From Paracoccus salipaludis (GTDB taxonomy: Bacteria; Pseudomonadota; Alphaproteobacteria; Rhodobacterales; Rhodobacteraceae), in NCBI RefSeq assembly GCF_002287065.1, contig NZ_NSJZ01000007.1, positions 62,001-126,000 on the forward strand: 64,000 nt of DNA. The letters run 5' to 3'. Shown piece after piece: positions 1 through 64,000 of the stretch. The translations under genes were made by a program, and so were the position numbers. The notes beneath the pieces were generated by a model. That model made no database searches. It was not told where the DNA came from and worked only from the letters and a program-made list of their open reading frames with translations. Within the stretch, counting starts at the first letter, position 1. Each line of letters opens with the position of its first letter.

Positions 1-1004
1 ACCAGCAGGCCCGCCCCCACCGCCACCGCCGTGCCCAGATCCTGCGTGGCAACGATATAGATGACCGGCAGCAGCCCCGCGATGATGGACCCGACGGTGG
101 GGATGAAGTTCAGAAGAAAGGTCAGCAGCGCCCAGACGAAGATCAGCCCCGCACCGAAGAACCACAGCCACAGTCCGTAAAGAGCGGCGGTGGCGAGTCC
201 GAGGACTCCGCGGATCAGCAGGTAGGCGCGCACCTTCTGGGCGATCACCTCGGCGGATTCGGTCAGCCGCCATTCCGTGCGCCAGTGGGTGATCGTGGAA
301 ATCTTCCGGCCCCAGTCCCGGCTTTCGATCAGGATCAGCAGCGTCAGGAAGAAGATCACCACCAGCGCCGACACGATCCCCACGGCAGACCCAAGCAGAG
401 TCTTGGCCACCCGTGTCAGGACGCTGACCAGGGTGTCGCCAAAGCGCGAGGCAAGGCCGCCGGCGGATTCGCCACCCGACTCTTGCCCGGCCTGCGGCAC
501 CTGGCCCAAGGCGCTCGGCTCTGCCACGCCCGAGGGCAGGCCTAACGGCAGGCTGGACCCGGCGTCACCTTGGGGTGGCTGCGCCTCGGTCCCGCCCTGC
601 GCCTCGGCCCCTTCCTGCGGCATGGCCTGCTCGATGACCTGCGTGATCTGCCCGGTGCCGCCGGGGACCTGGGCGATCATCTGCTGGGCGGCCAGCCAGA
701 GCGCGCCGAAGAACAGCCCGACCACCAGCAACAGCAACGTCATGGCCGCCACCACGCCCAGCCAGCCGAACTTCCGGGACACCCTGCGCTGCACCCAGTC
801 CCGCACCGGCATGACGGCCAGCGCGATCATGACCGAGGCGACCAGCGGCACGAAGACGCTGGACATCGCGTGCAGGGCCCAGCCGGACAGCACCAGCGCG
901 ATGATGACCAGAAGGATCGTGCGGATGGCCGGCCGCTCTCCCGATCCCTCCGAGGGCACGCCCTGCTCCTCGTTCCGTCGGGTGAGGCTGCTTCCATCGA
1001 CCAT
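1..1004 (-). CDS. AI-2E family transporter (PerM-type), C-terminus outside window
   Basis: Integral inner-membrane protein of the AI-2E/PerM exporter family; individual substrates vary and cannot be read from sequence. At least 334 residues are visible. After a polar N-terminus (about 25 residues) come hydrophobic segments near 27-65 and 80-105, a long Pro/Gly/Gln-rich linker near 120-180, then further membrane segments ending in the family signature LLNFIPTVGSIIAGLLPV near residue 310. The linker is unusually long for this family and probably replaces the usual short periplasmic loop. The start is the ATG at 1004, preceded by a GAGGGA-like ribosome site. The gene is transcribed away from ilvC's terminator and runs off the left edge, so the last membrane segments are missing. 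Confidence 0.85.
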   Translation of the reverse strand, partial: MVDGSSLTRRNEEQGVPSEGSGERPAIRTILLVIIALVLSGWALHAMSSVFVPLVASVMIALAVMPVRDWVQRRVSRKFGWLGVVAAMTLLLLVVGLFFGALWLAAQQMIAQVPGGTGQITQVIEQAMPQEGAEAQGGTEAQPPQGDAGSSLPLGLPSGVAEPSALGQVPQAGQESGGESAGGLASRFGDTLVSVLTRVAKTLLGSAVGIVSALVVIFFLTLLILIESRDWGRKISTITHWRTEWRLTESAEVIAQKVRAYLLIRGVLGLATAALYGLWLWFFGAGLIFVWALLTFLLNFIPTVGSIIAGLLPVIYIVATQDLGTAVAVGAGLL

Positions 1005-1135
1005 GATCCGTCCCTCGGCTTGTGCTGGGGGTCAAACCGCCGCTTTCCGGGAAGGTTCCCGTGACGGGGCGGCGCCGGGCAGGAAAGGAAAGAATTAACA
1101 ACAATTTGGAAGAAGCCCGCAGGCGGCGGCAAAAA

Positions 1136-1165
1136 AAGAAGGGCGCCGCAGCGGGCGCCCTTCTT
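1136..1165 (-). terminator. Strong rho-independent terminator downstream of ilvC
   Basis: A 12-bp perfect inverted repeat (arms 1136-1147 and 1154-1165, loop 1148-1153). Read on the minus strand the stem is followed by a run of T (complement of the A run 1131-1137). It lies about 75 nt past the ilvC stop codon and separates ilvC from the AI-2E transporter gene, which is read in the same direction. Confidence 0.85.
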
Positions 1166-1225
1166 CCTTGCTGGAACATCCCGGGATCGTCGCATCCGAC
1201 GATAGGGCAGGGCCCCGGTCCGGCG
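1161..1225. repeat. Intergenic repeat element, copy A
   Basis: The order is TTCTTCC, a short spacer, CCGGGATCGTCG, a near-palindrome at 1186-1203, a GGGC/GGCCC hairpin, then CGGTCCGGCG. The same order occurs at 11241-11305 (copy B), and a shortened version occurs after comM (copy C). It sits in the 3' untranslated region of ilvC, overlapping the terminator arm. Elements beginning with a TTCTTC plus AATATCC core are, as I recall, common between genes in Rhodobacteraceae; a role in transcription termination is inference. Confidence 0.6.
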
Positions 1226-1240
1226 ATGCCGCGGTCGCGT

Positions 1241-2350
<1,110 letters not shown>

Positions 2351-2391
2351 TCAGGAAAGGCGCAGGCTTTCCGCTGGGCGGGACCGGGGGG

Positions 2392-3582
2392 TCAGCGCAT
2401 CCCCAGCCCGGCGCGCATCATCGTCCGCCGCACGGGGGCCAGCGCGTAAAGTCCCCCCAGCGCCGCCGCGCGCAGGTCGCGCAGGGGGCGGGGCGTCAGC
2501 ATGCTGGCGCGGTTCAGCGCGTCGATGCCCATCAGGCGGACCATCGCTTCGGGGCGGCGGGCGCGGGCGTAACGCTCCAGCGCCGCCTGGTTGTCGGGAT
2601 CGGGCGCCATCAGGTCCAGAAGGGACGACAGGTCCGCAAGGCTCATGTTCAGCCCCTGCGCGCCGATGGGCGGGACGACATGGGCGGCCTCGGCGATGAG
2701 CGCCGTGCGGGGGCCGGTGTAGCGGTCGGCGATCTGGCTGATGATCGGCCATTCGGTCAGGCCCGTGGCCTGCGTCAGGTGGCCGAGGATGCCGGCGGAA
2801 CGGGCGTTCAGCTCGACTTCGAAAGCCGCGCGCGACAGGGCGCGCAGGCGCGCGATCTCGGCCCCGCGTTCCATCCAGACGACGGCCGAGGACGGCTTGC
2901 CGCCGCGGTCGGGCAGGGGAACCAGCGTGAAGGGGCCGCCCCAGCGGTGGATCTCGGTCGAGACGTTCTCGTGCGGGATCTCGTGCGTCACGGCAAAGGC
3001 CAGCGCCTTCTGGCCATAGCGGAAGGTGCGGACGCCGATCCCCAGCGCCTCGCGCACGGGCGAGTTGCGTCCGTCCGCCGCCACGACCAGCCGCGCGCGG
3101 ACCCGGCTTTTGTCCGACAGGTCCACCAGCGCCGCGTCGTCGCGCACTGTCAGCCCGGCGGTGCCGGTGCCGGGGCGGAACTCGACCCTTGGCAATTCGG
3201 CCAAGCGGGCCGAGATCTCGCGCCGCAGCAGCCAGTTGGGCAGGTTCCAGCCGAAGGGCCTGTCCGAGATTTCCGAGGCGTCGAAGGCGCGCGTCAGCCG
3301 CGCGACCGGCTCGACCCCGCCCGCGTCCACGATGCGCATGACCTGCAGGGGGGCGGCATGCGGCGCCAGCCGGTCCCACAAGCCGATGCGGGCCAGCAGA
3401 TCGACCGAAGGCTGCAGAAAGGCCGTGGTCCGCAGGTCGGCGCCCGGTCCGGCTTCCTCCGTCACCGGCGGGGCCGGGTCCACGCAAAGGACGCTCAGGC
3501 CCGCGGCGCCGAAGGCGGCGGCGGCGGTCAGCCCGGCGACACCGCCGCCGGAAACCAGGACATCCACGCGCGGGTCCGGCAT
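2392..3582 (-). CDS. FAD-dependent UbiH/UbiF-family hydroxylase
   Basis: Flavoprotein aromatic hydroxylase of the ubiquinone-synthesis type (UbiH/UbiF/Coq6 group), expected to hydroxylate the quinone ring using O2 and NAD(P)H. Length 396 residues. The dinucleotide motif VSGGGVAGLTAA is at the N-terminus, RTTAFLQPS follows, and the DG motif appears as VVAADGRNSPVREAL. The GD motif region reads ALIAEAAHVVPPIGAQGLN; most homologues have GDAAH where this has AEAAH. The gene follows the small membrane protein gene with a 7-nt gap and probably ends the HAD phosphatase operon. Which ring position it hydroxylates cannot be told from sequence. Confidence 0.85.
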   Translation of the reverse strand: MPDPRVDVLVSGGGVAGLTAAAAFGAAGLSVLCVDPAPPVTEEAGPGADLRTTAFLQPSVDLLARIGLWDRLAPHAAPLQVMRIVDAGGVEPVARLTRAFDASEISDRPFGWNLPNWLLRREISARLAELPRVEFRPGTGTAGLTVRDDAALVDLSDKSRVRARLVVAADGRNSPVREALGIGVRTFRYGQKALAFAVTHEIPHENVSTEIHRWGGPFTLVPLPDRGGKPSSAVVWMERGAEIARLRALSRAAFEVELNARSAGILGHLTQATGLTEWPIISQIADRYTGPRTALIAEAAHVVPPIGAQGLNMSLADLSSLLDLMAPDPDNQAALERYARARRPEAMVRLMGIDALNRASMLTPRPLRDLRAAALGGLYALAPVRRTMMRAGLGMR

Positions 3583-3589
3583 CAGGGGC

Positions 3590-3826
3590 CTAGAACCCGG
3601 CCGCGTAGGCGATCAGCAGGCCCATGACGACGACCGTCGCCAGCAGCGCGATCATGGTCAGCGCGGGCAGGCCGAACAGCGCCACCACGACGATCACCAG
3701 CACCACCACCATCGCGAGGATCAGCAGGATGCGGGCGGCGAGGACGCGTTCCTTCCGGGTCTGCAGTTCGGCGTCGCCGCTGAGTGCAGAGACGAGGTGG
3801 TCGGCAGAGGTTTCAGTGCGGCTCAT
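3590..3826 (-). CDS. Small two-helix membrane protein, unknown function
   Basis: 78 residues: a polar N-terminus (MSRTETSADHLVSAL) with a likely amphipathic stretch, then two hydrophobic segments at about 30-50 and 55-75 separated by a short loop. I do not recognise the family. The ATG at 3826 lies inside the 3' end of the HAD phosphatase gene (14-nt overlap), and the stop is 7 nt before the ubiH-like start, so translation is probably coupled to both neighbours. A longer upstream reading was rejected because it would extend deep into the HAD gene with unlikely composition. Confidence 0.65.
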   Translation of the reverse strand: MSRTETSADHLVSALSGDAELQTRKERVLAARILLILAMVVVLVIVVVALFGLPALTMIALLATVVVMGLLIAYAAGF

Positions 3827-4604
3827 GATCGGCCTCGGCTGTTGACAGGGTTGCCTGCGAACTTCGCACGTCCGCAACTGCGCCGGCAAGCGCCGTGACA
3901 AAGGTCAAGATGTCGCGGGTATGCCACAGCACATGGCCTGCGTGGCTGTGGTCCTCGGGCAGCTCGTCGGGTCCATGGCGGCCCGCACCCACCAGAATCG
4001 TGCGCATTCCCAAGGAAAACGGCACTTCCAGGTTGCGCGGGTCGTCCTCGAACATGGCGCAGCGGGCGGGGTTCAGGCCATGCGCCCCAAGAACTGCGGC
4101 AAAGGAGCGCGGGTCCGGCTTGGGGTGGTATCCGACCTCTCCGATGCCGTGGACGGCGTCGAAGACGTCCAGTTCCCGCCGCGCCAGCACCCGGCCCGCA
4201 TAGGCCGCGTCGGCGTTGGTGTGGATGATCTTCAGCCCCGGCAGCGCCCGGATCGCCTGCGCCAGCGCGGGTTCCGGCGTCAGCGCGGCGAAGTCGATGT
4301 CGTGGACCTCGGCCAGATAGCTTTCGGGGTCGATCCCGTGGTGGGCCATCAGCCCGGCCAGCGTGGTGCCATGCTCGCGCCAGTAATGGGCCCGCAGGCG
4401 GTCGGCCTCGGCCGCGTCCACGCCCAGCAGGCGCTGGACATAGGCCGTCATCCGCGCCTCGATCTGCGAGAACAGCCGCACTTCGGGGGAATAAAGCGTG
4501 TTGTCCAGATCGAAGATCCAGGCGTCCACGCCCGCGAAGTCCTGACGGAAGGCGGCGGCGTCGATGTCGCGCATGGGGCGGGGGAAGGAAGCGGGCTTGT
4601 CCAT
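3813..4604 (-). CDS. HAD-family pyrimidine 5'-nucleotidase-like phosphatase
   Basis: Haloacid dehalogenase-type phosphatase of the SDT1/pyrimidine 5'-nucleotidase subgroup, cytosolic, likely acting on nucleoside monophosphates or related small phosphates. Length 263 residues. Motif I is FDLDNTLYSPE (nucleophile and acid/base Asp), motif II is IIHTNAD, motif III is HPKPDPRSF, motif IV is MFEDDPRNLEVP. The ATG at 4604 gives a plausible N-terminus but has no clear Shine-Dalgarno sequence; a second candidate start lies eleven codons downstream. It is divergent from the GntR regulator (66-nt gap) and overlaps the next gene by 14 nt. Confidence 0.85.
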   Translation of the reverse strand: MDKPASFPRPMRDIDAAAFRQDFAGVDAWIFDLDNTLYSPEVRLFSQIEARMTAYVQRLLGVDAAEADRLRAHYWREHGTTLAGLMAHHGIDPESYLAEVHDIDFAALTPEPALAQAIRALPGLKIIHTNADAAYAGRVLARRELDVFDAVHGIGEVGYHPKPDPRSFAAVLGAHGLNPARCAMFEDDPRNLEVPFSLGMRTILVGAGRHGPDELPEDHSHAGHVLWHTRDILTFVTALAGAVADVRSSQATLSTAEADHEPH

Positions 4605-4670
4605 GAGGGGTTCGCTAGCCTGCCCCGCCCGGCCTTGCAATCGGAACGCGGTCCCGCCAACTGTGCCCCG

Positions 4671-5318
4671 ATGAAGGATGCATACAGCCTGATCCTGTCG
4701 GCGATCGACGACGGCACCTACCGCCCCGGCGACCGGCTGGTCGAGTCGGAACTGGCCGAGCGTTTCGGCGTCAGCCGCACGCCCGTGCGTGAGGCGCTGC
4801 AGCGGCTGGAAACCCAGTCCATGCTGACCCGCGACGGGCGCAGCCTGATCGTGGCCACCCTGGACCACAACCAGCTGGCCGAGCTTTATACCGTCCGCAC
4901 CGAGCTCGAGGCGCTGGCCGCCCGCCTTGCCGCCCGTCATGCCACGCGCGAGGAGGTGCGGGTCCTGGGCCAGATGGTCGAGGACGACCTGCGCGTCGTG
5001 GACGACCCGCAGGCGCTGAGCCGGGCGAACCGGCGCTTTCACCACCAGATCCACCTTGCCTCGCACAACCGTTACCTGGTCCAGCAGCTCGACATCGTGC
5101 ACCGGACCATGGCGCTGATGGCGCGGACCTCCCTCGCGGCCGAGGGCCGCGGCCTGCGCTCGCTGTCCGAGCACCGCGAGATCGTGGAAGCCATCGCCTC
5201 GGGCGACGCGGACGCGGCGGAAAAGGCGCTGCGACACCATATCTCGACCGCCTTCGAGACGCGGCTGATGGAATCCGCCCGCGCCTGGGCCAGCACCATC
5301 GAGCAGGGCCGCAAGTGA
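4671..5318 (+). CDS. GntR-family transcriptional regulator, FCD subfamily
   Basis: DNA-binding regulator of 215 residues. The N-terminal winged helix covers about residues 5-65 (YRPGDRLVESELAERFGVSR, then TPVREALQRLE). The all-helical FCD ligand domain follows, with likely metal or ligand residues in RRFHHQIHLASHNRYL and LSEHREIVEAI. The ligand is unknown. The ATG at 4671 has no obvious ribosome site. The 3' end overlaps the glycosylase gene by GTGA, so it is cotranscribed with the AlkA-like and esterase genes, and it is divergent from the HAD phosphatase, which could be a target. Confidence 0.88.
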   Translation: MKDAYSLILSAIDDGTYRPGDRLVESELAERFGVSRTPVREALQRLETQSMLTRDGRSLIVATLDHNQLAELYTVRTELEALAARLAARHATREEVRVLGQMVEDDLRVVDDPQALSRANRRFHHQIHLASHNRYLVQQLDIVHRTMALMARTSLAAEGRGLRSLSEHREIVEAIASGDADAAEKALRHHISTAFETRLMESARAWASTIEQGRK

Positions 5319-5944
5319 GCCTGCGCGTGATCGCGACCGACGCCGACCTGGCCGAAGGCGCGGCGTATCTCGCCTCGGTCTGTCCCGTTTGGGCGCAGGT
5401 GCTGCCGCAGCTTGGCCCCCTGCCGCTGCGCCGCCGCGCCGACGGCTTCGGCGCGCTGATGTCGGCCATCGTCTCGCAGCAGATCTCCACCGCGGCGGCG
5501 GCCTCCATCTCGGCGCGGCTTGCGGCGGCGGGGCTGGACCGGCCCGAGGCGATCATGGCGGCGGATGACGCGGCGCTCAGGGCCTGCGGGCTGTCGGGGC
5601 AGAAGGTGCGCTACCTGCGGGCGCTGGCCGGGGCAGGGATCGACTTCGACGCCCTGCGCGGGATGGCCGACGAGGAGGTCAGCGCCACCCTGACGGCGCT
5701 GCCCGGCATCGGGCGCTGGACGGCCGAGATGTACCTGATCTTCGCGCTGGGCCGGGCGGATACCTTCGCCCCCGACGACCTTGCCCTGCAGGAATCCGCG
5801 CGGCTGATGTATAGGCTGCCCGAGCGGCCCAAGGCCCGGGCGCTGGCCGAGCTTGCAAGGCCCTGGGCGCCCTGGCGCTCGGTTGCGGCCCGGGGGCTCT
5901 GGGCCTATTACCACGTTGCCAAGGGACGCGAGGGGGTGACATGA
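5315..5944 (+). CDS. DNA-3-methyladenine glycosylase (AlkA/HhH-GPD family)
   Basis: Base-excision repair glycosylase that removes alkylated purines (EC 3.2.2.21). 209 residues, so it lacks the N-terminal TBP-like domain of E. coli AlkA. The helix-hairpin-helix plus Gly/Pro/Asp motif is clear: LPGIGRWTAEMYLIFALGR followed by ADTFAPDDLAL, whose first or second Asp of the DD pair is the catalytic one. SAIVSQQIS near residue 50 is the usual entry helix. It starts at a GTG overlapping the GntR stop (GTGA) and ends in an ATGA overlap with the esterase gene, so the three genes form an operon. Confidence 0.9.
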   Translation: MSLRVIATDADLAEGAAYLASVCPVWAQVLPQLGPLPLRRRADGFGALMSAIVSQQISTAAAASISARLAAAGLDRPEAIMAADDAALRACGLSGQKVRYLRALAGAGIDFDALRGMADEEVSATLTALPGIGRWTAEMYLIFALGRADTFAPDDLALQESARLMYRLPERPKARALAELARPWAPWRSVAARGLWAYYHVAKGREGVT

Positions 5945-6591
5945 CGCGCGAGTTGCAATCGGGCCGCCGGGGCCCGGACAAGGCCGGCTCGGTCATCGTC
6001 TTCCTGCACGGCTACGGCGCGGATGGCGCGGACCTGCTGGGGCTGGCCGAGCCGCTGGGGCACTATCTGCCCGACACCGCCTTCTACGCCCCCAACGCGC
6101 CCGAGCCCTGCCGCAACAATCCCTTCGGCTTCCAGTGGTTTCCGATCCCGTGGCTTGACGGCTCGACCGAGGCGCAGGCCCGCGCCTCGATGGAAAAGTC
6201 GGTCGAGGACGTGAACGCCTTTCTCGACGGCGTGCTGGCGCGCGAGGGCCTGGACGCCGACCGCATGGTGGTCGTGGGCTTTTCCCAGGGCACCATGATG
6301 GCGCTGCACATCCTGCCGCGGCGGGACCGGGCGGTCGCGGGGATCGTCGGCTTCTCGGGCCGGCTGCTCGCGCCCGAACTGCTGGCCGAGGTCAAGGTGC
6401 GCCCGCCGGTGCTGCTGGTCCACGGCGACCAGGACCAGATGGTGCCCTTTGCCGACATGGGACTGGCGGAACGGGCGCTGTCCGGCGCGGGCTTCACTGT
6501 CGGCACGCACGCCATGCGCGGCACCGGCCACGGCATCTCGCCCGACGGTCTGGGCGCGGCCCTGGCCTTCGTGCGCGACGTGCTGGGCTGA
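5941..6591 (+). CDS. Phospholipase/carboxylesterase family alpha/beta hydrolase
   Basis: Soluble serine hydrolase of the acyl-protein thioesterase/YpfH type, 216 residues. The oxyanion region is VFLHGYGADGADL. The nucleophile is the Ser in VVVGFSQGTMMALH, the acid is the Asp in LLVHGDQDQMVP, and the His is in RGTGHGIS, so the triad is complete. Family members hydrolyse short-chain esters or thioesters; the natural substrate is not predictable. ATGA overlap with the upstream glycosylase gene makes it the last gene of the GntR operon. Confidence 0.9.
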   Translation: MTRELQSGRRGPDKAGSVIVFLHGYGADGADLLGLAEPLGHYLPDTAFYAPNAPEPCRNNPFGFQWFPIPWLDGSTEAQARASMEKSVEDVNAFLDGVLAREGLDADRMVVVGFSQGTMMALHILPRRDRAVAGIVGFSGRLLAPELLAEVKVRPPVLLVHGDQDQMVPFADMGLAERALSGAGFTVGTHAMRGTGHGISPDGLGAALAFVRDVLG

Positions 6592-6669
6592 GGTCCCCGT
6601 CATCCGGCTGCCGCGTCACCGTCACGCAACGGTTACGCCCCGCCCTGATACCCGCCCATATCCAGAGCC

Positions 6670-6697
6670 TTGTCAGGACGCCGCCACTCAATATAGT
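6670..6697 (+). promoter_or_regulatory. Sigma-70-type promoter for the HNH nuclease gene
   Basis: TTGTCA at 6670-6675 and TATAGT at 6692-6697 with a 16-bp spacer. These are close to consensus, in the 147-nt gap between the esterase stop and the HNH start. Sequence match only. Confidence 0.5.
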
Positions 6698-6738
6698 CGG
6701 CCCCAAGTCCTGAGGCGTCATGGCGGGGGACAGACCGG

Positions 6739-7341
6739 ATGCTCGACGACCCGAATGTCGATGGCGATTTCCGCAACCAGTTCGTGCGCGACCCTGCCGC
6801 GTTGCGCCGGAACCCCGCATTGGTGCTGAACGCCGACTATCGCCCGCTCAGCTACTATCCGCTGTCCTTGTGGCCATGGCAGGAAACCATCAAGGCGGTG
6901 TTCCTGGACCGCGTCTCGATCCTCGCCGAATATGACGAGGTGGTGCGAAGCCAAAGGGAATCGATACGCATCCCGTCGGTCGTGGTGCTGAAAGACTATG
7001 TGAAACCCAGGAAGCGCGTGGCATTCACGCGCTTCAATCTTTTTCTGCGGGACGAATTCTGCTGCCAGTACTGCGGATCGAAGGGCGACCTGACCTTCGA
7101 CCATGTCGTGCCCCGGTCACGCGGCGGCACCACCGCCTGGGAAAACGTCGTGGCTGCCTGTTCGCCCTGCAACCTCAGGAAGGCGAACAAGAGCCTGCGC
7201 GCCTCGGGCCTCAGGCTCAAGCGCGCGCCGCGCCGGCCCACGACCGAGGAGATGCATGCCATCGGCCGCCGCTTCCCGCCGAACCACCTGCATGTCAGCT
7301 GGATGGACTATCTTTACTGGGACGCCGAACTGGAAAGCTGA
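6739..7341 (+). CDS. HNH endonuclease family protein
   Basis: 200-residue protein with a C-terminal-half HNH domain: FCCQYCGSKGDLTFDHVVPR, then SRGGTTAWENVVAACSPCN, supplying two CxxC zinc pairs and the catalytic His of DHVVPR. The N-terminus (LNADYRPLSYYPLSLWPW) is typical of a conserved bacterial HNH family whose cellular role is unknown; it is widespread in free-living proteobacteria and is not by itself evidence of a mobile element. The start at 6739 follows a near-consensus promoter. The stop is 4 nt from the convergent small membrane gene. Confidence 0.88.
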   Translation: MLDDPNVDGDFRNQFVRDPAALRRNPALVLNADYRPLSYYPLSLWPWQETIKAVFLDRVSILAEYDEVVRSQRESIRIPSVVVLKDYVKPRKRVAFTRFNLFLRDEFCCQYCGSKGDLTFDHVVPRSRGGTTAWENVVAACSPCNLRKANKSLRASGLRLKRAPRRPTTEEMHAIGRRFPPNHLHVSWMDYLYWDAELES

Positions 7342-7345
7342 ACAC

Positions 7346-7531
7346 TCATGCGTCGGGCGTGTGGCGCGGCCCGTTGCCGGCGCGCGCCGACAGATGCACC
7401 ACCACCGCCGCGATCCCGGCGGCCAGGGCCAGCGCCTCCAGCGGCACCCCCATCGTCAGCGCGAGGACCAGCGTCGCGCCCGCAGCCAGGATCACGACCG
7501 CGACCAGCAGAAGGAAGTGGGGCAGGGGCAT
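7346..7531 (-). CDS. Small hydrophobic protein, unknown function
   Basis: 61 residues. Starts at ATG 7531 behind an excellent ribosome site (GGAGGA, spacing 4). Two hydrophobic stretches (about 5-27 and 30-45) are followed by a short polar tail (ARAGNGPRHTPDA). No family recognised. Convergent with the HNH gene and divergent from the SOS-controlled radical SAM gene. The strong ribosome site and membrane-protein composition argue that it is real. Confidence 0.6.
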   Translation of the reverse strand: MPLPHFLLLVAVVILAAGATLVLALTMGVPLEALALAAGIAAVVVHLSARAGNGPRHTPDA

Positions 7532-7625
7532 CGCGTCCTCCTTTATGGCCCGACTATGTGACCTGACGCACCGAATGAAAAGGCGCGACGGCCCGCAAAC
7601 GTTCCATGGGCGCGGACTTGCCAAC

Positions 7626-7640
7626 GTTCGTGTTATGTTC
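7626..7640 (+). promoter_or_regulatory. Predicted SOS (LexA) box of the radical SAM gene
   Basis: GTTC at 7626-7629 and GTTC at 7637-7640, exactly 7 nt apart: the GTTC-N7-GTTC direct-repeat operator known for alphaproteobacterial LexA. The same box, inverted, precedes recA in this window. It overlaps the presumed -10 region and one of the two candidate start codons of the downstream gene. Confidence 0.7.
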
Positions 7641-7652
7641 CAGTCTTTGCCC

Positions 7653-8732
7653 ATGCTGCCCCCCCGCGACCCCGACCGGATCCTCAAGGCCCGTGGCGCC
7701 GCCCACCGCCCTGCGGGACGGTTCGAGCCCTATCAGGCGGTGCGCGAGCCTGACGGCTGGGACAGCCCCGCCGATGAGACGCTGCTGCGGACCGAGGTCA
7801 CGGCCGAGACCCCGCGCCGGATCATCACCCGCAACGGCTCGCCCGACGTGCCCTTCGACCGCTCGGTGAATCCCTACCGGGGCTGCGAGCATGGCTGCAT
7901 CTACTGCTTCGCCCGGCCGACCCATGCCTTTCTGGGCCTGTCGCCGGGGCTGGACTTCGAGACGCGGATCACCGCCAAGCCCGACGCGCCCCGGCTGCTG
8001 GAAGCCGAGATCGGCCGCCCCGGCTATGCCGTGGCCCCCATCGCCTTCGGCACGAACACCGACCCCTACCAGCCGGTGGAATCCCGGCTGGGCATCATGC
8101 GCGGCTGCCTGCAGGTCCTGCGCGACTGGAACCACCCGCTCAGCATCGTGACGCGCGGGCGGACGATCCTGCGCGACCTCGACCTGATCGGCGCGATGGC
8201 GGCGCGCGGGCAGGTCTTCGTCGGCGTCTCGCTGACCACGCTGGACGCGGGGCTGGCCCGCCAGATGGAGCCGCGCGCGCCCACCCCGGCGATCCGGCTC
8301 GGGATGATCCGGGCGCTGGCGGATGCGGGCGTGCGCGTCCGCGTGATGCTGTCGCCCATGATCCCGGCGCTGACGGACCACGAGATCGAATCGCTGCTTG
8401 CCGCCGCGCGGGACGCGGGCGCCGCAACCGCCAGCATGATCCCGATCCGCCTGCCGCACGAGGTCGCGCCGTTGTTCCGCGACTGGCTGGCGCGCCACCA
8501 TCCCGGGCGGGCGGCCCATGTGATGTCCCGGATCCAGGCGATGCGGGGCGGGCGCGACAACGATCCCCGCTTCGGCCACCGGATGCGCGGCGAGGGGCCC
8601 GAGGCCGAGCTGATGCACCAGCGTTTCCGCCTTGCGCGCAGGCGGCTGGGCTACGACCGCGAAAGCCCGCCGCTGGACGCAAGCCGCTTCGCCCCGCCCC
8701 CGCGCGCGGGCGACCAGCTTGCGCTGTTCTGA
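7653..8732 (+). CDS. PA0069-family radical SAM protein
   Basis: Radical S-adenosylmethionine enzyme of the PA0069 family, distantly related to spore photoproduct lyase; the reaction is unknown. From ATG 7653 it is 359 residues. The conserved N-terminus ILKARGAAHRPAGRFEP is followed by the iron-sulfur motif CEHGCIYCFARPTH (C-x3-C-x2-C), and GTNTDPYQPVE is another family hallmark. I chose 7653 over the ATG at 7635 because the earlier codon lies inside the SOS box; neither has a ribosome site, so a short-leader or leaderless mRNA is likely. The SOS box implies DNA-damage induction and a repair-linked role. Confidence 0.85.
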   Translation: MLPPRDPDRILKARGAAHRPAGRFEPYQAVREPDGWDSPADETLLRTEVTAETPRRIITRNGSPDVPFDRSVNPYRGCEHGCIYCFARPTHAFLGLSPGLDFETRITAKPDAPRLLEAEIGRPGYAVAPIAFGTNTDPYQPVESRLGIMRGCLQVLRDWNHPLSIVTRGRTILRDLDLIGAMAARGQVFVGVSLTTLDAGLARQMEPRAPTPAIRLGMIRALADAGVRVRVMLSPMIPALTDHEIESLLAAARDAGAATASMIPIRLPHEVAPLFRDWLARHHPGRAAHVMSRIQAMRGGRDNDPRFGHRMRGEGPEAELMHQRFRLARRRLGYDRESPPLDASRFAPPPRAGDQLALF

Positions 8733-8753
8733 AGCTCGGGGCAGGCTGCGTCC

Positions 8754-9143
8754 ATGACGACGATCTGGCATCACCCGAACTGCACCACGTCGCGCCGCGT
8801 CCTGCAGATGCTGCAGGATGGCGGGGAAACGCCCGAGGTCATCGACTATCGCAATGATCCGCCCGACCGGGAAACGCTTCGGCAGTGGATCGCGGATGCG
8901 GGCCTGACGGTGCGGCAGGCGCTGCGCCGCCGGAACACGCCTTTCGACGACCTCGGGCTGGGCGATCCGGACCTGACCGACGACCAGCTTCTCGATTCGG
9001 TGCTGGCGCATCCGATCCTGCTGGAACGCCCCTTCGTGCGGACATCTCTCGGCACCCGCCTCTGCCGCCCGCCCGAGCGCGTCATCGAGATCATGGCGAA
9101 CCCGCCGGCCCGCCCTGCGCAGGACGGCGACCCGCCCGCCTGA
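8754..9143 (+). CDS. arsC: Arsenate reductase, glutaredoxin-coupled ArsC type
   Basis: Reduces arsenate to arsenite using glutathione/glutaredoxin (EC 1.20.4.1). 129 residues, thioredoxin fold. Catalytic Cys10 sits in HHPNCTTSR. The conserved C-terminal HPILLERPFV and GTRLCRPPERV carry the arginines that bind the oxyanion. It lies 21 nt after the radical SAM stop and may be read from the same promoter. No arsR, acr3 or arsH is nearby, so this copy may belong to the broad ArsC/Spx-like family rather than a dedicated resistance operon. Confidence 0.88.
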   Translation: MTTIWHHPNCTTSRRVLQMLQDGGETPEVIDYRNDPPDRETLRQWIADAGLTVRQALRRRNTPFDDLGLGDPDLTDDQLLDSVLAHPILLERPFVRTSLGTRLCRPPERVIEIMANPPARPAQDGDPPA

Positions 9144-9215
9144 CGCCGTCATCTTCCTTCCGATCCCGAAACTCCGGGCGTCCGCGCGCCCGGGCAAGAG
9201 GCGGATCAGGGAAAA

Positions 9216-9238
9216 GCCGGAAGGGCGGTCTTCCCGGC
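9216..9238 (-). terminator. Likely intrinsic terminator of trpS
   Basis: An imperfect hairpin (GCCGG-AAG / CTT-CCCGGC). On the minus strand it is followed by TTTTC, about 80 nt beyond the trpS stop codon. The stem has a one-base bulge. Confidence 0.5.
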
Positions 9239-9320
9239 GGATGGACCGATGGGCCGGTTACCCGCAGGCACGGGCGGGGGCGGAGCGGGCGGGGCAGGGC
9301 CCCGGGGACCTGCTTGCGGC

Positions 9321-10340
9321 TCAGCGCGGCCCGCGGATCATCCCCATGATCTCGCGCGCCTCGGCCACGATGGGCGAGGCGATGGCGTCCGCCTTCTCGG
9401 CGCCCGCAAGAAGGATGCGGTCGATCTCGGCGGGATCGCCCATCAGTTCGTTCATCCGCCGCGTGATCGGTTCCAGCACCGACACGGCCAGGTCGGCCAG
9501 CGCCGGCTTGAAGGTGCCGAAGCCCTGGCCCTCGAAGCGCGCCAGCAGCGCGTCCGGCGTCTCGCCCGACAGCGCCGCGTAGATGTTCACGAGGTTGCGC
9601 GCCTCGGGCCGGTCCTTCAGCCCCTCCATGGACCCCGGCAGCGGGTCGGCGTCGGTGCGGGCCTTGCGGATCTTCTGGGCGATGGCGTCGGCGTCGTCGG
9701 TCAGGTTGATGCGGCTCGCGTCCGAGGGGTCGGACTTGGACATCTTCTTCGTCCCGTCGCGCAGGGACATGACGCGGGTCGCCGCGCCCTCGATCACCGG
9801 TTCGGGCGAGGGGAAGAAGTCCGTGCCATAATCGTGGTTGAACTTGGCCGCGATGTCGCGGGTCAGCTCGACATGCTGCTTCTGGTCCTCGCCCACCGGC
9901 ACATGCGTCGCCCGATAGGCGAGGATGTCCGCCGCCATCAGCGCGGGATAGGCGTAAAGGCCAAGGCTCACGGCCTCGGCGTTCTTGCCGGCCTTGTCCT
10001 TGAACTGGGTCATGCGGTTCATCCAGCCCACGCGGGCCACGCAGGACAGCATCCAGCCAAGCTCGGCATGGGCGGGCACGTGGCTTTGCACGAACAGCAC
10101 GGATTGTGCCGGGTCGATGCCCGCCGCCAGGAAGGCCGCCGCCGCCTCGCGCGTCTGGTGGCGCAGCCGCTCGGGCTCCTGCCAGACGGTGATGGCGTGC
10201 AGGTCCACGAGGCAGTAGATCGTCTCGATCTGCCCCTGCTTTTCCACGAAGCGCCGCAGCGCGCCGAGATAGTTGCCCAGCGTCAGCCCCCCCGACGGCT
10301 GGATGCCTGAAAAGATGCGGGGGGTGTGGACGCGAGCCAT
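9321..10340 (-). CDS. trpS: Tryptophanyl-tRNA synthetase
   Basis: Class Ic aminoacyl-tRNA synthetase that charges tRNA-Trp (EC 6.1.1.2). 339 residues, the usual bacterial length. The HIGH-equivalent TLGN is at residues 20-23 ([13 protein letters not shown]), and KMSKS is at about 199-203 ([13 protein letters not shown]). The start [17 protein letters not shown] is standard. Convergent with arsC and divergent from the rhomboid-like gene (82-nt gap). Confidence 0.97.
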
Positions 10341-10422
10341 TTTCTGCTGCCTGCTGGAAAAACCGTCGCGGCCGGATTACCGCTTGAACCATACGGGCGC
10401 AACCGCGCCGGAAGGGATCCCG

Positions 10423-11133
10423 ATGCGCGCCGGAATGAACGAAAGTCCTGTCAACAGCCTTCCCGCCGTGCTGTGGCTTCTGGCCATGCCCACAATCGCG
10501 GCCGAGGCTTATTTCGGCCTGGGCCGCCTGGGCTTCCTTGCCGGCGGCGTGAATGCGGGCCAGGCCGCGCGCGGGATCACCATCGAGCGCACCGCCTTCG
10601 CGCCCGAGTTCCTGGTGCGCGCCTTCGACCGCTCGTCGGTTGCAGGAGCCGAGCTTTACCGGCTGCTCACCTACCCCTTCGTCCATTACTCGCTGACCCA
10701 CGCGATCTTCGTGCTCGTGTTCCTGCTGGCGCTCGGGAACATGGTGGCCCGGGTCTTCCGTCCCTGGGCGGTGGTCGCGCTGTTCCTTGCCTCGGCGATC
10801 GGGGGTGCCGCAGTCTATTCGCTGGTCGCGGGGCTCCTGCCGCAGGTCCGCTTCGATCCGCTGGTCGGCGGCTATGCGCCGGTCTACGGCCTGCTCGGCG
10901 CCTTCACCTTCCTGCTCTGGACCCGTCTGGGCGAGGAGAACGCCAACCAGTTGCGCGCCTTTAGCCTGATCGGGATGCTGCTGCTGTTCCAGCTTTTCTT
11001 CGGCATCGCCTTCGGCGGCGCGGGCAAGAACTGGATCGCCGAGGTGTCCGGCTTCGTGATCGGCTTCCTGCTGTCCTTTGTCCTGATCCCCGGCGGCATG
11101 GGCCGGGTCCGCCGGCGCATCCGCCAGCGATAA
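10423..11133 (+). CDS. Rhomboid-like membrane protein lacking the protease residues
   Basis: 236-residue protein with about six transmembrane segments arranged as in the rhomboid fold (YPFVHYSLTHAIFVLVFLLA; PLVGGYAPVYGLLGAFTFLL). In active rhomboids the fourth helix carries GxSG; here the equivalent at residues 150-156 reads GYAPVYG, with no serine. The C-terminal helix carries IAEVSGFVIGF where the catalytic His would be. It is therefore probably a pseudoprotease, such as a chaperone or binding protein. The ATG at 10423 has GAAGGGA upstream; a second ATG four codons later is possible. Confidence 0.8.
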   Translation: MRAGMNESPVNSLPAVLWLLAMPTIAAEAYFGLGRLGFLAGGVNAGQAARGITIERTAFAPEFLVRAFDRSSVAGAELYRLLTYPFVHYSLTHAIFVLVFLLALGNMVARVFRPWAVVALFLASAIGGAAVYSLVAGLLPQVRFDPLVGGYAPVYGLLGAFTFLLWTRLGEENANQLRAFSLIGMLLLFQLFFGIAFGGAGKNWIAEVSGFVIGFLLSFVLIPGGMGRVRRRIRQR

Positions 11134-11166
11134 GCCCGGGCGGCCGTTCCGGCTGCGCGGCTGCGG

Positions 11167-11217
11167 GCGGGGGTTTCACACCCCCGCACCCCCGTGGGAT
11201 ATTTGCACGAAGAAGAA
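11167..11217. repeat. Hairpin plus inverted half of the intergenic repeat
   Basis: A perfect 8-bp stem (11167-11174 with 11180-11187, loop 5) is followed by CCCCCGTGGGATATTTGCACG and then AAGAAGAA, the reverse complement of the TTCTTCTTCGCGAAAATATTCC start of copy B. Together with copy B it makes a mirrored pair between two convergent genes. The first hairpin may serve as the rhomboid-like gene's terminator. Confidence 0.5.
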
Positions 11218-11240
11218 TGACAGGGCGCCGCTCGCGCATG

Positions 11241-11305
11241 TTCTTCTTCGCGAAAATATTCCGGGATCGTCGTATACGACGATGGGGCTGGCCCCCGGTC
11301 CGGCG
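11241..11305. repeat. Intergenic repeat element, copy B
   Basis: Same order as copy A (TTCTTCTTCG, AATATTCCGGG, palindrome, GGGGC/GCCCC hairpin, CGGTCCGGCG). The palindrome at 11266-11283 is a perfect 18-mer, ATCGTCGTATACGACGAT. It lies 8 nt beyond the murJ stop codon. Confidence 0.6.
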
Positions 11306-11312
11306 CCGATCC

Positions 11313-12845
11313 TCAGCGTTGTCGGCGGACATTGGCGCGCAGCTCGGCCGGGCTGATCGCGCCAGTCAGGAAGCTCAGCGCGAAATAGGCGGCCGCGCCG
11401 CCGAAGACGAGGATCGCGAGGCCCGGGATGTCGCCCTCGCCGTCCTGCGCCAGCCAGCCGCGCAGCGCCCACAGCATCGCCGCCATCAGCGCCGAGGACA
11501 GCACGATCCGCGGCAGCCGGCTGCGCAGCCGTTCGTCCAGCCGTGCGGCCCGGCCCATGCCGCGCGTTCCCCACCAGAGCTGTCCGACCATCACCCAGGC
11601 CGCGACAGTGGTGCCCAGCGCGGCCGCGAGGAAGCCCGCAACCGGCATCAGCCCCACGGCCACGGCCGCGTTCACGACCATCGAGATCACCGCATAGCGG
11701 AACGGCGTCCTCGTGTCCTCGCGCGCGAAATACAGCGGCTGCAGGATCTTCTGCAGGACGAAGGCGGGCAGGCCCAGAGCATAAACGATCAGGGCACGAG
11801 CGGTCATCTGCGTGTCGTTGGGGCCGAAGGCGCCGCGCTCGAACAGGGTCGCGACCATGGGCACGGCGATCACGGCGATGGCGAAGGCGGCGGGCAGGGT
11901 CAGGAACATCCCGAACTCGGTCGCCCGCGACAGGGCCGACTGGCCGCCCGCCTCGTCGCCCGCGCGCAGGCGGCGCGACAGTTCCGGCAGCAGGACGACC
12001 GCGACCGCGGCACCCACGACGCCCAGGGGGAGTTGGTACAGCCGGTCGGAGTAGCTGAGCCAGCCGATCGCGCCCTCGAAGAAGGATCCCACCTGCCGGC
12101 CGACCAGCAGGTTCACCTGCACCACGCCGCCCGCGAACATCGCGGGCACGGCGATGGACAGAAGCCGCTTCATGTCCGGCGTCAGCCTGGGGCGGGCGGG
12201 GACGAAGCGCCAGCCGGTGCGCGCCGCGTCCCACCAGACCAGCGCCAGTTGCGCGATCCCCGTGATCGGCGTCGCCCAGGCGAGCGTCAGGCCCAGGTCC
12301 CAGCCGAACCATTGGCCCAGCAGCATCCCGGCGATGAAGAGCAGGTTCAGCAGCACCGGCGCCGCCGCCGCGACCCCGAAGCGCCCGTTCGCGTTCAGCA
12401 CGCCCGAGATCATCGAGGCGAGCGAAATCAGCAAGATGTAGGGAAAGGTGATGCGGCTGTATTCGACCGCCAGGTCGAAGCGCGTGTCGCCCGCGAAGCC
12501 CGCCGCCATCAGCCACACCAGCCCCGGCATCAGGATCATCGCCACGGCCGAGAAGACCGCGACCACGAAGCCAAGGCCCGCGAAGGCGTCGGCGGCGAAG
12601 GCGCGCGGCTCCTCGCCCGATTCCAGCTTCTTGGAAAACATCGGCACGAAGGCCGTGTTGAAGGCGCCTTCCGCGAAGAAGCGGCGGAACATGTTGGGCA
12701 GGGACAGGGCCACCAGGAAGGCCTCGGCCTGCGGGCCGGTGCCCAGCCAGCGCGCCATCAGGATGTCGCGCACGAAGCCCGTCAAACGGGACAAGAAGGT
12801 CCAGAGGCCCACGGAGATGAACCCCCGCACCAGTCCGCCGCGCAT
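11313..12845 (-). CDS. murJ: Lipid II flippase MurJ (MviN)
   Basis: Moves lipid II across the inner membrane for peptidoglycan synthesis. 510 residues, MOP superfamily, with about 14 hydrophobic segments. The N-terminus GFISVGLWTFLSRLTGFVRD and the nearby LPNMFRRFFAEGAFNTAFVP are the family signature. The ATG at 12845 lies 4 nt after the glnD stop codon, and its ribosome site (GGAGG) is within the glnD 3' end, so it is the last gene of the glnD-murJ operon. A longer reading into glnD was rejected. Confidence 0.96.
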   Translation of the reverse strand: MRGGLVRGFISVGLWTFLSRLTGFVRDILMARWLGTGPQAEAFLVALSLPNMFRRFFAEGAFNTAFVPMFSKKLESGEEPRAFAADAFAGLGFVVAVFSAVAMILMPGLVWLMAAGFAGDTRFDLAVEYSRITFPYILLISLASMISGVLNANGRFGVAAAAPVLLNLLFIAGMLLGQWFGWDLGLTLAWATPITGIAQLALVWWDAARTGWRFVPARPRLTPDMKRLLSIAVPAMFAGGVVQVNLLVGRQVGSFFEGAIGWLSYSDRLYQLPLGVVGAAVAVVLLPELSRRLRAGDEAGGQSALSRATEFGMFLTLPAAFAIAVIAVPMVATLFERGAFGPNDTQMTARALIVYALGLPAFVLQKILQPLYFAREDTRTPFRYAVISMVVNAAVAVGLMPVAGFLAAALGTTVAAWVMVGQLWWGTRGMGRAARLDERLRSRLPRIVLSSALMAAMLWALRGWLAQDGEGDIPGLAILVFGGAAAYFALSFLTGAISPAELRANVRRQR

Positions 12846-12849
12846 GAAT

Positions 12850-15639
12850 TCAGGCCTCCGCTCGTTCCGCGCCTTCGCGTATCGCCTGTCGCAGCCTGCG
12901 TTCAAGGGCTTCCCGCTTGGGGGCCTGGGTCAGCTTCAGCCCGAAGGCGTCCTTGACGTAGAAGCTGTCCACCACCTGCGCGCCATAGGTGGCGATCACG
13001 GCGCTGACGATCTGGATGTGGTTGGCGGCCAGCGTGCGCGTCAGGTCGTAAAGCAGGCCCGGCCGGTCGCGGGTGTCCACCTGGATGATCGTGTGGATGT
13101 CCGAGCCCTCGTTGTCGAAGGTGACATGGGTCGGAAAGCGGAAGGCCCGGTCACGCTTCTTGGGCTTGTCGCGCTCGGTCAGGGCGTCGCGCGGCACGAC
13201 CTCGCCCGCCAGGGTGCGGAAGATCATGCGCTTGAGTTGGGGCAGGCGCTCGGCCGAATAGGGCTTTCCCTCGGCGTCCTGCACCCAGAAGACGGCGGTC
13301 GCATAGCCGTCCCGCGTGGTGTAGGTCCGCGCGTCCACCACATTGGCGCCGACCAGCGCAAGCGCCCCCGCGAGGCGCGAGAACAGCCCCGGGTGGTCCG
13401 CCATGACGAAGGCCGCCCGCGTCGCGTCCCGCCGCAGGTCCGGGTCGAGGTCCATGCGGATCTCGTCGGCGGTGATGTCCTTGAGCAGCCGGGCGAAGAC
13501 CTGCTGCGTGTCCGTGGGCAACCCCTGCCAGTAGCTGTCGTAGTGGCGCGTGACCTCGGCCCTGATGTCCGAGGGCGCCCACCCCTGGGCGACCAGCAGG
13601 TGGCGCAGGCTGCGCCGGGCCTCGTCCACCCGCTGCTCGCGGTTGACGTCCTCCAGGCCGTTCTCCAGCACGTCCGCCGTCTGCCGGTGCAGCTTGCGCA
13701 GCAGTTCGGCCTTCCAGTTGTTCCAGGTGTTCGGCCCCACGCCGCGGATGTCGCAGACGGTCAGCACGGTCAGCAGGTCCAGCCTGCGCCGCGTCCGCAC
13801 GGCCTTGGCAAAGTCGCGCAGGGTGCGGGGGTCCGAGATGTCGCGCTTCTGCGCCACGTCCGACATCAGCAGGTGGTTGCGGATCAGCCATTCCACCAGC
13901 TGCACCTGCGAGGGCGTCAGGCCCAGCCGCTGGCAGACGCGCCGGGCGATCTGCGCGCCGATGATGGAATGGTCCTCGGGGCGGCCCTTGCCGATGTCGT
14001 GCAGCAGGGTGGCAAGGTAGATGACGGTGCGGTCGAGCTTTCCCTCGGCCATGATGGCCGAGACGATGGGCAGGTCCTCGACCAGCTCGCCCCGCTCGAT
14101 CTGCGCCAGCGCCGCCACGCACTGGATCAGGTGCTCGTCCACCGTGTAGTGGTGGTAGACGTTGAACTGCATCATGGCGACGATGCGCTCGAATTCGGGG
14201 ATATAGGCGCCCAGCACGCCCAGTTCGTTCATGCGGCGCAGGGCGCGTTCCGGGTTGCCGTGTGTCAGCAGCAGGTCCAGGAAGATGCGCGCGCCCTCGG
14301 GGTCCGCCCGCACCTGGTCGTCGATGAGGTGCAGGTTCTGGGCGACAAGGCGCATCGCCTCGGGATGGATCAGGATGCCGCTGCGCAGCGCTTCCTCGAA
14401 CAGCCGCAGGATGTTCAGCGGATCGGTGAAGAACGTCTCGGGGTCGGCGATGGCCAGCCGGCCCGTTTCCACCTTGAAGCCCGGGGCCACCCGGGGCCGG
14501 CGGAAGCGTTCCAAAAGGGGCGCGCGATACAGGTGGCGCTGTTCCAGCCCGGTCAGGAAGACGCGGGTCAGCTCGCCCACCCGCGTGGCCTGGCGGAAGT
14601 AGTCCTGCATGAAGATCTCGACGCCGCGCCGCCCGCCCGCGTCGCGGTAGCCCATGCGGGCCGCCACCTCGAGCTGCATGTCGAAGCTGAGCTTTTCCAC
14701 CGCGCGGCCCGCGGCCAGGTGCATGTGGCAGCGCACGGCCCACAGGAAATCCTCGGCCGCCCAGAAGGTGGTGTGTTCCTGCCGCGTGAAATGGCCGAGG
14801 TCCACCAGTTCGATCGCGCGGTCCACCTGGTGGATGTACTTGGCGATCCAGTAAAGCGTCTGGAGGTCGCGCAGGCCGCCCTTGCCTTCCTTGACGTTGG
14901 GCTCCAGCACGTAGCGCTGGCCGCCCTGGCGGCGGTGCCGCTCCTCGCGTTCCTCGAGCTTGGCCTCGATGAACTGGGGCACGGTCCGCGCGAAGAGTTC
15001 CGGCAGCAGGCGCTCGCGCAGCGATTGCGCCAGCACGGCGTCGCCGCAGACCAGCCGGTGTTCCAGCAGGCTGGTGCGGATCACCATGTCCGCTTCCGCA
15101 AGCCGCAGGCATTCGTCCACCGAGCGCGTGGCCTGTCCGACCTTCAGCTTGAGGTCCCACAGCATGTACAGCATCGACTCGACGACGCTTTCGATCCAGC
15201 CGGTGGGCTTCCACGGCAGCAGGAACAGCAGGTCGATGTCGGAATAGGGCGCCATCTCGCCCCGCCCGTAGCCGCCCACGGCCAGCACCGACAGCCGCTC
15301 GCCCTCGGTGGGCGACAGGTTCGGGTGCAGGCAGGTGATCGCGACGTGGTGAATGGCGCGGACCGTGGCGTCGGTCAGCTGGGCGATGGCGCGCACGGTC
15401 TCCCGCCCCTTGCGGGGATGGCTGGCCAGGCCCGCGACGATGTCCGCCATGGCCTCGGCCCGCGCGGCGGCCAGCCAGGCGACGGTCCGCGCGCGGATCT
15501 CGCGCGGGTCCGCGAGCCCCTTCAACTCGGCGGTCAGGGCGGCAAGCGCCGTGTCGCCGTCAAACAACGGATGCGCCCCGGGCAGGGCCGGGGCGCTCTG
15601 GACCGGGCGGAGAGCCGGGTCGTCCTCGTCGGGCCGCAC
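12850..15639 (-). CDS. glnD: Bifunctional PII uridylyltransferase/uridylyl-removing enzyme
   Basis: Nitrogen sensor that uridylylates PII proteins when glutamine is low and deuridylylates them when it is high. 929 residues, full length. The nucleotidyltransferase site is GGYGRGEMAPYSDIDLLFL (GG near 122, DID near 134-136). The HD hydrolase domain is in the middle (DEHLIQCVAAL; TLLHDIGKGRPEDHS). Two ACT domains at the C-terminus sense glutamine (VMADHPGLFSRLAGAL; VDTRDRPGLLYDLTRTLA). The start is a GTG at 15639, 5 nt past the upstream stop, without a clear ribosome site; translational coupling is likely. Confidence 0.95.
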   Translation of the reverse strand: MRPDEDDPALRPVQSAPALPGAHPLFDGDTALAALTAELKGLADPREIRARTVAWLAAARAEAMADIVAGLASHPRKGRETVRAIAQLTDATVRAIHHVAITCLHPNLSPTEGERLSVLAVGGYGRGEMAPYSDIDLLFLLPWKPTGWIESVVESMLYMLWDLKLKVGQATRSVDECLRLAEADMVIRTSLLEHRLVCGDAVLAQSLRERLLPELFARTVPQFIEAKLEEREERHRRQGGQRYVLEPNVKEGKGGLRDLQTLYWIAKYIHQVDRAIELVDLGHFTRQEHTTFWAAEDFLWAVRCHMHLAAGRAVEKLSFDMQLEVAARMGYRDAGGRRGVEIFMQDYFRQATRVGELTRVFLTGLEQRHLYRAPLLERFRRPRVAPGFKVETGRLAIADPETFFTDPLNILRLFEEALRSGILIHPEAMRLVAQNLHLIDDQVRADPEGARIFLDLLLTHGNPERALRRMNELGVLGAYIPEFERIVAMMQFNVYHHYTVDEHLIQCVAALAQIERGELVEDLPIVSAIMAEGKLDRTVIYLATLLHDIGKGRPEDHSIIGAQIARRVCQRLGLTPSQVQLVEWLIRNHLLMSDVAQKRDISDPRTLRDFAKAVRTRRRLDLLTVLTVCDIRGVGPNTWNNWKAELLRKLHRQTADVLENGLEDVNREQRVDEARRSLRHLLVAQGWAPSDIRAEVTRHYDSYWQGLPTDTQQVFARLLKDITADEIRMDLDPDLRRDATRAAFVMADHPGLFSRLAGALALVGANVVDARTYTTRDGYATAVFWVQDAEGKPYSAERLPQLKRMIFRTLAGEVVPRDALTERDKPKKRDRAFRFPTHVTFDNEGSDIHTIIQVDTRDRPGLLYDLTRTLAANHIQIVSAVIATYGAQVVDSFYVKDAFGLKLTQAPKREALERRLRQAIREGAERAEA

Positions 15640-15644
15640 CAGGG

Positions 15645-16844
15645 TCAGAGCCCGGCCCCGCGGAAGCTGGCCCGGGGCGCGTCGATTATGACGAGCTGGC
15701 CGTTGCGCAGCGTGGCCACCGCCAGCTGGCGCTGGTTGCTGCCGTCGGGCAGCAGGCGGAAGGACCCCTGGATTCCGGCAAAGCCGCCGCTGCGGGTCAG
15801 GCCCGCGGTCGTCACCGCGTTGCTGCGGCCCGCGCGGACCGAGGCCGCCACCGCCGAGACGCCGTCATAGGCGAGCGTGGCGAACTCGTGCGGCGTTTCG
15901 CCGAAGGCCGCCTGGTAGCGGCGGTTGAACTCGGCGATGCGGGCCAGGTCGGGGACGGCGAACCAGCCGTTCTGCAGCTGCGGCAGCCGGGCGCGGTCGC
16001 CGGGCACGTCCCAGCGGGTCAGGCCCATCAGCTGGATGGACTGGCCGCTCAGGCCCGCATTGGCAAGCGCGCCGGTGATCTCGGGCAGGACGGCGGTGTT
16101 GTTGCCGGTCAGGAAGATCGCCTGGGCCTGGTTCGCCGCGGCGGCCTGGGCGATGGTGGGGGCGATGCGGTCCATCTCGGCCCGGGTCGCCCCGTGGCCC
16201 GTCTTGCCCACCAGGGTCGCGCGGTTGCGGGCGATGGCCCCCTCGATCGCGGCGCCGCCGATCTGGCCGGCCACGTCGGTTTCATGGACGATCAGGAAGC
16301 GGCGCAGGCCCTGGCTGACGCCATAGGACACCAGCCGGTTGGCGGTGTTCGAGAAGGTGTTGCCCAGCACGAACAGGTTGCCGCCCGCGATGTCGGCGTT
16401 GTTGGAAAAGGACAGGACGTTCACCCGTCCCCGCACCGCGTTGCCGACCGCGTTGGCCGATTCCGCGTGCAGCGGGCCCACGATGATCTTGGCGCCCTCG
16501 CCCACGGCCTGGTTCGCCTGCTGCGCGGCGCGGCCGGCGTCATCGCCGTAGTCATAGACCCGCAGGTCGATCCGCGCGCCCTGCGCGTCGGCCACCGCCA
16601 TCCGCGCGGCATTCGCCATGGACCGCGCCATGTAGTCGTAGTTCGCGTCGCCCGAGCCGCCCGGCACCAGCAGCGCCACCTGCACGGGCTGCGAGGGGTC
16701 GATCGTGGGTCCCGTCTGCGGCCCCGCGGCCTGCTGCTCGACGGGCTCGCAGGCCGCCAGGGCGGCGGCCGCGACCAGGGCGGCCACGCGCATCAGCGGA
16801 CGCCGCCAGCCCGCGGGGTTCAGGCGCAGGGGAATTGAGAGCAT
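15645..16844 (-). CDS. LpoA-like penicillin-binding-protein activator lipoprotein
   Basis: Periplasmic lipoprotein of the LppC/LpoA family (type 1 periplasmic-binding fold), which in enterobacteria activates PBP1A; in alphaproteobacteria the role is inferred. 399 residues. The signal peptide ends in the lipobox LAAC with Cys32. The binding-protein core follows (VQVALLVPGGSGDANYD near 55; VGPLHAESA near 120). Its start ATG 16844 follows AAGGGAAT. Divergent from rsmI (101-nt gap), a conserved arrangement in many proteobacteria, and followed directly by glnD (5-nt gap). Confidence 0.88.
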   Translation of the reverse strand: MLSIPLRLNPAGWRRPLMRVAALVAAAALAACEPVEQQAAGPQTGPTIDPSQPVQVALLVPGGSGDANYDYMARSMANAARMAVADAQGARIDLRVYDYGDDAGRAAQQANQAVGEGAKIIVGPLHAESANAVGNAVRGRVNVLSFSNNADIAGGNLFVLGNTFSNTANRLVSYGVSQGLRRFLIVHETDVAGQIGGAAIEGAIARNRATLVGKTGHGATRAEMDRIAPTIAQAAAANQAQAIFLTGNNTAVLPEITGALANAGLSGQSIQLMGLTRWDVPGDRARLPQLQNGWFAVPDLARIAEFNRRYQAAFGETPHEFATLAYDGVSAVAASVRAGRSNAVTTAGLTRSGGFAGIQGSFRLLPDGSNQRQLAVATLRNGQLVIIDAPRASFRGAGL

Positions 16845-16945
16845 GGGTGATTCCCTTGTTGTGGGATGCCGGTTCGGGCGGAAGGGTAGCCACAGACGCC
16901 CCCGCGTGGCAACCTGACGGACCGGCAGGCGAAGAGGCGACAGGA

Positions 16946-17881
16946 ATGGACATGGATGACGACGGACCCGGGCAGGCGGAAGGCGCGCGTCCGCTGGCGG
17001 CCTCGGTGCTGGCGGCGCGGCTCGAGCCGGGACTGTATCTTGTCGCCACGCCCATCGGGACGGCGCGGGACATCACGCTGCGGGCGCTGGACGTGCTGAA
17101 CGCGGCCGACCTGCTGGCGGCCGAGGACACGCGCACACTGCGCCACCTGATGTCGATCCACGGCATCCCGCTGCGGGGGCGGCGCATCCTGGCCTACCAC
17201 GACCACAACGCCGACCGCGCCCGCCCCGCGATCCTGCAGGCGGTGGAAAGGGGGCAGTCGGTCGCCTACTGCTCGGACGCGGGCACGCCGCTGGTGGCCG
17301 ATCCCGGCTTCCGGCTGTCGCGCGACGTGGCGCAGGCGGGAGGGCGGGTCCACGCGGTCCCCGGCGCCTCGGCCCTGCTGGCGGCGCTGACGGTGGCGGG
17401 GCTGCCGACCGACCGCTTCCTTTTCGCGGGCTTCGCGCCCTCGCAGAAGGGCGCGCGGCGACGCTGGCTGGATCAGCAGGCACGGCTGGACGCGACGGTG
17501 GTGATCTTCGAAAGCCCCAGGCGCGTTAAGGATATGTTGAGAGATCTGTGCGAGATCGACGGAGACCGTGATATCGCGGTCTGCAGGGAACTGACCAAGA
17601 AGTTCGAGGAAGTGCTGCGCGGCCCGGCCCGGTCGGTGATGGAGGCGATCCCCGAGGAGGGGCTGCGGGGCGAGATCGTGGTGGTCATGGCGCCGGGCGG
17701 CGCCGAGGTGGCGGATGACGGTGCGGTGCGCGCGGCGCTTGCCGAGCGGGCGGGGCGGATGAGCCTGCGGGACGCGGCAGCCGAGGTCGCGGCAGCGGTG
17801 GGGCGCCCGCGCAAGGACGTGTATCGCATGGCGCTGGCCATGCAGGAGGAGCGGGACGATGACGATCATGCCGTGGATTGA
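16946..17881 (+). CDS. rsmI: 16S rRNA (cytidine-1402-2'-O)-methyltransferase
   Basis: Methylates the 2'-OH of C1402 in the ribosomal P site (EC 2.1.1.198). 311 residues. The tetrapyrrole-methylase fold shows GLYLVATPIGTARDITLRAL near residue 30, LLAAEDTRTLRHLM, and the SAM pocket YCSDAGTPLVADPGF. The ATG at 16946 has GAGGCGACAGG upstream; an extension over the divergent promoter was rejected. The 3' end overlaps yraN by 23 nt. Confidence 0.95.
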   Translation: MDMDDDGPGQAEGARPLAASVLAARLEPGLYLVATPIGTARDITLRALDVLNAADLLAAEDTRTLRHLMSIHGIPLRGRRILAYHDHNADRARPAILQAVERGQSVAYCSDAGTPLVADPGFRLSRDVAQAGGRVHAVPGASALLAALTVAGLPTDRFLFAGFAPSQKGARRRWLDQQARLDATVVIFESPRRVKDMLRDLCEIDGDRDIAVCRELTKKFEEVLRGPARSVMEAIPEEGLRGEIVVVMAPGGAEVADDGAVRAALAERAGRMSLRDAAAEVAAAVGRPRKDVYRMALAMQEERDDDDHAVD

Positions 17882-18281
17882 GACGGGACGGCCCGCGCCC
17901 CGCCGGCCCTCGCATTCCCGCGTCGCCCGCGGCATCGCCGCCCATGCCAGCGGCCATGCGGCCGAGCGGCTGGTGGCCGAGCGCTATGTCGAGCGCGGCT
18001 GCGAGATCCTGGAGCACTGCTGGCGCAGCGCCGCTGGAGAGGTGGACCTGATCCTGCGCGACGGCGGGGCGGTCGTCTTCGTCGAGGTCAAGAAGTCCGA
18101 AACCCATGACATCGCGGCCCAGCGCATCTCGCGCCGGCAGATGGACCGGATCTGCCAGGCCGCGCTGCTTTATGCCGACCGCCTGCCCACCGGCGCGCTG
18201 ACCGAGCTGCGCTTCGACGCGGCGCTGGTGGATGCGGGCGGCCGGGTCGAGATCCTCGAGAACGCCTTCGGCCTGAACTGA
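17859..18281 (+). CDS. yraN: YraN/UPF0102 family predicted nuclease
   Basis: 140 residues with the restriction-endonuclease-like YraN core: [20 protein letters not shown], then [20 protein letters not shown], which supplies the Asp-(Glu)-x-Lys type metal site. Function is uncertain; a DNA-processing role has been proposed for the family. It overlaps rsmI by 23 nt, the usual rsmI-yraN pairing. Either ATG 17859 or 17868 could be the start. Confidence 0.88.
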
Positions 18282-18352
18282 CCACCCGGCTTGCATCGTC
18301 CCTTGGCGCGCGCCAGAACCGGGGCGAGTTCAAACCCAGCCCGGAGCCGACG

Positions 18353-19303
18353 ATGCCCCTCAAGGTCGCCCTGCAGATGGACCCGATCGAGAATGTCTCG
18401 ATCTCGGCCGATTCCACCTTCCGGCTGGGGCTCGAGGCCGAGGCGCGGGGGCACAGCCTGTTCCAGTACACGCCCGACCGGCTGATCTTCGACGAGGGCC
18501 GGCTGCTGGCGCGCGGCCGCGACGTCACCCTGCGGCGCGAGCAGGGCAACCATGTTTCCTTCGGCGAATGGCGCACAGCCGAACTGACCGAGTTCGACGT
18601 GGTCTGGCTGCGCCAGGACCCGCCCTTCGACATGGGCTATGTCACCACCACCCACCTTCTCGACCGCATCCACCCGAAGGTTCTGGTGGTGAACGATCCC
18701 TTCTGGGTCCGCAACTCGCCCGAAAAGCTGTTCGTGCTGGACTTCCCGGACCTGACGCCGCCCACGATGATCGCCCGCGACGTCGAGGCGATCCGCGCCT
18801 TCCGCCAGCGCCATGACGAGATCATCATCAAGCCGCTTTACGGCAACGGCGGCGCGGGCGTCTTCCATCTGCCGCAGGCCGACGCGAACCTGTCGGCGCT
18901 GCTGGAACTGTTCGGCGGCATCAACCGCGAGCCGGTGATCGTGCAGAAATACCTGCCCGCCGTGGTCAAGGGCGACAAGCGCGTCATCCTGGTGGACGGC
19001 GAACCGGTCGGCGCCATCAACCGCATCCCTGCCCAAGGCGAGGCGCGGTCCAACATGCATGTCGGCGGCCGTCCCGAGAAGGTCGGCCTGACCGAGCGCG
19101 AGCGCGAGATCTGCGCCACCATCGGCCCGGTCCTGCGCGAGAAGGGCCTGATCTTCGTCGGCATCGACGTGATCGACGGCTGGCTGACCGAGATCAACGT
19201 GACCTCGCCCACCGGCATCCAGGAACTCGAGCGCTTCGACGGCATCAACGCCGCCGCCCTGATCTGGGAGGCCATCGAGCGCCGCCGCGCCGCCCAGGGC
19301 TGA
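18353..19303 (+). CDS. gshB: Glutathione synthetase
   Basis: ATP-dependent ligation of gamma-glutamylcysteine and glycine (EC 6.3.2.3). 316 residues. Prokaryotic gshB N-terminus with [15 protein letters not shown]; the ATP-grasp region contains [14 protein letters not shown], a Gly-rich loop near residue 165, and the C-terminal metal/substrate motif [18 protein letters not shown]. It lies 71 nt after yraN and is followed by a strong terminator, so it closes the operon. Confidence 0.96.
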
Positions 19304-19328
19304 GGGCGAGCGAAGTACCGACGTTCCG

Positions 19329-19361
19329 AAGGGTCAGGCGCCGATCGCGCCTGACCCTTTT
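19329..19361 (+). terminator. Rho-independent terminator of gshB
   Basis: A 13-bp perfect stem (19329-19341 with 19347-19359), loop CGATC, with the run CCCTTTT at its 3' end. It separates gshB from the catabolic cluster promoter just downstream. Confidence 0.9.
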
Positions 19362-19388
19362 GCTTTTCGACAAGCTGCAACATCGGAG

Positions 19389-19418
19389 TTGACAGAAAGA
19401 TCGAACCGTTCCAAAAAT
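19389..19418 (+). promoter_or_regulatory. Promoter of the catabolic cluster
   Basis: TTGACA (19389-19394, perfect -35) with an 18-bp spacer to AAAAAT (19413-19418), a 4/6 match to the -10 consensus. The first gene starts at 19446 with a strong AAAGGGAGG ribosome site. The -10 box lies inside the inverted repeat described next. Confidence 0.55.
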
Positions 19419-19429
19419 ATTGGAACGGT
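19405..19429. promoter_or_regulatory. Probable repressor operator over the cluster promoter
   Basis: Perfect 10-bp inverted repeat: ACCGTTCCAA at 19405-19414 and TTGGAACGGT at 19420-19429, separated by AAATA. It covers the -10 region, a position that would block RNA polymerase. The LacI-type regulator encoded at 33599-34609 in the same cluster is the obvious candidate, but binding is inference. Confidence 0.6.
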
Positions 19430-19445
19430 CTAAAGGGAGGTGCGG

Positions 19446-20438
19446 ATGCGTTGGGGCCTGATCGGCGCGAGCAACATCGCCGCCACGCAGATGATCGATG
19501 CCATTCGTGCAAGCGGGGGAGAAATCGCCTCGGTCCTGTCGGGCGATAACCGGCGCGGACAGGAGTTTGCAGCGCGGCACGGGATCGCCGCCAGCACCAC
19601 GGATCTCGAACGCCTGCTGGAGGGCGTGGATGCCGTCTATATCTCGACCACCAACGAGAAGCATTTCCCGCAGGCCATGGCCGCCGTCGCCGCGGGCAGG
19701 CATGTGCTTTGCGAAAAGCCGCTGGCCATGAGCGTGGCCGATGCCGCGACGATGGTCGCCGCCGCCCGTCAGGCGGGGCTGGTCTTCGGCACCAACCACC
19801 ATCTGCGCAACGCGGGCAGCCACCTCGCCATCCGCGACGCCATACGCGCAGGCCGGATCGGGCGCGTGCAGAGCGTCCGCGTCTTCCACGCGGTCCAGCT
19901 TCCTGCCCATCTGCAGGGCTGGCGCATCGACAACCCGGCTGCGGGCGGCGGGGTGATCCCCGATATCGTCGTGCACGACGCCGACACCGTCCGCTTCCAT
20001 CTGGACGAGAACCCGGCCGAAGTCGTGGCCATGACCGCCGACGCGGGTCTGGGCGCGGGGGTCGAGGACAACGTCATGTCCATCTGGGCCATGCCTTCGG
20101 GCGCGCAGGTGATGGCGCATGAAAGCTTCACCCACGGCTTCGCGGGCACGGGGATCGAGATCCACGGCACCGAGGGGTCGATCTTCGCCCGCAACGTCAT
20201 GACCAGCCGCCCGGTGGGCGAGGTCACGCTGGTCACGCAAACGGGCGCCGAGGCGATCCCCTTCGAGGACCACAGCCTTTACCACCGCAGCGTCCGCCTG
20301 TTCACCGAGGCCACGCAGGGGCAGGGCCGCCCGGCCGCGGATGGCGAGGACGGCATCCGCTCGCTCGCCGTGGCGCTGGCCGTGGCCGAGGCCGCCCGCA
20401 CCGGGCGCCGCACCCCTGTCGATTACGGGGGAATCTGA
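19446..20438 (+). CDS. Gfo/Idh/MocA-family sugar dehydrogenase
   Basis: NAD(P)-dependent oxidoreductase, likely oxidising a sugar or inositol-type substrate in the cytosol. 330 residues. The N-terminal Rossmann motif is WGLIGASNIAATQM (G-x-x-x-x-x-A variant); the conserved catalytic EKP is in HVLCEKPLAMS near residue 90; the C-terminal substrate domain includes AGGGVIPDIVVHDADTVRF, where the His-x-x-Asp-like pair is expected. First gene behind the operator-covered promoter. The stop and the next start overlap by one base (TGATG). Confidence 0.88.
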   Translation: MRWGLIGASNIAATQMIDAIRASGGEIASVLSGDNRRGQEFAARHGIAASTTDLERLLEGVDAVYISTTNEKHFPQAMAAVAAGRHVLCEKPLAMSVADAATMVAAARQAGLVFGTNHHLRNAGSHLAIRDAIRAGRIGRVQSVRVFHAVQLPAHLQGWRIDNPAAGGGVIPDIVVHDADTVRFHLDENPAEVVAMTADAGLGAGVEDNVMSIWAMPSGAQVMAHESFTHGFAGTGIEIHGTEGSIFARNVMTSRPVGEVTLVTQTGAEAIPFEDHSLYHRSVRLFTEATQGQGRPAADGEDGIRSLAVALAVAEAARTGRRTPVDYGGI

Positions 20439-22009
20439 TGGCCCGCATCGTTTCCGCCGCCGAGGCCGTGACGCAGATCGGGGATGGCGCGGTTGTCAGC
20501 GTCTCCTCCTCTTCGGCGCTGGGCTGTCCCGACGCGGTGCTGGCCGCGCTGGGCGAGCGGTTCCGCGCCGAGGGCCATCCGCGCGGCCTGACCACGCTGC
20601 ATCCCATCGCGGCGGGGGACATGTACGGCGTCAAGGGCATGGACCACCTGGCCCAGGACGGGCTGCTGGACCGCGTGCTGGCGGGCTCCTATCCCTCGGG
20701 GCCGTCCTCGCTGCCGATGCCCGAGATCTGGCGCATGGTCGTGGAAAACCGGGTCAGGGCCTACAACGTGCCCTCGGGGATCATGTTCGACATGCACCGC
20801 GACGTGGCCGCGCGCCGTCCGGGCGTGCTGACGCAGGTCGGGCTGGACACCTTTGTCGATCCGGTCCGGCAGGGCTGCGCCATGAACGAGGCCGCCGCGG
20901 CCGAGCCCATCGTCCACCGGCAGGACTTCGGGGGCCAGACCTGGCTGCATTTTCCCAACATCGTGCCCGATGTCTGCATCCTGCGCGCGACCACCGCCGA
21001 CGAGAACGGCAACCTGACCTATGAGCACGAGGGCGCCTATCTGGGCGGGCTCGACCAGGCCATCGCCACGCGCAACCACCGGGGGCTGGTGATCGCGCAG
21101 GTCAAGCGGGTGACGGCGGCGGGATCGCTGCGGCCCCATGACGTCCATGTGCCGGGGCACCTGGTGGACCTGGTCGTGGTCGCCCCCGACCAGTGGCAGA
21201 CGACCGAGACGCCCTATGACCCCGCCATCTCGGGCGAGATCATGCGCCCCTGGTCCAGCTTTGCCTTGGCCGAGCACGGGGTCGAGAAGGTCATCGCCCG
21301 CCGCGCCGCGATGGAGCTGCGGCGCGGCCAGACGGCCAACCTCGGCTTCGGCATCTCGGCGCTGGTCCCCCGCATCCTGCTTGAGGCGGGCGAGCCGCAG
21401 GCCGTCACCTGGGCCATCGAGCAGGGCGCCGTGGGCGGGATGCCCCTGACCGGCTTCGCCTTCGGCTGCGCGTCCAATGCCTTCGGCTTCGTGCCCTCGC
21501 CCAACCAGTTCAGTTATTTCCAGGGCGGCGGCTTCGACATGTCCTTCCTGTCCTTCCTCGAGGTGGACCGGCAGGGCAACGTGAACGTGTCCAAGCTGGG
21601 CAAGAAGCCCTATCTGACCGCCGGCTGCGGCGGCTTCGTGGACATCACCGCCAATGCCCGCAAGCTGGTCTTTTCCGGCTTCTTCGAGGCCGCGGCGGAA
21701 CTGGACCTGTCGCCCTCGGGCCTGCGGGTGACGAAGCCCGGCCGTTTCACCAAGATGGTGGACGAGGTCGAGCACGTGACCTTCTCGGGCGCCCGCGCGC
21801 TGGAACTGGGCCAGGACGTCCTTTACGTCACCGAGCGTTGCGTGATGCGCCTGACGCCCGAAGGGCTGGTCGCCGTCGAGATCATGCCGGGGATCGAGCC
21901 CGCGCGCGACATCGTGGCCGCCTCGCAGGGCCGCGTCCGCCTCGCCCCCGACGCACGCCCCATGCCGCTGTCGCTGCTGGCCAAAGGCCCGATGGAGCTT
22001 GCACTGTGA
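20438..22009 (+). CDS. Fused-subunit acyl-CoA:acetate/3-ketoacid CoA-transferase (YdiF-like)
   Basis: Transfers CoA between a short-chain acyl-CoA and a carboxylate. 523 residues, with the two halves (alpha-like, then beta-like) fused as in YdiF and propionate CoA-transferase. The catalytic Glu is expected in AIEQGAVGGMPLTG near residue 328. GMYGVKGMDHLAQDGLL resembles the N-terminal-half substrate region. Unusual in a sugar operon: it suggests that a carboxylate intermediate is activated as its CoA thioester. Followed by the enoyl-CoA hydratase with a GTGA overlap. Confidence 0.87.
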   Translation: MARIVSAAEAVTQIGDGAVVSVSSSSALGCPDAVLAALGERFRAEGHPRGLTTLHPIAAGDMYGVKGMDHLAQDGLLDRVLAGSYPSGPSSLPMPEIWRMVVENRVRAYNVPSGIMFDMHRDVAARRPGVLTQVGLDTFVDPVRQGCAMNEAAAAEPIVHRQDFGGQTWLHFPNIVPDVCILRATTADENGNLTYEHEGAYLGGLDQAIATRNHRGLVIAQVKRVTAAGSLRPHDVHVPGHLVDLVVVAPDQWQTTETPYDPAISGEIMRPWSSFALAEHGVEKVIARRAAMELRRGQTANLGFGISALVPRILLEAGEPQAVTWAIEQGAVGGMPLTGFAFGCASNAFGFVPSPNQFSYFQGGGFDMSFLSFLEVDRQGNVNVSKLGKKPYLTAGCGGFVDITANARKLVFSGFFEAAAELDLSPSGLRVTKPGRFTKMVDEVEHVTFSGARALELGQDVLYVTERCVMRLTPEGLVAVEIMPGIEPARDIVAASQGRVRLAPDARPMPLSLLAKGPMELAL

Positions 22010-22773
22010 GCGCCGTGCATCTGGAGATCGCGGGTGGCATCGCCACGCTGCGGCTGGACAACCCCGCGCGGCTGAACGCCTTCACGCCCGCGATGCTGGA
22101 ACAGTTGGCCGCGCATTGCGAGGCGCTGGACCGGGACGGTGCGGTGCGGGCCGTCCTGCTGACCGCCGAGGGCGGGCGCGCCTTCTGTGCCGGCGCCGAT
22201 ATCAGGGCCTGGGCGGACATTCCGCCGGCCGAGTTCGCGCGCCTCTGGGTGCGGGGCGGGCATCGCATCTTCGACCGGCTGGCGCGGCTGCCCATGCCGA
22301 CGATCGCCGTGATCCAGGCCCATGCCTTCGGGGGCGGGCTGGAACTGGCCGCCGCCTGCGACATCCGGGTGATGGCGCCCGGTGCCACGCTTGCGCTGCC
22401 GGAAACGCAGGTCGGCATCGTGCCGGGCTGGTCGGGCACGCAGCGGCTGTCCCGCCTGATCCCCGAGCCGCTGCTGAAGGAAATGGCTTTGTTTGGGCGG
22501 CGCATCAGCGCCGAACGTGCGCTGGCGGTGGGTTTCGTGGCCGAGGTCGCCGAGGAGCCGCTCGCCGCCGCCCAAGCCATTGCGGGCAGGCTGCTGGAAA
22601 CTTCGCCGCGTGCGACCGAGGTTGCGAAATACATGATCCACGCCGCCGTGGGCGAGGATCGGGACGCCATGATCGAGGCGCTGGGGTCCGGCATGATCGC
22701 CGCCAGCGCCGACAAGGCCGAGGGCGTCGCCGCCTTCGTCGCCAAGCGCAAGCCCGTCTTTCCGGGGACATGA
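22006..22773 (+). CDS. Enoyl-CoA hydratase/isomerase family protein
   Basis: 255-residue crotonase-fold enzyme acting on an acyl-CoA. The oxyanion residues lie in AFCAGADIRAW and AHAFGGGLELAAACDIRV. ALPETQVGIVPGWSGTQRLS matches hydratases, with the Glu of PETQVGI in one of the two catalytic positions; the other position (usually Glu in the preceding segment) is not obvious. Start is GTG at 22006 overlapping the CoA-transferase stop. Together the two genes imply a CoA-dependent side path in the cluster. Confidence 0.87.
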   Translation: MSAVHLEIAGGIATLRLDNPARLNAFTPAMLEQLAAHCEALDRDGAVRAVLLTAEGGRAFCAGADIRAWADIPPAEFARLWVRGGHRIFDRLARLPMPTIAVIQAHAFGGGLELAAACDIRVMAPGATLALPETQVGIVPGWSGTQRLSRLIPEPLLKEMALFGRRISAERALAVGFVAEVAEEPLAAAQAIAGRLLETSPRATEVAKYMIHAAVGEDRDAMIEALGSGMIAASADKAEGVAAFVAKRKPVFPGT

Positions 22774-22774
22774 G

Positions 22775-24301
22775 ATGACCGAACACACGCTGATCGCAGG
22801 CCCCTCCACCCCCGTCGCGCTGGAGCCGCTGTTGAACCGCCACCTGATCGGCGGCGCGTGGACCGACAGCGCCGACGGAGAAACCTTCGACCGCCTGTCC
22901 CCCTCGCACGGGGCGCTGGTCAGCCGCTCGGCCAGGGGCGGCCCGGCCGAAACGGAGGCCGCCATCGCCGCCGCCCGAAAGGCCTTCGACGCGGGCGACT
23001 GGCGCTTTCTGCCCGGCAAGCAGCGCGCGGCCCTGCTGCTGCGCGTGGCCGACCTCATCGACCGCAACCGGGAAAGGATCGCCCGCATCGAGGTGCTGGA
23101 ATCCGGCAAGCCCATCAGCCAGGCGCTGGGAGAGATCGAGGGCGCGGCCGACCTTTGGCGCTATGCGGCGGCGCTGGCGCGGACGGTCCACGGCGACAGC
23201 CACAACAGCCTCGGCCCCGACATGCTGGGCGTCGTGCTGAAGGAGCCGATCGGCGTCGTGGGCATCATAACGCCTTGGAACTTCCCCTTCCTGATCGTCT
23301 GCCAGAAGCTGCCCTTTGCACTGGCCGCCGGTTGCACGGCGGTGGTGAAACCCTCGGAGTTGACCCCTTCGACCACCGTGATCCTGGGCGAGCTGCTGAT
23401 GGAAGCGGGCCTGCCCCCGGGCGTCCTCAACATCGTGCTGGGCCATGGCGACCCGGTGGGCGCGACCCTGTCCAGCCATCCGGGCGTGGACATGGTGTCC
23501 TTCACCGGCTCGACCGCCGTAGGCAAGCGGATCGTGGCAGCGGCTGCGGGGACGCTGAAGAAGGTCTCGCTGGAACTGGGCGGCAAGAACCCGCAGGTGG
23601 TCTTTCCCGACGCGGATCTTGAGGCCGCCGCCGACGCCATCGCCTTCGGCGTTTATTTCAACGCGGGCGAATGCTGCAACTCGGGCAGCCGCATCATCGT
23701 GCACGAGGACGTGGCCGGGGACCTGGTCGCCCGCGTGGCCGCCCTGTCCCGCCGCGTGCCCTTCGGCGACCCGCTGAACCCAGCGACGCAGGTCGGTGCC
23801 ATCATCTCGGACGACCACCTGTCCAGGATCGACGGCCATGTGCGGGCGGCGCGCGACGCGGGCGCCCGCGTGGTGATCGGCGGCGGCGTGCTGGCGGTCC
23901 CCGGTCTCGACGGCCGCTTCTATGCGCCGACCGTGATCGCGGACGTGACCCCGGACATGGCCCTTGCGCGCGAGGAGGTCTTCGGCCCCGTCCTGTCGGT
24001 CCTCACCTTCCGCACCGAGGACGAGGCGATCGGGCTTGCCAACGACGCCAGCTACGGCCTGTCGGCGGGCGTCTGGAGCCGCGACGTCCACACCTGCCTG
24101 GACTTCGCCCGCCGCGTCTCGGCCGGGACGATCTGGACAAATACATGGATGGACGGCTTTGCGGAAATGCCGTTCGGTGGCATGAAGGAAAGCGGCCAGG
24201 GGAGGGAACTTGGCCGCTACGGGCTGGAGGAGTTCCTGGAGGTCAAGACCGTCCAGATGCGCGTCGCGCGGGGGCGGAGCCTCTGGGTCGATAACGGCTG
24301 A
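22775..24301 (+). CDS. NAD(P)-dependent aldehyde dehydrogenase
   Basis: Oxidises an aldehyde to the acid. 508 residues, ALDH superfamily. TPWNFPF near 166-172 and SFTGSTAVGK near 242 form the cofactor site; the general base is Glu267 in LELGGKNP; the nucleophile is Cys301 in NAGECCNSGSR. EVFGPVLSV and the C-terminal MPFGGMKESGQGRE are standard. It begins one base after the hydratase stop. Similar to the betaine-aldehyde/gamma-aminobutyraldehyde group, but substrate cannot be assigned. Confidence 0.92.
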   Translation: MTEHTLIAGPSTPVALEPLLNRHLIGGAWTDSADGETFDRLSPSHGALVSRSARGGPAETEAAIAAARKAFDAGDWRFLPGKQRAALLLRVADLIDRNRERIARIEVLESGKPISQALGEIEGAADLWRYAAALARTVHGDSHNSLGPDMLGVVLKEPIGVVGIITPWNFPFLIVCQKLPFALAAGCTAVVKPSELTPSTTVILGELLMEAGLPPGVLNIVLGHGDPVGATLSSHPGVDMVSFTGSTAVGKRIVAAAAGTLKKVSLELGGKNPQVVFPDADLEAAADAIAFGVYFNAGECCNSGSRIIVHEDVAGDLVARVAALSRRVPFGDPLNPATQVGAIISDDHLSRIDGHVRAARDAGARVVIGGGVLAVPGLDGRFYAPTVIADVTPDMALAREEVFGPVLSVLTFRTEDEAIGLANDASYGLSAGVWSRDVHTCLDFARRVSAGTIWTNTWMDGFAEMPFGGMKESGQGRELGRYGLEEFLEVKTVQMRVARGRSLWVDNG

Positions 24302-24331
24302 CAAGGCCGGTTTGCGCAGGGGGAGGAACGA

Positions 24332-25585
24332 ATGCGCGTCTTGAACAGACTGATGATGTCGGCGGCGGTGGCTGTCGCCTCGGCGGGGGCGGCCTCGGCC
24401 GCCGAGGTCGAGGTGCTGCACTGGTGGACCGCGGGGGGCGAGGCCGCGGCGCTGAACGTGCTGAAGCAGGACCTCGAGGGGCAGGGGATCACCTGGCGCG
24501 ACATGCCGGTCGCGGGCGGCGGCGGCGAGGCCGCGATGACCGCGCTGCGCGCTCGGGTGACGGCGGGCGACGCGCCCACCGCCGTGCAGGTGTTGGGCTT
24601 CGACCTGCTGGACTGGACCGAACAGGGCGACGTGCTGGCGAACCTCGACGAGGTCGCGACGGCGGGCAACTGGGACGCGGTGATCCCGGCGGCGCTGCAG
24701 CGGTTTTCCAAGCCCGGCGATCACTGGGTCGCGGCGCCGGTCAACGTCCATTCGACCAACTGGGTCTGGGCCAACAAGGCGGTGCTGGACGAACTGGGCA
24801 TCGCGCAGCCCACGACCTGGGACGAGTTCATCGCCGCGCTTCAGAAGGCCAAGGACGCGGGCAAGGTCGCGCTGGCCCATGGCGGGCAGCCCTGGCAGGA
24901 GGCCACGATCTTCGACAGCGCCGTGCTGGCGTCGGGCGGGCCCGAGTTCTACCAGAAGTCGATGATCGACCTCGACCCCGAGGCGCTGGGCTCGGACCAG
25001 ATGGTCGCGGCCTTCGACAAGATGGAACAGCTGCGCGGCTTCGTGGACGACAACTTCTCGGGCCGCGACTGGAACCTCGCCAGCGCGATGGTCATCAACG
25101 GCGAGGCTGCCTTCCAGATCATGGGCGACTGGGCCAAGGGCGAGTTCCTGAACGCGGGCAAGAAGCCCGGCACCGACTTCCTGTGCTTCCGCGTGCCGGG
25201 CACGGAAGGAACGGTCACCTTCAACAGCGACCAATTTATGATGTTCAGGCAGGACGACCCCGAGGCCACCAAGGCGCAGATGGCCATGGCCGCCGCGATC
25301 GAATCGCCCGAATTCCAGGTGGCCTTCAACACGGTCAAGGGCTCGGTCCCCGCGCGCACCGACGTGCCCGACACCGAGTTCGACGACTGCGGCAAGAAGG
25401 GCATGGCCGACCTCAAGGCCGCGTCCGAGGCGGGCACGCTGCTGGGCTCCATGGGCCACGGCCACGCCAACCCCGCCGCCGTGAAGAACGCGATGTATGA
25501 CGTCATCACCGCGCATTTCAACGGCGAATACGACAGCCGGCAGGCCGCCGAGGAACTGGTGAACGCGGTCGAGGGCGCGCAGTAA
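24332..25585 (+). CDS. Carbohydrate ABC transporter substrate-binding protein (family 1)
   Basis: Periplasmic sugar-binding protein, 417 residues. The signal peptide ends near residue 23 ([13 protein letters not shown]). The mature N-terminus [19 protein letters not shown] is the family 1 pattern seen in glucose/mannose and related binding proteins. FNSDQFMMF and the C-terminal Gly/His region near [12 protein letters not shown] are further hallmarks. GGGAGGA ribosome site. The binding protein is separated from the permease genes by two RNA hairpins, which usually allow its mRNA to be more abundant. Confidence 0.92.
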
Positions 25586-25595
25586 ACCCACCGGC

Positions 25596-25645
25596 GCGGG
25601 GCCCGCGCGGCCCCGCCCTTTCCGCCGCGCGAGGAGGCGCGGCGG
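25596..25645 (+). other. Two tandem RNA hairpins between binding protein and permease genes
   Basis: Stem 1: GCGGGGCC (25596-25603) with GGCCCCGC (25609-25616), loop 5. Stem 2: CCGCCGCGC (25622-25630) with GCGCGGCGG (25637-25645), loop GAGGAG. No T run follows, so partial termination or protection of the upstream mRNA from 3' decay is more likely than a full terminator. Confidence 0.6.
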
Positions 25646-25664
25646 TCCATCCGGGAGGAAACTC

Positions 25665-26582
25665 ATGTCCGCAGAAGCCATGCCCGCGGCGACAAGCCGC
25701 GCGGATCTGCGCGGGCGCTTGCAGGACTGGCTGCCGAGGCTGGTGCTGTCGCCCTCGGTCGCGGCGATGCTGGTCTTCGTCTACGGCTTCATCGCTTATA
25801 CGATCTACCTGTCCTTCACGGGCTCGAAGATGCTGCCCAGCTATGACTGGGTGGGCTTCGACAACTACCGCCGCCTGTTCGGCCTGTCGGCTTGGACCAC
25901 GGCGCTGGTGAACCTCGGGATCTTCGCCAGCCTTTACATCCTGATCTCTGTCGCCATCGGGCTGATGCTGGCGATCTTCCTGGACCAGAAGATCCGGGCC
26001 GAGGGCGGGTTGCGCGCGATCTACCTGTATCCCATGGCGCTGAGCTTCATCGTCACCGGCACCGCCTGGAAGTGGCTTCTGGACCCCGGCATCGGGATCG
26101 AGAACACGATGCACCTGTGGGGCTGGGAAAGCTTCCGCTTCGACTGGATCAAGGATCGCGACATGGCGATCTACACGCTGGTCATCGCGGCGGTCTGGCA
26201 GTCCTCGGGCTTCGTCATGGCGATGTTCCTCGCGGGCCTGCGCGGCATCGACAACGAGATCCTGAAGGCCGCGCAGATCGACGGGGCCTCGAACCTCAGC
26301 CTGTATCGCCGGATCGTCATCCCGATGCTGCGGCCGGCCTTCCTTTCGGCCTTCGTCATCCTCGCGCATCTGGCGATCAAGTCCTACGACTTGGTGATCG
26401 CGCTGACGGGCGGGGGACCGGGGCGGGCGACCGAGCTGCCCGCGACCTTCATGTATTCCTACACCTTCACCCGCAACCAGATGGGCGTGGGCGCGGCCAG
26501 CGCCGTCATCATGCTGATGGGCGTGGCCTCTGTGATCGTGCCCTATATCTACGCCGAGATGCGGCAGGGGGACGACCGATGA
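25665..26582 (+). CDS. Carbohydrate ABC transporter permease 1 (MalF-like)
   Basis: Inner-membrane permease subunit, 305 residues with six hydrophobic segments. The cytoplasmic EAA loop is seen as LKAAQIDGASNLSLYRRIVI near residues 204-223. It pairs with the next permease and the MsmK-type ATPase to import the sugar captured by the binding protein. Good ribosome site (GGGAGGAA). Overlaps the second permease gene by ATGA. Confidence 0.93.
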   Translation: MSAEAMPAATSRADLRGRLQDWLPRLVLSPSVAAMLVFVYGFIAYTIYLSFTGSKMLPSYDWVGFDNYRRLFGLSAWTTALVNLGIFASLYILISVAIGLMLAIFLDQKIRAEGGLRAIYLYPMALSFIVTGTAWKWLLDPGIGIENTMHLWGWESFRFDWIKDRDMAIYTLVIAAVWQSSGFVMAMFLAGLRGIDNEILKAAQIDGASNLSLYRRIVIPMLRPAFLSAFVILAHLAIKSYDLVIALTGGGPGRATELPATFMYSYTFTRNQMGVGAASAVIMLMGVASVIVPYIYAEMRQGDDR

Positions 26583-27460
26583 GCGTCGCCACCCAGTCCA
26601 CCGCCGTGCGCACCGGCCGCGCGGGCCGCGCGCTGATCGTCACGGTGCTGATCTTCTTCGCGCTGTTCTACCTGCTGCCCTTGGGCGTCATGGTCATCAA
26701 CAGCCTCAAGCCCCTGCCCGAGATCACGGGCGGCAACATGATGGCCCTGCCGCAGGAGCCGACGCTGGAGCCTTGGCGCTCGGCCTGGTCCACGGCGCAG
26801 ATCGGGGTGCAGGCGACGGGCCTGAAGCCCTATTTCCTGAACTCGATCCTGATGGTGGTGCCCGCGGTCGCCATCTCGACCATGCTGGGGGCGCTCAACG
26901 GCTATGTCCTGACCAAGTGGCGCTTTCCGGGCCACCGCTGGGTCTTCGGGCTGCTGCTGTTTTCCTGCTTCATCCCCTTCCAGATCGTCCTGATCCCTAT
27001 GGCGCGGCTGCTGGGCCTGATGGGTCTGGCGGGCTCGCTGCCGGGGCTGATCCTGGTCCACGTGGTCTACGGGATCGGATTCTCGACGCTTTACTTCCGC
27101 AACTACTACGCCGCCTTCCCGACGGAACTGGTGCGCGCGGCCATGATCGACGGGGCGGGGTTCTTCCGCATCTTCTGGCGCATCATGCTGCCCGTGTCGG
27201 GGCCGATCGCGGTGGTCTGCATCATCTGGCAGTTCACCAACATCTGGAACGACTTCCTGTTCGGCGTGTCCTTCGCCGGGCTGGACGCGATGCCGATGAC
27301 GGTGGCGCTGAACAACCTCGTGCAGTCGTCCACCGGCGTGCGGGAATACAACGTCCATTTCGCGGCCGCGATCCTGGCCGCGCTTCCGACGCTGATCGTT
27401 TACATCGTCGCGGGCCGCTATTTCGTGCGCGGCCTGATGGCGGGTTCCGTGAAGGGCTGA
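26579..27460 (+). CDS. Carbohydrate ABC transporter permease 2 (MalG-like)
   Basis: Second permease, 293 residues, six hydrophobic segments, EAA loop VRAAMIDGAGFFRIFWRIML. Start chosen at ATG 26579, which overlaps the first permease's stop codon (ATGA) and gives the standard short cytosolic N-terminus before LIVTVLIFFALFYLLPLGVM. Three nt separate it from the ATPase gene. Confidence 0.93.
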   Translation: MSVATQSTAVRTGRAGRALIVTVLIFFALFYLLPLGVMVINSLKPLPEITGGNMMALPQEPTLEPWRSAWSTAQIGVQATGLKPYFLNSILMVVPAVAISTMLGALNGYVLTKWRFPGHRWVFGLLLFSCFIPFQIVLIPMARLLGLMGLAGSLPGLILVHVVYGIGFSTLYFRNYYAAFPTELVRAAMIDGAGFFRIFWRIMLPVSGPIAVVCIIWQFTNIWNDFLFGVSFAGLDAMPMTVALNNLVQSSTGVREYNVHFAAAILAALPTLIVYIVAGRYFVRGLMAGSVKG

Positions 27461-27463
27461 CCC

Positions 27464-28576
27464 ATGGGCTTTCTCGACATCGACAACGTCACCAAGTCCT
27501 ATGGCACGGTCGAGGTGCTGCACCGCGTGGACATCTCGGTGGGCGAGGGCGAGTTCCTCGTGCTCGTCGGCCCCTCGGGCTGCGGGAAATCGACGCTGCT
27601 GAACATGATCGCGGGGCTCGAGGAGATCACCTCGGGGACGATCTCGATCAACGGGCGGGTGGTGAACGACGTCCATCCGTCCAGGCGCAACATCGCCATG
27701 GTGTTCCAGAGCTATGCGCTTTACCCCAACATGACCGTGGGCCAGAACATGACCTTCGGGCTGGAGATGCACGGCGTCCCCAGGGCGGAACGCGAGCGCG
27801 CGCTGAAGGACGTGGCCCAGCTTCTGCAGATCGGCCACCTGCTGGACCGCAAGCCCGGGCAGCTGTCGGGCGGCCAGCGCCAGCGGGTCGCGATGGGGCG
27901 GGCGCTGGTGCGCGACCCCGACGTGTTCCTGTTCGACGAGCCGCTGTCGAACCTGGACGCGAAGCTGCGCGTGGACATGCGGACCGAGATCAAGAAGCTG
28001 CACCACCGGCTGGGCCGCACCACCGTCTATGTGACCCACGACCAGATCGAGGCGCTGACGCTGTCCACCCGGATCGCCGTGATGAACAAGGGCCATGTCC
28101 AGCAACTGGGCACGCCGCGCGAGATCTATGACCGCCCGGCCAACACCTTTGTCGCCAGCTTCATGGGCAACCCGTCGATGAACCTGATGCCTGCCCGCAT
28201 CGTGGTCCAGGGTGGCGTTCCGCACGCGCAGGTGACGCTGGAAGGCGCCTCGCAGAAGCTGCTGCGGCTGGGCCAGCCGGCACTGGCCGCGCAGGACGGG
28301 CGCGAGGTGATCCTGGGCTTGCGCCCCGAGGCGATCACCGACGAGGGCGGCGCCGACCGCAGCGCGCAACTGGTCGAGCAGGTGGACCACGTCGTGTCCG
28401 TGGTGGAACCGGCGGGCGCGGACACCTTCGCCAGCTTCACCGTCGGCGGACGCGACGTGGTGGCGCGGCTGCGCGCCAATTCGCAGCCGCGCGTGGGGGC
28501 GCAGTTCCCCTTCCGGCTGAACATGGACAAGGCCGTGGTCTTCGATCCCCGGACGGAAGCGCGGATCGGGGACTGA
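27464..28576 (+). CDS. Sugar ABC transporter ATP-binding protein (MsmK/UgpC type)
   Basis: 370 residues: nucleotide-binding domain plus the C-terminal OB-like (TOBE) regulatory domain typical of sugar importers. Walker A GPSGCGKST near residue 38, Q-loop FQSYALYPNM, signature LSGGQRQRVAMGRAL, Walker B DVFLFDEPLSNLDAKLR, switch VTHDQIEALTL. Energises uptake by the two permeases immediately upstream. Confidence 0.95.
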   Translation: MGFLDIDNVTKSYGTVEVLHRVDISVGEGEFLVLVGPSGCGKSTLLNMIAGLEEITSGTISINGRVVNDVHPSRRNIAMVFQSYALYPNMTVGQNMTFGLEMHGVPRAERERALKDVAQLLQIGHLLDRKPGQLSGGQRQRVAMGRALVRDPDVFLFDEPLSNLDAKLRVDMRTEIKKLHHRLGRTTVYVTHDQIEALTLSTRIAVMNKGHVQQLGTPREIYDRPANTFVASFMGNPSMNLMPARIVVQGGVPHAQVTLEGASQKLLRLGQPALAAQDGREVILGLRPEAITDEGGADRSAQLVEQVDHVVSVVEPAGADTFASFTVGGRDVVARLRANSQPRVGAQFPFRLNMDKAVVFDPRTEARIGD

Positions 28577-28580
28577 CGCG

Positions 28581-30059
28581 ATGGATGCCGACATCATCAT
28601 CGTGGGCTCCGGGATCGGCGGGGCGACAACGGCGGCGGCGCTGGCCCCCACGGGGCGGCGCATCCTGATCCTGGAACGGGGCGAGCGGCTGGCCGACGCG
28701 CCCCATTGCCGCGACCCGCAGGCGATCTTCCGCGACGGGCGGTTCCGCCCCGAGGAAAGCTGGCTGGACGGCGAGGGCCGGTCCTTCAACCCGGGCAACT
28801 ATTACTACGTCGGCGGCAATTCCAAGTTCTACGGCGCGGTGCTGATCCGATACCGGGCCGAGGATTTCCGCCCGATCCGCCACATGGGCGGGACCACCCC
28901 CGGCTGGCCGGTGGGCTACGAGGACTATGAACCCTGGTATGCCCGCGCCGAGGCGATGTTCGAGGTGCGCGGGACCGAGGACGACCCGACCGATCCGCCG
29001 CGCTCAGCCCCCTTCCCGCACCCGCCGGTGCCCGACGAGCCCGAGATCGCGGACCTGCGCGCCCGCCTGCGCCGGATCGGGCTGCACCCCTCGCACCTGC
29101 CGCTGGGGGTGGATCTCGACCGTTGGTTGGAACGTGCCAAGACGCCATGGGACGCCTTTCCTGACACGACCGGCGCCAAGATGGACGCGGAATCCGTGGG
29201 CATCGCGCAGGCGCTGAGGCATCCGAATGTCACGCTGCTGACCGGCGCGCGAGTCACTGCGCTGGAAGCCGACGGCGACCGCGTCACCGCCCTGCGGCTG
29301 GCGGACGGGCGACGGCTGACGGCCGCGACGGTGGTGCTGGCGGCGGGCGCGGTGAACACGGCGGCGCTGCTGCTGTCCTCGGGCTCCGAGGCGCACCCGA
29401 GGGGGCTTGCCAATCGCTCGGACCAGGTCGGGCGGAACTTCATGAACCACAATGCCTCGGCCGTGCTGGCGGTGCATCCCTGGCGCAGGAACCGCTCGGT
29501 CTACCAGAAGACGCTGATGATCAACGACTACTACCTGACCGGCGGCCCGGAGGGGGAACCGCTGGGCAACGTCCAGATGCTGGGCCGGGTGTCGGGGCCG
29601 ATCCTCGCCGCGACCTCTGGCCTGCCCCGGCGCGCCGCGCACTGGATCGCCGATCACGCGCTGGACCTTTACGCCATGTCCGAGGACCTGCCCTCGCCCG
29701 ACAGCCGGGTGACGGTGGAAAACGGCCGCATCCGGCTGGATTGGCGCCGGTCCAACTGGGAGGCACATCTGGCGCTGGTCGCGCGGCTGAAACGCGACCT
29801 GCGGCGGGCGGGCTATCCGCTGGTCCTGTCGCGGGCCTTCGACCGGCGCACGCCCTCGCACCAATGCGGGACGGCGCGGATGGGGCCGGACCCGGCGACC
29901 AGCGTGGTGGACCCCTGGGGCCGGGCGCATGACCACCCGAACCTGTTTGTCGCGGATGCGAGCGTCCTGCCCACCTCGGCCGCCGTGAACCCCGCGCTGA
30001 CCGTCGCCGCCCATGCGCTGCGCGTGGCCCACCGCATCAGCGAAGGGGCAGGGGCATGA
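28581..30059 (+). CDS. GMC-family FAD oxidoreductase (first copy)
   Basis: 492 residues. The FAD motif IIVGSGIGGATTAAAL starts near residue 6. The C-terminus has the GMC signature region SHQCGTARMGPDPATSVVDP and NPALTVAAHALRVAHRI, which carries the His/Asn active-site pair (His in SHQCGT, Asn in AAVNPAL). Resembles the group of sugar or polyol dehydrogenases that oxidise secondary alcohols. Unlike many membrane-bound relatives, no small subunit gene or Tat signal is seen, so it is probably cytosolic. The 3' end overlaps the SDR gene by ATGA. Confidence 0.87.
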   Translation: MDADIIIVGSGIGGATTAAALAPTGRRILILERGERLADAPHCRDPQAIFRDGRFRPEESWLDGEGRSFNPGNYYYVGGNSKFYGAVLIRYRAEDFRPIRHMGGTTPGWPVGYEDYEPWYARAEAMFEVRGTEDDPTDPPRSAPFPHPPVPDEPEIADLRARLRRIGLHPSHLPLGVDLDRWLERAKTPWDAFPDTTGAKMDAESVGIAQALRHPNVTLLTGARVTALEADGDRVTALRLADGRRLTAATVVLAAGAVNTAALLLSSGSEAHPRGLANRSDQVGRNFMNHNASAVLAVHPWRRNRSVYQKTLMINDYYLTGGPEGEPLGNVQMLGRVSGPILAATSGLPRRAAHWIADHALDLYAMSEDLPSPDSRVTVENGRIRLDWRRSNWEAHLALVARLKRDLRRAGYPLVLSRAFDRRTPSHQCGTARMGPDPATSVVDPWGRAHDHPNLFVADASVLPTSAAVNPALTVAAHALRVAHRISEGAGA

Positions 30060-30811
30060 GCCGCGTCGCCCTGATCACCGGCGGCCAGCAGGGCATCGGC
30101 CTCGGCATCGCCACCGCGCTGGCGGGCGCGGGCTGGACCGTGGCGCTGGCCGCCGAGCGGCCCGAGGACGACCCGTCCGTAAGCGCCGCGCTGGGCACGT
30201 TGCCGGGCGCGCGCTATTTCCGCCACGACCTGACCGACATCGCGGCCGCCCCGGCGCTGGTCGAGCATGTCGAGGCCGCGCTGGGTCCGCTCACCACATT
30301 CGTGTCGAACGCCGGCGTTCCCGCGCTGTCGCGGGGCGACATGCTGGACATGGCGGCCGACAGCTTCGACCTCGTCATGGGCGTCAACCTTCGCGGCGGC
30401 TTCTTCCTGGCGCAGGCCGTGGCGCGGCACATGCTGGCAGCGCCCGCAGCGGACTACCGCGCGATGATCTTCGTGACCTCGGTCAGTGCGGAACTCGTTT
30501 CGGTGGAACGCGCCGAATACTGCATCTCGAAGGCCGCGGCCTCGATGATGACGCGGCTCTACGCGGCAAGGCTCGCCCCCCATGGCATCGGCGTCTTCGA
30601 GCTTCGCCCTGGCATCATCCGCACCGCCATGACCGAAGGGGTCGCCGCGAAATACGACGCCCGCATCGCCGGAGGGCTGGTCCCCGCGGGCCGCTGGGGC
30701 GCGCCCGCCGACATCGGCGCGACCGTCCTGCCGCTGGCGGAAGGGGCGATGGCCTTCTCGACCGGCGCCGTCATCCCCGTCGATGGCGGCCTGTTGCTGC
30801 ACCGTTTGTGA
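30056..30811 (+). CDS. Short-chain dehydrogenase/reductase (FabG-like)
   Basis: 251 residues, NAD(P)(H)-dependent. Cofactor motif TGGQQGIGLGIA (TGxxxGIG), NAG motif FVSNAGVP, catalytic Ser in VTSVSAEL, and Tyr/Lys in YCISKAA. C-terminal RPGIIRTAMT and IPVDGGLLL are standard. The cluster context suggests oxidation or reduction of a keto-sugar or sugar-acid intermediate rather than fatty-acid synthesis. ATGA overlap upstream; 10 nt to the second GMC gene. Confidence 0.9.
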   Translation: MSRVALITGGQQGIGLGIATALAGAGWTVALAAERPEDDPSVSAALGTLPGARYFRHDLTDIAAAPALVEHVEAALGPLTTFVSNAGVPALSRGDMLDMAADSFDLVMGVNLRGGFFLAQAVARHMLAAPAADYRAMIFVTSVSAELVSVERAEYCISKAAASMMTRLYAARLAPHGIGVFELRPGIIRTAMTEGVAAKYDARIAGGLVPAGRWGAPADIGATVLPLAEGAMAFSTGAVIPVDGGLLLHRL

Positions 30812-30821
30812 AGGGACGAGG

Positions 30822-32423
30822 ATGCCCGAAGGTTACGACTACATCATCGTCGGCGGCGGCAGCGCGGGCTGCGTGCTGGCCAACCGGCTGACCGAGAACC
30901 CCGACGCCCGCGTGCTGCTGGTCGAGGCGGGGGGCCGCCCGCGCCACCCCTTCTACGCCATGCCCGCCGGTTTCGCGAAGATGACCAGGGGCATCGGCAG
31001 CTGGGGCTGGCACACGGTCCCCCAGCGCCACATGGACGGCATGGTGATCCGCTACACGCAGGCGCGCGTCCTCGGCGGGGGCTCCAGCGTCAATGCCCAG
31101 ATCTACACGCGCGGCAATGCGCTGGACTACGACGAATGGCGCCAGCTCGGCTGCGAGGGCTGGTCCTACGAAGACGTGCTGCCCTATTTCCGCAAGTCCG
31201 AGGACAACGACAGCTTCAACGACCGCTACCACGGCCAGGGCGGCCCCCTGGGCGTCTCGCGGCCCGCCGCACCCCTGCCGATCTGCGAGGCCTATTTCCG
31301 CGCCGCCGCCCAGCTTGGGATTCCCTTCAACCCCGACATGACGGGCGCCACGCAGGATGGCGTGGGCTATTACCAGCTGACCCAGCGCAAGGCGCGGCGT
31401 TCCTCGACCGCCGTGGCCTTCCTCGACCCCGCGCGGCGCAGGCCGAACCTGACGGTGCGCTCGGGCGCGCAGGTGCTGCGGATCGTGGTGGAAAACGGCC
31501 GCGCCACGGGGATCGAGGTGGCAGGCAAGGCCGGGCCGGAACGGATCGCGGCGGAAACCGAGGTGATCCTGTCGGCAGGCGCCATCGGCTCGCCGCGCCT
31601 GCTGATGCTGTCGGGGATCGGGCCTGCCGATCACCTGCGCGACGTGGGCGTCCCCGTGCTGCTGGACCAGCCCGGCGTCGGGTCCGACCTGCAGGACCAC
31701 GTGGACCTGTTCGTGATCGCCGAATGCACCGGCCCGCATACCTACGACCGCTATGCCAAGCCCCACCTGTCGGCGCTGGCAGGGCTGCAGTACCTGCTGA
31801 CGCGCAAGGGGCCGGTGGCCTCGAGCCTGTTCGAGACCGGCGGCTTCTGGTACGCCGACCCCGACGCGCGCTCGCCCGACATCCAGCTGCACCTGGGGCT
31901 CGGCTCGGGGATCGAGGCGGGGGTGGCGGCGATGCCGGACGGGGGCGTCACGCTGAACTCGGCCTACCTGCGCCCGCGCTCGCGCGGGACGGTGCGGCTG
32001 GCCTCGGCCGATCCGGGGGCCGCGCCGCTGATCGATCCGAACTACTGGGCCGACCCGCATGACCGCGAGATGTCGATCCGGGGCCTGAAGCTCGCGCAGC
32101 AGATCATGCGGCAAAAGGCGCTGACGCCCTTTGTCCGGCGCGAGGTGCTGCCCGGCCCCGAGGTCGTCACCGACGAGGACTATTTCCGCTATGCCTGCCG
32201 CAACGCCAAGACCGACCACCACCCGGCGGGCACCTGCCGCATGGGGCCGGACCCGCAGGCGGTGGTGGACCCGCGGCTGCGGCTGAACGGGATCGGGCGG
32301 CTGCGCGTCGTCGACGCCTCGATCATGCCGCGTCTGGTTTCGTCGAACACCAACGCGCCCACGATCATGATCGCGGAAAAGGCCGCCGACATGATCCGCG
32401 CCGACCGGGGGACAAGCCCATGA
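30822..32423 (+). CDS. GMC-family FAD oxidoreductase (second copy, choline-dehydrogenase-like)
   Basis: 533 residues. FAD motif YIIVGGGSAGCVLANRL at the N-terminus, ARVLGGGSSVNAQIYTRG (GMC signature 1) near residue 85, LSAGAIGSPRLLMLSGIGP (signature 2) near residue 260, active site His in HHPAGTCRMG and Asn in SSNTNAPTIMIAEK. Closer to the choline/alcohol dehydrogenase branch than the first GMC protein, so the two are not a recent duplication. Start at 30822 follows GGGACGAGG. Overlaps the DUF993 gene by ATGA. Confidence 0.9.
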   Translation: MPEGYDYIIVGGGSAGCVLANRLTENPDARVLLVEAGGRPRHPFYAMPAGFAKMTRGIGSWGWHTVPQRHMDGMVIRYTQARVLGGGSSVNAQIYTRGNALDYDEWRQLGCEGWSYEDVLPYFRKSEDNDSFNDRYHGQGGPLGVSRPAAPLPICEAYFRAAAQLGIPFNPDMTGATQDGVGYYQLTQRKARRSSTAVAFLDPARRRPNLTVRSGAQVLRIVVENGRATGIEVAGKAGPERIAAETEVILSAGAIGSPRLLMLSGIGPADHLRDVGVPVLLDQPGVGSDLQDHVDLFVIAECTGPHTYDRYAKPHLSALAGLQYLLTRKGPVASSLFETGGFWYADPDARSPDIQLHLGLGSGIEAGVAAMPDGGVTLNSAYLRPRSRGTVRLASADPGAAPLIDPNYWADPHDREMSIRGLKLAQQIMRQKALTPFVRREVLPGPEVVTDEDYFRYACRNAKTDHHPAGTCRMGPDPQAVVDPRLRLNGIGRLRVVDASIMPRLVSSNTNAPTIMIAEKAADMIRADRGTSP

Positions 32424-33592
32424 TCACCATCACCCTGCCGACCGCCGAGGGGCGGCTGGACGCCCACACCCTGACCGGCGCGCCGCTGGAACCGCGCGCC
32501 CCCAGCGTGCCCCTGACCCGCACGGCCTTCGCCGCCGCCCATGTCGTCAGCGACCCCCTGCGCGAACGCGACCCCTGGGGCGGCCGCCCGGCGGTGGATT
32601 GGGACGCGACCCTGCGCTTCCGTCACTGGCTCTGGGACCAGGGCTTGGGTCTGGCCGAGGCGATGGACACCGCCCAGCGCGGCATGGGCGTGGACTGGCC
32701 CACCGCGCGCGAGCTGATCGGGCGCACCATGCGCGAGGCGAAGGCCCATCCCCTGAAGCCTCGCGTGGCCTGCGGGGCAGGCACCGACGGCGTGCCCCTG
32801 GCCCAGCTGACCAGCGAGGGCGCCATCATCGCCGCCTACGAGGAACAGATGGAGGCGATCGAGGCTGCGGGCGGGCAGGTGATCCTGATGGCCACCCGCG
32901 CGCTGCCCGCCCTCGGTGCGGGGCCGGATGCCTATGCCCGCGTCTATGGCCGCCTGCTGGGGCAGGCGCGGGACAAGGTGATCCTGCACTGGCTCGGGCC
33001 GATGTTCGACCCGGCGCTGGCAAGCTACTGGGGGGCGGGCGACGTGGCGCAGGCGACCGAGCTGGTCCTGCGGATCATCGCGGACAACGCGGCCAAGGTG
33101 GACGGCATCAAGATCTCGCTGCTGGACCAGGCGCATGAGGAGGCCTTCCGCGCCCACCTGCCGGACGGCGTGCGGCTTTATACCGGCGACGACTTCAACT
33201 ACGCCCCGCTGATCGAGGGCGACGGCCAGCGCCATTCCCACGCGCTGCTGGGCATCTTCGCCGCCATCGCCCCCGCCGCCTCGCAGGCGCTGGACGCCTT
33301 GGCGCAGGGCGACACCGCCACCTACCGCGCGCTCTTGGACCCGACCGTGCCCCTGTCGCGCGAGATCTTCCGCGCGCCCACGCAGTTCTACAAGGCCGGC
33401 ATCGCCTTCCTTGCCTGGCTGAACGGGGCGCAGGATCACTTCGCCATGCCGGGGGGCCTTCAGTCCGCGCGTTCCATCGGCCATTATGCCGAGGTGTTCC
33501 GCCTGGCCGACCAGGCCCGCCTGCTGGCCCGGCCCGATCTGGCCGTGCGGCGGATGGGCCACCTGCTGGCGGTGAACGGCATCGGAACCTGA
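32420..33592 (+). CDS. DUF993 family protein, aldolase-like
   Basis: 390 residues. Recognised as the DUF993 family, which has a TIM-barrel related to dihydrodipicolinate synthase; no reaction is established that I know of. The segment VDGIKISLLDQAHEEAF near 228-244, followed by RLYTGDDFNYAPL, parallels the Schiff-base lysine region and following Gly/Asp loop of that superfamily, making Lys231 the likely catalytic lysine (inference). Placed among dehydrogenases and before glycerate kinase, it is the best candidate for the carbon-carbon cleavage step of the pathway. Confidence 0.8.
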   Translation: MITITLPTAEGRLDAHTLTGAPLEPRAPSVPLTRTAFAAAHVVSDPLRERDPWGGRPAVDWDATLRFRHWLWDQGLGLAEAMDTAQRGMGVDWPTARELIGRTMREAKAHPLKPRVACGAGTDGVPLAQLTSEGAIIAAYEEQMEAIEAAGGQVILMATRALPALGAGPDAYARVYGRLLGQARDKVILHWLGPMFDPALASYWGAGDVAQATELVLRIIADNAAKVDGIKISLLDQAHEEAFRAHLPDGVRLYTGDDFNYAPLIEGDGQRHSHALLGIFAAIAPAASQALDALAQGDTATYRALLDPTVPLSREIFRAPTQFYKAGIAFLAWLNGAQDHFAMPGGLQSARSIGHYAEVFRLADQARLLARPDLAVRRMGHLLAVNGIGT

Positions 33593-33598
33593 GGCCCC

Positions 33599-34609
33599 AT
33601 GCGCCGACCCACCATCAACGACGTGGCCCGCGCCGCCGGGGTGTCCAAGTCCACCGTCTCGCTGGTCCTCAAGGCCAGCCCGCTGGTGCGCGAGGAAACC
33701 GCCCGCGACGTGCGCGCGGTGATGGCGCGGCTGGGCTATGTCTACAACCGCGCGGCGGCGGGACTGCGGTCCAGTTCCGGCGGGCTGATCGGGCTGATCA
33801 TCAACGACCTGAGAAACCCCTTCTTCACGGAATTCGCGGCCTCGTTCCAGATGGCCGTGGCCCAGCACGACTATGCGGTGGTCATCGCCAACTCGGACGA
33901 GGACGCCGGCGCGCAGGCCCGCATCGCGCGGTCCATGATCGAACATGGCGTGGCCGCGCTGGTGATCTCGCCTGCCTTCGGCGAAGGCGGGGGAACCTTC
34001 GACCTGCTGTCGCGCGCGGCTGTGCCGACGCTGCAGGTGCTGCGGCAGGGCGATCCCCGGACGGACCTGTTCCCTTTCGCCAGCTTCGACTACATCGACG
34101 GCGGGCGGCAGGCGACGCGCCACCTGCTGGACCAAGGCGCGCGCCGCATCGCCTTCGTGGGCGGCTTCGAGGGACGCCCCATCACGGCCGAGCGGCGGTC
34201 CGGCTATCTCGAGGTGCTGGAAAGCCAAGGGATCGAGCCGCTGGTGATCGCGGGCGCGAGTTCGCGCGGTTGGGGGCTGAACGTCGCCGCGCCGCGCATC
34301 GTGGCGGACCCCTCCATCGACGCGGTGCTGGCCTTCAACGACCTGGTGATGCTGGGGCTGATGGCGGGGCTGGCGCGGGCGGGGCGGATGCCCGGCCGCG
34401 ACATCCGGCTGGTCGGCTTCGACGACATCGAGGAATGCGCGCAGGTCTGGCCCGACCTCAGTTCCGTCAGCTGCGACATCGCCAAGTTCGGCCGCGACGT
34501 GGCCGCGACCCTGCTGGACTGGCTGCGCGAGGGCCGCCATCCTCCGCCCGAACGCCGCGAGGGGGTGACCCTTGTCCCCCGCCGGTCCAGCCTCGGAGTG
34601 ACCGCATGA
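33599..34609 (+). CDS. LacI-family transcriptional repressor
   Basis: 336 residues. N-terminal helix-turn-helix TINDVARAAGVSKSTVSLVL (residues 4-23) followed by a hinge region, then a periplasmic-binding-protein-like sensor domain (GLIGLIINDLRNPFFTEFA near 62). Embedded in the catabolic cluster between the DUF993 and glycerate kinase genes, 6 nt after the former. Probably represses the cluster through the inverted repeat at 19405-19429 until a sugar or intermediate binds. Confidence 0.93.
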   Translation: MRRPTINDVARAAGVSKSTVSLVLKASPLVREETARDVRAVMARLGYVYNRAAAGLRSSSGGLIGLIINDLRNPFFTEFAASFQMAVAQHDYAVVIANSDEDAGAQARIARSMIEHGVAALVISPAFGEGGGTFDLLSRAAVPTLQVLRQGDPRTDLFPFASFDYIDGGRQATRHLLDQGARRIAFVGGFEGRPITAERRSGYLEVLESQGIEPLVIAGASSRGWGLNVAAPRIVADPSIDAVLAFNDLVMLGLMAGLARAGRMPGRDIRLVGFDDIEECAQVWPDLSSVSCDIAKFGRDVAATLLDWLREGRHPPPERREGVTLVPRRSSLGVTA

Positions 34610-35841
34610 CCCCACCCCAGCTTCTGCGCGCCATGTTCGACCGGGCCGTGGCCGTGGCCGACCCCATGGCAAGCCTCGCGGGCTTCCTGCCGGAACGTCC
34701 GGCGGGCCGTGTCTTCGTGATCGGCGCGGGCAAGGCCAGCGCCCGGATGGCCGAGGCGGTCGAGGCCGCCTGGGGGCCCTGCGAGGGGCTGGTGATCACC
34801 CGCTACGGCTATGCCCGGCCCACGCAGGGCATCGAGATCGTCGAGGCCGCCCATCCCGTTCCCGACCAGGCAGGGGTGGACGCCACGCGCCGGATGCTGG
34901 CGCTGCTGGAGGATCTGGGAGAAGGGGACTTCGTCCTCGCGCTGATCTCGGGCGGGGCCTCGGCGCTGCTTTGCGCGCCCGCGGGCGAGGTGACGCTTGA
35001 GGAAAAGCAGGCGGTGAACCGCGCGCTTCTGGCAAGCGGCGCGCCCATCGGGCAGATGAACGTGCTGCGCAAGCACCTGAGCCGGGTCAAGGGCGGCCAG
35101 CTTGCCGCCGCCGCATATCCTGCGCGGATGCTGGCGCTGATGGTGTCGGACGTGCCGGGAGACGACCCGGCGCTGATCGGCTCGGGGCCGACGGTCGGGG
35201 ACCGCTCGACGGTCGCCGAGGCCCGGACGATCCTGGACCGCTGGGGGATCGAGGCGCCGCCCTCGGTCCGCGCCGTGCTGGAGGACCCGACCGGCGTGCG
35301 CGCGCCCGAGGACCCGGCGCTGTCGCGGGTGGAAAACGTGGTCTATGCCGCGCCCTCGCGCTCGCTTGAGGCGGCGGCGGAACTGGCGCGGGCGCAGGGT
35401 TATGCGGTCGAGATCCTGGGCGACGCGCTGGAAGGCGAGGCGCGGGATGTTGCCGCCCGACATGCCGCGCTGGCGCTTGCCGCGACCGGGCCGCGCGTGA
35501 TCCTGTCGGGGGGCGAGCTGACCGTGACCCGGCGCGGCGACGGCATCGGCGGGCCCAACGCCGAATATGCGCTGGCCCTGGCGCTGGCGCTGGACGGCGC
35601 CCCTCGCATCCATGCCATCGCCTGCGACACCGACGGCGTGGACGGCGCGGCCGAGGTCGCGGGCGCGCTGGTCGGCCCGGACACGCTAGCCCGCGCGGCA
35701 GCGGCAGGCGCGGACCCGGGGAGGGCGCTCGAGCGGAACGACGCGCATGGCTTCTTCGGCCGCATCGGCGCGCAGGTCGTGACCGGCCCGACGCTGACCA
35801 ACGTCAACGATTTCCGCGCCATCCTGATCGAAGCCCCCTGA
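34606..35841 (+). CDS. Glycerate 2-kinase (GckA/TtuD, MOFRL family)
   Basis: Phosphorylates D-glycerate to 2-phosphoglycerate (EC 2.7.1.165), feeding lower glycolysis. 411 residues, the normal length for this two-domain family. VFVIGAGKASARMAEAVE near residue 37, LISGGASALLCAP near 110, the substrate loop NVLRKHLSRVKGGQLA, and the MOFRL domain with ACDTDGVDGAAEVAGALV. Its presence says that degradation of the cluster's substrate produces glycerate. Start ATG 34606 overlaps the LacI gene stop (ATGA). Confidence 0.92.
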   Translation: MTPPQLLRAMFDRAVAVADPMASLAGFLPERPAGRVFVIGAGKASARMAEAVEAAWGPCEGLVITRYGYARPTQGIEIVEAAHPVPDQAGVDATRRMLALLEDLGEGDFVLALISGGASALLCAPAGEVTLEEKQAVNRALLASGAPIGQMNVLRKHLSRVKGGQLAAAAYPARMLALMVSDVPGDDPALIGSGPTVGDRSTVAEARTILDRWGIEAPPSVRAVLEDPTGVRAPEDPALSRVENVVYAAPSRSLEAAAELARAQGYAVEILGDALEGEARDVAARHAALALAATGPRVILSGGELTVTRRGDGIGGPNAEYALALALALDGAPRIHAIACDTDGVDGAAEVAGALVGPDTLARAAAAGADPGRALERNDAHGFFGRIGAQVVTGPTLTNVNDFRAILIEAP

Positions 35842-35850
35842 GGTGCCCCG

Positions 35851-37089
35851 ATGACTGACGACGACCTCGGCCCCGACGGCGACCAGCCCTGGATCAAGGA
35901 CTCCGGCCACCGCGACTGGCTGGCGAGCGACGCGCTGCGGCAGCTGGACTTCTTCCGCCCCAGCCTGCGCGGGGACGGCGGCTTCGACGTGCTGGACCGC
36001 GCGGGCCGCCCGCTTCCCGGCCCGCAGGAACTGCACACCACCACCCGGCTGGTCCATTCCTTTGCGCTGGCCCACGCCGCCGGCGCGCCGGGCTGCGAGG
36101 ATATCATCGACGCGGGCCTTGGCTTCCTGTGGCGCCGCCACCGCGACGCCCGGCACGGCGGCTATGCCTGGGCCGTCGCGCCCGAGGGTTTCGCCGACGA
36201 CACCAAGCTGGCTTACGGCCATGTCTTCGTGCTGCTGGCGGCCTCCAGCGCCCGGCAGGTCGGCCACCCTGACGCCGACCGCCTGCTGGGTGACGTGGCC
36301 GAGGTGCTTGACCTCCGCTTCTGGGACAAGGGCGCGGGGCTTCTTTCCGACGAATACCGCCGCGACTGGACGCCCTTTTCCACCTATCGCGGCATGAACG
36401 CCAACATGCACGGCGCCGAGGCGATGCTGGCCGCCCATGAGGCCACGGGCGAGCGGCAATGGCTGGACCGCGCGGGCCGCATCCTCGAATTCTTCGCAGG
36501 CCGCATCGCGCCCGAGCACGGCTGGCGCCTGCCCGAGCATTACACCGAACGCTGGCAGGTGGACGCGGTCTATTCCGGCAACCCGATGTTCCGCCCGCCC
36601 GGCAGCACGCCCGGCCATTCCTTCGAACTCGGGCGGCTGGTGTTGCAACATTGGGACCTGTCGGGGCGCAGCGACGACGCCCCCGACCGCGCCCGGCAAC
36701 TGGTGGAACGCGCCTTCGCCGACGCGTGGCGCCGTGATGGCGGCTTCGTCTACACGCTGGGCACGGATGGCCGCCCGGCGATCCGCGACCGCTACTGGTG
36801 GCCGGTGACCGAGGCCATCGGCGTCTTCGCCAGCCTTCTCAAGCTGGACGCCTCCCCCGAGGACGAGGAGCGTTACCGCGACTGCTGGCGCTTCGCCGCG
36901 CGCCACTTCATCGACGCCCGTCACGGCGGCTGGCTGCCCGAGATCGGCGAGGACGGCCGCCCGGCCGAACGCCAGTTCCGCGGCAAGCCCGACATCTACC
37001 ACGCGATCCAAGCGGACCTGATCCCGCTGGCGCCGGGCCTGTCGGGGCTGATGCGCGAGTTGGCCGAGACCCGTCCCCTGCGGCGTTAA
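35851..37089 (+). CDS. AGE-family sugar epimerase/isomerase
   Basis: 412 residues, (alpha/alpha)6-barrel family that includes N-acylglucosamine 2-epimerase, mannose isomerase and the YihS aldose-ketose isomerases. Arg in TTTRLVHSFALAHA, His in MNANMHGAEAML, Glu in SFELGRLVLQHW and His in ARHFIDARHGGW are the conserved active-site positions. Acts on a free, unphosphorylated sugar, fitting a cluster that has no sugar kinase. Last gene of the cluster, 9 nt after glycerate kinase. Confidence 0.88.
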   Translation: MTDDDLGPDGDQPWIKDSGHRDWLASDALRQLDFFRPSLRGDGGFDVLDRAGRPLPGPQELHTTTRLVHSFALAHAAGAPGCEDIIDAGLGFLWRRHRDARHGGYAWAVAPEGFADDTKLAYGHVFVLLAASSARQVGHPDADRLLGDVAEVLDLRFWDKGAGLLSDEYRRDWTPFSTYRGMNANMHGAEAMLAAHEATGERQWLDRAGRILEFFAGRIAPEHGWRLPEHYTERWQVDAVYSGNPMFRPPGSTPGHSFELGRLVLQHWDLSGRSDDAPDRARQLVERAFADAWRRDGGFVYTLGTDGRPAIRDRYWWPVTEAIGVFASLLKLDASPEDEERYRDCWRFAARHFIDARHGGWLPEIGEDGRPAERQFRGKPDIYHAIQADLIPLAPGLSGLMRELAETRPLRR

Positions 37090-37144
37090 CCATTTGGCAA
37101 GACTCGCCCGCTAGGCCTTGGCGCAGGGGCTGGCGGGGAAGGAC

Positions 37145-38659
37145 ATGGTCGCGATCGCCTATACCGTGGCCTTCGACGGGATCGAGGCGCGGCTGGTCGA
37201 GGTGCAGGCGGCGGTCTCGCCCGGCCTGCCGTCCTTCACCATCGTGGGCCTGCCCGACAAGGCCGTCAGCGAGGCGCGTGAGCGTATCCGCGCGGCCTTC
37301 GGCGCCATGTCGGTCGCGATGCCGAACAAGCGCGTCACGGTGAACCTGTCGCCCGCCGACCTGCCCAAGGAGGGTTCTCATTTCGACCTGCCCATTGCGC
37401 TTGCGGTGCTGGCGGTGCTGGAGGTGCTGCCCCCGGACGAGCTTGAAGGCGTGGTGTCGCTGGGGGAACTGGCGCTGGACGGGCGGCTGGTCTCGGTCGC
37501 GGGCGCGCTGCCCGCCGCGATGGCCGCGGCCGAGGAAGGGCGGGTGCTGATCTGCCCGCCCGCCTGCGGGGCCGAGGCCGCCTGGGTGGGCGCGGTGCCG
37601 GTGATCGCGCCGCAGGGGCTGCGTCAGGCAGTCGATCACCTGATGGGCCGCGCGCCGCTCGCGCCTTCCGCGCCGGGGCAGGTCGTCCGGACGCCGCGCC
37701 CGGCCAACATGGCCGACGTCCGGGGCCAGGAACGCGCCAAGCGTGCGCTGGAGATCGCGGCGGCGGGGCGGCACCACCTGCTGATGGTGGGGCCTCCGGG
37801 GTCCGGCAAGTCGATGCTGGCCGCGCGCCTTCCGGGGCTGATGCCGGAACTGACGCCGGCCGAGGCGCTGGAAACCTCGATGATCCAGTCGCTGGCGGGG
37901 ATGCTGACGGACGGCGGCATCTCGCGCGAGGCGCCGTTCCGAGACCCCCACCACACCGCGTCCATGGCCGCCATCGTGGGCGGCGGCCGAGGGGCCAAGC
38001 CCGGAGAGATCAGCCTCGCCCATAACGGCGTGCTGTTCATGGACGAACTGCCCGAGTTTCCCCGCCCCGTTCTCGAAACCCTGCGCCAGCCGCTGGAAAC
38101 GGGCGAGGTCGTGGTGGCGCGGGCGAACGCCCATGTGCGCTATCCCTGCCGCTTCCTGCTGATCGCGGCGGCGAACCCCTGCCGCTGCGGGCATCTGGCC
38201 GACGCCGCGCGGTCCTGCGCGCGGGCGCCGCAATGCGGAGCGGATTACATGGGCAAGCTGTCGGGGCCGCTGATGGACCGCTTCGACCTGCGGATCGAGG
38301 TGCCCGCCGTCGCGGTCGGCGACCTCGAGGCGCGGCCGGGCGGCGAGGCTTCGGAAACCATCGCGGGCCGGATCGCTGTGGCGCGTGACCGGCAGGCACG
38401 GCGCTTTGCCGACCATCCCGGGCTGCGGGTGAACGCGGATGCCTCGGGTCCCGTGCTGGACGAGATCGCCGCGCCCGACGCCGAGGGACGCGCCCTGATC
38501 GGGCGCGCGGCCGAGCGGCTGGGCCTCAGCGCGCGCGGCTATCACCGCATCCTGCGCACCGCCCGCACCATCGCCGACCTCGATCACAGCGAAACGGTCC
38601 GCGCGCCGCACATCGCCGAAGCCATCGGCTATCGCCTGCCCTTCGCAGGGGGGATGTGA
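37145..38659 (+). CDS. comM: ComM/YifB family Mg-chelatase-like AAA+ ATPase
   Basis: 504 residues: N-terminal Lon-protease-like (ChlI) domain, central AAA+ module (Walker A GPPGSGKSM, Walker B GVLFMDELPEF), and C-terminal magnesium-chelatase-like region. In Vibrio and others ComM is a helicase that promotes branch migration during natural transformation; homologues in non-competent species are common. ATG 37145 has GGGGAAGGA upstream. An Ala-Asn-Pro-Cys-x-Cys-Gly motif (ANPCRCGH) is intact. Followed by an intergenic region with repeats. Confidence 0.92.
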   Translation: MVAIAYTVAFDGIEARLVEVQAAVSPGLPSFTIVGLPDKAVSEARERIRAAFGAMSVAMPNKRVTVNLSPADLPKEGSHFDLPIALAVLAVLEVLPPDELEGVVSLGELALDGRLVSVAGALPAAMAAAEEGRVLICPPACGAEAAWVGAVPVIAPQGLRQAVDHLMGRAPLAPSAPGQVVRTPRPANMADVRGQERAKRALEIAAAGRHHLLMVGPPGSGKSMLAARLPGLMPELTPAEALETSMIQSLAGMLTDGGISREAPFRDPHHTASMAAIVGGGRGAKPGEISLAHNGVLFMDELPEFPRPVLETLRQPLETGEVVVARANAHVRYPCRFLLIAAANPCRCGHLADAARSCARAPQCGADYMGKLSGPLMDRFDLRIEVPAVAVGDLEARPGGEASETIAGRIAVARDRQARRFADHPGLRVNADASGPVLDEIAAPDAEGRALIGRAAERLGLSARGYHRILRTARTIADLDHSETVRAPHIAEAIGYRLPFAGGM

Positions 38660-38664
38660 GCGGA

Positions 38665-38815
38665 AGCCCTTCTTCTTCGTGGAAATATCCTGGGGTCCGG
38701 GGCAAAGCCCCGGTCCGGCGGCTCAGCCCTGCAGAAGCCACGGCCGGCGGGCAGGAGGGGGCAATCTCGCGCTTGCGTCACTGCCGCATGGGTATTTGGG
38801 TCAGGAAGAAGCGCA
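38665..38815. repeat. Intergenic repeat element, copy C, with facing half
   Basis: CTTCTTCTTCGTGGAAATATCC then TGGGGTCCGGGGC-AAA-GCCCCGGTCCGG lies just after the comM stop codon, lacking the GATCGTCG palindrome seen in copies A and B. A facing half (GGGTATTTGGGTCAGGAAGAAG) ends near 38812. Nothing else is recognised in the 270-nt gap before coaBC except its promoter region. Confidence 0.5.
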
Positions 38816-38929
38816 GGGCGCTTGCCTGAAGGCGCCGGTGATCGTGCGGGATGGCCGGCCTTCCTTGCCCCGTGGGCCACGGTCTTCTAAGTCTCCTCGC
38901 ATCCGCCAGCAAAGCCAGGGAAAGAACCG

Positions 38930-40222
38930 ATGATGCAGGAAAAGCGCGTTCTGCTGATCGTTGGGGGCGGGATCGCCGCCTTCAAGATCCCCGAACTGGT
39001 GCGGCTGCTGAGGGGCGCGGGCATCGGCGTGACCACCGTGCTGACCGATGGGGGCGCGCAGTTCGTCACGCCCCTGACGCTGTCGGCGCTGTCGGGCGAG
39101 GCCTGCCACACCGCGCTCTGGGACCTGACGCGCGAGGCCGAGATGGGTCATATCCGGCTGTCGCGCGCGGCCGACCTGGTGGTGGTGGCGCCCGCGACCG
39201 CCGACCTGATGGCGAAGATGGCGGGAGGCCATGCAAATGACCTCGCCTCGACGCTGCTGATGGCGACCGACAAGCGGGTGCTGGTCGCGCCCGCCATGAA
39301 CGTGCGGATGTGGGAACATCCCGCGACCCGCCGCAACCGCGCCACGCTGGAAGACGATGGCATCCTGTTCGTCGGCCCCGACGCGGGCGAGATGGCCTGC
39401 GGCGAATGGGGCGAGGGCCGGATGGCCGAGCCCGAGGCGATCCTCGACGCGATCCGCGACGCGCTGGAGGAGGGTGCCGAGCGTCCCCTGCGGCTGACCG
39501 ACGCCATCCTGCGCCTGCCGCCCGAGGCGGTTGTCCTGCCGGGCGTGACGGCGGGGCCGCTGGCCGGGCGGCACGTGATCGTCACCTCGGGGCCGACGCA
39601 TGAGCCGATCGACCCGGTGCGCTATATCGCCAACCGCTCATCCGGCGCGCAGGGGACGGCGGTCGCCGCGGGCCTGCGGGATCTCGGCGCGCGCGTGACC
39701 TTTGTCACCGGCCCGGCCAGCGTGCCTCCGCCTGCGGGGGTGCAGGTGGTGCGCGTGGAAACCGCCGCCGAGATGCGCGAGGCGGTCGAGGCGGCGCTGC
39801 CCGCCGACGCCGCCGTGATGGCGGCGGCCGTGGCGGACTGGCGCGTGACCAGCGCATCCGACCGCAAGATCAAGAAGGACGGCTCGGGCCGGCCCCCGGC
39901 GCTCGAGATGGCCGAGAACCCCGACATCCTCGCCTGGATCAGCCGGGCCGAGGCGCGTCCCGCGCTGGTGGTGGGGTTCGCCGCCGAGACGGACGACGTG
40001 GTGGCGAATGCCACCGCCAAGCGCCTGCGCAAGGGCTGCGACTGGATCGTGGCCAATGATGTCAGCCCCTCGACCGGCGTCATGGGCGGCACCGAGAACA
40101 GCGTGATCCTTGTCACCGGGACAGGCGCCGAGCCCTGGCCGCAGCTGCCCAAGGAGGAGGTCGGCCGCCGGCTGGCGGCGCGGATCGCCGACGCCCTGGC
40201 TCAGGGGACGGGCGGGGCATGA
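38930..40222 (+). CDS. coaBC: Bifunctional phosphopantothenoylcysteine decarboxylase/synthetase
   Basis: Two consecutive steps of coenzyme A synthesis (EC 4.1.1.36 and 6.3.2.5). 430 residues. N-terminal FMN-dependent CoaC half: GGGIAAFKIPELVR, APAMNVRMWEHPATRRN, and catalytic Cys in GEMACGEWGEGRMAE. C-terminal CoaB half: VTSGPTHEPIDPVRYIANR, then SSGAQG and IKKDGSG. Two ATG codons in tandem (38930, 38933). It overlaps the NifS-like gene by ATGA, so it is cotranscribed with the suf genes. Confidence 0.95.
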   Translation: MMQEKRVLLIVGGGIAAFKIPELVRLLRGAGIGVTTVLTDGGAQFVTPLTLSALSGEACHTALWDLTREAEMGHIRLSRAADLVVVAPATADLMAKMAGGHANDLASTLLMATDKRVLVAPAMNVRMWEHPATRRNRATLEDDGILFVGPDAGEMACGEWGEGRMAEPEAILDAIRDALEEGAERPLRLTDAILRLPPEAVVLPGVTAGPLAGRHVIVTSGPTHEPIDPVRYIANRSSGAQGTAVAAGLRDLGARVTFVTGPASVPPPAGVQVVRVETAAEMREAVEAALPADAAVMAAAVADWRVTSASDRKIKKDGSGRPPALEMAENPDILAWISRAEARPALVVGFAAETDDVVANATAKRLRKGCDWIVANDVSPSTGVMGGTENSVILVTGTGAEPWPQLPKEEVGRRLAARIADALAQGTGGA

Positions 40223-41265
40223 GCCGCGTCTACCTCGACTGGAACGCGACCGCGCCGCTGCGTCCCGAGGCGCGGGAGGCGATGTCCGAGGCCTTCGACG
40301 TGATCGGCAACCCGTCCAGCGTCCATGCCGAGGGGCGCGCGGCCAAGATGCTGCTGGAACGCTCGCGCGAGGAGATCGCCGAGGCGCTGGGGGCGTCCCG
40401 CGCCGACATCGTCTTCACCTCGGGTTCCACCGAGGCCGCCGCGCTGGCGCTGGAGGGGCAGGGGCTTGCCTGCGCGGGCGTGGAACATGACTGTGTGCGC
40501 GCCTGGTGCGAGGAAACGCTGGCCGCGGATGAAAGCGGCCGCGTGACCGTCCCTGACCCGGCCCGCGCCACGCTGCAACTGGCCAACAGCGAGACGGGGG
40601 TGATCCAAGACCTGCCGCAGGGGCTGGCCGTCAGCGACATGACGCAGGGCTTCGGGAAGATCCCGCTGGCCTTCGACTGGATGGGCGTCAAGGCGGGCTT
40701 TGTCAGCGCCCACAAGCTGGGCGGGCCGCGCGGCATCGGCGCGCTGGTCCTTGCCGCCGGCGAGGATCGCCCGGCACGCCTGCGCGGGGGCGGACAGGAA
40801 CAAGGCCGCCGGGCGGGGACCGAGAACCTCGCCGCCATTGCCGGCTTTGCCGCCGCGGCCAGGGCTGCCCAAAGTGACCTTGCGGCCGGAGTCGCGGAAA
40901 GATTCGCGGAAATGCGAGATCATCTGCTGCGAAGGCTGGAAGATCATGACGGAAACACTATGTTTCCGGGGCGCGAATCCCGACGCCTGCCGCAGACGCT
41001 GTCCATCCTGACTCCGGGGTGGAAGGGCGAGACGCAGGTGATGCAGATGGACCTGGCCGGCTTCGCCGTATCCGCCGGGTCAGCTTGCAGTTCCGGCAAG
41101 GTCCGGTCCAGCGGGGTGCTGCGCGCGATGGGCGTGGCCGAGGCGGATGCCGGCTGCGCGCTGCGCGTCTCGTTCGGAAGAACGACGACGCCCGAGGAAT
41201 TGGACCGCTTTGCCGAGGCGTGGCTTTCCGCCCGCGCCCGTTGGCAGAGCAAGAAGGGAAGGTAA
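40219..41265 (+). CDS. NifS/IscS-like cysteine desulfurase
   Basis: PLP enzyme that releases sulfur from cysteine as a persulfide for Fe-S cluster assembly (EC 2.8.1.7). 348 residues, slightly short for group I. PLP lysine is Lys166 in SAHKLGGPRGIG, preceded by a His/Gln pattern; catalytic Cys290 is in SAGSACSSGKVRSSGVL, the long mobile loop of group I desulfurases. Located at the head of the suf genes after coaBC. It is distinct from sufS downstream, so the operon codes for two desulfurases of different groups. Confidence 0.92.
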   Translation: MSRVYLDWNATAPLRPEAREAMSEAFDVIGNPSSVHAEGRAAKMLLERSREEIAEALGASRADIVFTSGSTEAAALALEGQGLACAGVEHDCVRAWCEETLAADESGRVTVPDPARATLQLANSETGVIQDLPQGLAVSDMTQGFGKIPLAFDWMGVKAGFVSAHKLGGPRGIGALVLAAGEDRPARLRGGGQEQGRRAGTENLAAIAGFAAAARAAQSDLAAGVAERFAEMRDHLLRRLEDHDGNTMFPGRESRRLPQTLSILTPGWKGETQVMQMDLAGFAVSAGSACSSGKVRSSGVLRAMGVAEADAGCALRVSFGRTTTPEELDRFAEAWLSARARWQSKKGR

Positions 41266-41268
41266 CCG

Positions 41269-42807
41269 ATGGCCGTTCTGGACGCGCCCGAGATCGAAGT
41301 CCGCGAAGGCGTCGACCGTGAGACGGTCGAGACCGTCGCCAACATGGGGTCCTACAAATACGGGTGGGACACCGAGATCGAGATGGAATACGCCCCCAAG
41401 GGCATCAACGAGGACATCGTCCGGCTGATCAGCCAGAAGAACGACGAGCCCGAGTGGATGACCGAGTGGCGCCTGGCCGCCTTCCGCCGCTGGCAGGGCA
41501 TGACCGAGCCGCGCTGGGCGATGCTGAACTATCCCGAGATCGACTATCAGGACCAGTATTACTACGCCCGTCCGAAAAGCATGGCCGTCAAGCCCAAGTC
41601 GCTGGACGAGGTCGATCCCGCCCTGCTGGCGACCTACGAGAAGCTGGGCATCCCGCTGAAGGAACAGGCGATCCTGGCCGGGGTCGAAGGCGCCGACGCC
41701 TCGCCCATCCAGGGCCGCGACGACGCCCGCCGGGTGGCCGTGGATGCGGTCTTCGACTCGGTCAGCGTGGGGACGACCTTCAAGGATGAACTGGCGAAGG
41801 CCGGGGTGATCTTCTGCTCGATCTCGGAAGCGATCCGCGAGCATCCCGAGCTGGTGAAGAAATACCTCGGCTCGGTCGTGCCGCCGTCGGACAACTTCTT
41901 CGCGACGCTGAACTCGGCCGTGTTCTCGGACGGGTCGTTTGTCTACATCCCGCCGGGCGTCCGCTGCCCGATGGAACTGTCCACCTATTTCCGCATCAAC
42001 GCGGAAAACACCGGCCAGTTCGAGCGCACGCTGATCATCGCCGACAAGGGCAGCCACGTCAGCTACCTGGAAGGCTGCACCGCGCCCAAGCGCGACACCG
42101 CCCAGCTGCACGCGGCCGTGGTGGAAATCGTCGTGCTTGAGGACGCCGAGGTGAAATACTCGACCGTCCAGAACTGGTTCCCCGGCGACGAGGAAGGCAA
42201 GGGCGGCATCTACAACTTCGTCACCAAGCGCGCCGACTGCCGCGAGGCCCGCGCCAAGGTGATGTGGACGCAGGTGGAAACCGGCTCGGCCATCACCTGG
42301 AAATACCCGTCCTGCATCCTGCGGGGCGAGGAAAGCCAGGGCGAGTTCTACTCGATCGCCATCGCCAACAACGCCCAGCAGGCCGACACCGGGACCAAGA
42401 TGATCCATCTTGGCAAGAACACCCGCTCGCGCATCGTGTCCAAGGGCATCTCGGCGGGCCGGGCGCAGAACACCTATCGCGGTCTGGTGACGATGCACCC
42501 GCGCGCCACCAACAGCCGCAACTACACCCAGTGCGACAGCCTGCTGATCGGCGACCAGTGCGGGGCGCATACCGTGCCCTATATCGAGGTCAAGAACACC
42601 TCGTCGCGCGTGGAGCACGAGGCCACCACGTCCAAGGTGGACGAGGACCAGCTGTTCTACTGCCGCGCCCGCGGCATGGACGAGGAAGAGGCCGTGGCCC
42701 TTGTCGTCAACGGCTTCTGCCGCGAGGTGCTGCAGGCCCTGCCGATGGAATTCGCGATGGAGGCGCAGAGCCTGGTCGCCATCAGCCTGGAGGGGTCGGT
42801 GGGGTGA
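41269..42807 (+). CDS. sufB: Fe-S cluster assembly scaffold SufB
   Basis: Scaffold subunit of the SufBC2D complex. 512 residues. Typical N-terminus ([20 protein letters not shown]), then the long right-handed beta-helix core ([40 protein letters not shown]) and the C-terminal metal-site Glu/His region ([20 protein letters not shown]). Start 3 nt after the desulfurase stop. The next gene begins with a GTGA overlap. Essential for Fe-S protein maturation in organisms without a full isc system. Confidence 0.97.
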
Positions 42808-43175
42808 CGCACCAGCCCTACAGCAGCATGCTGGAGCGGGCGTATGACAACCTCGATGCATGGCATCGTGCGAGAGTGGATCGACGGGTAGAGAGCCGTT
42901 ATGGGCATCTTGACGAGTATGATCGCGCACTTAATGCGGGGCAGCGCAAATCCGCGCCCGGCATATGTATCATCGCGCTTGTCAATTTCCTGTCATTCCT
43001 TTTCGCGGCCGGGATTGCCAAAGGCGTCGATCTTGCTTTCGGGGTTGAAGAGGACGTCGTCATGGCAATTGGCATCATAGGTTGGATGACCTGCTGGATG
43101 GTTACTTTGACCGCGCTCGTCGTCAGAAAGATACATCGCCAGAACGCGGCGGCAGCGGCTGGCTTGAAGGAATAA
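42804..43175 (+). CDS. Two-helix membrane ORFan inserted between sufB and sufC
   Basis: 123 residues. N-terminal soluble part rich in Arg/Asp/Glu ([20 protein letters not shown]), two hydrophobic segments at about 52-72 and 82-105, short charged tail. No family recognised. Its codons and base composition are clearly more AT-rich than sufB and sufC on either side. It keeps operon logic: GTG start overlapping the sufB stop (GTGA) and stop 10 nt before sufC. An acquired or fast-evolving gene; a role with Suf is only inferred from position. Confidence 0.7.
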
Positions 43176-43185
43176 CGAGGATAAC

Positions 43186-43939
<754 letters not shown>

Positions 43940-43947
<8 letters not shown>

Positions 43948-45277
43948 GGCCGTCAAGACCCAGCAGACCCCCGTCATCGAGGGCGCGCCGCGCTCGGCCC
44001 GGGCCGATGTGCAGCTTGACGCCCGCCTTGCCGCCGCGCCTGCGCCCATGACGGGCGTCACCGCGCCCGCGCGTGCTGATGCCCTGGCGCGGCTGAAGGA
44101 ACAGGGCCTGCCCGGCCCGCGCCACGAATACTGGCGTTACACCGATCCGGCGCCCTTCAACGCCGCCCGGCCCGCGCCCGTCGCGCTGGAAGCCGTCGCG
44201 GGCGACCCGAAGCTGTTCGCCGACGTGGACAAGCTGCGGCTGGTCTTCGTGGACGGCCGCTTCGACGCGGCCGCGTCGGACGATCCGGCGCTGGCCGGGG
44301 TGGAGATCACCACCTTGGCCCAGGCCGACGCGCAGCCCGGCCACTGGGTCGCCGAAGCCTATGGCGTGCTGGAAGCCCAGGGCCAGAAGCCGGTGCGGCG
44401 CGCCTTCGCCGCGCTGAACACGGCCGTTGCCACCGACGGCGCGGTGATCCGCGTCACCGGCAAGGCCGACCGTCCGGTGCAGATCCTGTATCGTCCCTCG
44501 GACGCGGGCGCCGACGTGATCGTCCATCACGTCCTGCGGCTTGAAGAAGGGGCCGAGCTGACGCTGCTGGAAAACGGGCTGCTCGGCGCGCGCGGCAACG
44601 TGGTGATCGAGGCCGACCTCGCCCCCGGTGCCAAGCTGCATCACATCGCCGCGCCCCGCGCGGGCGTGGCGCGCATCGCGACCACCCACCTGTTCGCCCG
44701 CGTGGCCGAGGCCGCCTCGCTGAAAAGCTTCGAGCTGTCGGTCGATGGGCGGCACATGCGCTCGGAATCGGTGGTCGAGCTTGCGGGCGACGATGCCGTG
44801 GCCCACGTCGCGGCGGCCGTCCTTGGCGACGGCGACAACCTGCGCCATGACGACACCGTGTTCATCACCCACGGGGCCCTGCGCGGCGAAAGCCGGCAGG
44901 TCTTCAAGAAGGTGCTGAAGAACGGCGCGACCGGCGTCTTCCAGGGCAAGATCCTCGTGCGTCCCGGCGCGCAGAAGACCGACGGCTACCAGATCAGCCA
45001 GGCCCTGCTGCTGGACGAGGACAGCCAGTTCCTCGCCAAGCCGGAACTGGAGATCTACGCCGACGACGTGAAGTGCAGCCACGGCTCGACCACCGGCGCG
45101 CTGGACGAGACGGCGCTGTTCTACCTGCGCTCGCGCGGGGTGCCGCGGGAACGGGCGATCGTGCTGCTGGTCCTCAGCTTCCTGGCCGACGCGCTGGAAG
45201 AAGTCGAGGACGAGGACCTGCGGGCCGAGATCGCGGGCCGCCTGGAAGACTGGCTGACCGCCAAGGCCCAGGGCTGA
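43940..45277 (+). CDS. sufD: Fe-S assembly protein SufD
   Basis: Paralogue of SufB that binds SufC and supports iron acquisition during assembly. 445 residues. Variable N-terminal helical part with HEYWRYTDPAPF, followed by the beta-helix and conserved C-terminus (DGYQISQALLLDEDSQFLAK; ADDVKCSHGSTTGALDETAL, containing the conserved Cys and His). The ATG at 43940 lies 8 nt before the end of sufC, giving MLEAVKTQ. Confidence 0.95.
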
Positions 45278-45280
45278 GGC

Positions 45281-45769
45281 ATGGCGCTGGTCCCGCGCAT
45301 CCTGCAGACCTGGCGTGCGCCCGGTGCGGCGGTGCGCGGGATGGCGGGCCTGTCCGAGCCCGCGCTGCTGGCGCTGCTTCTGGGCACGATGGCGGTCTAT
45401 TTCGTGGCGCAATGGCCGGCGCACGCGCGGGCGGCGGCGCTGGACCCCTCGGTTCCGCTGCAGGCGCGGCTGGGCGGGGCGCTGCTGGCCACGCTGTTCA
45501 TGATGCCGCTGATCGTCATGGCGGTGGCCGCCGTCGCGCAACTTGTCGCCCGGGCCTTCGGGCTGCGGCTGGACGGGCGCGCCTCGCGGCTGGCGCTGGT
45601 CTGGGCCCTGGCGGCGGTCGCGCCGGTCATGCTGCTTCAGGGGCTGACGACGGGCTTCCTGGGGCCGGGCCCCGCCGTCGCGGTCGTGAACCTGCTGGCG
45701 GGCGGCGCGTTTCTGGTGTTCTGGATCTCGGGACTTCGCGCCCTGAGCCAGCAAAGGCAGCCTGCATGA
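45281..45769 (+). CDS. YIP1-family membrane protein, first copy
   Basis: 162 residues with about four hydrophobic segments (about 25-42, 65-90, 105-122, 130-150) in the YIP1-like arrangement found in many Rhodobacteraceae. Function unknown. Three nt after sufD and ATGA overlap with the next, related gene, so it belongs to the suf transcript. Family call rests on general layout, so it is moderately sure. Confidence 0.7.
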   Translation: MALVPRILQTWRAPGAAVRGMAGLSEPALLALLLGTMAVYFVAQWPAHARAAALDPSVPLQARLGGALLATLFMMPLIVMAVAAVAQLVARAFGLRLDGRASRLALVWALAAVAPVMLLQGLTTGFLGPGPAVAVVNLLAGGAFLVFWISGLRALSQQRQPA

Positions 45770-46344
45770 TCGACCTGATGAGGATGACGCTCCGCGACCC
45801 GCTCGCGGGATTCCGGGTGCTGAAGGCCAAGCCGTGGCAGCCGGGCGACCGCTGGGCGCTGATCTTCGCCACCGCCGCCTGCTCGGCCATCCTGTCCTGG
45901 CTGTCCACGGTCCTGCTGGCGGGGCCGGGGGCCGAGGCGGGGGTGCTGGGCTTCCTGTCGGTCTCGCCCATCTCGATGGCCTCGGTGCAGGTGGTCTCGG
46001 CGGCCTTCGGCGCCTATCTGCTGGCCGAGGTGGGCCGCATCTTCGGCGGCACGGGACGCTTTGCCGACGCGCTGCTGGCCGTGGGCTGGATCGAGGCGAT
46101 CATGGTGGCGCTGCAGACCCTGCAGCTTGCCGTGACGCTGGTCCTGCCGTCGCTCGGTGCGCTTCTGGGCATTGCGGCGCTGCTGCTGGCTGCCTATCTG
46201 ATGGTGGCCCTGACGATGGCAGTTCACGGCTTTCGCAACCCCCTTCTGGTGGTGATGGGGATCCTGGGCACGGTCATGCTGACCAGCTTCCTTTTGTCCA
46301 TCCTCGCCGCCACCCTCGGCTTCCTGCCCGGAGCGCCCGCATGA
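45766..46344 (+). CDS. YIP1-family membrane protein, second copy
   Basis: 192 residues, N-terminus MIDLMRMTLRDPLAGFRVL followed by about five hydrophobic segments, including LLGIAALLLAAYLMVALTMA and MGILGTVMLTSFLLSILAA. The 'DP-x-x-x-F/A-R-x-L-K' N-terminus and helix layout match the YIP1 family. Starts with ATGA overlap on the first copy and ends with ATGA overlap on sufS. Role in Fe-S assembly is not known; conserved linkage would suggest membrane partners. Confidence 0.75.
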   Translation: MIDLMRMTLRDPLAGFRVLKAKPWQPGDRWALIFATAACSAILSWLSTVLLAGPGAEAGVLGFLSVSPISMASVQVVSAAFGAYLLAEVGRIFGGTGRFADALLAVGWIEAIMVALQTLQLAVTLVLPSLGALLGIAALLLAAYLMVALTMAVHGFRNPLLVVMGILGTVMLTSFLLSILAATLGFLPGAPA

Positions 46345-47552
46345 GTTTCGACGTTTCCCGCGTCCGCGCCGACTTCCCGATCCTGTCCCGGCAGGTGAAC
46401 GGGCGTCCCCTGGTTTATCTGGACAGCGGGGCCAGCGCGCAGAAGCCGCAGGTGGTGATCGACGCGATCTCGGCGGCCTATGCGGGTGAATACGCCAACG
46501 TGCACCGCGGCCTGCATTTCCTGTCGAACCTGGCGACCGACAACTACGAACGCGTGCGCGCCACCATCGCCCGCTTCCTCAATGCCCCGCGCGAGGACGA
46601 GGTGATCTTCACCAGCGGCTCGACCGAGGGCATCAACCTCGTCAGCTATGCCTGGGCGGCTCCCCGCCTGCAGCCGGGGGACGAGATCGTCCTGTCCCTG
46701 TTGGAACACCATGCCAACATCGTCCCGTGGCACTTCCTGCGCGAACGGCAGGGCGTCGTGCTGCGCTGGGTGGAACCCGAGCCCGATGGCAGCCTGCCGC
46801 CCGAAAAGGTGCTGGCGGCAGTCGGGCCGAAGACGCGGCTGATCGCCATCACCCACATGTCGAACGTCACCGGCACGGTGGTGGACGTGGGGGCCATCGC
46901 GCGGGGAACGGACGTGCCGGTGCTGGTCGATGGCAGCCAGGCGGCGGTCCACATGCCGGTGGATCTGGGCGCCCTCGGCTGCGATTTCTACTGCATCACC
47001 GGGCACAAGCTTTACGGCCCCTCGGGATCCGGGGCGATCTGGATCAGGTCGGAACGGCAGGCCGAGATGCGTCCCTTCCTCGGCGGCGGCGACATGATCC
47101 GCGAGGTGTCGCGCAACGCGGTGACCTATGCCGACCCGCCCCTGCGCTTCGAGGCGGGCACCCCCGGCATCGTCAACCAGATCGGCTTGGGCGTGGCGCT
47201 GGAATATCTCATGTCGCTGGGGATGGCGAACATCTCGGCGCATGAGGCCTCGTTGCGCGACTATGCGCTGGAACGCCTGGGCGGGTTGAACTGGCTGCAG
47301 ATCCAGGGGACGGCACCGGGGAAGGGCGCGATCTTTTCCATGACGATGGAGGGCGCGCACGCCCATGACATCGCCACGATCCTCGACCAGCGCGGCATCG
47401 CCGTGCGCGCCGGGACCCATTGCGCCATGCCGCTGATGCAGCACTATGGCATCCCCGCCTCGGCGCGGGCGAGCTTTGCCATGTACAACACCCGCGAGGA
47501 CGTGGACGCCCTCGTTTCGGGGCTCGAGTTCTGCCGCGAGCTTTTCGCCTGA
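46341..47552 (+). CDS. sufS: Cysteine desulfurase SufS
   Basis: Group II PLP cysteine desulfurase of the Suf system (EC 2.8.1.7). 403 residues. VRADFPILSRQVNGRPLVYL at the N-terminus, PLP Lys223 in ITGHKLYGPSGSG, catalytic Cys361 in RAGTHCAMPLM with the short group II loop. PLP-phosphate contacts in TSGSTEGINLV. Last suf gene, joined to the YIP1-like gene by ATGA. No sufE, sufU or sufT gene follows within this window. Confidence 0.96.
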   Translation: MSFDVSRVRADFPILSRQVNGRPLVYLDSGASAQKPQVVIDAISAAYAGEYANVHRGLHFLSNLATDNYERVRATIARFLNAPREDEVIFTSGSTEGINLVSYAWAAPRLQPGDEIVLSLLEHHANIVPWHFLRERQGVVLRWVEPEPDGSLPPEKVLAAVGPKTRLIAITHMSNVTGTVVDVGAIARGTDVPVLVDGSQAAVHMPVDLGALGCDFYCITGHKLYGPSGSGAIWIRSERQAEMRPFLGGGDMIREVSRNAVTYADPPLRFEAGTPGIVNQIGLGVALEYLMSLGMANISAHEASLRDYALERLGGLNWLQIQGTAPGKGAIFSMTMEGAHAHDIATILDQRGIAVRAGTHCAMPLMQHYGIPASARASFAMYNTREDVDALVSGLEFCRELFA

Positions 47553-47614
47553 GCGCAAGGGTTTCTTAAGCCTGCGGTGCTATCCCGGTCCTGCAAGGGG
47601 CAGGGGTGGCGCAT

Positions 47615-48439
47615 ATGCGGCTGATGGGGGGTCTTGCGGTGCTGCTCTGGCTGCCGCTCGCGCCTGTGGCGCAGGCCGCGACCGATCCTGCTGACCAACC
47701 CGCGGCCGTCTGCGAATGGGCAGCCATGACGGCGGCGGCGGAAATGGGCGTGCCGCCCGATATCCTCGGCGCGCTGACCCTGACCGAAACCGGCCGCCGC
47801 CGCGATGGCGTGGTCCGCCCCTGGGCGTGGAGCGTGAATGCCGAGGGCGCCGGCAGCTGGTTCGAGGATCCGGCCGAGGCGCTGGCCTTTGCGCAGGACC
47901 GCATCGACCAGGGCCGGCCGAACCTCGACATCGGCTGCTTCCAGCTGAACTATCGCTGGCATGGCGAGAACTTCCCCTCTGTGGTCGAGATGTTCGACCC
48001 GCTGGAAAACGCACGCTACGCCGCCCGCTTCGTCCGCGGTCTTTATGCCGAAACGGGTGACTGGCGCCGCGCGGCAGGGGCGTTCCATTCGCGCACGGCG
48101 GTCCATGCGGACAGGTATCTCGCCCGCTTCGATGACCTGCGCGCGACATTCAGCAAGCATGGCTTCGCCGGCATGACCGGCACGCCCGAGACTTACAACG
48201 ACTTCGCCATGGCCGCACCGGTCGCACCCGAGAAGGTCGCCCGCGCCCGGCAAAGGCTGACGCTGCTGGGCGCGCCGCTCGGCTCTGCAAGAACAGGCTC
48301 GCCCGGCTCGCTGGCCGTGGTGGCGCCGGGCCGGGGCGCGCTGATCGGCCTCAGCCGCGGCGCGCTGATCGGCCCGCGCGAGGCGCTTGCGGAAGAACCC
48401 GTGTCCCTGCCTGAAGCCGCGCCTTCCGAGGCGCTTTAG
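47615..48439 (+). CDS. Secreted lytic transglycosylase (SLT domain)
   Basis: Periplasmic muramidase-like enzyme of 274 residues. Signal peptide about 1-21 (LLWLPLAPVAQA/A). SLT domain from about 30 to 170 with the catalytic Glu58 in GALTLTETGRR, and IGCFQLNYRWHG as the Gly-x-x-Gln motif equivalent. The C-terminal about 80 residues are low-complexity and include a duplicated LIGLSRGALIG-type repeat. An in-frame GTG at 47606 is an alternative start. Convergent with the CHASE kinase, with stops 2 nt apart. Confidence 0.85.
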   Translation: MRLMGGLAVLLWLPLAPVAQAATDPADQPAAVCEWAAMTAAAEMGVPPDILGALTLTETGRRRDGVVRPWAWSVNAEGAGSWFEDPAEALAFAQDRIDQGRPNLDIGCFQLNYRWHGENFPSVVEMFDPLENARYAARFVRGLYAETGDWRRAAGAFHSRTAVHADRYLARFDDLRATFSKHGFAGMTGTPETYNDFAMAAPVAPEKVARARQRLTLLGAPLGSARTGSPGSLAVVAPGRGALIGLSRGALIGPREALAEEPVSLPEAAPSEAL

Positions 48440-48441
48440 GT

Positions 48442-50061
48442 TCAGGTCAGCGACAGCGGAAAGGCGATGGTGATGACCATGCCCCCCTCGCCGAACTCAC
48501 GCGAGAAGCTGCCGGTCAGGTCGCCCTCGATCAGCGCATGGATCAGTTGCGTGCCGAAGCCGCTGGAACTGTCGTCGGTGCCGCCGGGCAGAGCCTCCGG
48601 CTCGATCCAGTCGAGGACCAGCCAGTCGGCTGTGCCTCGCCTGTCGACGTGCCATTCGATGCGGATCGTCAGGGCATCGGCATCCGCGCCGTATTTCATC
48701 GCATTGGTGCTGAGCTCATAGGCGACCAGCCCCAATGCCTGGGCCTCGCGCCCGTTCAGCCGGACGGGCGGCCCGGCCAGCATCGCTTCGGCGCGGGCGG
48801 CATCGACGACCCCGCCGATCTCGCCCAGCAGAAGCTCGCGCAGGTCCGCCGAGTCGCGCCCGTCGCGGTTGATCGCGTCCTGCGCCTTGGCCATCGCCGA
48901 CAGCCGCGCCCCGAAGATGCGGCCGAATTCGGGAAGGTCGTTGGCCGAGCGCATCGTCTGGCGGGCGATCGCCTGGATGCGGGCCAGGTGGTTCTTGATC
49001 CGGTGCTGCATCTCGCGCAGCAGGAGCGCGCGCTGCTCGGCCTCGCGCCCCGAAAGCGCCGCCGCCCGCTCGGCCTCGGCCAGCGCGCGGATGAAGTTCC
49101 ACGTCGCTCCCCCGACCGCGATCACCAGCAGCAGCGACAGGACGCCCACCATCAAGCTGGCCGAGTGGTTCATCCATCCCGAGAACTCCGCCGTCGGGGT
49201 CATGGTCATCTGCCACCGGCGGCCGGCGACCGAAATCTCGCGCGTGATCGCGTGCGCGGCCAGTGAGGCGGGGATTTTCGCGGAGCTGTTGTCGAAAAGC
49301 GGCTGGTCGGGGGCAAGAACGTCCACGGTCCGCAGCCTCAACGGCAGGTCCGGCAGGGTGGCCAGCACGGCGGCATGCAGGTCCCCGGCCCGAAAGGGGG
49401 CATAAACGAAGCCGCCATCGCGCCGCGGCCTCATCCCGAACAGCCCGGCCCGGGTCGGGACGTAGATCAGGAAACCCGCCTGCTTGTCGGAGGTGATCTC
49501 CTGCACCAGCTCGACCGGCCCCGTGGCCCGCGGCTCGCCCGTCCCGAGCGCCGCCGCCATGGCCTCGCGCCGGGCGGGCTCGGAATACATGTCGTAGCCG
49601 ATCGCATGGAGGTTCCGCTCGTCCAGCGGCTCCAGCATGGCGATGGGTCCGACAAGGGCCTGGTCGCTCGGGGGGCGGGCCGCGACCCGGCGTCCATGCG
49701 CGGCCGCGATCAGGTCGTGCGCCCGTCCGGCCTCGGCTGCGGAAAGCAGCGCGGCGAAGCCGATGCCCTGAATCCCCTGGTAGTCGCCCCGAAGGTCGAG
49801 TCCCGCGACATAGCGTGCGAACTCAGGGACCGTCACGGGCTGGGTTCCCGCATCGAAGTAGCTTGCCGTGGCACGCAGCAGCGCGACATGCTGGATCATG
49901 CGCTGCTGGACCCGGCCGGACACGAGATCGGCAAGCCGCGCGAAGCGAATGGCGATGGCCTGGTTTTCCAGGCGGACCGTGGCGACGGTCAGCCCAAGGC
50001 CCAGGGCCAGCGTGACGAGCACGGCGCCCAACATCAGAACGGTCTGGCGGGCGCGTGTCAT
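48442..50061 (-). CDS. CHASE-domain HWE/HisKA_2-type sensor histidine kinase
   Basis: 539 residues. First transmembrane segment about 8-26, then a periplasmic CHASE domain (about 60-270, with QGIQGIGFAALLS), second transmembrane segment near 300, then a short HisKA_2 dimerisation region with phosphoacceptor His in LLREMQHRIKNHLARIQ and an HATPase domain (LVAYELSTNAMKYGADAD; SGFGTQLIHALIEGDLTG). This kinase type is linked to light, oxygen or general stress in alphaproteobacteria. ATG 50061 has only a weak ribosome site; a longer reading upstream was rejected. No response regulator adjoins it; cckA, its neighbour upstream, is read in the same direction. Confidence 0.85.
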   Translation of the reverse strand: MTRARQTVLMLGAVLVTLALGLGLTVATVRLENQAIAIRFARLADLVSGRVQQRMIQHVALLRATASYFDAGTQPVTVPEFARYVAGLDLRGDYQGIQGIGFAALLSAAEAGRAHDLIAAAHGRRVAARPPSDQALVGPIAMLEPLDERNLHAIGYDMYSEPARREAMAAALGTGEPRATGPVELVQEITSDKQAGFLIYVPTRAGLFGMRPRRDGGFVYAPFRAGDLHAAVLATLPDLPLRLRTVDVLAPDQPLFDNSSAKIPASLAAHAITREISVAGRRWQMTMTPTAEFSGWMNHSASLMVGVLSLLLVIAVGGATWNFIRALAEAERAAALSGREAEQRALLLREMQHRIKNHLARIQAIARQTMRSANDLPEFGRIFGARLSAMAKAQDAINRDGRDSADLRELLLGEIGGVVDAARAEAMLAGPPVRLNGREAQALGLVAYELSTNAMKYGADADALTIRIEWHVDRRGTADWLVLDWIEPEALPGGTDDSSSGFGTQLIHALIEGDLTGSFSREFGEGGMVITIAFPLSLT

Positions 50062-50310
50062 TCCGTGCTCGGGAAAAGGAAGGCCGCGTCGGCTGCGGCG
50101 ATCGAGGGAAGGAGGCGGGACGCGGCGCGCCTCGCCCGCTCCCCTACGCTGCGGGATGAGGCCTGTCCAGAGCGCCCCGGGGCTTTCAGGGCGGGGCTTG
50201 TCATTCAGCCATGGCAAGGAGATGGCCGGCTTGCCCCTGCAGCCTGCGTGCCGCATCGGGGGCCTTCCGCGACCTTGCGCAGCCCCCCGGCCTGTCGCCC
50301 GAGGAAAGCG

Positions 50311-52398
50311 TCACTGCAAGGCAAGCCCGCCGCCATCGGCCGGCTGGGCCGGGCCGGGGCGCCCCGCCAGGTGGCTTTCGACGCTGGCGACCAGGTCCGA
50401 AAGCGAGAAGGGCTTGGGCAGGAACAGCGCGTTCGGGATCGTTGCATTGCCGTCCGACAGCGTTGCCTCCATGTAGCCGGACATGAAGATGACGCGCGTG
50501 CCCTCGCGGGTGTGCAGGGCCGTGCGGACCCAGGCAGGGCCATCCATGCCGGGCATGACGACATCCGTCACGAAGATGTCCACCGCCAGCGCGGCGTCGG
50601 ACAGGATCTCGATCGCACGTTCCCCGCTGTCAGCCTCGATGACGTCGAAGCCATGCAGCTTCAGGGCGCGGGCGGCGAAGGCGCGCACGGGCGCCTCGTC
50701 CTCGACCAGCAGCACGGTGCGCCGGCGCTCTTCGGGCAGGTCGTCCGGGGGGGCGGATGCCGGTGCCGGGGCCGGCTTGGCCGCCGCCGGCCGGGCGTGC
50801 TGGGCGGGAAAATACAGGGTAAAGGTCGTGCCCTCGCCCGGAACGCTGTCGCAGAAGATGTAGCCGCCTGTCTGCTTGACGATGCCGTAGGCCGTGGAAA
50901 GCCCCAGGCCGGTTCCCTCGCCCTGCTTCTTGGTGGTGAAGAACGGGTCGAAGATCTTGTCCAGCGCCTCGGGCGGGATGCCGCAGCCCTGGTCCGAGAC
51001 CGTGATGCGCACGTATTCGCCCTTGGGAATGCTGGCCCGTTCCAGCGTCAGCGGGGACCGCAGGCGGACATTCTCGGTGCGGATCGCGACCTCGCCGCCG
51101 CCGGGCATGGCGTCGCGGGCGTTCACGACGAGGTTCATCAGCACCTGCTCGAACTGCCGGGCGTCGGCGCGGATCGGCCGCAGCGAAGGGTCATGCGTCA
51201 CGGTGACCACGACCCGCTCTCCGACGAGACGGTTGAGAAGATGGCTGAGGTCGGACAGCGCGTGCCGCAGGTCGATGAGCTGCGGCGTCAGCGTCTGCTT
51301 GCGCGAGAAGGCGAGCAGCTGGCGCACCAGGGCCGCCGCCCGGTTGGCGTTCTGCGAGATCTGGTGCAGGTCCGCGTAATCGGGGTCGGTATTGTCGCGC
51401 CGCAGCATCAGAAGGTCGCAATGGCCCGTGATCGCCGTCAGCAGGTTGTTGAAGTCATGCGCGATGCCGCCCGCCAGCTGGCCGATGGCCTGCATCTTCT
51501 GGCTTTGCACGAACTGCGCTTCCAGCGTCTTCAGCGCGCTGACATCCGTCAGCACCGCCACGATGCGGTCCGATCCGGGACTTGCCCCCATCGTGACCTG
51601 CAGCGCACGCTCGGGCTCTCCGGTGCGGGTTTGCAGCACCTCGCCGCGGCCGGTGTCGCGGCCCTCTCGGACCTCGGCGATCCAGTCGCCCAGGGGGCGC
51701 CCGGGACCCTCGACCAGGTCGCCCAGGAAGGTGCCGCGCGCGACCGGGCCCAGCAGCGCCTGCGCGGCGGGATTGGCCGTGAGCACCCGTCCCGAGGCGT
51801 CGAGATCGACCAGCGCGATGGGAAGTGTCAGGTAGTCGAAGCCCGCGTCCGTTGCCGGTCCCAGCGTCGAGGGCACCGTCTCGGGGCGCGGGGCCTCGTG
51901 CCGCCACAGCTGCAGTTCGGTGCCGGGAAGGCGGCGGGCGGTCAGGCGGGTGCCATCCCCGAGCGGCAATCGGGCGGGCCGATCGTCGCTGACGCGCGCC
52001 AGCAGTCCGGCCGCGGCGGCAGCGGGGCGCGCGCGGTGACGGGTCAGAAGTGCCGCGGCATCCCGGCCCGCCATGTCCTGCATCCGCTCGGCCTCGGCCG
52101 ATTGCGCCCGGATGGCGCCACGGGCATCGACGATCCAGGCGCAGCCCGGTTCGTCCGCCAGCATCCGCCGCGCAGACCGGACCTGCCGCATCACCGTCAA
52201 CTCAGACAAGAGCCTCTGTCCCGCGAAGATGCCCCCCAGCAGGTACCAGGCCACGGCGGCGGTTCCCGCCACGACCAGCACCCGCGCAGGCACGGCCCCG
52301 GGTGCAAGCGCCAGCCACAGCGCCCCGATGATCGTCGGCAGCATCAGGACCGGCACCATCATGAGGCCGCGCGAGGGCAAGATCCCGTTCTGCTTCAT
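50311..52398 (-). CDS. cckA: Hybrid histidine kinase CckA
   Basis: Top of the CckA-ChpT-CtrA phosphorelay controlling cell cycle, motility and gene-transfer-agent expression in alphaproteobacteria. 695 residues. Two transmembrane helices near 12-60, two PAS-like regions (about 80-165 and 190-290), HisKA with His314 in [17 protein letters not shown], HATPase ([20 protein letters not shown]), and a receiver domain with Asp near 612 in [24 protein letters not shown] plus the CHCDLLML-like downstream segment is characteristic. 56 nt downstream of the RsmB-like gene. Confidence 0.92.
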
Positions 52399-52454
52399 TC
52401 CCGCCTCAAGACCGATTCGCGCCCGAGGATACTGCCCTGCCGGTTAAGCGACGC

Positions 52455-53606
52455 TTAACGGGCAAGCTTCGCCAGGAAAAAACCGTCGCTCGCCGTCATG
52501 GGCGTCCATGTGACCGCCTCCTGCGGGCGAAATCCGGGATGCTGCGCCACAAATCGGGCGACCTGTTCCTCGTTCTCGCGCGCCAGCAGCGAGCAGGTCA
52601 TGTAGGCCAGCGTCCCGCCGGGCCGCACATGGGTGGCGGCGCGCGCCAGGATCCCGGCCTGCGTGCGCGTCAGCTGCGCGAGATCCCCGGGCGAAAGCCG
52701 CCATTTCGCATCCGGCGTCCGCCGCCAGGTGCCCGAGCCCGAGCAGGGCACGTCCGTCACGACAAGATCGAACAGCCCGGCCGGTCCGGCGGGTTCCGCG
52801 ACGGTTATCCTGACCCCGGCGCGGGCCGCCCGCGCGGGCAGGTCGCGCATCCGTGCGGGCGCGGCATCCCAAGCCGTCACCCGCGCACCGCGTGCGGCCA
52901 GCGCCAGCGACTTGCCGCCGCCGCCCGCGCAAAAGTCCAGGACCGTCGTTCCCGGGCCCGCGTCCAGCGCGGCGCAGGCCATCTGGGGGGACAGGTCCTG
53001 CAGTTCCACCAACCCGTCGCGGTAGGCGGCCGAGGACTGGATCCGCCGCCCGCCCGCCGTCACGCGCAGGGCGGTCGCGCAGCGGGGATCGGGCTCGGCC
53101 TCGATGCCTTCGGCGGCCAGGGCCGCGCGCGCGGCCTCGGGCGTGGCGCGGGCAAGGTTCGCGCGCAGCCAGACGGGGGCGCGGTCCCGCAGCGCTTCGG
53201 CCACCTTAGGAAAACCGGGGCCGAGATCAGCCGCGAGCGCCTGCGCGATCCAGTCGGGCAGGTCCGTCGCTTCTGCGGGGGAAGGGGCGCGGCCGCCTGC
53301 GGCTTCGGCGGGCGTCAGGGGGGCGGGGGCGTGGCCTTCCCCCGTGAAGATCGTCGCCGGGTCGGTCCCGGCCTCGCGCAGGGCGCCGAGGATCAGGCCG
53401 CGCCCGCTGTCCGCGCCGCCCAAGGCCGCCCGGCTGCGCCGTCGACGCAGCGTGTCATAGACAAGGTCGCGCACGGCGGCGCGGTCGCCCGAGCCCGCAA
53501 AGCGGCTGGTGCGCGCCCAGCGGGTCAGCTGCGCCTCGGCCGGTTCGCCCTGGAGGATGGCGTCGAGAATCTGGATGGCGGCGGCCGCGCGGGCTGCGGG
53601 GGTCAC
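52455..53606 (-). CDS. RsmB/NOP2-family RNA (C5-cytosine) methyltransferase
   Basis: Predicted 16S rRNA m5C methyltransferase of the Sun/RsmB group. 383 residues. N-terminal NusB-like helices, then SAM motif LDFCAGGGGKSLALAARGA, motif IV VTDVPCSGSGTWRR with one Cys, and motif VI TCSLLARENEEQV with the catalytic Cys. The target cytosine is presumably 967 by homology. Start GTG at 53606 gives MTPAARAAAAIQILD. Divergent from recA. Confidence 0.88.
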   Translation of the reverse strand: MTPAARAAAAIQILDAILQGEPAEAQLTRWARTSRFAGSGDRAAVRDLVYDTLRRRRSRAALGGADSGRGLILGALREAGTDPATIFTGEGHAPAPLTPAEAAGGRAPSPAEATDLPDWIAQALAADLGPGFPKVAEALRDRAPVWLRANLARATPEAARAALAAEGIEAEPDPRCATALRVTAGGRRIQSSAAYRDGLVELQDLSPQMACAALDAGPGTTVLDFCAGGGGKSLALAARGARVTAWDAAPARMRDLPARAARAGVRITVAEPAGPAGLFDLVVTDVPCSGSGTWRRTPDAKWRLSPGDLAQLTRTQAGILARAATHVRPGGTLAYMTCSLLARENEEQVARFVAQHPGFRPQEAVTWTPMTASDGFFLAKLAR

Positions 53607-53786
53607 GGCCGGACCCCGGCGCGGAGAAGAAAAAGGTGCATGGGCGCCAGTTTATCCCCTCGGCGCGCAGGCTCAAGCCGGACCCCGGAAAACGGGTCAA
53701 CGCTTTCTTAAGATTCTTGCCCCAGACTGTGATTCAAGGGCTGCAAGTCCTTGTGGACAGACGCGTAAATGACCATCTGGGATCCA

Positions 53787-53801
53787 GAACATCAGGTGAA
53801 C
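53787..53801 (-). promoter_or_regulatory. SOS (LexA) box of recA
   Basis: GAAC (53787-53790) - 7 nt - GAAC (53798-53801), the inverted form of the alphaproteobacterial GTTC-N7-GTTC LexA operator, 60 nt upstream of the recA start. It lies in the 254-nt gap between recA and the RsmB-like gene, in which no other gene is seen. Confidence 0.85.
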
Positions 53802-53860
53802 AAGAGATGGCTGCGCCGCATCGTTGTGCAAGGCCATGCGCTGCAATAGAGTAGGTGAAA

Positions 53861-54931
53861 ATGTCTGGGGCGAGCATCCTGAAGATGGACGACAAACGCA
53901 GCGCGGACCGGCAGAAGGCGCTCGACAGCGCCCTGGCGCAGATCGAACGCCAGTTCGGCAAGGGCTCGATCATGAAGCTCGGCGCCGACAACCCGGTGGC
54001 CGAGATCGAGGCGACCTCGACCGGCTCGCTGGGGCTGGACATCGCGCTGGGGATCGGCGGGTTGCCCAAGGGCCGCATCATCGAGATCTTCGGGCCGGAA
54101 AGCTCGGGGAAGACCACGCTGACGCTGCATGTGGTCGCCGAGGAACAGAAGAAGGGCGGCGTCTGCGCCTTCGTGGACGCGGAACACGCGCTTGATCCGC
54201 AATACGCCCGCAAGCTGGGCGTGAACCTGGACGAGCTGCTGATCTCGCAGCCCGACACGGGCGAACAGGCGCTGGAGATCGTGGATACGCTGGTGCGGTC
54301 CGGTGCGGTCAGCCTGGTCGTGGTCGACTCGGTCGCGGCGCTGACGCCCAAGTCCGAGATCGAGGGCGACATGGGCGACATGCAGATGGGCAGCCAGGCC
54401 CGCCTGATGAGCCAGGCGATGCGCAAGCTGACCGCCAGCATCGGCCGGTCGAACTGCATGGTGATCTTCATCAACCAGATCCGCATGAAGATCGGCGTCA
54501 TGTTCGGCAACCCGGAAACGACGACGGGCGGCAACGCGCTCAAGTTCTATGCCTCGGTGCGCCTCGACATCCGCCGCACGGGGTCGATCAAGGACCGTGA
54601 CGAGGTGGTGGGCAACTCGACCAAGGTGAAGGTCGTCAAGAACAAGGTGGCCCCGCCCTTCAAGCAGGTCGAGTTCGACATCATGTACGGCGAGGGGATC
54701 TCCAAGGTCGGCGAGCTGATCGACCTCGGCGTCAAGGCCGGCGTGGTCGAGAAGTCGGGCGCCTGGTATTCCTACGGTGACGAGCGGATCGGGCAGGGGC
54801 GCGAGAATGCCAAGCAGTTCCTGCGCGACAACCCGCAGGTGGCGCTGGCCATCGAGGACCGCATCCGCGCCAGCCACGGCCTCGATTTCGGCGCAAGCCC
54901 GGACGAGGACGACTCGCTGACCGAGGAGTGA
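53861..54931 (+). CDS. recA: Recombinase RecA
   Basis: ATP-dependent strand-exchange protein and SOS co-protease. 356 residues, usual length. Walker [14 protein letters not shown] (78-85), Walker [14 protein letters not shown]1 loop region [15 protein letters not shown], and acidic C-terminus [12 protein letters not shown] 53861 follows AGGTGAAA; GTG 53855 and ATG 53885 are alternatives. SOS box upstream, terminator downstream: monocistronic. Confidence 0.98.
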
Positions 54932-54967
54932 GCGGCGTCACCGATCACCCATGATCCTGCCGACTAC

Positions 54968-54993
54968 GGGCGCCCCTCGCGGGCGCCCTTTTT
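54968..54993 (+). terminator. Rho-independent terminator of recA
   Basis: GGGCGCCC (54968-54975), loop CTCGC, GGGCGCCC (54981-54988), then TTTTT. 36 nt beyond the recA stop. Confidence 0.9.
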
Positions 54994-55061
54994 CATTCCG
55001 GGGATGGCGCACCGCCGGACGGACGTGCAGGCTGCCGACGAGCCATCATGGAGCCTGCCCG

Positions 55062-56279
55062 ATGAGACCTTCCGCTGCCATCCGCCTCGCGCTTGCCGCC
55101 CTTGCCCTCGCGGGGCCCGCGCTGGCCGAGACGCCCTATCGCCATGCGGAGGAACCCATCGGGACGGTCGAGCAGATCTATGACGGCGACCTTCTGCCCG
55201 ACGATGCGGTGGCGACCTTCCGCAACATCGACCGGCTGTTCCCGACCCGCAGCATCGCCCCCTCGGCCACGCCGCGCGCCCTGGAACCCTCGGACCTGAA
55301 GCTGGGGCGGCTGGACCTGACGCTGGACGGCAAGACCTATGACCTCGACGACGTGATCGCGCTGGACAGCATCACCGGGCTGATCGTCCTGAAGGACGGC
55401 AAGGTGGTGACCGAGATCTACCAGCGCGGCAACGGCCCCGACACGCGCTGGATGTCGATGTCGCTGGCCAAGTCCGTGACCTCGACGCTGATCGGCGCCG
55501 CGATCCGCGACGGCGCCATCGCGGGCGAAGAGGCGCTTGTCACCGACTATGTCCCCGCGCTGAAGGGCAGCGCCTATGACGGAGTGACGGTCGGCCAGAT
55601 CCTGGCGATGACCTCGGGCGTGCAGTGGGACGAGACCTACACCGACCCGGCCTCGGACCGCCGCGCGTTGCTGGCCGCGCAGATCGCGCAACAGCCGGGC
55701 GGGCTGATGAAGGTCATGGCGGCGCTGCCCCGCGCGGCCGAGCCGGGCACCGTGCACAACTATTCGACCGGCGAGACCCAGGTCGCGGGCGAGATCGTGA
55801 CCGGCGCCACCGGCAAGACGCTGTCCGACTATCTGGCCGAGAAGATCTGGCAGCCCTACGGCATGGAGGCCGAGGCCAAATGGTGGCTGGACAGCCCCGA
55901 GGGCCACGAGATCGGCGGCAGCGGGCTTTCGGCCACGCTGCGCGACTTCGCCCGTTTCGGGCAGTTCTTCCTGGAAGGCGGCATGATCGACGGCAAGCCG
56001 GTCCTGCCCGACGGCTGGACCGATCGCGCGGGCCTGCCGATCACGCTGAAGGACGGCAGCACGGCGGAATACGGGCTGATGTGGTGGCCCGCATGGACCG
56101 AGCAGTCGGTTGCGCACAAGGCCTATGCCGCGGTCGGCATCCAGGGCCAGAACATCTACATCGATCCGGCCGAGCGGGTGGTCATCGCCACCATCGCGGC
56201 CCAGCCCGAGCCCCTGGGCAAGGAGCCGGTCGATCCCATGGCCTTCTTCGACGCGCTGGTGAACGCGATCGGCAAGTAA
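55062..56279 (+). CDS. Exported serine hydrolase of the class C beta-lactamase family
   Basis: 405 residues with a signal peptide (about 1-22, [16 protein letters not shown]). Ser-x-x-Lys motif is SLAK at residues 134-137 ([13 protein letters not shown]), the Tyr motif is HNYSTGET, and the third motif is not a clear KTG. This fits the broad penicillin-binding/esterase branch rather than a true AmpC, so antibiotic resistance should not be assumed. ATG 55062 gives the signal peptide; an upstream extension was rejected. It sits between recA and alaS with a 77-nt gap to alaS. Confidence 0.87.
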
Positions 56280-56356
56280 GTCCCGGCGCGCGTTCTGGAC
56301 AGGAAGGGGCGGCGGTCTTACATGTGACCGCTGCCAATCCCCGCAGGAATCCGCCC

Positions 56357-59017
<2,661 letters not shown>

Positions 59018-59131
59018 GTTTCGGGCAGGGCGCGGGCTTGTGATCCGCGCCCTGCCACCTGTCCCCCGAAAGCGGCTGAAAACCTGCAAGGGCGCTGCTA
59101 GGATGGGGAAAAAGAACGCATGGGGGCAGGA

Positions 59132-59926
59132 ATGTGTCGCTGGGCGGCCTATCTGGGCAGGCCGATCTTTCTTGAGGACATCGTCAGCCGGCCGGGACAT
59201 TCGCTGATCCGGCAAAGCCACGGCGCCGTCCGCTGCCAGACCCCCGTGAACGCCGACGGCTTCGGCCTTGCCTGGTATGGCGAGCGGGACGAGCCCGGCC
59301 TTTACCGCGATGTCATGCCCGCCTGGTCCGACCCGAACCTGCGCAGCCTGACGGCGACGGTGAAGTCGCCCCTGTTCATGGCCCATGTGCGCGCCTCGAC
59401 CGGCACGGCCACCAGCCGCAACAACTGCCATCCCTTTGCGGTGGGCCGCTGGTCCTTCATGCACAACGGCCAGTTCGGCGGCTATGACGGCTGGCGCCGC
59501 GCGGCCGAACTGCTGATCCCCGACGAGCTTTACCCCCACCGCAAGGGCGCGACCGACAGCGAGGCGCTGTTCCTCTGCGCCTTGGGCGAGGGGCTTCAGG
59601 ACGATCCCTGCGGCGCCCTGGCCCGCGCCACGGCGCGCTTCGAGGCGCTGGCGCGGCTGCGTGGCACCGCGCCCCATGTCCGCTTGACCTGCGCCTTCTC
59701 GGACGGACGGCGGCTTTATGCGGCACGCTACGCCACGGACGACCACGCGCCCACGCTGTTCCACCGCTGGTCCGACAGCCGGATGGGCCGGGCCGTCGTC
59801 TCCGAGCCGCTGGAAACGGACGAGGCCGACTGGCTGGAAGTCCCGCCCGGTTCCTTCTGCGTCTTCGAGGGCGAGACCGTCACGATCACGCCCTTCGTGG
59901 TCCAGCGGTTGCGCGAGGCCGCCTAG
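59132..59926 (+). CDS. Class II glutamine amidotransferase-like protein (YafJ-type)
   Basis: Ntn-hydrolase amidotransferase, 264 residues. ATG 59132 is chosen because it places Cys directly after Met ([13 protein letters not shown]), and this Cys must become N-terminal to act as nucleophile. An in-frame ATG 12 nt upstream would block it. [38 protein letters not shown] and [14 protein letters not shown] match the YafJ/EgtC-like group. Substrate unknown. Its stop codon overlaps the convergent aroC stop. Confidence 0.88.
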
Positions 59927-61023
59927 CCGATCTCGCCGCGCCGCCCGCCCGTCTGGGCGCGGTCCAGCAGCAGGTGGTCGAGGACCACGCAGGCCGCCAT
60001 CGCCTCGGCCACCGGCACCGCGCGGATGCCGACGCAGGGATCGTGGCGGCCCTTGGTCACCAGGTCGATCTCTTCGCCCGCGCGGTTGATGGTCCGGCGC
60101 GGCGTCAGGATCGAGCTGGTGGGCTTGACCGCGAAGCGCAGCACGATGTCCTGCCCGGTCGAGATGCCGCCGAGGATGCCGCCCGCATGGTTCGACAGGA
60201 ACTCGGGCCCGTTCGGACCCATGCGGATCTCGTCGGCATTCTCGGTGCCGCGCAGGCGGGCGGCGGCCATGCCCTCGCCGATCTCCACGGCCTTGACCGC
60301 GTTGATCGACATCATCGCCGCCGCAAGGTCGGTGTCGAGCTTGCCGTAGACCGGCGCCCCGAGGCCCGGAGGGCAGCCCCGGATCAGCACCTCGACCACC
60401 GCGCCGACGCTGTCCTGCTCCTTGCGGATGCGGGACAGGTAGTCGGTCCAGGCGGGGACCGCCGCTGCGTCGGGAAGGAAGAAGTCGTTGCGGGTGATTT
60501 CCTCGGGGTCGAAGCGCGAGCGGTCTATTTCCAGCTCGCCCATCTGCACCATGTACCCCGTGATCGTCACCTGTGGCGCCAGTTCCCCCAGGGCCGCGCG
60601 GGCGACGCCCCCAGCGGCGACGCGGGCGGCGGTTTCGCGGGCGCTGGATCGGCCGCCGCCGCGATAGTCGCGGTGGCCGTATTTCAGGTGATAGGTGATG
60701 TCGGCATGGCCGGGGCGGAAGGCCTGGGCGATCTCGCCATAGTCGCGCGAGCGCTGGTCGGTGTTCTCGATCATCAGCTGGACGGGGGTGCCGGTCGTCC
60801 GACCCTCGAAAACGCCGGACAGGATGCGGACGGAATCAGGCTCTTGGCGCTGCGTGGTCATCTTCGACTGGCCGGGGCGGCGGCGGTCGAGGAAGGGCTG
60901 GATCGCGGCCTCGTCCAGCGGCACGCCGGGGGGGCAGCCGTCCACGGTGGCGCCGAGCGCGGGGCCGTGGCTTTCGCCCCAGGTGGTGACGGTGAAGATG
61001 CGGCCGAAGCTGTTGACGCTCAT
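59923..61023 (-). CDS. aroC: Chorismate synthase
   Basis: Last step of the shikimate pathway: removes phosphate from EPSP to give chorismate (EC 4.2.3.5), requiring reduced FMN. 366 residues. The family signatures are clear: [18 protein letters not shown] at the N-terminus, [21 protein letters not shown], and a C-terminal [11 protein letters not shown]. Start ATG 61023. It overlaps the amidotransferase gene by 4 nt, tail to tail (CTAG). No gene is firmly seen upstream on the same strand. Confidence 0.97.
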
Positions 61024-61333
61024 GCGGAAAACCCCTTTGCGACGGCATAGGCGAGGGGGACGCGGGGCGCAACGGTGTAGGTTTCAGCGCTGACCGGCAC
61101 GGACCTGTCCGCGCCGCTGTGTGCATCGTCGTCAGCGCAGAGGGCCGATCCGCCCTTGCGTGGTGATCCATCCTTCATAGTCAGGAGCACCACCAGATGC
61201 TCGGCATCCTGTGAAACAACAGTGTCATGCCGGAGGAGCGCCGCATCGCCCGCTGCGACAGCCTCCGCGCGACGCTCCTGCCGCAGCCGGCATTGCCGCC
61301 TCGGCTTGGGCGCTTCCTGCACAGGATCGCGGC
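61024..61333. other. 310-nt stretch with no supported gene
   Basis: This lies between the aroC start and the flavodoxin-like remnant. On the minus strand an open frame of 100 codons overlaps the aroC start codon as ATGA, which would fit an operon partner, but its composition is unconvincing and no family is recognised. On the plus strand only short frames exist. Possibly eroded sequence belonging to the same decayed region as the pseudogene. Confidence 0.4.
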
Positions 61334-61772
61334 CGCAGCCTTGTGGTGTTCCTGTCGCGCTTGGGCAACATGCGGGTGCGGGCAGGCGCCCTGTTCCGCC
61401 GGTTCGGCGCGGAGAGCTGCGCCCGCGCGATCCCTGGCCTGCGGACTACGAGGAGATGATAGCTGGGGCCACGCAGATGCGCGAGCAGGACGGCGCGCTG
61501 TCGCTGGCGCCTCGGAATCTGACCGGCACCGGTGCCGTGTTCCACGGCTTGCCGATCCGGGGCATGGACCTGCCCGCCGTGACCCCCAGCTTCCTGCGGC
61601 GACGACCTGGCAGGCAGGACCGTGGTCCCCTGCGTCACGCGCGGCTATGGAGCAGGCGATGCGCTTCAGACGGCGCGCCCTCCGGCCCCGAACGCCCGGT
61701 TCCTCGCCCCCCTCGTCCTGCGCTGCGGCCATGAACGCGACACCCTGCGCAACTTGGACAAATGCCCGGCTA
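61334..61772 (+). pseudogene. Flavodoxin-like gene broken by frameshifts
   Basis: Three reading frames carry successive parts of one flavodoxin-like protein. Frame 1 gives RSLVVFLSRLGNMRVRAGAL, then FRRFGAE up to about 61412. Frame 2 gives LRPRDPWPADYEEMIAGATQ to about 61595, including GMDLPAVTPSFL. Frame 3 gives TVVPCVTRGYGAGDALQ, with VLRCGHERDTLRNLD, to about 61772. The first break sits at GGAGAGCTG, where a 2-nt duplication explains the shift; the second is near 61600. The FMN-loop (SRLGNMR for SRTGNTR) is also altered. No full-length frame remains, so the gene is very likely dead. Confidence 0.75.
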
Positions 61773-61928
61773 AGGCCCGGTTCCCCTTCGTCATGCCGAC
61801 TAACAGCAAGGCGCCGCCGGTTGACCTTGCCCCGGCACTTTGGCGTTCCGTGGTCAGGCAGCCCCGCGCCTCGGGGCAGTCAGCCTTGCCAGCCTGCCGG
61901 CTTTTCCCAAGCCGGGGCCGCTATCCCC

Positions 61929-62528
61929 TCAGGTCGTTCCGATGGGGACAGGCGCGGCGGCCTGACGGTGAAGCGTCCGGTAGACCGTCGGTCGTGAAAT
62001 CGAAAACAGTTCGGCGAGATCGCTGATCGAGTAATCGCCTGTGTCGTACATGCGCCGCAGTTCCTTCTGCTGGCGCTCGGACAGCTTGGGCTTCTTGCCC
62101 CGCAGCTTGCCCTTGGCGCGGGCCACGGCCATGCCCTCGCGGGTACGCATCCGGATGAGATCGGCCTCGAACTCGGCAAAGGTGGCAAGAATGTTGAAGA
62201 ACAGCTTGCCCATCGGGTCGTTCGGGTCGTGAACGGCCGCGCCAAGCTGCAGCCGAACCCCTCGCGCGGATAGGCTGTCGGCAATCTCGCGCGCGTCGGG
62301 AACCGAGCGCGCCAGCCGGTCGAGCTTGGGCACCACCAGCGTGTCGCCCGGACGCAGGGCTGCCAAGGCCTGATCGAGACCGGGGCGGGCGCGGTTCGTG
62401 CCGGTGAAGCCGTGGTCGGTGTAGATGCGATCCGGCGCGACCCCCAGCCCCGAGAGGATGTCCTTCTGGGCGGCGAGGTCCTGTTTGTCGGTCGAGCAGC
62501 GGGCGTAGCCGATCAGCGTATGGGTCAT
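61929..62528 (-). CDS. Serine recombinase (resolvase/invertase family)
   Basis: Site-specific recombinase of 199 residues. N-terminal catalytic domain with nucleophile Ser12 in YARCSTDKQDL, conserved Arg-rich KLDRLARSVPDAREI and FFNILATFAEFEADLI; C-terminal helix-turn-helix SERQQKELRRMYDTGDYSIS followed by SRPTVYRTLHR. Complete and apparently intact. Tn3-type resolvases and phage-like invertases share this architecture. No transposase or inverted repeat was found beside it. It marks the boundary between the core genome and the reverse-transcriptase region. Confidence 0.93.
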   Translation of the reverse strand: MTHTLIGYARCSTDKQDLAAQKDILSGLGVAPDRIYTDHGFTGTNRARPGLDQALAALRPGDTLVVPKLDRLARSVPDAREIADSLSARGVRLQLGAAVHDPNDPMGKLFFNILATFAEFEADLIRMRTREGMAVARAKGKLRGKKPKLSERQQKELRRMYDTGDYSISDLAELFSISRPTVYRTLHRQAAAPVPIGTT

Positions 62529-63088
62529 GGGTCCAGCATGTAACGCTCAAGCCCCCCTCGATGCAAAACATCCAGGTGGGACTCGGGCCGGGCAGGCATT
62601 GCGAGCCTGTCCGCATGCTCCTTTGAAGGACGACCACCGCCCCCATAGGGGCCGCGGCGAAGCGCATCCGGGTGACGATCGCGCCGGGGGAGGACGTGGT
62701 CCGCTTCTTCCGCGGCATGGGCGAGGGCCCCGCATGAACGCGGTGCGAGCGGCACCTTCATGCGCGCGGCTGGCGGGTCTTCTGCGCGGGGCGAGACGAT
62801 GGACTACCTGTCGAGCCGCGAGGAGGAGGGGCTGGACGGCCACAAGCCGGGCTGGGGCGAGGCGCAGGCGGCCTACGACGACCTCGGCCCCGACGCCGCC
62901 CGGCTGATGAGCGACGAGCAGGGGGGGGGCCTCTGGGCGAGGAGAAGCGCGCAGGCCGCGCGGATACGATGGCGTGGTTAAGGGCGCGCCCTTAAACTGG
63001 AGGAGCAAGGCTGCCGTTTTCTGAAAGAAATCTTCATTATCCATTCGTGGCATGGTAGCGATCTTCCCAAGCGTCGTGGAGGATGGAT
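62529..63088. other. 560-nt boundary stretch, mostly degenerate, with an 18-bp palindrome
   Basis: Between the recombinase start and the reverse-transcriptase start. The first part is GC-rich and holds the broken open frame listed separately, a G9 homopolymer (62921-62929) and a fragment of coding-like sequence (RIRVTIAPGEDVVRFFRGMG). A perfect palindrome, TTAAGGGCGCGCCCTTAA, lies at 62978-62995. After it the composition becomes AT-rich (63020-63088). No RNA gene is recognised, but an untranslated leader or non-coding RNA here cannot be excluded. Confidence 0.45.
62760..62995 (+). pseudogene. Short hypothetical frame broken at a poly-G run
   Basis: Coding-like sequence (MDYLSSREEEGLDGHKPGWG, then AQAAYDDLGPDAARLMSDEQ) runs into nine G at 62921-62929. 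In the native frame the downstream part looks non-coding, but one more (or two fewer) G would join GPLGEEKRAGRADTMAWLRA and stop at 62993-62995, inside the palindrome. This suggests either a recent homopolymer frameshift or a sequencing error. No family recognised; probably a fragment of a mobile-element or plasmid gene. Confidence 0.35.
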
Positions 63089-63091
63089 ATG
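63078..63091 (+). promoter_or_regulatory. Ribosome binding site fixing the reverse transcriptase start
   Basis: GGAGGA at 63078-63083, five nt before ATG 63089. The match is near-perfect and supports the start codon chosen. Confidence 0.8.
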
Positions 63092-64000
63092 GTTGAGTTT
63101 GGAAAGCCTTTTGGTCTGGACAAAGGGGTGATTAATAGTCTGAATTGGGACTTAGCTGCTCAAAAAATAATGAACGAAATCAAGTCGGATTTTATCTACG
63201 CTCCTCATATAAACGTAATTTACCGATGGAACTCGAGGGGCCTGGCGGAAATAGTTAAGGGCGAACTGCAGGGCGGAACATTTCTTCCAGGGCAGCCACT
63301 TACACTCGAGGTGCCAAAATCTGCTAGGATGAGGATAGCGACGAGGCCAGCAAGGAGCGGTCCGAACTATACTCGACCGGGGAGCATATTATTTCCTAAG
63401 GACAGAATCTTCTATCAGATATTGGCAGATGGCGCGATAGATGTGATATCTGCGAGAACGGATAAGTCTAGAAGCTTTAGTCATCATATTGATGAAGACA
63501 ACCCAGAGAAAATGTTTCGCTCTACGAGGGCATGTTGGGCTGATTTTCAAAAGGCTCTCAAGGAGTATGCAGAAGACGATAGTGTTAACTACGTAATTAA
63601 GCTCGACATCGCTAATTTCTTCTCATCGATAAACCAGCACACTCTCGTTAATATGCTTTCTGATGCTGGGTATCCTAAGACATTTGTAGACCGGTTGGAG
63701 AATGTCCTACTGACTTTTACGACCAATAGATCGTCACGCGGGATTGTGCAGGGGATGTTCCCAAGTGACATGCTTGGCAATTATTACCTTTCTCCATTTG
63801 ACAGATTCCTGAATGACGAAGGGGTGCAGTCCGCAAGATACGTTGATGATGTCTATATTTTTGTTGATTCCACCGCTTCAGCGGACGCGTTGATCCGAGC
63901 TGTCGCTCCCGAGCTTCGCAGCTATGACCTAGCTCTTAATGAAGCCAAGTGCTGCATATTCCCTAAGGCACAGTTGGTCGTTGAGGAGCCAGACCTTGAG
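63089..64000 (+). CDS. Reverse transcriptase of unknown-group/defence-associated type, C-terminus outside window
   Basis: At least 304 residues. RT motif A is IKLDIANFFSSI (Asp173), motif B is GIVQGMFPSDMLGN (Gln221, Gly222), motif C is ARYVDDVYIF (Asp253-Asp254), and motif D is LALNEAKC (Lys287). Upstream, PKSARMRIATRP and ILFPKDRIFYQILADG form the fingers region, and RSFSHHI with a following helical segment precedes motif A. There is no group II intron maturase or Avd/diversity-generating context. The gene is AT-rich with ATA, TTA and AGA codons scarce elsewhere here, so it is horizontally acquired. By family knowledge such enzymes make DNA in phage defence or abortive infection. The C-terminal part and any partner genes lie beyond the window, so the subgroup cannot be named. 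Confidence 0.88.
   Translation, partial: MVEFGKPFGLDKGVINSLNWDLAAQKIMNEIKSDFIYAPHINVIYRWNSRGLAEIVKGELQGGTFLPGQPLTLEVPKSARMRIATRPARSGPNYTRPGSILFPKDRIFYQILADGAIDVISARTDKSRSFSHHIDEDNPEKMFRSTRACWADFQKALKEYAEDDSVNYVIKLDIANFFSSINQHTLVNMLSDAGYPKTFVDRLENVLLTFTTNRSSRGIVQGMFPSDMLGNYYLSPFDRFLNDEGVQSARYVDDVYIFVDSTASADALIRAVAPELRSYDLALNEAKCCIFPKAQLVVEEPDLE

Follow-up and report, generated by a model that had tools for sequence, protein, structure and literature searches.

The reverse transcriptase (RT) gene at the end of the window, i.e., the whole stretch of 64,000 nucleotides analyzed here, is by sequence profile a further member of the catalogued group UG20, and the variable slot beside carB in which it lies is the fresher result. 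We lean towards the reading that UG20 acts as a single gene and is a DNA polymerase of the abortive-infection type, independent of a template and probably primed on protein, belonging to class 1 of the UG/Abi RTs. The observed basis for this reading is the group membership, the intact catalytic residues, the layout predicted on a homologue, the organization as a single-gene unit, and the failure of our comparisons to reveal a conserved RNA in the flanks or a recurring partner gene.

The UG20 gene and its low-GC insert

Positions refer to the window, except for those prefixed L002, the contig sequence reaching past the window (window position = L002 position + 57999). The following features make up the locus:

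59923–61023, minus strand: aroC (chorismate synthase; NCBIfam), which adjoins carB directly in genome G676
61929–62528, minus strand: serine recombinase (Resolvase and HTH_7), between the BrnA-like remnant and aroC
62731–62981, plus strand: 3' remnant of a BrnA-antitoxin-like gene with stop codon TAA at 62979–62981; the slot border in relatives
62982–64000 and on to 64760, plus strand: low-GC insert, 1,779 nt in all, delimited by its junctions, GC content, and the position of carB
62982–63082, plus strand: 101-nt leader with GGAGG at 63078–63082; not unusually structured (z 1.33)
63083–64000, ending at 64759, plus strand: UG20 reverse transcriptase gene; alternative start at 63089
63605–63607, plus strand: catalytic Asp175 in the DIANFF site, which we take to be motif A
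63839–63850, plus strand: YVDD, residues 253–256, which we take to be motif C
L002:6762–10100, reading towards the RT gene: carB (NCBIfam)

The RT gene comprises 558 codons and a stop codon, with no internal stop (63083–64759; L002:5084–6760). Its window part (63083–64000, plus strand) holds the first 306 of the 558 codons, the reading frame being open at the window edge, and the sequence past position 64000 completed the 558-aa protein and then led into carB. The four RT motifs noticed by the sequence-only reading (DIANFF, VQGMFPSD, YVDD, and LNEAK) are all found in the protein, with D175 and YVDD 253–256 intact. The sequence GGAGG at 63078–63082 abuts the ATG at 63083 and is separated by 6 nt from the one at 63089; the latter has the better Shine–Dalgarno spacing and may be the true start, and the former aligns gap-free with the starts of the clade A homologues described below.

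The contrast in base composition that had been noted before is equally clear: 46% GC in 63001–64000 versus 64–74% in the other 63 one-kilobase bins of the window. The insert itself has 47.6% GC, compared to about 70% in its surroundings, and extends from just after the stop codon of the BrnA-like gene to one base before the stop codon of carB. Its non-coding DNA consists of the 101-nt leader and 1 nt downstream, and nothing else. No direct repeats of ≥ 14 nt were found around the insert (L002:4600–7200), and a scan for sigma-70 promoters within the insert revealed nothing above chance. The RT gene is the sole RVT_1 match in its own genome (E 0.001; 187 contigs). The GC contrast, together with the host distribution of the homologues, makes horizontal transfer likely, i.e., the insert is likely foreign DNA with a horizontally acquired RT gene.

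Assignment to UG20 is based on the PADLOC profile RT_UG20 (PDLC03758), which matched the RT protein with 722.7 bits (E = 7e-218) over profile positions 1–511 of 511 and residues 9–549. The next-best PADLOC profiles also covered most of the protein and belong to the nearest groups by sequence, UG21 (198.3 bits), UG22 (182 bits), and Drt8 (153 bits), yet they score more than 500 bits below UG20. Pfam RVT_1 matched at E = 3e-17. An unknown or new RT group, which the sequence-only reading had considered, is thereby ruled out: at 723 bits, the protein falls into a named group, from which no difference emerged. The other part of that proposal, a free-standing RT of the DRT/Abi type, is borne out. 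The UG classes reportedly go back to Mestre et al. 2022; the class definitions used here were taken from papers citing that work. Among the matches listed in our literature search, which had most subscription papers outside it, no paper on the function of UG20 was found. Within the literature searched, the group is thus apparently uncharacterized by experiment, and a placement of the protein in an already characterized DRT clade was not found.

Other kinds of RT were rejected. All NCBIfam matches of the RT protein were far under their cut-offs, which applies to Drt5 (NF041750; 73.8 bits versus a cut-off of 550) and Drt4 (49 versus 450). The group II intron RT profile reached 66.3 bits versus a cut-off of 300, and the protein lacks a maturase or HNH Pfam domain, so that the earlier view of an RT unlike those of group II introns stands. 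The best NCBIfam retron profile reached 43.9 bits versus a cut-off of 235, and for both group II introns and retrons no Rfam match was obtained in 4.4 kb. A diversity-generating retroelement (DGR) was dismissed since the absence of direct repeats of ≥ 14 nt in L002:4600–7200 leaves no template/variable repeat pair, in agreement with the sequence-only reading, in which no variable-repeat target was seen. Class 3 DRTs carry a nitrilase or phosphohydrolase domain (PMC13275509, in excerpt); a Pfam search of the RT protein to E 1 yielded only RVT_1 and one match at 0.19, and a helical solenoid is predicted instead.

UG20 homologues were found at 22 loci in the searched genome contigs; two further genomes with UG20 are the same as two of these loci. 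Plasmid records with a match numbered 27, three of which cover ≥ 80% of the protein. Matches in viral contigs (seven loci) span ≤ 136 residues each, and phage records contained no UG20 RT match at 1e-5. A tree of full-length sequences only, rooted at the midpoint, divides the homologues into two clades: 12 of the 22 loci fall into clade A, with proteins 50–54% identical to that of the window, and the other 10 into clade B (32–36% identical; support 1.000). Under this rooting the window RT forms a deep branch with clade A. According to record titles, clade A is hosted mostly by Rhizobiales, plus a Nitrospirota plasmid, and clade B mostly by Rhodobacterales. UG20 is rare: full-length genes occur in 2 of 295 family genomes and 2 of 385 class genomes (E 1e-60), the window's own being counted in each. 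G282, a genome from the host's family (Rhodobacteraceae), has the same UG20 locus as Salinihabitans flavidus, without a difference in the 600 nt to each side. Stops or frameshifts interrupt three UG20 genes (L037, L047, and L048). An alignment of 18 rows, the window fragment among them, has 50 invariant columns.

Sequence conservation beside UG20 genes

The sequence-only reading had also raised a non-coding RNA template next to the gene. We compared the 600-nt flanks of 28 UG20 loci by blastn (E 1e-3, unbinned), with the identical or near-identical pairs L004/L052, L034/L045, and L057/L058 set aside. Upstream matches were limited to three sets: L041, L043, and L046, in which 67–115 nt next to the start are alike at 80–89%; L053/L054, with 99 nt upstream alike at 69%; and L042/L048, with 91 nt next to the start at 74% plus 162 nt further up at 72%. 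The only downstream match comprised 32 nt in L041/L043. A binned test (50-nt bins, shifts of 15 nt only) was applied to 14 homologue pairs, of which 13 have proteins that are 76–95% identical and one is L042/L048, with its broken partner. No bin more than 150 nt upstream reached z 2.5 in these 14 pairs; downstream, one bin did. For L035/L038, whose proteins are 88% identical, neither blastn nor the binned test revealed anything significant common to the flanks. The 162-nt stretch is non-coding (L042:5648–5809 and L048:287–448; 191–352 nt upstream of the L042 UG20 gene) and is absent within 1.5 kb upstream of other UG20 loci; the binned test missed it because its shifts were limited to 15 nt. 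As L042 and L048 also share a downstream gene, this likeness may reflect synteny.

Three Drt2 genes, from the slot and one plasmid, served as control. The Drt2 proteins of genomes G694 and G687 are 55% identical, and 211 nt upstream of their genes are 77% identical (E 2e-42); the plasmid Drt2 also matches the upstream region of both slot genes. A genome search at E 1e-80 had turned up Drt2 in just one of 398 genomes. Six UG20 leaders gave fold z-values of −0.38 to 1.33, and the Drt2 leader of G694 gave −1.61. Rfam returned no match to E 1 in 4.4 kb at the locus. Because the insert offers only a 101-nt leader and UG20 flanks are little conserved, unlike those of the Drt2 control, a template RNA flanking UG20 is unlikely on sequence grounds, and the earlier suggestion of an adjacent RNA was not borne out. 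The family-wide conserved ncRNA region of a class 2 DRT was, in contrast to the Drt2 control, not found beside UG20.

The carB slot and the neighborhood of UG20

To place the insert in context, we read outward from the carB stop codon in 58 genomes, i.e., the window's own and 57 of 99 other genomes of the genus with a carB match (17 + 40, chosen largely by carB similarity; loci L082–L098 and L101–L140). The BrnA-like gene was located by tblastn with one query; the remnant in the window has 73% nucleotide identity to L081 over 253 columns, and the L084 copy matches Pfam BrnA_antitoxin. A slot, defined by a BrnA-like gene within 3.3 kb of the carB stop codon, was present in 26 of the 58 genomes. 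In the remaining 32, other genes followed, aroC came directly (at 25 nt in G676 and 59 nt in G727), or the contig ended early. Within the 26 slots, the distance from the carB stop codon to that of the BrnA-like gene is 311–2,865 nt (median 1,721.5), and slot DNA has ≤ 57% GC in 21 of them. Cargo was common to slots only at the two Drt2 loci (tblastx 1e-6); in one further pair, the likeness is confined to 39 aa at the border.

When the 58 loci were instead filtered for low GC near carB, irrespective of a BrnA-like gene, 27 were kept, L134 being a low-GC slot outside this filter. One low-GC ORF of ≥ 110 aa was present at 17 of these loci, and two or three at the other 10. PADLOC was applied to 20 proteins from 18 of the 27 loci, not to each ORF; eight loci were left out, and the window's own is the 27th. 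Matches with E < 1e-20 were obtained at 9 of the 18 loci, namely dCTPase (dCTP deaminase), dGTPase, Drt2 (two), NsnA (three), an AriAB-type ATPase, and PDC-M43B. This is a raw count, and at five of the loci (L085, L086, L105, L112, and L113) less than half of the profile is matched. Among loci with a BrnA-like border, the raw count is 7 of 15. Of the Drt2 genes, the one in G694 (L102:4335–6734, minus strand) shares its reading frame with an integrase-core (rve) segment that follows it, the whole spanning 800 aa, and the one in G687 (L085) is broken into short ORFs.

The carB slot may be a defence-gene exchange site; if it is a true one, every occupant of an unknown family becomes a candidate defence gene. 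A published description of the slot was not found in the literature search, which had most subscription papers outside it. The serine recombinase looks like a later, local arrival, because the BrnA-like gene is cut short and the match starts of BrnA and aroC are 1,856 nt apart in the window compared to 591–710 nt in L085, L101, L102, L103, and L105. The stretch 61030–61920, between aroC and the truncated BrnA-like gene, is without a clear gene. A defence island, at whose edge the RT gene had been placed, was rejected: carB follows after one base, the housekeeping genes carB and aroC flank a stretch of 3.7 kb, and the slot holds a single gene. What remains of the initial defence-RT reading is a free-standing, most likely horizontally acquired RT of the DRT/Abi type; the new class and the island fall away, and the adjacent RNA is unsupported.

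We further surveyed the neighbors of UG20 genes at the 22 loci (up to three ORFs on either side, ≥ 130 aa), yielding 111 ORFs from a simple ORF script, some of them spurious. No partner recurred across loci (blastp 1e-8) except for one pair in L042/L048, and the commonest Pfam family was MFS_1, found in four ORFs. PADLOC matches near the UG20 homologues (E 1e-10) included, among the matches listed (the best 25 of 106 families), GajA (2 of 111 ORFs), LmuA, SIR2, and type II/III methyltransferases. At two annotated plasmid UG20 loci, there are DarT/macro-domain and SIR2 genes as well as toxin–antitoxin genes. Just upstream of the Sinorhizobium UG20 gene lies an ORF of 1,281 aa with a CHAT domain (L035:3965–7807). 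UG20 looks self-contained, sometimes located among defence genes.

Predicted layout, proposed mechanism, and known systems

Structure prediction was performed on the homologue L039, not on the window protein, to which it is 53% identical (56% to the window fragment); the input was the 18-row alignment including that fragment. The model (545 residues; pLDDT 80.9) consists of an RT part (1–302), a linker (325–352) with pLDDT < 50, and helices to the end. Modeled alone, the C-terminal domain forms 12 helices (pLDDT 94.4), and its best matches are artificial alphaRep proteins, at values (TM to query ≤ 0.71, Foldseek E 0.03 or worse, Z ≤ 14.3) that for helical repeats may reflect only a common arrangement. 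Searched alone, this domain gave generic helical repeats, with no Abi or DRT chain among the best 50 matches listed. An RT fold followed by a 12-helix HEAT-like (alphaRep) solenoid, as predicted here, is the layout of class 1 DRT/Abi enzymes: their RTs are typically fused to a HEAT-like alphaRep domain, and the studied ones need no nucleic-acid template (PMC13174585, in excerpt). Both elements are found in UG20, i.e., an RT domain with intact catalytic residues and, as predicted on L039, the C-terminal alphaRep/HEAT-like solenoid.

By analogy with AbiK, DRT4, and DRT3b, UG20 would form trimers or hexamers, would start DNA on a hydroxyl residue of its own, and would synthesize single-stranded DNA that copies no nucleic acid. 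On a signal from the phage, this DNA would accumulate or take effect, and growth of the infected cell would stop. From this analogy we infer that UG20 polymerizes DNA, primes itself, and oligomerizes, and likewise its trigger and its effect against phages. A candidate for the primer residue is Tyr329 of the YGFxxxW motif, which is a guess and one of several: all 17 full-length homologue rows have it, as does the window protein, and eight other Tyr/Ser positions are as invariant. The motif sits in the very acidic, low-confidence linker between the RT and helical domains (L039 325–352; window residue 329), which is probably disordered, judging from the model. That UG20 is an RNA-free immune polymerase primed on Tyr329 and, at the same time, that its slot takes up swapped, mostly different, often single-gene, often defence-related low-GC cargo without visible repeat, target duplication, or shared integrase, is possible but doubtful as a combined proposal.

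Three other explanations have to be weighed. UG20 could be of class 1 and produce a defined repeat, templated by the protein itself, instead of random DNA. DRT3b does so; it likewise joins an RT-like part to an alphaRep domain, of six helical units, and uses a conserved Tyr for self-priming (PMC13174585, in excerpt). We regard this as unlikely for UG20. An RNA-templated, class 2-like DRT, with its template in the leader, the mRNA, or elsewhere in the genome, would find its precedent in the related DRT2, DRT9, and DRT10 (PMC12632851, in excerpt), and the upstream likeness within L041/L043/L046, L053/L054, and L042/L048 speaks for it. However, other close pairs such as L035/L038 lack such conservation, none of the six folded leaders is unusually structured, the insert leader is short and without an Rfam match, and the same blastn test does pick up the upstream region of Drt2, which renders this explanation rather improbable.

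The RT gene could also be a decaying or non-defence passenger of a variable slot, in line with the broken copies at L037, L047, and L048 and with the nine of 18 scanned loci beside carB that have no PADLOC match below 1e-20. Its 558 open codons with all motifs intact, and the preservation of 50 invariant columns and YGFxxxW at only 50–54% identity to clade A, argue against decay, and we give this explanation little credence. The template-independent, probably protein-primed polymerase remains our preferred reading. DNA synthesis by class 1 UG RTs is untemplated and takes unusual forms, and the UG20 product was not found in print; as a single compact gene whose layout is predicted and for which a primer residue can be proposed, UG20 lends itself to testing.

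Among known systems, six entries aligned over both domains of the L039 model: DRT6 (446 residues, Z 19.5, rmsd 4.8), DRT4 (441 residues, Z 18.6), UG15 (440 residues, Z 16.9), AbiK (452 residues, Z 15.7), Abi-P2 (393 residues, Z 14.6), and AbiA (368 residues, Z 16.1). For DRT4 (UG15) and DRT6, 436–446 of the 545 model residues aligned at 13–17% identity; identity was 12–15% for AbiK, Abi-P2, and AbiA. In contrast, the alignments of DRT9 and DRT2 are confined to 251–255 residues. Much of the signal in these full-length matches may come from the RT part, over which the scores of group II and DGR RT domains equal that of DRT6. By sequence, DRT4, DRT6, and AbiK are not the nearest groups of UG20, UG21, UG22, and Drt8 being nearer. 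In excerpts of the respective papers, DRT4 and DRT6 are described as single-gene systems (PMC13213688; PMC13314766), DRT4 as Tyr-primed (PMC13314766), and AbiK and Abi-P2 as template-independent, with the solenoid in the thumb's place and sharing in the trimer contacts (PMC9508834). Drt2, of class 2, is an RT as well, is aligned over no more than 254 residues, and is found in this carB slot in two related genomes. There it has a conserved upstream region, whereas for UG20 none of that length was found bar one pair. The two occupants, Drt2 with and UG20 without such a region, illustrate how sequence alone might distinguish an RT that depends on RNA from one that apparently does not.
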